A DNA stretch of 29,957 nucleotides, taken from a virus. Of the stretch, positions 1 through 29,957 are shown piece by piece (within the stretch, counting starts at the first letter, position 1; the number at the start of each line of letters is the position of its first letter). The stretch lies in the IMG/VR virus record IMGVR_UViG_3300047550_005000, positions 1 to 29,957 of that record, one strand, 5' to 3'. The notes beneath the pieces were generated by a model that saw only the letters and a program-made list of their open reading frames with translations, had not been told where the DNA came from and ran no database searches. The position numbers and the translations under genes were made by a program.

Positions 1-27
1 TGGAGCAAGAGGCCGGGCGATGACTGA
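1..27 (+). CDS. 3' end of an upstream small gene (partial)
   Basis: Only the last codons lie in the window, ending in residues PGDD and a TGA at 25-27. The reading frame is chosen by analogy: four other genes in this chain also end in Asp/Asn-Asp-stop over the ATGACT start of the next gene. A second open frame ending at 21-23 (EQEAGR, 4-bp overlap) is also possible. No function can be assigned. Confidence 0.35.
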   Translation, partial: WSKRPGDD

Positions 28-202
28 CTTCCACCCCGCACCATTCCATGACTTCTCCACCGAGCTGCGCGACCCGTGGCCCTGCATTGAGCGTTTGCGA
101 ATAGCGCTGGTAGAGGCGCAGTATTACACACCAGGCTTAGAAAACACGACAGGTGTTGCCATTGACTTACTTCTTGAACTCTTGCCCAACGAAGATGACT
201 AA
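20..202 (+). CDS. Small hypothetical protein, first complete gene of the left-end chain
   Basis: A 60-residue acidic protein beginning MTDFHPAPFHDF and ending LLLELLPNEDD. I do not recognise it. No signal peptide, membrane segment or Cys/His cluster is visible, and the C-terminal half (IERLRIALVEAQYY onward) could form helices. The ATG lies in the junction GATGACTGA, so it overlaps the preceding frame, and its own stop overlaps the next start by 8 bp in GATGACTAA. This implies translational coupling within one polycistronic message. Coding status rests mainly on that context and on the MTD start shared with the gene at 804. Confidence 0.6.
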   Translation: MTDFHPAPFHDFSTELRDPWPCIERLRIALVEAQYYTPGLENTTGVAIDLLLELLPNEDD

Positions 203-476
203 TCAACGCCTTATTTCCCCGCCCGCTGCAGTCATCCGCCAATGGGAAGTCGAATGGGACACCAACGGCGCCGCCCATTGCGACAAAGCCCTCTACATCG
301 CCGCTAAGGCTGCAACCTGGGGCGCGAAGGCTGCCATTGAGTGCGCCCTGAAGGACACTGCCTCATGCCACTGGCGCGTTGCCGATGGCCCTGAAGATGG
401 AGTGCAGCTCGTCCGCGCCAGTGATCTGGTGGCTTGGGCAGCTGCCATTGGCAAGCGTTACGAGGTTGAAGAATGA
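195..476 (+). CDS. Small hypothetical protein, paralogue of the next gene
   Basis: A 93-residue protein starting MTNQRLISPP. An in-frame ATG further upstream (153) exists, but 195 is preferred because it gives the 8-bp ATGACT overlap seen throughout this chain. The N-terminal pattern I-S-P-P-x4-I-R-Q-W and the central AAKAATWGAKAAIE match the neighbour's ITPPPELVQQW and ATEAAQWGADQELE, so the two look like products of a tandem duplication. The rest is soluble and without catalytic motifs I know. I remember this family from cyanophage genomes as conserved hypotheticals. Function unknown. Confidence 0.75.
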   Translation: MTNQRLISPPAAVIRQWEVEWDTNGAAHCDKALYIAAKAATWGAKAAIECALKDTASCHWRVADGPEDGVQLVRASDLVAWAAAIGKRYEVEE

Positions 477-811
477 CTGCCATCACCCCACCGCCGGAGC
501 TGGTGCAGCAATGGTGGGAGCAAGCCGACCAGTATCAAGACGATCCAAAGACTTACTTTGATTACGTTGCCACTGAAGCCGCACAGTGGGGCGCCGACCA
601 GGAGCTGGAGGCGTGCTGTGAGTGGCTGCGCAGCAAGGACATTCTGGAGCCTGCCATTGATGCTCTCCGCGCAGACCGTCGCCCCAAGCCGCCGAGCTTA
701 AAAGAACAAGCTCTTGCTTTAATTGATCTTATTCAAGGAAATAAAACAATGTGGCAACTTAATGATCTTGATGTTGTTCGTAAAGCACTGGAGCAACTAC
801 CAAATGACTGA
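473..811 (+). CDS. Conserved small hypothetical protein (PPPELVQQW type)
   Basis: A 112-residue protein, MTAITPPPELVQQWWEQ at the N-terminus, then a helical segment with AAQWGADQELEACCEWL and a basic, proline-containing stretch (RADRRPKPPSLKEQAL). It is a diverged copy of the gene at 195-476 with a longer C-terminal extension that ends LEQLPND. The start overlaps the previous stop by 4 bp (ATGA) and its stop overlaps the next start by 8 bp. The region 705-790 encoding the C-terminal helix is visibly more AT-rich than the rest. Molecular role unknown. Confidence 0.8.
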   Translation: MTAITPPPELVQQWWEQADQYQDDPKTYFDYVATEAAQWGADQELEACCEWLRSKDILEPAIDALRADRRPKPPSLKEQALALIDLIQGNKTMWQLNDLDVVRKALEQLPND

Positions 812-1280
812 CTTCCGAGCGCTGTGCGCCCGCATGGCTGACGAGCTGGATCACTATCGGCAGCTCCTGGTAGATGATTGCCGCGAAGCTCATTTCTTGG
901 CGACCGAAGCCCGCTCCGCCCTGGCCCAGCCCGAGCCGCAGGGGCCGACGGATGAGGAGTTAGGCGAGCTATGGGACAAGTTGTGGGCCAAAATTGACGA
1001 AGGTGAAGTCATCTGGGCATGGCAACTCTATGCCCGCGCCGTCCTTGCCCGCTGGGGTTGTCCCGCCATCGAGCCGGTACCCGTTGCTGAGCGCTTGCCG
1101 GGGGCGGAGGATTGCGGGCCAGAAGGAAGGTGCTGGGCTTGGAATCCGGAATCGTTGTGGTGGGACTGGTGGCAACCCAAGTTCATCATCATGTGCGCCG
1201 GAGACCCTTACACTCACTGGCTTCCCCACCACGCGCTACCGGTACCTAATTCCAATTCAACTACACCTGGAGATCAATGA
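804..1280 (+). CDS. DUF551-like small phage protein
   Basis: The 158-residue protein begins MTDFRALCARMADELDHYRQLL. The open frame extends up to 723, but 804 fits the junction pattern AATGACTGA. The N-terminal 60 residues look helical, and the second half is Trp-rich: PVAERLPGAEDCGPEGRCWAWN, then a WWDWW stretch and finally THWLPHHALPVP. The RLP start and the THWLP ending are typical of DUF551-like phage proteins, small domains of unknown function often found near replication or accessory genes. The N-terminal half may be a separate helical module. Assignment to the family is from memory of motifs and is moderately sure; no activity is known. Confidence 0.8.
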   Translation: MTDFRALCARMADELDHYRQLLVDDCREAHFLATEARSALAQPEPQGPTDEELGELWDKLWAKIDEGEVIWAWQLYARAVLARWGCPAIEPVPVAERLPGAEDCGPEGRCWAWNPESLWWDWWQPKFIIMCAGDPYTHWLPHHALPVPNSNSTTPGDQ

Positions 1281-1591
1281 CTGAAATAACCCAACGCGCC
1301 CAACGCTTAATCGACGAGTTTGAAGAAGGCAAAGATACACGCCATGGTATTGCCAAAGTGCTTTTGCACTTAGCTGTTGCCTGGGACAGTTACAGCGATG
1401 ACACCACGCTTCAAGGTGTTCGCTGTTCGATCTTGGAAGACATGGCAAAGGAACTTACTGCCCCGTCCTTACTTGATCGCGCCTTATCTGGCGACCGCAA
1501 AGCTGCTCGACAGTTTTTGCAGGAGGTTGGCTTTATTGATGCTAATGGACAACTCATTGCCCCTTATCGACCAGAGGATTTGAATGACTGA
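1277..1591 (+). CDS. Small hypothetical protein with a conserved C-terminal segment
   Basis: A 104-residue protein starting MTEITQRAQRLIDEFEEG. The C-terminal half contains ALSGDRKAARQFLQEVGF followed by IDANGQLIAPYRPEDL, a segment I recall in other cyanophage hypotheticals. It appears all-helical, soluble and mildly acidic. It overlaps the previous gene by 4 bp (ATGA) and the following one by 8 bp (AATGACTGA). No enzyme motif is seen, and function is unknown. Confidence 0.8.
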   Translation: MTEITQRAQRLIDEFEEGKDTRHGIAKVLLHLAVAWDSYSDDTTLQGVRCSILEDMAKELTAPSLLDRALSGDRKAARQFLQEVGFIDANGQLIAPYRPEDLND

Positions 1592-1823
1592 GTTATCATC
1601 ACAGGCTCAAGCTGTGTTGGATGCCGCATACCAAGAATTGGACTACGCCCCGCGTCGTCACGTTCAGTGGGTAGCAGCCGCCGCCCTGCGAGCTGTTGCG
1701 GATCAGGTGGCTCCTGATGACGTCGTTGAACCCCGCAACTATCTACCCATGGCAATGGAGTGTCAGCGCATCCGTCAAGAACTCCTCGCCATCGCCGCCG
1801 AGCTGGAGGGTGCTGATGACTAA
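1584..1823 (+). CDS. Small helical hypothetical protein
   Basis: A 79-residue protein, MTELSSQAQAVLDAAYQE at the start and RIRQELLAIAAELEGADD at the end. It is alanine-rich with the core VAAAALRAVADQV, and probably forms a compact helical bundle. I recall similar short proteins in cyanophages without known function. Its start ATGACTGA overlaps the upstream stop by 8 bp and its own stop GATGACTAA overlaps the next start by 8 bp, so it is held in the middle of the coupled chain. Confidence 0.8.
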   Translation: MTELSSQAQAVLDAAYQELDYAPRRHVQWVAAAALRAVADQVAPDDVVEPRNYLPMAMECQRIRQELLAIAAELEGADD

Positions 1824-2211
1824 GCCCCTATCAGACAAGCTAAGCCTTGCATTAGTTAAGTACAAACACAGCTACCTACTTATACCTGTGTTACTACGTA
1901 TTGTGGCAATGTGGATTCATGAAGAACCACTAGATGTTTACACTGAAGACAAGGCCGTAATCGTAAACGCCTTACTAGACATGGCAAATAGTTGCACTAA
2001 TGCGCAGCCTAGTCTGCGTGACGTAGGTCTGCCGCCTGACCTGCTTAACCCCCTACTGCGAGCAGGCCTAAGCACCGTAGACAGCGTTAAAGACCTAGGC
2101 CTTCAATGCTTACCTGCAATAAAACTTATTGGGCCTAAGCGGGCTCAGCTGATCATGGAAGCCCTTGCAGCGTACGAGGCTTCGTTGCCCGGCGTCACAG
2201 AGGAGGCCTAG
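1816..2211 (+). CDS. Helix-hairpin-helix protein resembling the RNA polymerase alpha C-terminal domain
   Basis: A 131-residue protein. The frame is open from 1696, but the start at 1816 fits the coupled junction. Residues 1-60 form an unrecognised hydrophobic helical part (YLLIPVLLRIVAMWI). Residues 72-122 read LPPDLLNPLLRAGLSTVDSV, then a short linker, then LPAIKLIGPKRAQLIMEAL. This is the pattern of a helix-hairpin-helix as in alpha-CTD and related DNA-binding domains (LxxxLLRAGLxTVxxL...IxxIGPKxxxxIxxAL). Such domains bind DNA non-specifically, or contact UP elements and activators in alpha-CTD. A role in host or phage transcription is possible but inferred. It is the last gene of the coupled chain and is followed by about 120 bp without a gene. 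Confidence 0.78.
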   Translation: MTKPLSDKLSLALVKYKHSYLLIPVLLRIVAMWIHEEPLDVYTEDKAVIVNALLDMANSCTNAQPSLRDVGLPPDLLNPLLRAGLSTVDSVKDLGLQCLPAIKLIGPKRAQLIMEALAAYEASLPGVTEEA

Positions 2212-2330
2212 AGAGCGGGAGAGCGAGGCCAATAGGTGCCTCAGGTACTACAATGTCACAGCTAAGCCACCGCACTCCGCTTAGCCCGCGCCCAAACTAA
2301 AGCCTTACAGCCTAAACCCTTACTTATTCC

Positions 2331-2771
2331 ATGCCTATGAAACTAACTTATTCAAGTCGCACCTTAGAGCGCACCCTAAGCCTAGACGACCTAGCAAGCC
2401 TAGACTCTACGGATCTTAAAATCCTACATGCTGAACTGCTTATGGCGGTGCAGTCTATGGATACAACAATGGCGGAAGCTGATGAGACCGCTAAGCGCAA
2501 GAGCATTCCACTCGACTATGAATGGCTTGCGAGGGTGCGCCATAAGCGGCGTATATGCGCAACCTTTATTGAACAGATAAAGCTGGCTTTAGGTGTTAAA
2601 CCGCAGCGTGAACAGCTTTTTCAGGCGGCATATCTAAAGCACCTAGAGGAGTTGATGCTTGAGGAACTGGGCTCTGCCGTGTTCCAGGAGCTTAAAAACG
2701 AGGCTCACCAAGCTGCGTTGCAAGACATGCAGCAGACCACCACACCCCTTACTCAAGGAGCACAAAGCTAA
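2331..2771 (+). CDS. Helical hypothetical protein
   Basis: A 146-residue protein with mixed-charge helices: SLDDLASLDSTDLKILHAEL, a middle segment around YEWLARVRHKRRICATFIEQ, and a Glu-rich C-terminal helix. It is probably all-helical or coiled coil. I do not recognise a family. Two ATGs are possible (2331 and 2337); the second sits directly after CCT like the starts at 3079 and 4096, and neither has a clear Shine-Dalgarno sequence. The first 80 bp are packed with CTAG and CTAAG/CTTAG. The stop overlaps the next start by one base. Confidence 0.75.
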   Translation: MPMKLTYSSRTLERTLSLDDLASLDSTDLKILHAELLMAVQSMDTTMAEADETAKRKSIPLDYEWLARVRHKRRICATFIEQIKLALGVKPQREQLFQAAYLKHLEELMLEELGSAVFQELKNEAHQAALQDMQQTTTPLTQGAQS

Positions 2772-3001
2772 TGGAATTCAGTGGAACGATGGGATGGATG
2801 GAGGAAGAAGAGGCGAAGTCGCAGCATGGTGAAGGCATCAGCCGTCCTGTGCAAGGCGCAGAAACCTCGACTTTTCGGGTCTTGGTCAAGCAGTATGGAG
2901 CTGCCGTCATGAGTGTCCACATGAAGGCAGAATCAGCTGAGCACGCTCTGCGCTACGCCCGTGCCCGCTGGCCCCTAGCCCACGTCCGCCTAGGCAACTA
3001 G
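2771..3001 (+). CDS. Small hypothetical protein
   Basis: A 76-residue protein beginning MEFSGTMGWMEEEEAKSQ. The C-terminal half, from TFRVLVKQYGAAVMSVHMKA through SAEHALRYARARWP, looks like a beta-beta-alpha unit, with an extended pair of strands followed by an Ala/Arg helix. Start and previous stop share one base (TAATG), indicating coupling. No family recognised. It is followed by a short gap (3002-3078) rich in CTAG and TTAG, with no convincing promoter. Confidence 0.7.
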   Translation: MEFSGTMGWMEEEEAKSQHGEGISRPVQGAETSTFRVLVKQYGAAVMSVHMKAESAEHALRYARARWPLAHVRLGN

Positions 3002-3078
3002 GCTGCTAGGCAGTTAGGTAATTAGGCACTTACGTTCCTGCGCAGTACTGTCCTGTATCCACGTCCCCTACAAAACCT

Positions 3079-3798
3079 ATGGATCCCTACTTTCGTGTCG
3101 CTGTCCTAGCAAAGACGGCGTTTCCACAAAAACTTATATGGCAAGCAATGCATCAGGATTACTCAGAAAATTTTGTAAGTGATGAAGCGGCGCCTAATGA
3201 GTGTAATGCAGGAGCTGCCGCTGTTAGACGCCTACTAGCAGGAAATAAGGGCCATTTTGGATGTTTAGAGCACCCACAAATCAGCTTCAATTGTGGTTGG
3301 TTTCCACACTCAGTTATGCAACAAGCTAGAACGCATAGGGTTGCAGTTTCATTTGATGTGCAGTCAGGTAGGTATACATCGCAACGGATAATAGACGTTG
3401 TTACGCAAAAACGTGACGTACACGAAGTGTTCTACTTGCGGCCCGTTGGGACCTATAGGGATCGCAAAGGTACGCATTACGACTACACGGAAGAGCAGAG
3501 GAACATCGACCGTCTTATGTGCCTAGATTCCGCAGCGCGATTCAAGCTGGCGGTTGAGCGTGGGATGTCAGAAGAGCACGCGAGAGACATGATTCCTTAT
3601 GCAATTAGACAGCACTTTGTAATGAGTTGTAACCTACGTAGCCTCCTGCATTTCATGGACTTACGGGCTAAGAAGGACGCTCAGCTGGAAATCACGCAGT
3701 TATGCGATCTGCTGTGGGAGCACGCTGTCGAGTGGACGCCTCAGATCGCGGAGTGGTACAGCAGCGCCCGCTTACGCAAGGCTATGCTGGCCCCCTAG
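3079..3798 (+). CDS. thyX: Flavin-dependent thymidylate synthase
   Basis: ThyX methylates dUMP to dTMP using methylenetetrahydrofolate and reduced FAD/NADPH. The 239-residue length is normal. The signature is at residues 84-99, RTHRVAVSFDVQSGRY: the HR pair, the S96 that lines the active site and the GRY that ends the motif are present, with one more residue between HR and S than in the textbook RHRX7S form. The C-terminal NLRSLLHFMDLRAKKDAQLE fits the ThyX helix that contacts FAD and dUMP. Family members act as homotetramers in the cytoplasm. The gene precedes a dNMP kinase, and a dCTP deaminase lies on the other strand, so a dTTP supply role is likely. The start ATG directly follows CCT and has no obvious ribosome-binding site. 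Confidence 0.95.
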   Translation: MDPYFRVAVLAKTAFPQKLIWQAMHQDYSENFVSDEAAPNECNAGAAAVRRLLAGNKGHFGCLEHPQISFNCGWFPHSVMQQARTHRVAVSFDVQSGRYTSQRIIDVVTQKRDVHEVFYLRPVGTYRDRKGTHYDYTEEQRNIDRLMCLDSAARFKLAVERGMSEEHARDMIPYAIRQHFVMSCNLRSLLHFMDLRAKKDAQLEITQLCDLLWEHAVEWTPQIAEWYSSARLRKAMLAP

Positions 3799-3839
3799 GC
3801 TGGTGCCGCTAGGCTTTTACCACTACTTCTGTACTGCTT

Positions 3840-4058
3840 ATGTCACACCCTTTCTTAACAAAGTTTGAAGTTTGGCTAGTCCGAAGACTTATGCGGTCTC
3901 CTCGAATCGGCTTGATACTAATCAAGCAACATGGTGGCGTACTTAGCTGGGTTATTGAAGACAAGACAGACATCCTGCCTATGGAAAAGACTGAAGCGGA
4001 AGAGCCGCCATCAATGGTTTTAGAGCGGCTCTACCACTCACCTGACGCTGAACGTTAG
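3840..4058 (+). CDS. Small hypothetical protein
   Basis: A 72-residue protein starting MSHPFLTKFEVWLVRRLM. The N-terminal 35 residues are amphipathic and basic (VRRLMRSPRIGLILIKQHGG), and the remainder is acidic (EKTEAEEPPSMVLERLYHS). The hydrophobic stretch is too short and charged for a clear membrane span. No family recognised. It lies between thyX and another small unknown, with gaps of about 40 bp on either side. Confidence 0.6.
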   Translation: MSHPFLTKFEVWLVRRLMRSPRIGLILIKQHGGVLSWVIEDKTDILPMEKTEAEEPPSMVLERLYHSPDAER

Positions 4059-4095
4059 GTACACACTGTTTTGCATTTTTCCCCACACTAGACCT

Positions 4096-4344
4096 ATGAC
4101 TTTCTCTTCGTTTACTTGGTTAGGAATCCACACTAACGACAAGAATCTGGCTGACTGGCAAGTTGAAAACGGTAAGGCAGCCTTTATGGAAATGCTGTAT
4201 GCCGTCTATGGACGCGACGCAGCTGAGCCTGGTCTGCAAGGCACCTACACAGGCCTATGGGAGCAATTTCAACAAGACTTAGCCAATGAGTACAGAAGCC
4301 AGCTTATTGCTGCTGCTCACAGCACCGAAGCTCCAACGGCTTAA
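4096..4344 (+). CDS. Small hypothetical protein
   Basis: An 82-residue protein, MTFSSFTWLGIHTNDKNLAD at the start, then a helical region (GKAAFMEMLYAVYGRDA) and WEQFQQDLANEYRSQLIAAA near the end. It appears soluble, with two or three helices. No known motif. The start follows the sequence CCTATG, as does thyX, and the stop is 5 bp before the kinase gene, so the two are probably co-translated. Confidence 0.65.
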   Translation: MTFSSFTWLGIHTNDKNLADWQVENGKAAFMEMLYAVYGRDAAEPGLQGTYTGLWEQFQQDLANEYRSQLIAAAHSTEAPTA

Positions 4345-4349
4345 AGCTG

Positions 4350-4892
4350 ATGCAAAAACTTATTGGCCTATATAGTCCGGCTCCGCAGTCGGGTAAGTCT
4401 ACGGTTGCTAAGTGGTTATGCGAAGAGAAGGGCTACGTTGTGATACCTTTTGCACAAACACTTAAGGAGGCTTTAATTCCGGTGCTTGTCGCCTTAGGGC
4501 ATGCACCAGCAGAAGCTGAGACTTTAGTATTTCGGGATAAGCACACCGTGATCCCTGAGGTGAAGTTGTCGGTGAGGCAGCTTTTGCAGACGTTGGGGAC
4601 TGAGTGGGGTAGGCAGTGTGTTCACCCAGATCTATGGCTTAAGTGTTGGGCTAAGCGTATTGAGCAGTACGACAAAGTTGTTGTTGATGACGTAAGATTT
4701 GAGAATGAGGCCAGCCTAGTTAAGCAGCTTGGAGGTGAGCTGTGGCTATTGCAGCGGCCGGGCATCCAAGCGCTTAGTGGCCATGCGAGTGAGGGAGGAC
4801 TGGATGCCTATGCGGGGTTTGATCGGGTGATTGGGAATACGGGGACGATTGCAGAGCTGCTGCGTACACTGGAGGAAGCTGTCGAGGCCTAG
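4350..4892 (+). CDS. Deoxynucleoside monophosphate kinase-like P-loop protein
   Basis: A 180-residue kinase-fold protein. A Walker A-type loop lies at residues 10-18 (PAPQSGKST; the first position is Pro rather than Gly/Ala). It is followed by a helix, FAQTLKEAL, typical of phage dNMP kinases. The middle has LLQTLGTEWGR and PDLWLKCWAKR, and VVVDDVRFENEA at about 110-121 supplies the conserved D-x-R-F-x-N-E motif of the T4 gp1-like family. Such enzymes phosphorylate dTMP, dGMP and related nucleotides for phage DNA synthesis. Substrate range cannot be read from sequence. It sits downstream of thyX, whose product it could use. Confidence 0.88.
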   Translation: MQKLIGLYSPAPQSGKSTVAKWLCEEKGYVVIPFAQTLKEALIPVLVALGHAPAEAETLVFRDKHTVIPEVKLSVRQLLQTLGTEWGRQCVHPDLWLKCWAKRIEQYDKVVVDDVRFENEASLVKQLGGELWLLQRPGIQALSGHASEGGLDAYAGFDRVIGNTGTIAELLRTLEEAVEA

Positions 4893-5197
4893 TGCCTTCT
4901 CTGCGATACCACGCCGGCCGGATGGTTCTCTATGAGGGACCTGAAGGCTGGCGTGTTCGCATCAAAGGACATACAGGCAAGTTAGATCTGCCGCTCAGCT
5001 GTGACGACCTAGACGATGCTGTACTCGAAGCTGAACAACTCTATGCTGATGCACGCGCTGTGACGAATCCAGGACCACGATGCATGCAGTGCGTCCACTG
5101 GCTACCTACTCGAGCAGAATGTGGTTTGGAGTTTCCTGAGGGACGAGCCAGTGGAGGAGCCTACGCCAAAGACTGCTGTGCCTTCTGGGCTAAGTAG
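4892..5197 (+). CDS. Cysteine-rich small protein, possible zinc-binding C-terminus
   Basis: A 101-residue protein read from a GTG that shares one base with the kinase stop. An internal ATG at residue 11 is an alternative start. The N-terminal part (MVLYEGPEGWRVRIKGHTGK) looks like a small beta domain. The C-terminal third holds CMQCVHW, a further Cys in AECGLEFPEG and a Cys pair in KDCCAFW. This C-x2-C...C...C pattern could bind Zn or an Fe-S cluster, though that is inference. Similar CxxCxxW...PE...DC proteins occur as hypotheticals in cyanobacterial genomes from memory. Function unknown. Confidence 0.75.
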   Translation: MPSLRYHAGRMVLYEGPEGWRVRIKGHTGKLDLPLSCDDLDDAVLEAEQLYADARAVTNPGPRCMQCVHWLPTRAECGLEFPEGRASGGAYAKDCCAFWAK

Positions 5198-5207
5198 GGA
5201 AGGGGAT

Positions 5208-5429
5208 GTGTTGCTAGATCGGAAGCACGAACCCATGCAGTTGCGATACGAGGTGCCTGAGGGGTCTATTGATTGTGGTGATGGTTTTTATATTGTCACA
5301 GGCCTAGAACCATGCGGCGAAACTCGCTATCTTAGTTGCTCACCTAATTGTGCTATAGGCCGGTACTCGAACGACTTATGGCAGGCGCAGCTGTACATAG
5401 AGCATATGAAGGGGAATCAGCCGAAGTGA
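5208..5429 (+). CDS. Small hypothetical protein, last gene of the plus-strand unit
   Basis: A 73-residue protein if translated from the GTG at 5208, which follows a purine-rich GGGAAGGGG 10 bp after the previous stop. The ATG at 5235 (64 residues, MQLRYEVPEGS) is the alternative start and lacks a ribosome-binding site. The sequence is beta-rich with GDGFYIVTGLEP and three cysteines (ETRYLSCSPNCAIGRY), and ends in a helix. No family recognised. Its last 77 bp overlap the antisense HNH gene, which is unusual and leaves the true end of one of the two open to doubt. Confidence 0.55.
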   Translation: MLLDRKHEPMQLRYEVPEGSIDCGDGFYIVTGLEPCGETRYLSCSPNCAIGRYSNDLWQAQLYIEHMKGNQPK

Positions 5430-5718
5430 TCCAGCGGTAGAGCAGCTGAGCTCGGTCTAAGTTCCAGTGAGGTTGAGCCATCCACCAAAGCCATACGGGA
5501 GAATGGGCTTTGCTGATATTGCAGTCGAGGCAGGCTGGAACGCAGTTGCGGACACAAGTGTCGCCGCCTTTCACCTTAGGGCGAACATGATCAATGGTGG
5601 TGGCGTGATTACCACAGTAAGCACAGCAGTTGAGCCAAGCAGAAAAGATTGAAGCGCGAAAGCGTTGCCTAGTGAGCTTCTTGCTAAGGAGGTGGATGCC
5701 ATCAATCTGATGCTCCAT
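5353..5718 (-). CDS. HNH endonuclease
   Basis: A 121-residue small HNH nuclease. C32-x2-C35 (CAYCG) and C63-x2-C66 (CLDCN) would bind a structural zinc. TIDHVRPKVKGG (D43, H44) supplies the general-base histidine, and VPACLDCNISKAH the Asn/Cys part of the beta-beta-alpha metal site. This compact form is common in cyanophages, free-standing as a homing-type nuclease or as a packaging partner. Here it lies far from the terminase, so a homing-like role seems more likely. The last ~20 residues (from about SPSYALCTAAPAISR) run antisense to the gene at 5208-5429 and may be an extension beyond the native fold. The start overlaps the end of the next upstream gene by 17 bp. Confidence 0.85.
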   Translation of the reverse strand: MEHQIDGIHLLSKKLTRQRFRASIFSAWLNCCAYCGNHATTIDHVRPKVKGGDTCVRNCVPACLDCNISKAHSPVWLWWMAQPHWNLDRAQLLYRWITSADSPSYALCTAAPAISRSSTGL

Positions 5719-5899
5719 AGGTGGGAAGCGAATAGGTTTCTATTTCTATGTCGATGATGTCATCATCGCTTCGTACTGCTTCGCTTACACGCGCATACAC
5801 ATCGGCGGGTATGTTACTAGGGTCCTGATCCGTCTCAAAGTAGAACTTCCCGCGTACTTCAATGAGGTAATGAGCCACACTGCCGTAGCGGGTACGCAC
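5702..5899 (-). CDS. Small hypothetical protein upstream of the HNH gene
   Basis: A 65-residue protein from a GTG start, with VAHYLIEVRGKFYFETD and IPADVYARVSEAVRSDDDI, then alternating charged/hydrophobic DIEIETYSL. It looks like a small mixed alpha/beta fold and is acidic. No family recognised. It overlaps the HNH start by 17 bp and is probably co-transcribed with it. Sensible amino-acid composition and the tight spacing support coding. Confidence 0.62.
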   Translation of the reverse strand: MRTRYGSVAHYLIEVRGKFYFETDQDPSNIPADVYARVSEAVRSDDDIIDIEIETYSLPTYGASD

Positions 5900-5941
5900 A
5901 GTCTAGGCGGCTAGGCCGTAGGGCAGCGAGGCCACCTTGGA

Positions 5942-5981
5942 ACTAAGCGGCCTAGGTGCTAAGCGGCCTAGGTGCTAAGCG
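5942..5981. repeat. Tandem 16-bp repeats, unit gctaagcggcctaggt
   Basis: Two full units (the first with A instead of G at position 1) and a third truncated unit lie immediately after the dcd gene on the minus strand. The third unit contains the dcd stop codon. The unit includes CCTAGG palindromes at 5951-5956 and 5967-5972. The first ten bases are the same as in the array at 18517-18612, although the two arrays are 12.5 kb apart. Role unknown. Confidence 0.9.
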
Positions 5982-6505
5982 GCTTGATGGCCTAGCCAGC
6001 TGGGCATCACTTGGGGTTGGTTGTTGTAGTGACCGACCATGGCGTAGTCCAGACGAGGCCTATCTGTAAGGCGGACAAACACCATTTGGCCTATAGCGAG
6101 ACCGGGGTATATAGGAAGGTTGTGATAGGTAAGATTGTTCTTGAGTTCTAGGGTGAGCTTACTGCCGGACCAATGTGGATCGGCAAAGCCGGCATGGCTG
6201 TGCTCGTAGCCTTCTCGTGCTCGGCTGGACTTCAAGCAAAAAATGCCACAAACGTCGGCTGGCATATGGAAGATTTCCAACGTCTCTGCTAGAAGGAATT
6301 CTCTTGGAGCCATGAAGTAAGGATGCCTAGCTGTATGGTGGCTTATATCAAGGCGCTGCAGCTCAGCAGTGTGGCTTACTTCAACCATAAGCTCAGTGCC
6401 AAGACGAAGATCGATGCTTGCTGGATTCAGTAGAGCAGGATCAAAGGGCATGACAAGGCCCGAGGCCTCACAAAGCTGTTGAATTTCTTTGTCGCACAGA
6501 ATCAC
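5975..6505 (-). CDS. dcd: dCTP deaminase
   Basis: A 176-residue cytoplasmic trimeric enzyme that converts dCTP to dUTP. Conserved blocks are NPASIDLRLG (28-37), FLLAETLEIFHMPADV, LKSSRAREGYEHSHAGFADP (91-110) with the nucleotide-binding Ser/Arg residues, WSGSKLTLELKN with the catalytic glutamate at E120, and YPGLAIGQMVF. Length is close to bacterial Dcd. The LKSSxxR motif and catalytic Glu favour deaminase over a plain dUTPase, which would lack them. A bifunctional dCTP deaminase/dUTPase cannot be excluded, and no separate dUTPase is seen in the window. Translation probably begins at GTG. The gene lies at the tail of the late operon, separated from thyX and the kinase. Confidence 0.92.
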   Translation of the reverse strand: MILCDKEIQQLCEASGLVMPFDPALLNPASIDLRLGTELMVEVSHTAELQRLDISHHTARHPYFMAPREFLLAETLEIFHMPADVCGIFCLKSSRAREGYEHSHAGFADPHWSGSKLTLELKNNLTYHNLPIYPGLAIGQMVFVRLTDRPRLDYAMVGHYNNQPQVMPSWLGHQAA

Positions 6506-6525
6506 GAAGACGTTGCGAGGCGTAA

Positions 6526-6539
6526 TACAGTGTACTGTA
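6526..6539. promoter_or_regulatory. Palindrome TACAGT-GT-ACTGTA upstream of dcd, possible operator
   Basis: A perfect 6-bp inverted repeat around a 2-bp centre, about 20 bp upstream of the dcd GTG start and inside the 72-bp gap after the lysin gene. Its position suits an operator or a small RNA hairpin near the ribosome-binding region. It does not fit the cyanobacterial or E. coli LexA consensus well. No clear -35/-10 pair was found next to it. Confidence 0.3.
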
Positions 6540-6577
6540 AGCTACGTCGTTGTCTAGCTGCCTCGCTGCGTCGTTGC

Positions 6578-7297
6578 CTACGGCCTACAAATTAGGGCCC
6601 AGCCGCTGCCGTTGCCATCGGCTTCCCAACGGCGGAGCCAGCGTTGGCGGCTGTAAGCCACGGCTTTGCCTTTGGTGTGGTTGGCGTAGCCGCCGTTGAT
6701 CAGGTCGGCCTCGCCGTTGGGGTCGTTGTGGATGAAGGCATCTTTGGTGTAGCCGATCACGACGCTGTAGTGGCCGCCGCCGCTTGGATGGTTGTAGGGG
6801 CCGTGGTGGAGCCAGCCCACAGCAACGGGATGGCCAGCGTTGATCTCCTTCTCCAGTAGAGCGGGGCTGCCGTTGGTGATGAACTTGGCGTGGAGACCTA
6901 GGGAGTCAAGGGCCTTCAGCTGAGCGGCGGAGTTGGTGGTGTCGCCGAACTTGGCGCGGATGCGGTTGTACTCGTCGTCGTTGCGGACCTTGCCGTAGAA
7001 GCGGGCGATCATCGCGCAGCTGGAGCTGAAGCACTCGCGGTAGCCAGTGCCGCTGGTGTTGTCGAGCTGATACTCGTAAGGGACGGGGAGCGGGTTGGCG
7101 TGGTTCTGCAGAGGCGTGTCTGCCTGCTTACCGTCTTGGCTCCACGTGGCAAACCAGGGTCGATCGCGGCGCATCGCCACCTCGTAGCCGTGCAGCTTGA
7201 GATCCTCCTCGAGGTACTTGATCGCTGCGAGCTGATGAGGCAGGTTCCGGTTGTAGCGGAACAGTTGATCGAGCGAGATTGGGGAGGAGTTGACCAT
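6578..7297 (-). CDS. C39-like cysteine peptidase, probable endolysin
   Basis: A 239-residue protein without signal peptide. The second half has the papain-like C39 pattern: YRECFSSSCAM with C89 in the catalytic-Cys position (compare the usual CGPTSxAM), GGGHYSVVIGY with H176, and FIHNDPNGEADL with D192. The N-terminal 70 residues (LPHQLAAIKYLEEDLKLHGY, then WFATWSQDGK) resemble the start of cyanophage lysins I remember and may help bind the cell wall. Position after the tail genes and next to two small membrane-protein genes fits a lysis cassette. The enzyme would cleave peptide cross-bridges of host peptidoglycan. Peptidase fold is fairly sure; the lysin role is inferred. Confidence 0.78.
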   Translation of the reverse strand: MVNSSPISLDQLFRYNRNLPHQLAAIKYLEEDLKLHGYEVAMRRDRPWFATWSQDGKQADTPLQNHANPLPVPYEYQLDNTSGTGYRECFSSSCAMIARFYGKVRNDDEYNRIRAKFGDTTNSAAQLKALDSLGLHAKFITNGSPALLEKEINAGHPVAVGWLHHGPYNHPSGGGHYSVVIGYTKDAFIHNDPNGEADLINGGYANHTKGKAVAYSRQRWLRRWEADGNGSGWALICRP

Positions 7298-7337
7298 AAG
7301 CTTGTGGCGCAGTTTGGCTAAGTGGGTGAGGGGGTAA

Positions 7338-7398
7338 GGGGGCGAGGCTGCTTAGCGGCCAGGCTGCGTAGCGGTGAGGGGGCGGGGCTGCTTAGCGG
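7338..7398. repeat. 21-bp direct repeat pair with GCTTAGCGG core
   Basis: Copies at 7338-7358 and 7378-7398 differ at one base. Each ends in GGCTGCTTAGCGG, and a shorter degenerate copy (AGGCTGCGTAGCGG) lies between them. The block fills the gap between the lysin and the small membrane-protein genes. Its core belongs to the same sequence family as the 16-bp arrays. No hairpin terminator is evident. Confidence 0.7.
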
Positions 7399-7407
7399 TG
7401 CCGCTGC

Positions 7408-7662
7408 CTACTCGTGGCCTACTTGGGCCTCGAGGCGGCTTACCCGTTGCTCCAACCCACTTAGGCGGCCAAAGGTCTCGGCACGGTCGGATTTCAGGTC
7501 GACGTGGAGTTGCTCCAGTCGAGCGCTGACGGATTCGACGGCGAGGGTGAGGCGGATGACGGCTTCGCGGCCTTCTGTTGCTCGCTTAGTGGCACCCGAG
7601 ACGCCAAGGCCAGCAAAGGTGAGCACAGCGCCAACCACGGCTGCGGCGATCTCGGGTCCCAT
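7408..7662 (-). CDS. Small membrane protein with C-terminal coiled coil, holin candidate
   Basis: An 84-residue protein. The N-terminus (residues 1-25, MGPEIAAAVVGAVLTFAGLG) is one hydrophobic span without a cleavage site. The remainder is a charged helix with heptad-like leucines/valines (LEQLHVDLKSDRAETFGRLS, LEQRVSRLEAQ) that would lie on one side of the membrane. This N-in or N-out bitopic layout is found in some holin-like, antiholin or XhlA-like lysis proteins. It is the gene immediately upstream of the lysin in transcription order and 1 bp after another small membrane protein. The role in lysis is inferred from context only. Confidence 0.65.
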   Translation of the reverse strand: MGPEIAAAVVGAVLTFAGLGVSGATKRATEGREAVIRLTLAVESVSARLEQLHVDLKSDRAETFGRLSGLEQRVSRLEAQVGHE

Positions 7663-7663
7663 G

Positions 7664-7813
7664 TCACTTACGCGGCTTGAAGGTGGCGATGGTGCGGATC
7701 ACCGAGAAGATCAGCTGAAGCCAGCCATTGGCGCGGACGCCTGGCAGCATGCTGAGCACCTCAGACCCCGCCAGTAGGCTGATCGCCACGGCGACGACTT
7801 GCTCCTGTGACAT
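7664..7813 (-). CDS. Very small membrane protein, second holin candidate
   Basis: A 49-residue protein from ATG at 7813 (MSQEQVVAVAISLLAGSE). The frame is open to a GTG at 7879, which would add 22 residues and overlap the previous gene, but I prefer the shorter form because remembered cyanophage homologues start MSxEQ and are about 50 residues long. Two hydrophobic segments (VVAVAISLLAGSEVLSMLPG and WLQLIFSVIRTIATF) flank a GVRAN turn, and the end is basic (KPRK). Two short spans with a basic tail are holin-like. Function inferred from size, topology and proximity to the lysin. Confidence 0.62.
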   Translation of the reverse strand: MSQEQVVAVAISLLAGSEVLSMLPGVRANGWLQLIFSVIRTIATFKPRK

Positions 7814-7865
7814 CGACTTAGCTAAGTGGGTGTGGTAGAAGTCTAGGCTGCGAGGCGGTATCGCC

Positions 7866-8279
7866 CTAGGCCGCGTCACTAGGTGGCGCGGCCTCGTCTT
7901 CGCTAGGCGGCGCGGCTTCGTCCTGCTCGGCTGACATGGCCTCTTCCATGCTTAGCGGCGTAGCAGTCCAGGGGAGGCCGCTGCCCCGGGTTGGGTTGAT
8001 CTGCTCGGCGATCTGTGCTTCGAGGGCCGAGGCATAGGCGGCCACCTGCTCGGCACCCATAAGCGGCAGAAGCCACTGGTTGATCACCTCGGCCTCGGTG
8101 AGTTCGTCGAAGGGGGTGAAGGCGTCGGGATCGGGAGCAGGGAGGCCGATGCTGCCGTAGGCGCCAGCAGTGTGACCGGCGTCGTCGCTTAGGGAAACGG
8201 TCCAGTGGAGGGTGGTCACCGTACCGTCGGGCAGGGTGCGGTCCATGTTGGCGATGTGCCAAGTAGGCGTGGAAGTCAT
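7866..8279 (-). CDS. DUF7936-like protein downstream of the tail fibre
   Basis: A 137-residue protein: WHIANMDRTLPDGTVTTLHW at the start, GAYGSIGLPAPDP, then FDELTEAEVINQWLLPLMG and LEAQIAEQINP...GLPW. This is the pattern of a small family very common in cyanophages, usually beside tail fibre or structural genes. No activity is established, and a structural or chaperone role is only a guess. The last 20 residues are a low-complexity tail with two copies of DEAAPPS, encoded by a short tandem repeat containing CTAGGCGGCGCGGC. A 47-bp gap separates it from the tail fibre stop. Confidence 0.8.
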   Translation of the reverse strand: MTSTPTWHIANMDRTLPDGTVTTLHWTVSLSDDAGHTAGAYGSIGLPAPDPDAFTPFDELTEAEVINQWLLPLMGAEQVAAYASALEAQIAEQINPTRGSGLPWTATPLSMEEAMSAEQDEAAPPSEDEAAPPSDAA

Positions 8280-8326
8280 AGGTGGAGAAGGGGTAAGGGG
8301 ATGAGGCAGCGAGGATGTGGTGGGGC

Positions 8327-10846
8327 TTATGCCCAGCTGCCTATAGAAGTGTTGGAACCTGAGGCCCCTAGAGGCCAGATGCTGAAGTAAGAACCTGCGT
8401 TTGTTGTAAACAAGTTACCAGGAGCAACGTCAAAGGAGTATTGAGGAATAAATGTACCTGCTGCGTTAATACTTACTGAGCCTTTGATAAAGTATATAAC
8501 GCTTACTGCACTTATTAGAGTACCAGATACAACAGATGCTCCGGCCGAGGTTGCTATAAAACTAGCTGGTGCAGCATCGTACGTCGAAAGAGGTGGAAGG
8601 ACTGATGTTGGTCCTGGGCCAACGCCAGAATACATAATATTGTTAATTGTGGCTGTTCCGCCGAATAAGAAGTTCATTGTAGGAGAACCAGACGCAGAAC
8701 TACACTGAAGCCAGTAAAGTGCCTCAAACTCGTAAACAGTAGAGGCTACAAGACTTACACCTACACCAAAGACGGATTGAGCTGCAGCTTGGTTTGCTCC
8801 GTTACGATTACTATTTAGGCGGAAATACTGCTTCGATGGGTAAATACCACTGCTTAGGCCGTTGACGGTGCCGGTTAGGTAGCCTTGGTTGTTGATGCGG
8901 GCCCGCTCCGTCGGACTGGCGGCGCCGTCGGGGGTGGTGCTGAAGACCAGGCGGCCGGGGTAGTCGCCAGCTCCAGTGGTTGCATCAACCTCACCTTGTA
9001 TCTGAGCAAATACGTTTCCGTTGCTAGCTTGATCCGTGAAACGTAGAAAACCAAGTTGTGTGTCGGCAGATAAGGGCGTAGTAGCTGAGCCGTTGTATGC
9101 AACCTGCAAAACTCCGGTGGCGCTACCGTTTGATGCTCCTTGAACAATAATTCTTCCTACGCTACCAGAACCGCTCGTCGTCCCCACCAACAGCCTGCCG
9201 GAGGAGTCGATGCGGGCGCGTTCGGTACCGCTTACACCGAACAAGATGCCATCTGTACCGTGCAATATGGCAGAGCTGCCCGCGGAGGTAAGAGTCACAT
9301 TCCCAGCAGCGCTAAAATAGGCTGCTGTTCCACTATCCGCTGCATTGTGGACACTAAACCCAACTTGATTTTTACCTTGAAAATTGAAACCCCCAAAGTC
9401 ACTTGTAGTGCCAACGAGTAGCGCAGGGGTAGTAGTACCCAAAAGCGTCATCGCCTGGGTGAAGGTGATGGCGGATCCGGCGGTGCCGGAGCCTGCTATG
9501 TGCCAAGCGTGGGTGCCGTTGCCGCCGCCGCAATCGTATCGCGTAGCATAACCAGCATTTGCATACTTATAACCAGAATTGTAATAACCATTGGAAAGCA
9601 AAGACGTTGCGTTGATTCCAATGCCCCACAAAACATTTCCGGTAGAAGTTCCAATTTCTAGTGCTTTTCCAAGATTCCAGTTAGCACTCGGCGTCACCCC
9701 CAGGCCGAGGTTGCCGGAGGCGTCGAGGCGCATTTTTTCGCCACCAGCAGTATCAAAACGCAAAATACGATTACTATTATCACCAAAACTAATCCCAACG
9801 TCATAGGCGCCAGAGCTATTGCTGTGATAAATTCCTAGATCGCCGCCGCCGACAAGGTTGATAACGCCATTATTTGCGGCCCCAAAATCAACTTTAATTC
9901 CTGCATTTCCCGCAGAAGTGTACCCAGAAGCGGAACCAAGACCTTGGACTTCTAACTTTGAGCCGGGGTTAGCGATTCCAATCCCTACCAGCCCTCCCGA
10001 AGTAATGCTGAGTCTATGTGCGCTGGCGTTGTTATCCCAAATACTCAGCCCGCCGGTGGTCCCAACGCCTATTGAGTATTTGCGGGTTGTAAAACCTGCG
10101 TCATTCTGATTGATTGTGATACATGGCAGCGTTCCCGCAACCTCTAACTGCCGGCCGTATCCAGCAGTATTACTAACGCTAGAAGTCCCCAGACCGACAT
10201 TTCCTGCTGACGTAAGCACCAAGCTGTCAACCGGCGCCGAGCCTGAGAAGCTGACGGCCTGGGTGGAGCCTGCGGTGCCGGCACCTTTGATGTTGACGTC
10301 GCCAGTGCTGGTGATGCGGAGGCGTTCTGTGCCCGCAGTTTCAACAGCAAAATTACTGGAAGCATCAACAGAAACTTTGCCTTTTTCTGCTCCACCACTT
10401 CCAAAACGTATAATACCCGCACCTGATGATGGGTAAACACGCAGTTCACCTGCTACATCAAGCGCAGAACCAGGAGAAGCCTGGCCAATTCCAACAAGTC
10501 CACCAGACGTCACAAACACCCGCCCCGTCCCACCCGTGCTGATGGCCACCTGACCAGCGCCAGGAGAGTAGAGGCCTGCATCGGCAGTGGTGCCGAAGTA
10601 GATGGATGGCGTTCCCTGTGCCCCCATCGGCACACTGAACGCCGTGCTTAGGGCGTTCCAGTTCGTGCCGTCGTACTTCTCCCAGCGCTTGTTGGCGGAG
10701 TTCCAACGGATCGCGTTGGTGGGGATGTTGGTGGGGGAGGTGGTGGCGGGGTCTAGGCCGAGCGCCAGGTCGACGTCACGGTTTTTGACCTCGTTGACGA
10801 AGTCGGTGTAGAGGCTGGTGAGCGTCGGGTTGGACCAGTTGGCCAC
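8327..10846 (-). CDS. Tail fibre / receptor-binding protein
   Basis: An 839-residue fibre read from GTG, 3 bp after the J-like gene. The N-terminal ~80 residues (MANWSNPTLTSLYTDFVNEV, then NAIRWNSANKRWEKYDGTNW) look like the tail-attachment end. The shaft repeats two motifs many times: GGLVGIGxAxPGSxLxV and GTERxRIxSxGxV, as in trimeric beta-helical fibres with bacteriophage and cyanobacterial homologues. The C-terminal ~170 residues (from YPSKQYFRLNSN) are a non-repetitive, probably jelly-roll-like tip that would bind the host surface. No S74 intramolecular chaperone is visible at the end. The tip-coding part (8390-8830) is more AT-rich than the shaft, suggesting exchange. Specific receptor unknown. 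Confidence 0.86.
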   Translation of the reverse strand: MANWSNPTLTSLYTDFVNEVKNRDVDLALGLDPATTSPTNIPTNAIRWNSANKRWEKYDGTNWNALSTAFSVPMGAQGTPSIYFGTTADAGLYSPGAGQVAISTGGTGRVFVTSGGLVGIGQASPGSALDVAGELRVYPSSGAGIIRFGSGGAEKGKVSVDASSNFAVETAGTERLRITSTGDVNIKGAGTAGSTQAVSFSGSAPVDSLVLTSAGNVGLGTSSVSNTAGYGRQLEVAGTLPCITINQNDAGFTTRKYSIGVGTTGGLSIWDNNASAHRLSITSGGLVGIGIANPGSKLEVQGLGSASGYTSAGNAGIKVDFGAANNGVINLVGGGDLGIYHSNSSGAYDVGISFGDNSNRILRFDTAGGEKMRLDASGNLGLGVTPSANWNLGKALEIGTSTGNVLWGIGINATSLLSNGYYNSGYKYANAGYATRYDCGGGNGTHAWHIAGSGTAGSAITFTQAMTLLGTTTPALLVGTTSDFGGFNFQGKNQVGFSVHNAADSGTAAYFSAAGNVTLTSAGSSAILHGTDGILFGVSGTERARIDSSGRLLVGTTSGSGSVGRIIVQGASNGSATGVLQVAYNGSATTPLSADTQLGFLRFTDQASNGNVFAQIQGEVDATTGAGDYPGRLVFSTTPDGAASPTERARINNQGYLTGTVNGLSSGIYPSKQYFRLNSNRNGANQAAAQSVFGVGVSLVASTVYEFEALYWLQCSSASGSPTMNFLFGGTATINNIMYSGVGPGPTSVLPPLSTYDAAPASFIATSAGASVVSGTLISAVSVIYFIKGSVSINAAGTFIPQYSFDVAPGNLFTTNAGSYFSIWPLGASGSNTSIGSWA

Positions 10847-10849
10847 GGC

Positions 10850-13800
10850 TTAGGTTCCTCGTGCGGTCCAGCTAAACGGGCCGCTCACCCGGTTACCCGA
10901 GAGGTCGAACAGCAGCACCTTGAAGCTGGTGGGGTTGGGGGCGTCTACAAAATCATAGATGGCAATACGCGGAGTTGTTCCAGAGGGGGTAACGCTGAGG
11001 CCCTCGACATCCACAAACGGAACCGTGAAGTTGACGACAGTTCCACCGCTGTCGGTAGAGACAGCATTACCGGTGCCGGCGTCGTTACGAATCTTCACGT
11101 CTAGGCGGACGTTCAGGCTGTCGACGCGGAGGAGGTCATCGCCCCCGCTGGATGCGAAGTCGTACTGGACCTGTAGGTAGCGGAACGAGGCAGCGAAGAC
11201 CTGGTTTAGGCCAGCGTAATTTGTCCACTTGGTCCAGTTGACGTTCCCGCTGGTTGTGGTGCTTGTTGTGCTAGTTACGGTGAAACTGCCAGATGCAGCT
11301 GTGGCTACGACATAGGTTGCCGTTGTAGCTGTGCCAGATGTGAAGGACAGGTAGACGTAGTCGCCCATGGATAGGCCGTGAGCAGCGGAGGTGACGGTGA
11401 TTGTGGTGCCGGTTTGGGAGTAGGTGGCTGCGGTACTTGTGGTGCCACGAGTGCGTAAGGCTGGAGTGATTGAGGTTGCGCCAGCAACTGTTGTAGTGCT
11501 TAGAGTTGATGTTACTTTTGTGTTTGTGATTGTTGTGCCGTAGTCAATCTCCTCGACGTAGCTTGCGCTGTTTGTCGAGGGCATGGCGTAATAAGGGAAG
11601 CCAGCGGTGATTTGGGCTTGTGGTGTAGTCCAACTACGAGAAGTGAAGTGTGATTGCCACGTTTCTGTGGTATTGACTGGAACGATGAGCTTACCGTCAG
11701 AGGCGTAGGCGCTTGTTTTTGTGCCGGTGAAGGTGCTGTTGTAATCCGACTTAAGGATGTAGTCGGGGGGTTGGTTTACTTCGGCGCTGACGCTGGATGG
11801 CGTGCCGTAATTGCCAGCAGTGTCTACACCGGCGAGCCAGTAAGTGTAGGTGCCGGCTACAGTTTCAAAAACGGTGGTGAAGAGGCCCTGCTTGGTACCG
11901 ATCGAGGTTGCGGTTTCCCAGGTAGCGCCACGTTTGACTTCGTAGTAGACGATCGGTAGAGAGGTGGTGACGTCGTTCCAGCGGAGCAGAACGTTGTTGT
12001 CGATTACCTGCTGGGTGATGGATGGGGTACCCGGGGCTGTGATGGTGACTTGTACGGAACTTTGCGTGCCGGCATTGCCCCTGGAGTCGATCGGCTGAAT
12101 CCAGAAGCGGCGGCTACCAACCCAAGTCACCTTGATCTTGTAGGTGGTGCTTTGTGTTTCTGCAATGGGGGTAGCAGCTGGATCGAACGTCTCGCTTTGA
12201 AAGATCTTGTAGGTAGCGATGTCAAGACTGCCTACGGTGGGAGTCCAGGAGAGCTCGACTTGTTCGCCTTTGAAGGCGCTGTTGGTCTGGGCAATACTCG
12301 GCAGAACGAGTGTGGTAGTTACAGATCCAAGAGCCCCAAGCTCTTCGTTGCTACCCACTGCACGGACGCGGAATATCTTCTCGCCTGTCCAGGTCGGGGC
12401 AATACTGAAGGTTGTGGTTTTGGAAGTGTCGACTAGGACGTCGGAACCGGCGTTGACTTGGTAGATCTTGTAGTCAGTGGTTGGGACTGAGCCAGCGACG
12501 GCATTCCAGGTGAGGGTGAGGAGGTTGTTGGCGAAGGTGGAGGCGACTGTTGGAGCAGTGGCTGCGACAGTGGTAAGGGTGACTGTGCCGGCGGTGCCGA
12601 GGTTTCCAGCTGTGTCTGTTGGACGGACCCAGAAAACACGAGCACCGCTCCAGCTGACTGGAGTTGCAAAAGTGGTGGCGTTTACTTTGCCGAGGGATAC
12701 GCCAGCATCGAATGAAGCGCCGTAACGCACTTCGTAGAAGGCTATGGGTAAAGACGCGCTTACAGCAGGCCAAGTAAGCACACCTTGGGTTCCGTTGAAA
12801 GTGGCTGTTATGGATGGGGTAGCGGGGGTCGTAACAGTTACGGTTACGGATCCGGTTGTACCGACGTTTCCGTTGATGTCGACAGCCCGAACTCCATAGG
12901 TTTTGTTGCCTTGCCAGTCAACGGTCTTGGTGTACTTTGTTGTTTGTGCTGTTGCAATGACCGTCGCACCATCGAGGATTTCGTAGGTGCGTGTGGGTAG
13001 TGTTCCTACTATGGCATTCCATGCCAGTAGAACGTTCTGCCCTTCAAAAGTTGAGGTGACGGTTGGCGCCGCAGCAGCAACGATGCTTACGTCCTTGTAG
13101 ATCGAGGTACTTTGGTTGCCGGCGGTGTCGAAAGCGGTGACCCAGAAGCGACGATCGCCAAGCCAAGAGCCTACGACCGAGTAGGTGAGGCTGGAGACCT
13201 TGTCTAAGATTGCGGCGCTGGCATATGTAGGGCCATAGCGAAGTTCGTAATAGCGAATCGGAAGGTTACCGGGCGTGGATGTCCAGATGAGCGTGATGAC
13301 TGTGTCATCGACGGATTGGTTGATCGTCGCACCCACAGAGGGCACTGTTGGACTAACAACGATCGAACCTTCTGCGCCAAAGTTCCCATTAGCGTCGACG
13401 GCGCGAACAGTGAAAGTTTTAGAGCCCGTCCAGTCGACGTTTTTGGTGTACGTGGTGGTTTGGCTGGTGGCGATGACGGTGGCGCCATCCAGGATTTGAT
13501 AGGCGCGTGTTTTTGTGGTGCCGTTGACGGCGTCCCACTTCAAGATGACGTTGGGGCCGTCGAAGGTGGCGCTGCGGTTAGGCGGTGCAGCGGCTTGGAT
13601 GACCGTGATGGTGGTAGAACCTAGGCTACTTTGGTTGCCCGCAATATCTACTGCTTTGACGCTATAGCTACGTGCACCGCTCCAGGTAATCGGAAGGCTG
13701 AAACTTGTTGTTTTAACTTCTGCCAGGGTGGTTCCGCTGTAGATAATCGCGTAATAGGCAATGGCGTAACTAGCTGTAGAAGCGCTCCAGGTAATGGTGG

Positions 13801-16504
13801 CTAAGACGTCTTCAGTACTTGAACTTGGTGCTGGGGTGCTAACTGCATTAATGGTTACTGTTGTGGAAGCTGCTGTTGTGCTGTATACGCCGCTGGTATC
13901 GAGGGCCTTGATGCGATAGGTAGTAGTGCTTGGCGCGATTAGGCCGACTTTATAGGTGGTGGCGTTGACTTTTGTTACGAGTGTGGCGCTGGCCCAGTCC
14001 GTTCCACCGCTGCGAATTTCGTAGGTGGCGAGGTCAATGTCGCTTACGGCTGTCCAGCTGAGAAGAACGCCTATGTTGGGGTCGATGCTGTGGGTGAAGT
14101 TGGCGACGTTGGCTGGTGGAGCAGTTTTGCCAAGGGCGTTGAGGCTGCCGGTCAGGGGAGCGGCAGACTGCTTGCCGAGGGCGTTGAGGGCATAGATGCG
14201 GAACTCGAACAGGCCGGGGGTGATGTCGAGGACGTCGTAGTCGGGGCCCTGGACAGTGATGCTGATCCAGTTGCCGTTGTCCTTGCGGTACTGGACGAAG
14301 TACTGGTTGACGCCGAGAACTGGCTGCCACCGAGCCATGACCTTGGCACGGACCTGACTCTGATAGGTGTATAGGGTCTCGCTGAGGCTTAGGCCGGTTG
14401 GGGTGGCGGGTAAATCGTTGAGGTTGCTGACGTCCCGTTGTTGGAGGGGTGCACCACGCTCGACGTAGGCGTACTTGCTGGAGTTGTAGGCAATGGCCGA
14501 GATGGCGTAGTTTGCGCCGTCCTGTTCTTGGATGCCGAGGACGCGCCAGGTGCTGGCCTGGAGGTCGTTGGTTTCCCAGATCCAGACGCTGTTGGCATTG
14601 GGTGCGGTGGTGAAGGGAGTGGTGACGGGGACGGTGGTGCCGCTGCGGGTGCCGACCGTACGGCTCTCAACCGTACCGTTGGGGAGGATGACGCTGATGG
14701 TGCCGCCACTTGCTGGGAGGCCGGTGGCGTTGTCCACAACTAGGGCGCTGGTGGTTGCGGAGGTGAGGCGACCACCACGGCGAGAGCCGGCACGAACTGG
14801 GTCGCTGATCTCGATCACCTGGCCCGGGCGCACCAACACGCCGGCGTCGATCGAGGCGGTGAAGGTGACGATTTCGTTTTCGTACTGTTCGCTGTAGAGC
14901 AGCCAGTCGGCGATGCGCGAAGCCTGACCTCGGCTAGTGCAGGCGAAAGCGTCGATCTGGGTGGTGATGACCCCGTATTTGCTGATGGCGGTCTGGTCTT
15001 CGGCGACCTCGTAAGCAGCGTCGCGGCTGGCGAGGTCGAGGTACTTGACGACGGCGACGGTGGGGCGGCCCTTGCGGCTGCTGTTTTCGTAGGAGAAGCC
15101 TTCCTCGCTGACGTTGGCCAGGGTAAAGAGGTAGGCCGGATCGGTGGGTTTGTCCTGGCTGATGGTTAGGGCGCCTGCTGCCCAGTACGGCATGGCCCGG
15201 AAGACGCTGGCCAGATTGTTGATAAGGGTGTAGGCCTCCTCGGGGGCTTGGATGCTGACGTTGCAGGAGAAGCGGGGCTCCTGACCACCGAAGCCGTCGG
15301 GAACAAGGGTGGCGCAATACTGGCTAGCGCTGTAGAAGGCCCACTTGTCCAGCTGAGCAGCGGTGATGTGGTCGCCGAATCCGTAGCGGGTGCTGGTCAG
15401 TAGATCCCACAGGATCCAGGCTGGGTCGCTGCACCATTTCGCTGCACCGAAGGTGCCGTTCCATACGCCTGAGTAGATGAGACGGCCAGTGGTGCTATCA
15501 ACGGTGGCGTTGCTCGGGATGGCAACTTTGATACCGCGCACCAGGTAGCTACGTTCTGGGATGCTGCTGAACTGTGCTGCGTCCATGCGCAGCGCAACTA
15601 GGGCGCTGTTTGGGTAGCGGAATTTGCTGTCAACGATGGTGCTGTAGCTGCTCCAGCTAAATGCGCTGGCCGTAGGAGGGTACGCAGTATCAGCAGAGAG
15701 GCGACTTACACGAATATCTACGGGGAAGGCACCTGTGATTGGGATGTTGTAGTCTTTCTGATACGGATCGTCAGTACGACCTGTTACTGTGTCATCTAAA
15801 ACTGTGGTAAATCCACCACCGTTGTATTGCACCGAAATACGTAGTTGGAATGTGCTACCAACTACGTCGCCGTTCGTTTTTTGTTCCTGAAGTAGCGGTA
15901 CATTAATTGTTACTTTTACGCGATTTACGCTTGAATCTGTAATTGTTTGAGTTACAGGTGAGCCTTGCAGTACGGTTGCGCCTACAGATACTGTATTGGC
16001 AACTCCATCTAGAGGAATGTACGTCTGCGACTGAGTGCCATTACGTGTATATACAGTAACGTTACGAAAGTTTAAGGAGCATATGTATACGGTTCCGCTC
16101 GATGTTGAATAGTACGGACTAAATACAGTAAAAGTTGTACTACTGGTTACGGTAACTGTATAGGTACCATTAGGCGGAAGGTTTCCAGCAAAATCAAGAT
16201 ATATAGAGTCTCCTGTTGTTAGGCCGTGTGGTGTTGATGTAGTTACTGTGATTGTTGGGTTGAACGATTGAACATAGGTGCCTGTTTTTAGAATTGTTGC
16301 TAGTGGAGTATTGTTAAGGTAGATTGATGCTAAACCATTTTTTAGACCGCTAATTTCTCCTTCGCTGAGTAGATCGAGAACGGTGGCATACTGTGTGGAT
16401 TCGAGGCTGTCAGGGCTTACTTGTGGAGTGCGAGCTTGACCTCCACCGCTCTTACCGTCGTTTCCGCCGCCAGCGCCGATGATCTGTGGGTTTTCCTGTG
16501 TCAT
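10850..16504 (-). CDS. J-like tail tip / host specificity protein with ten FN3-type modules
   Basis: An 1884-residue protein, much longer than lambda J (1132). The N-terminus has a Gly-rich start, then RTPQVSPDSLESTQYATVLD and LLSEGEISGLKNGLASIYL, typical of J. Residues ~76-141 are an inserted HGLxxGD domain, and a second copy lies near 11225-11425. The J core continues to about residue 690 (WILWDLLTSTRYGFGDHI, EAYTLINNLASVFRAMPYW). From ~700 to ~1575 there are ten FN3-like modules, eight with a W-x-G...DxxGN ending. The C-terminal ~300 residues are beta-rich. It forms the central tail tip that triggers DNA release and contacts the host. It follows the I-like gene by 3 bp. Composition shifts sharply between blocks. 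Confidence 0.93.
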   Translation of the reverse strand: MTQENPQIIGAGGGNDGKSGGGQARTPQVSPDSLESTQYATVLDLLSEGEISGLKNGLASIYLNNTPLATILKTGTYVQSFNPTITVTTSTPHGLTTGDSIYLDFAGNLPPNGTYTVTVTSSTTFTVFSPYYSTSSGTVYICSLNFRNVTVYTRNGTQSQTYIPLDGVANTVSVGATVLQGSPVTQTITDSSVNRVKVTINVPLLQEQKTNGDVVGSTFQLRISVQYNGGGFTTVLDDTVTGRTDDPYQKDYNIPITGAFPVDIRVSRLSADTAYPPTASAFSWSSYSTIVDSKFRYPNSALVALRMDAAQFSSIPERSYLVRGIKVAIPSNATVDSTTGRLIYSGVWNGTFGAAKWCSDPAWILWDLLTSTRYGFGDHITAAQLDKWAFYSASQYCATLVPDGFGGQEPRFSCNVSIQAPEEAYTLINNLASVFRAMPYWAAGALTISQDKPTDPAYLFTLANVSEEGFSYENSSRKGRPTVAVVKYLDLASRDAAYEVAEDQTAISKYGVITTQIDAFACTSRGQASRIADWLLYSEQYENEIVTFTASIDAGVLVRPGQVIEISDPVRAGSRRGGRLTSATTSALVVDNATGLPASGGTISVILPNGTVESRTVGTRSGTTVPVTTPFTTAPNANSVWIWETNDLQASTWRVLGIQEQDGANYAISAIAYNSSKYAYVERGAPLQQRDVSNLNDLPATPTGLSLSETLYTYQSQVRAKVMARWQPVLGVNQYFVQYRKDNGNWISITVQGPDYDVLDITPGLFEFRIYALNALGKQSAAPLTGSLNALGKTAPPANVANFTHSIDPNIGVLLSWTAVSDIDLATYEIRSGGTDWASATLVTKVNATTYKVGLIAPSTTTYRIKALDTSGVYSTTAASTTVTINAVSTPAPSSSTEDVLATITWSASTASYAIAYYAIIYSGTTLAEVKTTSFSLPITWSGARSYSVKAVDIAGNQSSLGSTTITVIQAAAPPNRSATFDGPNVILKWDAVNGTTKTRAYQILDGATVIATSQTTTYTKNVDWTGSKTFTVRAVDANGNFGAEGSIVVSPTVPSVGATINQSVDDTVITLIWTSTPGNLPIRYYELRYGPTYASAAILDKVSSLTYSVVGSWLGDRRFWVTAFDTAGNQSTSIYKDVSIVAAAAPTVTSTFEGQNVLLAWNAIVGTLPTRTYEILDGATVIATAQTTKYTKTVDWQGNKTYGVRAVDINGNVGTTGSVTVTVTTPATPSITATFNGTQGVLTWPAVSASLPIAFYEVRYGASFDAGVSLGKVNATTFATPVSWSGARVFWVRPTDTAGNLGTAGTVTLTTVAATAPTVASTFANNLLTLTWNAVAGSVPTTDYKIYQVNAGSDVLVDTSKTTTFSIAPTWTGEKIFRVRAVGSNEELGALGSVTTTLVLPSIAQTNSAFKGEQVELSWTPTVGSLDIATYKIFQSETFDPAATPIAETQSTTYKIKVTWVGSRRFWIQPIDSRGNAGTQSSVQVTITAPGTPSITQQVIDNNVLLRWNDVTTSLPIVYYEVKRGATWETATSIGTKQGLFTTVFETVAGTYTYWLAGVDTAGNYGTPSSVSAEVNQPPDYILKSDYNSTFTGTKTSAYASDGKLIVPVNTTETWQSHFTSRSWTTPQAQITAGFPYYAMPSTNSASYVEEIDYGTTITNTKVTSTLSTTTVAGATSITPALRTRGTTSTAATYSQTGTTITVTSAAHGLSMGDYVYLSFTSGTATTATYVVATAASGSFTVTSTTSTTTSGNVNWTKWTNYAGLNQVFAASFRYLQVQYDFASSGGDDLLRVDSLNVRLDVKIRNDAGTGNAVSTDSGGTVVNFTVPFVDVEGLSVTPSGTTPRIAIYDFVDAPNPTSFKVLLFDLSGNRVSGPFSWTARGT

Positions 16505-16507
16505 GAC

Positions 16508-17095
16508 TTAGGCGCTTACTTGGACGGTGTCGATGGCGGCTGAGATGACGATTGAGCCGACCAGTGTCTCGCCATAGACGATGGGGACTGGTGTGCCCGG
16601 GCGGCTGGTGTTCTGGATGCCGCTGAAGCTATAGCTGCGCCGAGGATCTTGTTCTGTTTGGACGTCGAGCCTAGGGACAGGGGTAAGTAGTTGGGCTACG
16701 CCGCCTAGGACCAGTGAAGTACCTAGGCCAAATAATGCGGTGCTACCTGCTGCCTTAGCTGCTAAGCCAGCAAAAGCACCGCTAGCGCCAAAAGAGACAA
16801 AGGATAGTGCGACCAACGCGACGCCAAGCAGGATGCGTCCCACTGCACCAGCGCCGGCGAGGACGGGGGTGATGCGGATGGTGGCCTGGCCGGCGGGGTC
16901 GTGGAGTTCTTCGGCGGCGAGGTCGTAGGTGTCGAGGCTGACGCGGTAGTGCTGGTCGGCCATGTGGCGCTCCAGCTCGGGCCAGTTGGTCACGAGGAAG
17001 CGAACGGCTTCGGCAGCGGTGGCCACGTCGGCCTCAAGCACACGCTTGCCGATGAACTTGGCCAACTTGCCGTAGAGCTTGATCTTACGCAGCAT
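16508..17095 (-). CDS. Lambda I-like tail assembly protein
   Basis: A 195-residue protein. The first 75 residues ([20 protein letters not shown] through ITPVLAG) resemble the ubiquitin-like beta-grasp start of lambda gpI. Residues 80-155 are Gly/Ala-rich and hydrophobic ([35 protein letters not shown]). The C-terminus reads [20 protein letters not shown], the segment these proteins share with the start of J-type proteins. In lambda, I, K, L and J build the tail-tip initiator complex, but I is not found in the finished virion. The start overlaps the preceding gene by 11 bp and J follows 3 bp later, so stoichiometric co-translation is likely. Confidence 0.88.
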
Positions 17096-17783
17096 GACGC
17101 AATCGCCTCCCCGTACACTTTAAGAGCCAGCCGCCGTAGAGATCTCGACTGCTAAGGCGGCCCTGGAGGTGATGGAGCACCAATTGATCGCCTAGGTAGA
17201 CGGCGCAGTGGTTGAGGCCGGGGCTGCCGATGCTGAGTAGGAGGAGATCGCCTGGCTCCAGCTCCTCGTTCTCCTGTAACTCGCGGAAGCCGGTGTCGGC
17301 CCAGCAGCGGTCGAACATCGGGTCAGCTAGGAAGGCGTCAGGGTTGTAGGGACGCTCCCAGTCGCGCATGTTTAGGCCTTGTTCGGCGTACCAGTCGCGG
17401 GCAAGCGACCAGCAGTCGGTGACGCCCCACACCCAGGGACGGCCGATCAGTGGAGCCTTGTAGCCGCAGGGGATGCAGGTGTCCCAGGCCTCGGTTTTGG
17501 GGTTGACGATGTGCCAGGGGAGGCCGCTTGCCTCGCACGACACCCGGTCAGCCATGCTCGGTGCTGGCGGCGTCGCTGGATGGCTATGCACTACGGCCAC
17601 AACCTCGCCGACCTCCTCGGCGGCCATGTAGTCGTCGGGATCGAGGATGAACTGCTCGCTTGGGGTCCGGGCCAGGTTGCGGCATTGCCAGTAACGCTCG
17701 CGGCCCTTGATCACTACGACCAAGCCACACGCCTCTACGGGGTCAAGTTCCTTGGCGTGATCTAGTGCATCGGCTTTCCACAT
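17085..17783 (-). CDS. Lambda K-like tail protein: JAMM metalloprotease plus NlpC/P60 domain
   Basis: A 232-residue protein from the ATG at 17783. A GTG at 17810 is possible but would overlap the L-like gene, and family members begin just before the EACGL motif. Domain 1 (residues 1-110) is a JAMM/MPN fold with E17 in EACGL and the metal motif [14 protein letters not shown] (H66, H68, S76, D79). Domain 2 (115-232) is NlpC/P60 with catalytic C124 ([11 protein letters not shown]) and H192 (NHCAVYLGD). In lambda this protein acts in tail-tip assembly and probably in local cell-wall cleavage on entry. All key residues of both domains are present. It lies 4 bp after the L-like stop. Confidence 0.93.
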
Positions 17784-17787
17784 TGGC

Positions 17788-18510
17788 TTACGTGAAGAAG
17801 GTCCCCACACCTGCGTAGGACCCGAACGGAAGTTCAGCGTTTGCTCCGAAACGTACTTTACAGCTGCTTACACGCTTACCACATACATCTTGATTAGCAT
17901 TAACTACTGGATTATCATTCGCGTCAAAATAATTTAGAGCTGTATAGCCGCACTCAGCACTACGGTATTTCCACTGGCATACGGAGCTGATGCACTGCCG
18001 CTTAGGGGCGCGAACTCCGGCGAGATCGAAGGCGCTGGCGAGTTCGAACTCGACGACGTCGCGGTTTTCGGCACTCTTGCGGTCGATGTAGTAGATCTCG
18101 CGGGGGAACTCGGCCGTGGGGTCCGGGGTGCCGTAGGGGTTAGTGCCGCCTGGGAAGTTGACGGCATCGAGGTAGCGGGCCATGGTGCGGATCCGCGTCA
18201 CCTTGGCGCCTTCTAGGCCGCTGGGCAAGGTGAGCAGGATGGCGGTGATGGTGCCGAAGATGTTGCTGCAGCGGAGCTGAGGACGAGGGAGGGTACCTTG
18301 GCCGCTGTACTCGAAGCCGTCGGCCTCGATGGGGAAGCGTTGGTAGACGTTACCGGCCCAGGTCACGTCACCGTTGTTCACCAGGCTGGTTCCAGCATGA
18401 AAGCGGTAGGTGGCGGCGGTGCCATGCTGAAGAGCGTTTAGCTCCAGTTCATAAAGCTCAATAATTGAGCTAGGCGCAATGGCCTGTAGTTCCGAGGTTG
18501 GGACGGCCAT
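17788..18510 (-). CDS. Lambda L-like minor tail protein, probable Fe-S protein
   Basis: A 240-residue protein starting [20 protein letters not shown]. It has the L-family landmarks [27 protein letters not shown] and [20 protein letters not shown]. The C-terminal third carries Cys at 173, 178, 187, 210 and 217 ([29 protein letters not shown]). Lambda gpL binds an Fe-S cluster through C-terminal cysteines, and the arrangement here is compatible with that, with one extra Cys. The end [13 protein letters not shown] is typical. Its role is in the tail tip between the tape-measure complex and J. The 104 bp upstream are almost wholly a tandem repeat array. Confidence 0.93.
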
Positions 18511-18516
18511 AGGCTT

Positions 18517-18612
18517 GCTAAGCGGCGAGGGAGCTAAGCGGCGAGGGAGCTAAGCGGCGAGGGAGCTAAGCGGCGAGGGAGCTAAGCGGCGAGGGAGCTA
18601 AGCGGCGAGGGA
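18517..18612. repeat. Six perfect tandem copies of a 16-bp unit, gctaagcggcgaggga
   Basis: Six identical units, followed by GCTTAG that holds the stop of the M-like gene, fill the whole gap between M-like and L-like genes. The period of 16 is not a multiple of 3, as suits non-coding DNA. On the transcribed strand each unit reads TCCCTCGCCGCTTAGC, so the array is the leader of the L-like gene. The perfect identity points to recent expansion by slippage. The core GCTAAGCGGC is shared with 5942-5981. There are no spacers, so this is not CRISPR. Confidence 0.98.
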
Positions 18613-18614
18613 GC

Positions 18615-18950
18615 TTAGGGTTCGAAGACGCGGCGGAAGGTGGCTTGGATGGTGTTGAAATTGTAAGCCCGCATTGTGAGTTGCCACTCTGCACAGACGA
18701 ACTTGCCAGCGGAGCCGCGAGGAGGGGTCCAGTCGAAGGACTCATAGCCTCCTCGCGCCTCTAGGAAGGTAAGGATCTCGTCGCGCTCAGTATTAGAGCG
18801 TTCATTGAACGACAGGCTCCATTCTTTGGGATCTGTGTTTAGGCCAAAGCGTACACGTTGTTCGTACCCATCTCCAGCCTGAAACCGACGAACACGAGGC
18901 TTACTTGCCTCTGTGGGTTCGTAGCTTGGAGACCATGTGAACGTAGCCAT
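18615..18950 (-). CDS. Lambda M-like minor tail protein
   Basis: A 111-residue protein: MATFTWSPSYEPTEASKPRV, then FQAGDGYEQRVRFGLN, W-S-L-S-F, ILTFLEARGGYESFDWTPP and a final Phe-rich ATFRRVFEP. The F-x-W-x-P start, the GDGYxQR motif and the FxWTPP ending are characteristic of the phage minor tail protein M family, which connects the tape measure end to the tail tip. Size is close to lambda gpM (109). It follows the tape measure gene closely and precedes L, K, I and J in the lambda order. Confidence 0.92.
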   Translation of the reverse strand: MATFTWSPSYEPTEASKPRVRRFQAGDGYEQRVRFGLNTDPKEWSLSFNERSNTERDEILTFLEARGGYESFDWTPPRGSAGKFVCAEWQLTMRAYNFNTIQATFRRVFEP

Positions 18951-18976
18951 TGTGTGTACTTAGTAATACAACAAGC

Positions 18977-21900
18977 TTAGCGGCTTAGGATGCCGCCGGG
19001 CCGCTTCTGCTTGACGAGCTCAGCTTGGACGGCTTGGCTGATGACTCGGCCGAGAGCAGCGGCCTGACCTGGGTCGTTGTTGGCAGAGGTGCCGGAGGCG
19101 TCGACGTTGACTGTGATGTTGGTGGTTCCACCGCCACCGGCCACGCCGAGCTTGCCATTGCGGCCGCGCTGCAGAGGGATGATGGCCTCGGGGCCCGCTT
19201 CGCCCATCAGGCCGGTGCCGGGCACTCCACCGTTGGCATAACGGAAGAGCGTCGGGCTCTGCACAATGCCGCCCATCGCATAGGGGACGATTCCGTTAGC
19301 AGCAAAGGCGTTGCCGTTGGCACTGAACGCCGAGATGCCCGGACCTATCGGGCCAAAATTGAGCGCAGCGGGACCGAGGCTACCTACTCCAGATGCAGCG
19401 GTAGCTGGACCGCCAAACAACGATGTAAGTCCTTGAATCAAGGGCTTAAGGACGAGCTGCTGGAGAATTATCCGAGCGGTCTGCTTGAGCAGTTCGGAGG
19501 CGAACTGATTGAAGTTGGCAGTCCCTGTCGTGGCAAGCGAGAACAACGACTCTTCTAGGCCTTTGATGCCGCTGGTGGTTAGCTGAGCGGTGGCCTCCTT
19601 CATGGACCCGATAGATTCGACGTACTGACGAGCGCCTTCGCGGAAGCCGAAGCCCCGCTTAGCGTTTTCTTGTAAGTCGTAGATTTCGCGTAGAAGATCG
19701 GCTTGCTTACGGTATTGCTCTAGGTTGTCCTTTATAGCTGCAGCTTGTGCTTTGTCGGCAGTAAGTGCATCTATCCTTAGCTTATTCTGTTCTCTCGCAT
19801 TTTCGTTAAGCTCTAGTTGCAGCTCAATGTAGGCCTCTGTATACCCTTCCATCTGCAGGCCTATGCGCTCCTTGCTTAGACGCAGCTCTTTTGTAAGTTC
19901 TTCGTTTTGCTGACGAAGGGATTCGGTGTAGTCAAGAATTAGCGTTTTTGCCGCCGCTTTTTCAAACGCAGGTTTATCCTGGAGCAGACCACTCAACGTA
20001 GCGTTCTCTGCGCTTAGCCTACCTTCGCTTGCAAGTATGTCGCCTTGGTCGGTGATGTTGCGGTTGAGCTGGGATGCGACGGCTGAGCGCTGTCTTCCTG
20101 CTCCTCCGGCTATACCTAAAAGCTGTTGAACGCGAGCTGTAAGTGCTCGTTCTTGCCCCACAGGAACCTGAGCACCAGGTACATCAAAAGCAAGCCCAGA
20201 ATAGTGTGCAGAACCTGTACTATGACCACCTACACGTCCATAGCCTTTGAATTCAGTTACTTGTATACCTGCAGCACGCAAGGTGGCGTAGGCAGCTTCT
20301 GCAGCAGCACGTGTTACAAACGATAGGTGCTCATGGTAGTTAGATCCACCATGATCTGCACGGTAATAAGGACTACGAGGATCTCCAGTTATATAGCCAG
20401 AGATTCCAGAAGGAAAGCGTCCGGCTGTACTAGGTGCAGCTGAGGCGGCAGTAATGGCTGCCATTTTTTGCGCTCCGCTTAGGTCTAACTGTGCCTGACT
20501 TACGGCGTTGCGGGCGGCGGCGATGCGGCGGTCGTACTCCTCAATGGACTGTCTGTAGCGGAGGTCGGCGGCGGCGCGTTCGCGACTTGCACCGAAAAGC
20601 AGGCGGAGCTCATTCTGAGCGTTGAGGTCGGCGAGCTCCTTGCGGCGCTGGTAGAACTGCTCCTCGAGCTCGATGCGACGCTTGAACACGTCGTCAGCCA
20701 GGCGGATCTCTTGTTGAGCGATCTCTTCGTTGCGGCGTTGTGCTTGTTCGGCGGCGACTTGAGCATCTTTTACAGCCTGTTTACGTGCTTTTTCGGCTGT
20801 ACTTTCATTACCAGTAGGCTGTGCAAACTTAGTAACAGATGCCTTCTCCGCCTCTGTTAATCGTTTCATACGAGCTTCTTCGTCTTCTAGGCGTTTGCGA
20901 AGCTGCTCACCCTGTGTGGACAGCATGCGCATGCGCCGTGCTACTTGCTCCTCAGAGCCTTCGCCTACACCTAGACGACGTTGAATTTCAATAAGATCTT
21001 TTAGGCTTGCAATATTCTGTCGTGTGCCCTCGACACCTGCTTGTGGGGTTATGGACTTAAATGCACGATCAATAGCTGCATAGGCTTCTCGCCTAGGATC
21101 GCCAAAAGTAAACTGAGCATTACGTCGTTCTACGGCTCTATAGGCCTCACCGACACGACCTTGTATATCTCTTCCCCGTTCTAATGTTATCTCGGCGCCA
21201 GCAGCTTCTCTAACAAGTTTGAGTGCGCGTGCTGCGCGTAAAGCCATATCAATAAGCTGAGTTGTGACATTCTGGATACTGGCTCCTATGGGCGTAAGAG
21301 CATCACCTATTGCAACTTTTAAGTTAGCAAAACTGACTTTCATTCGTTCGCCAGCATTTTCACTCGAGCTGGCAAGTTTATCCATAATGGGTGTATACTT
21401 ATCTCCTACTGCTAAAACAAACTTCATAAAGTCATTGAGGCCTACACTACCTTCTTGTAAGGCTTTTTGTAACTCTGGGCCTGTCTTACCAGCGGACTTT
21501 GCAAATAGAGTAAACGTACCCGGAAGACGTTCAGCTATCTGATTTAGTTCTTCTGCGCTTACTTTACCTTTGGAGAATATTTGAGTAAGTGCTAGCATTG
21601 CTCCCTGTACTTGTTCCGTATTTCCACCTGTCGCTTTGACAGCGGCTGTAATTGCGTTGAATGCAAGCTCCGTGTCTCTAATCGTTCCTCCAGCACCTTT
21701 TACTGACGCAGCTAAGCGCGTGAAGGATTCTGTAGCTTCTGTAGGCTGTAAATTAAAACGAGCGCCGGCGTTAATAGTTGCCTGCAGTGCTTGCTCGTAC
21801 TCTTTTGCAGAGCCAGCTACTCCACGCAACGAGATACGCAACTTACTTAGTTGAGCGGCATAGTCAGTCGCAATAGTTAACTGCTGTCTAAACATGCCAA

Positions 21901-24391
21901 GTTGACCACCGATAGCTGCACCAGCAAAAGCACCACCGGTGCCGCCGAATATCCCGCCGATCACACCGCCGAGCAGGCCTTCGGGGCCGCCGAAGATGCC
22001 GCCGGAGATGGCAGCACCAGCAGTCTGCGCGAACTGCATACCGCTGAAGCGGCGACGTCCTCCTTCTCGACCTTCAAGCTCGCGATCGATCTTGCGCACA
22101 CTCCGAGAGATGCGCCGTTCCGTGGCCTCGAAGTTGGCAGCTAAGGGGTCGAGGTCTAAGCGGATCTCCTGGAGAGCCTGCCGGACTGCTTGTAGCTCAC
22201 GTGTGGTGCCTTTCGCAAAATTTGGAATGGCAGGTAGGCGGAACTGCTCAGCCCCGACGCCTACGCCTAAGCGGGCGGTGTACTCGGCGGGCGACTCCCC
22301 TGTCCGAGGCAGCATGCCTGTGGGCGTCTGCCCTAAGCGGACGCCACGAAACGCCTCGATTACCGAAGGGGCGTTGCCGGAAAATTGAATTGCTTGGCGG
22401 CGTAGTGCACGCTCTTGCTGCAAGACGGCAGTAGAGGCGCCCGAAACAGCCCGGCCAAAATTATCAACTATTTGCTGTAAGCGGGAAGCCCCGTCACGAA
22501 TAAGTTTGAACTGCCTAGGTATGTCGTCTGGATCTGTGCCGCGAGACATCTTGGTAATGTTATCCTGCGTTTTTCGTAAGGCTTGACTAAACGCATTGAT
22601 GGCGGCGTAAGGTGAGCCGGTACGACCCGCTATAAGCTGACTTCCTGCACTCTTCAGACTGTCTCCAAATACGCTCACTGAGTTGCGAAGCCTGGTAACT
22701 GCAGTACTTACGCCTTGCTCCATGGATACTTCCACGCGGCGGCGGTAGGCCTGGCCTGATTCGCCAGTACGGGGATATAGCTCGGCAGGAGCTTTGCCTG
22801 GGGCGAAAGAGGCAAAGGCCTGTTGGACAGCAGAGGAGCCGCCGGCGTAGCGGATAGCCCGACGCTGCAGATCCTGCATCGTATCGGTAGTTCCGTTTCC
22901 CGTGCGATTGAGGTTTCCGCCAAAGATTCCGAAAAGGTCTTGGACGGCTTGTTGTGGTGTGCGCCCCATAAGTTGTTGGGAAGCACCAGCACGTTGTGTT
23001 CCTACACCGACAATGGTTTCGTATAGCGGAGACAGATCTCTACCGCCTAGGCCCAAGGTGGCTTTGATGACGCCGCGACGATTTAGAAGTGCATCACGCC
23101 GAGCTAGGCGCCGATCGAATGCGGCTAATTCAGCATCAAAAGCGGCTTGCTGAGATGCAAGTAGGTCCGCATTCTTTTTATCTTCTAGATCTATAGCGCG
23201 GCGATTATAATTTTCTTGGACTTCAAGTAGACGTGTGTATGACTGTCGTGCAACAAGCGCTTGAGTATTTAAGGCTTCAACATAGTTGCCTGTTAACTCT
23301 TGTAGGTTTGCTTGCTCTGCCTCGCTTAGGATACCTTGGCGTAGACGCTTTTGGCGGTTGCGTCTGATAGAGCGCTCAACTGGATCGGGGTTGAAAAATT
23401 CTCTAAGTCCACTTGTGCGATTTAGTTCACGCTGTGCTTCAATACGTCTACGAATGGCTGCAACGGCACGATCTTCTTGAGAAGTTACTTCTTCTACGGA
23501 TGTACGTAAGCGACGATTAAGCTCTCTTAACTCTAGCGTTAGTTGACGGCGACGCTCGTAACCGGATATGTTTTCAAGTTCGGTGTTGATTTCATTGATG
23601 CGAAAACGTATGGCTGCAAGTGTGTCGGGTAATTCAAGTTTTAAGGATCTTTCGCCTACAAATTCTTTATATTGCGGGCTTTCGTACATAGCCGTTGTTG
23701 CTCGTAACTCTTGACGACCAACCGTGGCAGAGCGCACTGTGCCAACTAAAGCAATGCGCTGTTGATAACGTAAAAACTCTTGCGTGCTTATATTCAGAGA
23801 TTGCATCCGACGTTGAAGGATGCCTATCTGCCGAGCAATTACATCTAATGATGCACCGGGCATCTGCGTAAGCGTATTGGCGGCCTGACTGGCTTCGGTC
23901 TTAAAACGCCCTAAGTCTGCGGTGGCGCGTTGAATGTCATTGCTTAGTTGTACGAAGGCAGATGAGCCGGGGCGAGTCTGCTGACGGAGACGTTCGAGGC
24001 CGGCGATCTGACGCTCGATGGCACGGGCGTTTTGGTTGCTGGCGCCGGCACTACGCACTAAAGCCTCGCGTTGACGCTCAATTGCATCAGTAGAGCCGCG
24101 AAGCTCTGCTTGTAGCGTATTGATGTCGCCGGTGAGTTCTGTGAAGGCGCGACTGCCGAACTCGGCTTGGGTGCGGAGACCTCTTAGCGCTTCTAATTGG
24201 CCTCGGATAAGTTGTTCAGTTCGGCCGCTTTCGGCGCCGAAGTTTGTGATGCGTGTGCGTATATCGTCAATCTGCCTACCGCTTAGCTGAGCGACCTTGT
24301 CGAGGTCGCGGAAGGCGCCTTTGAGTTTGTCGACGCCTTCGTAGCCCTCGATGCCGAGGCGGATGAGGAGCTCGCTTACCTGCCTAGCCAT
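18977..24391 (-). CDS. Tape measure protein with an embedded M15-like peptidase motif
   Basis: An 1804-residue protein that sets tail length. Residues 1-790 are largely coiled coil. A Gly-rich hydrophobic block lies near 790-825 (GGIFGGPEGLLGGVIGGIFG). The tape-measure N-terminal-type domain is at ~832-1050 (SAEELNQIAERLPGTFTLFA). A second coiled coil is followed at ~1335-1435 by DHGGSNYHEHLSF and GHSTGSAHYSGLAFDVPG, the latter with the SxHxxGxAxD motif of M15 DD-peptidases. The C-terminus has the usual MGGIVQSPTLFRYANGG and GLMGEAGPEAIIPLQR. Such proteins enter the host membrane during DNA transfer, and a muralytic domain would help cross the wall. Its start overlaps the GT stop by 8 bp. GC content changes abruptly between domains. 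Confidence 0.95.
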   Translation of the reverse strand: MARQVSELLIRLGIEGYEGVDKLKGAFRDLDKVAQLSGRQIDDIRTRITNFGAESGRTEQLIRGQLEALRGLRTQAEFGSRAFTELTGDINTLQAELRGSTDAIERQREALVRSAGASNQNARAIERQIAGLERLRQQTRPGSSAFVQLSNDIQRATADLGRFKTEASQAANTLTQMPGASLDVIARQIGILQRRMQSLNISTQEFLRYQQRIALVGTVRSATVGRQELRATTAMYESPQYKEFVGERSLKLELPDTLAAIRFRINEINTELENISGYERRRQLTLELRELNRRLRTSVEEVTSQEDRAVAAIRRRIEAQRELNRTSGLREFFNPDPVERSIRRNRQKRLRQGILSEAEQANLQELTGNYVEALNTQALVARQSYTRLLEVQENYNRRAIDLEDKKNADLLASQQAAFDAELAAFDRRLARRDALLNRRGVIKATLGLGGRDLSPLYETIVGVGTQRAGASQQLMGRTPQQAVQDLFGIFGGNLNRTGNGTTDTMQDLQRRAIRYAGGSSAVQQAFASFAPGKAPAELYPRTGESGQAYRRRVEVSMEQGVSTAVTRLRNSVSVFGDSLKSAGSQLIAGRTGSPYAAINAFSQALRKTQDNITKMSRGTDPDDIPRQFKLIRDGASRLQQIVDNFGRAVSGASTAVLQQERALRRQAIQFSGNAPSVIEAFRGVRLGQTPTGMLPRTGESPAEYTARLGVGVGAEQFRLPAIPNFAKGTTRELQAVRQALQEIRLDLDPLAANFEATERRISRSVRKIDRELEGREGGRRRFSGMQFAQTAGAAISGGIFGGPEGLLGGVIGGIFGGTGGAFAGAAIGGQLGMFRQQLTIATDYAAQLSKLRISLRGVAGSAKEYEQALQATINAGARFNLQPTEATESFTRLAASVKGAGGTIRDTELAFNAITAAVKATGGNTEQVQGAMLALTQIFSKGKVSAEELNQIAERLPGTFTLFAKSAGKTGPELQKALQEGSVGLNDFMKFVLAVGDKYTPIMDKLASSSENAGERMKVSFANLKVAIGDALTPIGASIQNVTTQLIDMALRAARALKLVREAAGAEITLERGRDIQGRVGEAYRAVERRNAQFTFGDPRREAYAAIDRAFKSITPQAGVEGTRQNIASLKDLIEIQRRLGVGEGSEEQVARRMRMLSTQGEQLRKRLEDEEARMKRLTEAEKASVTKFAQPTGNESTAEKARKQAVKDAQVAAEQAQRRNEEIAQQEIRLADDVFKRRIELEEQFYQRRKELADLNAQNELRLLFGASRERAAADLRYRQSIEEYDRRIAAARNAVSQAQLDLSGAQKMAAITAASAAPSTAGRFPSGISGYITGDPRSPYYRADHGGSNYHEHLSFVTRAAAEAAYATLRAAGIQVTEFKGYGRVGGHSTGSAHYSGLAFDVPGAQVPVGQERALTARVQQLLGIAGGAGRQRSAVASQLNRNITDQGDILASEGRLSAENATLSGLLQDKPAFEKAAAKTLILDYTESLRQQNEELTKELRLSKERIGLQMEGYTEAYIELQLELNENAREQNKLRIDALTADKAQAAAIKDNLEQYRKQADLLREIYDLQENAKRGFGFREGARQYVESIGSMKEATAQLTTSGIKGLEESLFSLATTGTANFNQFASELLKQTARIILQQLVLKPLIQGLTSLFGGPATAASGVGSLGPAALNFGPIGPGISAFSANGNAFAANGIVPYAMGGIVQSPTLFRYANGGVPGTGLMGEAGPEAIIPLQRGRNGKLGVAGGGGTTNITVNVDASGTSANNDPGQAAALGRVISQAVQAELVKQKRPGGILSR

Positions 24392-25072
24392 CGGTGTCTG
24401 CCTGCTTAGCGAAGGCGCTGAGGGCTGCGGATTCCATGATCTGCAAAGCCTCCAGCATCTCGCGACGGTCTTGAACGCAGTATAGGTCGAAGAGGCCGCC
24501 CGGGTTTAGCAGCACGTCATAGCGCATGCCAACGTAGCCAGCCATCGACACAGTCCATTGGGTCTGGGCCCTAAGGAACATCATGACGATGTCCCAGTTC
24601 TCCTCCCAGACCACGAAGTTTTTGTCGTCTTCTTCTGTCGTGCCTACAGACTTAGGGAGGACGAGGCCGAAGGCCTTAGCGTCGTCCTCCGTTTTGTCTT
24701 CAACGCGGGGTTTGCCGCCGCTTGCCCAGTAGGTGGCGGCGTCCTTCAGTTTCCCGCTTTGGCTCCGTCGAAGGTCTCGGTGTAGGCCTTGAGGACGCCA
24801 CGGATCCAGTACGGGTCGTCAGTGAACTCTTTGACCGCTTCGGCAGAGAAGGGGATGGGCTTGCCGGCCTCATCGTCAATACCGCTCCAGTCGACTAGGA
24901 CGGCTTTGAGGAGCTCGAGTTCGCTCTTGCTGCCGAGCTTGGCGAACTCGGCGCGGCCGATGCGCTTGAAGGTGGCGTCGAAGGTGCTCGAGTCAAATGT
25001 GCCGCCGTCTGTGGGCTCTTCGACGGTTACTGGCCACTTGAACGTCTTGACCTTCTTGCGAATGAATGCCAC
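24384..25072 (-). CDS. G-T tail assembly chaperone fusion made by -1 frameshift
   Basis: The ribosome would read the G frame to the heptamer G-GGA-AAC at 24755-24749, slip back one base and continue CTG AAG GAC in the -1 frame to 24384. That adds 121 residues to the G part (about 229 in all). The -1 frame has no stop from the heptamer on and encodes a plausible protein: LKDAATYWASGGKPR, an acidic linker, then FVVWEENWDIVMMFLRAQTQ, which resembles DUF1799, a known T-type domain. In lambda, G and GT bind the tape measure and recruit tube protein in a fixed ratio. The stop overlaps the tape measure start by 8 bp. Frameshifting itself is inferred. Confidence 0.82.
24746..25072 (-). CDS. Tail assembly chaperone G
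   Basis: A 108-residue protein from the GTG at 25072 (AFIRKKVKTFKWPVTVEEP). The frame is open to a TTG at 25093, but homologues I recall begin at this MAFxRKK. It contains TFDATFKRIGRAEFAKLG and VDWSGIDDEAGKPIPFSAEA, the latter typical of tail chaperones of this class. It ends GAKAGN at TGA, which follows the slippery heptamer directly. It is cytoplasmic and assists tail polymerisation around the tape measure. It is not expected in the finished virion. It is the first gene after the terminator downstream of the tube protein. Confidence 0.87.
   Translation of the reverse strand: MAFIRKKVKTFKWPVTVEEPTDGGTFDSSTFDATFKRIGRAEFAKLGSKSELELLKAVLVDWSGIDDEAGKPIPFSAEAVKEFTDDPYWIRGVLKAYTETFDGAKAGN
24749..24755 (-). 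promoter_or_regulatory. Slippery heptamer GGGAAAC for -1 frameshifting
   Basis: The sequence is X-XXY-YYZ in the G frame (GCG GGA AAC TGA), one base different from lambda's GGGAAAG. The zero-frame stop follows immediately. Re-pairing one base back gives GGG AAA and opens the long T frame. No strong downstream pseudoknot was identified by eye. Confidence 0.87.
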
Positions 25073-25111
25073 AGGTTGGAGTATTGGGTGCAATAGGAGT
25101 ATAGGCGCATG

Positions 25112-25147
25112 AAAAAGCCCCCTAGGCCGTGGTGCGGCTAAGGGGCT
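25112..25147 (-). terminator. Rho-independent terminator after the tube protein gene
   Basis: On the minus strand the stem begins AGCCCC and closes with GGGGCT, extended inward by TAG/CTA and CCG/CGG with one mismatch and a bulge. It is followed by TTTTTC. It lies about 33 bp past the tail tube stop and 40 bp before the G gene. It should lower transcription of the chaperone and tape measure genes relative to the tube. Confidence 0.78.
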
Positions 25148-25179
25148 AGGTGACGAAGCAGCGTGGCTGCGTAGCCGGC

Positions 25180-26130
25180 TTAGGTGTAGATGAGCTGGAA
25201 CTCGTCGTTGCCGGCAGTCGAGGGGACGGCGGTGTACGGGATGGTCAGCATTGCGATGCCATCTTGGTCGGCGTAGGACACGTCACCGATGTCGATCCGG
25301 GTGGATGTGAAGTCGATGATGTTGCCTGCGGTTTGACCGTGCTGCCAGAGCAGGTTGCCCAACGTGCCATCAGCAAGGGCGTCGGTGAAGTAGTTGTGGC
25401 CACCTGCGCCAAGAACGACGGCTTCCATGGTGAGGGAGCCGTTGGAGCGGCGATCGGTCAGCAGAGTCTGTTTGGTGCCGCCGACGAGCTCGCGGTAGAC
25501 CAGCGAGTTGCCGATGTCGAAGGAGAGAGTCTGCAGAGCGCCGCTGTAAGAGAAGAGCTCGAAGCCGGTGGTGTTGCCGTTCTTGAAGACGACAGGAGTG
25601 GCCTGGTTCGCGTAAGTGGGCGAGGCGGCTGCGGTGTCGGTGGGGCCGTTGTAAATTCCGGTGAAAGTGAAGTCGATCGTGGGGATCTGGCCTACGGTCG
25701 TGTTGATGACGAAGGTGCCGCGAGCACCGGTTACCTTATGCAGGATGCCATCAATGTTGTAGTAGATGGTGACGCTGCTGGGTGCCGAGGAGCTGGTGGG
25801 GGCGTAGGTGACGCTGCCAGGACTGGCAACGATGGTCTCGGTCATTCCAGATGCCTTAAGCGCTGGACCGTAGGCCGGAGGTGTGCCGGCAGTGCCGGAA
25901 CCGGCGAGCTCAACGCTGAAGGTGCATTGGACGCGGGTGTTGGCCAGCAGCTGCTCCGAAGCGCCCAGGTAGGGGCGCACGAGGTCGCGGCTCACCACGT
26001 CGCTCTGTAGGGGCACGATGTTGAGGTCACGGACCAACACGGCGTTGGCAGCACCGGTGGGGACGGGGTCCGTGCCGTAGGTCACCTCAAGCTTCATCAG
26101 GATGAGGCGCTTGCGGAGGAGAAGAGGCAT
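25180..26130 (-). CDS. Major tail (tube) protein
   Basis: A 316-residue protein: an N-terminal basic stretch (MPLLLRKRLILMKLEVTYGT), then DPVPTGAANAVLVRDLNIVP and SRDLVRPYLGASEQLLANTR, followed by beta-rich, Gly/Thr/Ser-rich sequence with QIPTIDFTFTGIYNGPTD. These are landmarks of the phage tail tube family of phi1026b-like siphophages. The protein stacks as rings to form the tail tube. Position between the tail terminator and G/GT is as expected. A strong hairpin terminator follows. The C-terminal half may include an extra decorating beta domain. Confidence comes from both motif and context. Confidence 0.88.
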   Translation of the reverse strand: MPLLLRKRLILMKLEVTYGTDPVPTGAANAVLVRDLNIVPLQSDVVSRDLVRPYLGASEQLLANTRVQCTFSVELAGSGTAGTPPAYGPALKASGMTETIVASPGSVTYAPTSSSAPSSVTIYYNIDGILHKVTGARGTFVINTTVGQIPTIDFTFTGIYNGPTDTAAASPTYANQATPVVFKNGNTTGFELFSYSGALQTLSFDIGNSLVYRELVGGTKQTLLTDRRSNGSLTMEAVVLGAGGHNYFTDALADGTLGNLLWQHGQTAGNIIDFTSTRIDIGDVSYADQDGIAMLTIPYTAVPSTAGNDEFQLIYT

Positions 26131-26163
26131 TGGTTTGATCCGTTACGAAGGGGAAAGCGCAGA

Positions 26164-26346
26164 TCAGGGCCAGATCCAGGTGCGTTTACCTGTTTCTGGA
26201 TCTAGCAGGCACGTACCCGCACGATCACGTTGCTCGTCTTCCAGATTAGGTGCAGCGGGTTGAGAGACCTCAGCCGGTACTTCGATAGCGAAGGTTGCGG
26301 ACTCAGTAGGCTCTGGAGCCGGAACAGAAGAGGAGGTTTTGCTCAT
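26164..26346 (-). CDS. Small acidic hypothetical protein
   Basis: A 60-residue protein, low complexity in the first half (SSSVPAPEPTESATFAIEVP, rich in Pro/Ala/Glu/Ser), ending CLLDPETGKRTWIWP. The last dozen residues look like a short structured or binding segment. I recognise no family. It lies between the probable tail terminator and the tube protein, 4 bp from the former. A flexible tail or chaperone-like role is conceivable, but nothing in the sequence shows it. Confidence 0.6.
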   Translation of the reverse strand: MSKTSSSVPAPEPTESATFAIEVPAEVSQPAAPNLEDEQRDRAGTCLLDPETGKRTWIWP

Positions 26347-26350
26347 TGTC

Positions 26351-26770
26351 TTAGGTGAGGGAGCTTACGGAGGTGCGGTACCGGATGTCGAATTCGCAGG
26401 AGATGACGGCAGCCGGTACGTCGGCCTCTACAAACTCGAATGATACTTGGGCCGGCTGTACATCGATGGCGATGCCGCCAAGGGTGAGGTCGGCCATCAG
26501 CTTGGAGTGGAGCGATTCGATGGTGGGGTCGGCCGCCTGATCGGCAATGGTGCTGCGGCTGATGACGACGACGCGGATGCGCAGGGTCCAGTCGAGGGTG
26601 GGCAGGCTGGTGTTCTGGACCGGGATGTCGGTTACTGGTTCGACGACGATGGCCGGGGACTCGGCGCGAGTCATCGGCTCTGCACGGTTGCGGTAGATCC
26701 GCGTGCCTACGCCTGTCGTACCGGTAAGCGTGGTGCGTACTGCGGCCAGGATGGCTTCGCGACGTGTCAT
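26351..26770 (-). CDS. Probable tail terminator protein (lambda U-like)
   Basis: A 139-residue protein. It starts MTRREAILAAVRTTLTGTTG with an R-I-Y-R-N-R segment, then SPAIVVEPVTDIP, a strand WTLRIRVVVISR, a helix DPTIESLHSKLMADL and terminal strands ending CEFDIRYRTS. This alpha-beta layout (helix, IxRxR, VxP, strand, helix, strand) is that of gpU-type terminators, which cap the tube and join it to the head. Position directly before the tube genes supports this. The remote family match is by pattern only, and a minor head-tail protein remains possible. Confidence 0.77.
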   Translation of the reverse strand: MTRREAILAAVRTTLTGTTGVGTRIYRNRAEPMTRAESPAIVVEPVTDIPVQNTSLPTLDWTLRIRVVVISRSTIADQAADPTIESLHSKLMADLTLGGIAIDVQPAQVSFEFVEADVPAAVISCEFDIRYRTSVSSLT

Positions 26771-26808
26771 AAGCAGAGGGGCAGCAAGGTGGTGCGATGG
26801 CGTGGGGC

Positions 26809-27129
26809 CTAAGAGGCAGCCATCATGATGCTCAGGGTGCGACCGCTTACTTGTGTGAGCGTGACGACGCGGATGTAGCGGAGCACATAGCCGGAGTAGA
26901 AGTCAGCGTGGGTGCCGGCACCTTTGGTTTTTGAGGTGTCGAGGGAGGCCCAGGTCGAGCCGTCGATTGAACCTTGGATTTCCCAGGTGATGTCGCCACC
27001 AGTGACCGTGCATATGAAGGTGAGGTTGGACCCCCTTACCTCGACTACTTCTGAGGTGCCTACTGCAGTGATCGTTGCAAAGGTGTAGACGTTGCGACTG
27101 AAGTCAGTACTTAGGCCGTAGATAGCCAT
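26809..27129 (-). CDS. Small beta-sandwich structural protein, unknown role
   Basis: A 106-residue protein: MAIYGLSTDFSRNVYTFATI, then VEVRGSNLTFICTVTGGDIT, WEIQGSIDGSTWASLDTSK and LRYIRVVTLTQVSGRTLSI. The pattern of short strands with W-x-IQGSxDGSxW resembles small Ig-like or F5/8-like beta sandwiches used as capsid or tail decorations. There is a loose resemblance to 27798-28208 (VKIQSSDTSGGSYSDV). It lies in the head-tail connector region before the tail terminator. Function unknown; a virion structural protein is likely from context. Confidence 0.7.
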   Translation of the reverse strand: MAIYGLSTDFSRNVYTFATITAVGTSEVVEVRGSNLTFICTVTGGDITWEIQGSIDGSTWASLDTSKTKGAGTHADFYSGYVLRYIRVVTLTQVSGRTLSIMMAAS

Positions 27130-27252
27130 AAGGCCTCGCGTAGGTGTGCCTTGAGTCTACGTAGGTAGGCGTAGGGGGCTAGGCCTGTGAGGGTGTGTTG
27201 GGGTTTGGAGGTTAAGTCGGTGACGAGGTATTGGGACTTAGGGGTGTGGTGG

Positions 27253-27408
27253 CTACGCCGGCGTAGGGGCTAAGCCGGCGTAGGGGCCTGGGTCGGGAGA
27301 GCCGGTGGTGATGGCCAAGGCGCGGCGGTAGAGGTAGCAGTCGGTCTTGCCGGCGGCTTCTAGGCCTTCGCGGACTTTGTGCCAGTTGGCGCGAGTGCGG
27401 GCATCCAT
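27253..27408 (-). CDS. 51-residue small protein
   Basis: The only gene in the stretch 27130-27430. MDARTRANWHKVREGLEAAG is followed by KTDCYLYRRALAITTGSPDP and a short tail. I remember similar short proteins (TRANWxKVxxALEAAGKTD, YRRAxAI, DPGP) in cyanophage structural operons, with unknown function. The helical N-terminus and RRA helix look well formed. The last residues are encoded across a 17-bp tandem repeat, so the end (GLAPTPA) may be a recent frame change. It lies between the connector and the beta-sandwich protein gene. Confidence 0.72.
   Translation of the reverse strand: MDARTRANWHKVREGLEAAGKTDCYLYRRALAITTGSPDPGPYAGLAPTPA
27257..27287. repeat. Two 14-bp copies with 17-bp period (gccggcgtaggggc)
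   Basis: Copies at 27257-27270 and 27274-27287, separated by TAA. They overlap the 3' end of the 51-residue gene. Because the period is not a multiple of 3, the second copy read on the minus strand changes frame and supplies the stop codon. Again the spacer context is CTAAG. Confidence 0.85.
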
Positions 27409-27430
27409 AGGCTGGCGAGGAGGTAAGGGC

Positions 27431-27709
27431 CTACGGTTTTAGTAGCATGACTTCACAAAATTTGCCGTCGTCGATGAGTAGGGTTTCGCGGACGGTGTAA
27501 GTAGCGCCCGCGACAGTGATGGTGTCGGCGTACTTGAGGTTGCCGAACTCGCTAGCAAGACAGGTGAGCTTGTAGTCGGTGCTCAGTACGACCCCATCGG
27601 CTACGAGTTCGCTGGGCATGTCGAGGATGCCCAGGCCGGTGACAGCACCGCTTGTGCAGATGACGCCAAAGTCGGCTAGGAATACGCTTAGATCTTCGGT
27701 TAAGGCCAT
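27431..27709 (-). CDS. Head-tail joining / connector protein
   Basis: A 92-residue protein: MALTEDLSVFLADFGVICTS, then GILDMPSELVADGVVLSTDY, LKYADTITVAGATYTVRETL and LIDDGKFCEVMLLKP. The late segment (D-T-I-T-V-x-G-x-x-Y-x-V-R...DDG.F..V.L) is typical of lambda FII-like head-tail joining proteins of about 90-110 residues, which sit at the base of the head vertex where the tail attaches. The position after head genes and before tail genes agrees. A hairpin terminator precedes it on the message. Confidence 0.77.
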   Translation of the reverse strand: MALTEDLSVFLADFGVICTSGAVTGLGILDMPSELVADGVVLSTDYKLTCLASEFGNLKYADTITVAGATYTVRETLLIDDGKFCEVMLLKP

Positions 27710-27734
27710 AAGTTTGTAGCGAAAGATTCCTATG

Positions 27735-27771
27735 AAAGTAAAAGAAAAGCCTCGGGCGGTGACCCGAGGCT
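27735..27771 (-). terminator. Strong rho-independent terminator
   Basis: A perfect 9-bp GC-rich stem, AGCCTCGGG with CCCGAGGCT around a 6-nt loop (positions 27748-27771). On the minus strand it is followed by TTTCTTTTACTTT. It lies 27 bp past the probable decoration protein gene and 38 bp before the connector gene, so capsid and decoration genes can be expressed above the neck genes. Confidence 0.93.
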
Positions 27772-27797
27772 ATGCATCCCATTAGACCGTCACCAGC

Positions 27798-28208
27798 TTA
27801 GGCGTACTTCTTGGCGCCGACAGCGTTGATGCTGTAGGTGTGGGAAGAAGAGGAGGTGGTGCTAACGGCTTTGATCCAGCGCTTGGCGGCGCCCTTTGGG
27901 AAGACGAGGTACTGCTTGGAGGCAGTGGTGCTCACCTGGGCGAAGGCCACGGCAGAGGAGGCCACTTCGGAACCACCGCGATAGAAGGCGGTGGTCACGT
28001 CGGAGTAGGAGCCGCCGGAGGTGTCGGAGCTCTGGATCTTGACGTCGAGGGTGGAGGTGCCGCCGTTGGCGACATCCAGGATGACGACGACGTCGCCTTC
28101 GTAATCGTTGAGGTCAACGGCGGTGCCGTCGAGGTTGGAGGTGCGCACGGCGGTAGGGGCCAGTGCGAAGTGCTGGAGCTTCTCCAGACCGGTGGACAGA
28201 ATCGACAT
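27798..28208 (-). CDS. Probable capsid decoration / cement protein
   Basis: A 136-residue Ser/Thr/Ala/Val-rich beta protein: MSILSTGLEKLQHFALAPTA, then DYEGDVVVILDVANGGTSTL, DVKIQSSDTSGGSYSDVTTA, QYLVFPKGAAKRWIKAVSTT and YSINAVGAKKYA. The compact all-beta design, lack of catalytic motif, place just after the capsid gene and the strong terminator behind it (typical for highly expressed structural genes) suggest a head decoration protein. The alternative is a neck or head-tail protein. No sequence family was recognised with certainty. Confidence 0.75.
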   Translation of the reverse strand: MSILSTGLEKLQHFALAPTAVRTSNLDGTAVDLNDYEGDVVVILDVANGGTSTLDVKIQSSDTSGGSYSDVTTAFYRGGSEVASSAVAFAQVSTTASKQYLVFPKGAAKRWIKAVSTTSSSSHTYSINAVGAKKYA

Positions 28209-28211
28209 GAC

Positions 28212-28460
28212 TTAGTCCTCGAGGGTAGGCGGGGAAATTTTGGTGCCCTTAGGTTTTGAGGCCTTTGGGGATGCGGGTTCGACTGGCGTCGCCGGCTTCG
28301 AAGGCTCAGCAGCGACAGTCGAGGGCTTAGGAGGCTCAGCGGGGATCGCCTTGCCCAGGCCGATAAGCATGGTGCCGACGGCTTCTGGGAGGTCGAGGAC
28401 GGAGCCAGCCGAAGCTGGCTCGCCTGCGATCATCACCTGCCTAAGGATCTCGATGAACAT
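28212..28460 (-). CDS. Small protein between capsid and decoration genes
   Basis: An 82-residue protein. The N-terminus (MFIEILRQVMIAGEPASAGS, VLDLPEAVGTMLIGLGKAIP) matches a common phage pattern of VxIAGExxxAGxVLDLxExxAxxLIxxGKA found next to capsid genes. The rest is a disordered Pro/Lys/Ala/Ser tail with several PSKPATP-like pieces. Its exact role is unknown. It is 3 bp upstream of the decoration gene and 27 bp after the capsid gene, so it is part of the head block. Confidence 0.72.
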   Translation of the reverse strand: MFIEILRQVMIAGEPASAGSVLDLPEAVGTMLIGLGKAIPAEPPKPSTVAAEPSKPATPVEPASPKASKPKGTKISPPTLED

Positions 28461-28487
28461 GGATCAGGAGGCGAGGGGAGGGGCCTA

Positions 28488-29957
28488 TCAGGTGCCGTAG
28501 CAGAAGGCGGCGGGCTGCTTGACGGCGAAGTCGACGTCCTGCAGAGCGATGATGCGCACGGTGCCAGCGGTGGCACCGGCGTAGGGGTCGACGGTCAGGT
28601 CAAGGCCGGACCACATGCCCATGATCATCATCGAGAAGTCGCCGAACAGAGCGTCGTTGTTCTGCAGCTGGTTGGAGACGATGGCGGGGTAGCCGTTGAT
28701 CTCGTTGTTCTCGAAGACGAAGCCGGCGGCCACAGCGGAGGCGGACTTGGCGGTCGACTTCAGGGCGCCACGGGCGGCGGCGTTGATGATGTACCGCATG
28801 GAGCCGGCGTCGGCGTTGGCGGTGGCCACATCGGTCTCCATGCCGATGTACTCGTCGAAGGTGCCGTAGGTGGAGATCGTCTGGCTGCCGATGCCGGTGG
28901 TGTTCACCAGGCCGAGGGGCTGGTTGCTGGAGCCGGTGCCGTAGATGCCAGCGCGGTCGAGCTCGAGGGCGATCACGCGGGTCAGGTCGTTGCGGACCAT
29001 GGCTTCGACGTCGATCGAGGCCTGGAGGAGCAGGCGGCGGCTGTAGTCAACGAAGGCACCCACGGTCTTGGGGGTCATGTTGACTTGATCGATCGCCTGC
29101 TGCGATTCGGTCGGGGCCACATTTTCCCCTACCCAGTACGCACTGCTGGCCGACGATTGCCGGGGGATGCTGATGTTGCCTTGCAGGCCGCTCAGCATGG
29201 TCACGCCGGCGTTGGCCAGGGCGAGGCGGTTGCGGAGCAGGTCGATGAAGGAGCCGCTGAGCAGCTCGTCGGCGACGAGGTTGCCACCAGCGGAGGGCAG
29301 GCCGGCGGTTAGGTCGCGGCGGAGCACTTCGTTCGGCACCACGATGCCGTTGCTGGAGCGCTCGTACTTGGCGGCAGCGGCGCGGCCAACTTCGATTTCG
29401 AATTCGGCGGCCCGGCGAGCAGCGTTGTCGGTCGGGTTGGCCAGGAAGTTCAGGGCCCGGACGAAGCTGAAGCTCTTGGTCTCCTTATCGGAGAGGCCCA
29501 GGTCGTTGTTGGTCAGGTCAGCAGAGCGGATAGGAGTTTCCACGGGAGTAGAGCCGAGTTTGTCGAGGACGGCTGCGCGAGCCTCGTCGATGGAGCGACC
29601 TCCGTCGATGAGCTCACGAGCCAGGTCTTGCAGCTGGTGCTTAGCACCGAGGGCGGTGATAGCGGCGATGCGGGTCCGCTCAGCCTCAGCGGCCTGGGAC
29701 CGGATCACCTCCAGATCAGGGGTGGTTTCCATTTCGAGAACGGGGGTAGATGCGGATGAGGCCGCTTGGCGAACTTCCTGCACAGCAGGTGTTTCGTCTT
29801 TGATCTTAGGGGGAGTGGGTTGCGTGGGCTGCTCGTCAATAAGTAGAGAGCGGCCGATTCCGATCGTGGGATCAGCTGGAATCGAGACAACGCTGAGCTC
29901 GTGCGGCACCCACTTAGTGGCGACGAAGTCTGTGTTGCGCTCCTCCATCTTGTCGAT
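28488..29957 (-). CDS. Prohead protease (C-terminal end) fused to HK97-type major capsid protein, partial
   Basis: The frame is open through the right edge of the window (ATC GAC AAG before the first ATG at 29948), so the N-terminus is missing. The first segment, FVATKWVPHELSVVSIPADP, is the usual C-terminal end of an S78-family prohead protease. It is followed by a Pro/Glu linker and a helical scaffold (delta-like) region up to about 29370. The HK97-fold capsid part follows, with GLPSAGGNLVADELLSGSFI, MLSGLQGNISIPRQSSAS and ALELDRAGIYGTGSSNQPLG. The capsid half ends DFAVKQPAAFCYGT. Protease, scaffold and shell thus come from one polypeptide, as in other fused phages. Self-cleavage after the scaffold is inferred. 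Confidence 0.93.
   Translation of the reverse strand: MDKMEERNTDFVATKWVPHELSVVSIPADPTIGIGRSLLIDEQPTQPTPPKIKDETPAVQEVRQAASSASTPVLEMETTPDLEVIRSQAAEAERTRIAAITALGAKHQLQDLARELIDGGRSIDEARAAVLDKLGSTPVETPIRSADLTNNDLGLSDKETKSFSFVRALNFLANPTDNAARRAAEFEIEVGRAAAAKYERSSNGIVVPNEVLRRDLTAGLPSAGGNLVADELLSGSFIDLLRNRLALANAGVTMLSGLQGNISIPRQSSASSAYWVGENVAPTESQQAIDQVNMTPKTVGAFVDYSRRLLLQASIDVEAMVRNDLTRVIALELDRAGIYGTGSSNQPLGLVNTTGIGSQTISTYGTFDEYIGMETDVATANADAGSMRYIINAAARGALKSTAKSASAVAAGFVFENNEINGYPAIVSNQLQNNDALFGDFSMMIMGMWSGLDLTVDPYAGATAGTVRIIALQDVDFAVKQPAAFCYGT

Follow-up and report, generated by a model that had tools for sequence, protein, structure and literature searches.

Ea22 proteins of lambdoid phages are small accessory proteins from an exo-adjacent region that combine a conserved N-terminal part with a divergent C-terminal part and a common terminal tripeptide, and in these respects they resemble the products of the gene array described here; the arrays differ from them in that their genes stand in tandem, each contain three variable slots and are joined by a common stop/start sequence. 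The HsdS specificity subunits of type I restriction systems carry variable parts between conserved ones and are swapped by recombination in the conserved parts, a layout that the array genes share, although we found no homology to HsdS and the array slots are far shorter than HsdS recognition domains. Recent exchange of fragments between phages is also known as domain shuffling in phage proteins, for which the survey by Smug et al. in 2023 stresses receptor-binding, lysis and replication proteins (PMC10684548); here the exchanged units are slots of ∼15-30 residues in small proteins of hypervariable arrays. Cluster K mycobacteriophages possess start-associated sequences, 13 bp in length (GGGATAGGAGCCC), with a proposed role in translation initiation (PMC3203893). 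They resemble the array repeat in being short and tied to the starts of many small genes, and differ from it in that the array repeat is the start itself together with the previous gene's stop; no GGGATAGGAGCCC-like repeat was found upstream of the seven junctions studied here. Lastly, the mosaicism attributed to Rad52-like recombinases involves homology-driven exchange over short diverged segments with raised identity at the borders (PMC3945230), as we propose for the array, but it was measured in Escherichia coli phages and over longer homologies, whereas the exchange proposed here involves repeated blocks of one locus. By analogy, the array would work most like Ea22 combined with the fragment shuffling of phage proteins, with a repeated start element like that of the mycobacteriophages. 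A literature search, thin on subscription journals, found no paper on these arrays, their families or their octamer. We read the locus, at a probability of roughly three in four, as a hypervariable accessory array of small genes in Synechococcus/Cyanobium-type cyanophages, diversified by relaxed homologous recombination and linked by a coupling junction.

The window (the whole stretch of 29,957 bases that was analyzed) carries seven array genes on its + strand. ORF1 (20..202, 60 aa) belongs to family G and has a related copy in locus L019 that likewise precedes ORF2- and ORF3-like genes, ORF2 (195..476, 93 aa) is a divergent family A-like protein, and ORF3 (473..811, 112 aa) is a family A member built as a three-slot mosaic. 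ORF4 (804..1280, 158 aa) represents family C, with 176 relatives in viral contigs, and ORF5 (1277..1591, 104 aa) represents family D, with 18. ORF6 (1584..1823, 79 aa) falls into family B by segment HMMs and alignment A2, with AlphaFold helices at 6-18, 24-42 and 51-76, and the last gene of the chain, ORF7 (1816..2211, 131 aa), has a middle part similar to the ends of family E proteins, which makes it a candidate for another chimera. At least 543 relatives of ORF3 were found among viral contigs, and 224 of family B with a member from L018 as the query; ORF7 as a query found no relative in the viral-contig scan. The HMM of PHROG 32006 (function unknown) covers most of ORF3 (phrog_32006, E=3e-28, residues 4-111) and only the first half of ORF2 (E=2e-5), and it matched none of the other array ORFs of the window. 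Family A is the sole array family with a database match, families B-E and H having only weak, sub-threshold matches in Pfam and PHROGs. Kinship with Ea22/DUF551, suspected for family C, found no support in Pfam, where no curated model scored above its cut-off for any of families A-E and H. Within ORF7, WIHEEPLDVYTEDKAVIVNALLDMAN aligns with WLNEEPLDLYPGDRGIVVNALYDQAN of L017 and L095, with a segment EEPLD..IVNAL..AN in common with family E ends, and the protein has a weak, sub-threshold helix-hairpin-helix match.

The other genes of the window include those for ThyX, a dNMP kinase, a dCTP deaminase-like protein, a tail tube protein and the major capsid protein; given its tail tube, capsid and other phage genes, the window is a tailed-phage record. 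A 146-aa protein at 2331-2771 has a Pfam hit to RD3 that stays below threshold (E=5e-4; 20.4 bits, with the cut-off at 27) and is probably due to chance. Large proteins of 839, 1884 and 1804 aa are encoded at 8327-10846, 10850-16504 and 18977-24391 (-), the first of them with no Pfam match at E 0.01.

For comparison we used about 260 fetched loci, mostly metagenome contigs with putative hosts. Genes in all of them were called with our own simple codon-model caller, which shortened ThyX and reproduced all seven array genes. Because single-linkage clustering fused the array families via chimeras, segment HMMs were adopted in its place; one HMM, F1, absorbed family A in the first locus set and was left out afterwards. 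Three isolated Synechococcus phages, S-CBS2, S-H1 and S-RIP1, carry family A genes; among genomes the family was found in a single Cyanobium MAG contig, and among plasmids in none. Searches of named phages by tblastn with family B (a composite query from two members) and family C returned nothing at E 1e-3, and one S-CBS2 ORF nonetheless reads like a family B member. We also note that L176 (IMG/VR 3300044846_005229), a 279-kb virus contig far above the size of other carriers, holds family B and other array genes, so that array genes may extend to a jumbo phage, and that ∼2.8 kb of S-RIP1 (L102, 4343-7106), directly after its family A gene, lacks any annotated gene in the deposited record.

The preliminary description of the window had listed seven gene junctions, six with the 9-mer RATGACTRA and one variant, and all seven are present: GATGACTGA at 19..27, GATGACTAA at 194..202 and 1815-1823, AATGACTGA at 803..811, 1276-1284 and 1583-1591, and the variant AATGACTGC at 472..480, all on the + strand. 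The 9-mer occurs six times in the window, on the + strand only and always within 19-1823, in comparison with a mean of 0.55 and a maximum of 2 in 100 dinucleotide shuffles, of which none reached six. The starts overlap the preceding genes as had been claimed, by 8 bp at 195, 804, 1584 and 1816 and by 4 bp at 473 and 1277. At site 19 the upstream gene is cut by the window edge; one frame, WSKRPGDD*, would give the 8-bp type and another leads to the 4-bp stop, so that the overlap there may be of either type. All seven ORFs start with M-T, and four end in Asp/Asn-Asp (ORF1 DD, ORF3 ND, ORF5 ND, ORF6 DD), again as described; these two facts are not independent, since the 8-bp overlap is read RAT GAC TRA in the upstream frame, one octamer thus having two readings.

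ATGACTRA contains two stops besides the next start: a TGA beginning one base into the start codon, which ends the upstream gene with a 4-bp overlap, and a TGA or TAA at positions 6-8, which ends it with an 8-bp overlap. The octamer thus closes an upstream gene in either of the two other frames. Both uses occur among array-array junctions of the related loci, where ATGACTRA was found in 123 of 161 8-bp and 75 of 110 4-bp overlaps. CTGGAG, an SD sequence, precedes three window junctions, at 788-793 (inside the last constant block of ORF3), at 1267-1272 (1267..1284 with its junction) and at 1803-1808 (1803..1823 with its junction), and at the 154 ATGACTRA sites with 8-bp overlap in related loci GGAG lies at -11 to -8, within the last codons of the upstream gene. 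Translationally coupled gene pairs are expected to overlap by 1, 4 or 8 bp at stop and start and to have an SD upstream; the array gene pairs fit this pattern, and translation is probably coupled across the junctions. The junction is best seen as a coupling seam within a longer constant block that comprises the gene end, the SD, the stop/start and the beginning of the next gene.

We counted junctions in a nonredundant set, with the other same-strand gene junctions of the same loci as controls. ATGACTRA is present at 222 of 360 array-array junctions (62%) and at 90 of 2829 others (3.2%), a ∼20-fold difference. ATGACT begins 57% of array genes and 7.3% of other genes (8-fold), and ND/DD endings are found in 26% and 4%, respectively. 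The ATGACTRA junction is a lineage-wide signature of array loci. An ordinary explanation would be operon packing, with ATGACTRA merely a common overlap or favored start context and gene order fixed, and it has some footing: 4-bp overlaps are the most frequent gene overlaps in prokaryotes (PMC3887535), ATGACT is the commonest start hexamer even among non-array genes, and the 90 non-array junctions do carry ATGACTRA. Against this stand the enrichments just given, a variable gene order and the lack of any concentration of the 9-mer in the host MAG (23 copies in one 3.0-Mb Cyanobium MAG, with 10 for a reversed-pattern control); phage records of 26-83 kb have 4-20 copies each. We consider operon packing very improbable, and as a full account it is refuted by the junction enrichment together with the neighbor turnover and the near-identical phages with different arrays described below.

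The preliminary description took the identical junctions to mean that genes of a modular accessory cassette can be gained, lost or shuffled by recombination at the 9-mer, and the two halves of this proposal fared differently. Modularity is borne out: gain, loss and reordering of genes leave the junction intact. We found about 140 array arrangements, most family pairs were seen in both orders, and most orders were joined by ATGACTRA. When the left neighbor is common to two junctions at ≥75% DNA identity, the right neighbor is common too at only 29 of 141 ATGACTRA array junctions, compared to 1389 of 1978 non-array junctions; at ≥85% the figures are 20 of 59 and 845 of 979. Four loci from four data sets (L202, L127, L238 and L243) have flanks that are 98-99% identical over ∼3-6 kb per side, and their arrays all differ, with family A genes 44-50% identical, differing B genes, extra H or C genes, and chimeras. 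In L202 and L127 the left-flank identity reaches ∼44 nt into the first array gene and stops where its first constant block, ITPPPELVQQW, ends. Of the 102 breaks between long collinear matches in locus pairs, 63 contain array genes, a figure that is indicative only, because pairs are nonindependent and the loci were picked by array genes.

The 9-mer as the site of exchange did not hold up. At array junctions without it the right neighbor is common in 10 of 34 cases, so turnover there is about as fast, which makes turnover a property of the array and does not prove that the 9-mer has a part in it. Within genes, at constant blocks of greater length, exchange is just as frequent, and 9 bases are far below the 23-27 bp quoted as the minimum homology for Red-beta (PMC3945230), too short for a recombination substrate. 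The junction is one constant block among several.

The remaining blocks lie inside the genes. Family A proteins, of ∼110 residues, are laid out as four constant blocks, A1 (ITPPPELVQQW), A2 (AAQWGADQELEACCEWL), A3 (LRAARRPKPPSLKEQAL) and A4 (IRRALEQLND), and three variable slots of ∼15-30 residues, V1 to V3, which are unequal in length and unrelated in sequence (median identity 24-29%). In ORF3, all on the + strand, block A1 (ITPPPELVQQW, 482..514) is followed by slot V1 (515..577), identical in L026, L024 and L005, whose V2 and V3 are unrelated. Block A2 (AAQWGADQELEACCEW, 578..625), delimited like A3 by codon comparison and alignments, leads into V2 (626..664), identical in L016, L014 and L001, with V1 and V3 unrelated in L016 and L014; V2 is all that ORF3 has in common with L016 in the alignment. 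Block A3 (LRADRRPKPPSLKEQA, 665..712) precedes V3 (713..778), closest to that of L028 (78%), whose V1 and V2 differ, and block A4 (RKALEQLPND, 779..808) contains the first of the CTGGAG sites above. By this pattern ORF3 reads as a mosaic of slots from differing donors.

Across the family, too, the slots reassort with almost no restriction. We recovered 161 distinct full-length family A proteins, with 86, 87 and 80 slot types for V1, V2 and V3 (60% identity) in 155 combinations. Pairs with a common V1 also had a common V2 in 26 of 244 cases and a common V3 in 8 of 244, and pairs with a common V2 had a common V3 in 15 of 231, a result robust at cut-offs of 50-90% and repeated in 72 family A genes from loci found via families B and C and hence unselected for A. 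Family B, with two slots, behaves alike (8 of 243 slot-sharing pairs). At the DNA level, the genes of L217 and L013 are near-identical through V1 and unrelated past block A2. In S-H1 (L101), an ORF at 4750-5001 has a family A start (MTEQHPITPPPELQ) and then an unrelated protein, with a complete family A gene of the same start directly after; it looks like a duplicated first block left by exchange.

Could descent alone, by an old tandem duplication in which the ends were kept and the middles diverged with little exchange, have produced these genes? The families do recur in tandem, and common ancestry explains shared junctions within a family. Identical or near-identical slots nevertheless recur with unrelated partners in other phages, a pattern that no tree can produce. 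Chimeras exist between array families, and only 1 of 48 shared slots lies within one locus, the rest being shared between loci. We regard descent without exchange as extremely unlikely.

Most of the loci are metagenomic and the constant blocks are repeats, so short-read assemblers might have joined different phages at them. The isolates S-RIP1, S-CBS2 and S-H1 have the same architecture, however, and the podovirus S-RIP1 has V3 alone in common with L086 and L127. In addition, 50 of 163 family A proteins turn up unchanged at two or more loci, and for several of them the copies come from three to six different data sets, although some of these loci come from one contig; exact runs within blocks are mostly <30 nt. 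The mosaics are unlikely to be assembly artifacts, and to assembly chimeras as the overall explanation we give almost no credence.

Constancy of the blocks extends to the DNA. Where two slot-unrelated family A genes have the same amino acid in a constant block, they use the same codon for it in 67% of cases, whereas codon usage predicts 31-40% (0.66 versus 0.31 for block A1 of ORF3); the same measure in 15 control families gave 43% at 40-60% protein identity and reached 62% only at 80-90%. Where V2 alone is common, similarity is higher in the adjacent block halves than in the distant ones (+0.126 and +0.112, with bootstrap intervals >0); for V1 and V3 the contrasts point the same way and are not significant. 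The raised border identity expected of phage mosaicism is therefore clear for V2 and in single alignments and nonsignificant for V1 and V3. Unrelated pairs had an exact run of ≥23 nt in one block or more in 45% of cases, a length that falls in the Red-beta range given above. Recombination genes were found in a minority of the loci, which are fragments (RecT-like in 23, exonuclease VIII in 35 and SSB in 44 of 261), and where present they lie within a few kb of the arrays; the S-CBS2 array sits among genes of this kind. We infer that exchange proceeds by relaxed homologous recombination of the RecE/RecT type. The constant blocks could instead owe their conservation to protein function in combination with constraints on codons or RNA.

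A dedicated diversifier (a diversity-generating retroelement, an invertase shufflon or an integron-type integrase) that uses the blocks as recognition sites would account for blocks that are short and unusually constant in DNA. The slots, however, vary in length and are unrelated, and so are not substitution variants of one template as a diversity-generating retroelement would give; array genes are all in one orientation, and A1-A4 and the junction have no one common sequence. Such a diversifier seems to us highly implausible.

The comparison shows that the arrays consist of a few recurrent protein families and that whole genes and gene segments have been traded between phages, at short constant DNA blocks within genes and across junctions. 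Each junction presents, in order, a GGAG-type SD in the last codons of the upstream gene, ∼7 bases and RATGACTRA, and as this carries stops in both other frames, a new cassette is stopped whichever of those frames it uses, and could be coupled in either. Partners in recombination would likely be co-infecting phages or prophages. Selection may keep the diversity if these small helical proteins meet variable host factors, a step that we put forward more tentatively than the others.

AlphaFold models of families A and B are all-helical (pLDDT 87 for both; pTM 0.60 and 0.75, respectively). Foldseek found no match to the family A model in the PDB and only uncharacterized relatives in a viral library. 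On these models the constant parts would form a helical frame and the slots interaction surfaces. That the targets are variable host factors, in host takeover or counter-defense, is a guess prompted by the diversity and by the location in an accessory region near nucleotide and recombination genes. A further possibility is that the mosaic is real but its proteins are dispensable and drift, so that recombination would shuffle a locus the phage does not need and selection would not favor diversity. Neither a function nor a known fold was found, and the arrays freely tolerate gain and loss, while the retention of blocks and open frames across many phages is unlike pure neutrality, though this is weak evidence. 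Drift of this kind is unlikely in our estimation, yet it deserves serious consideration.

The larger finding is a hypervariable array with segment-level exchange. We suggest tentatively, as a possibility with the odds against it, that this is a combinatorial diversity locus, in which a library of segments circulates among Synechococcus phages, including a podovirus, and is joined into small proteins through homologous exchange at blocks kept constant for that purpose; so read, the library would hold at least 80 types per slot, where family A has three slots and family B two, and would include further families besides. If this is true, the stop/start octamer would let any cassette enter the operon, and the array would amount to a phage equivalent of the cassette-based generation of repertoires, directed at variable host factors. 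Phage mosaicism is known mostly for genes or large domains, and here exchange reaches segments of ∼20 residues in proteins of ∼110. The tandem arrays, which vary even where phages are in other respects 98-99% identical, are a marker of cyanophage gene exchange, and they explain a large number of the "hypothetical" genes recorded for aquatic viruses. What selects for array diversity becomes a testable question, and an octamer that closes either other frame offers a testable answer to how operons take up new genes.
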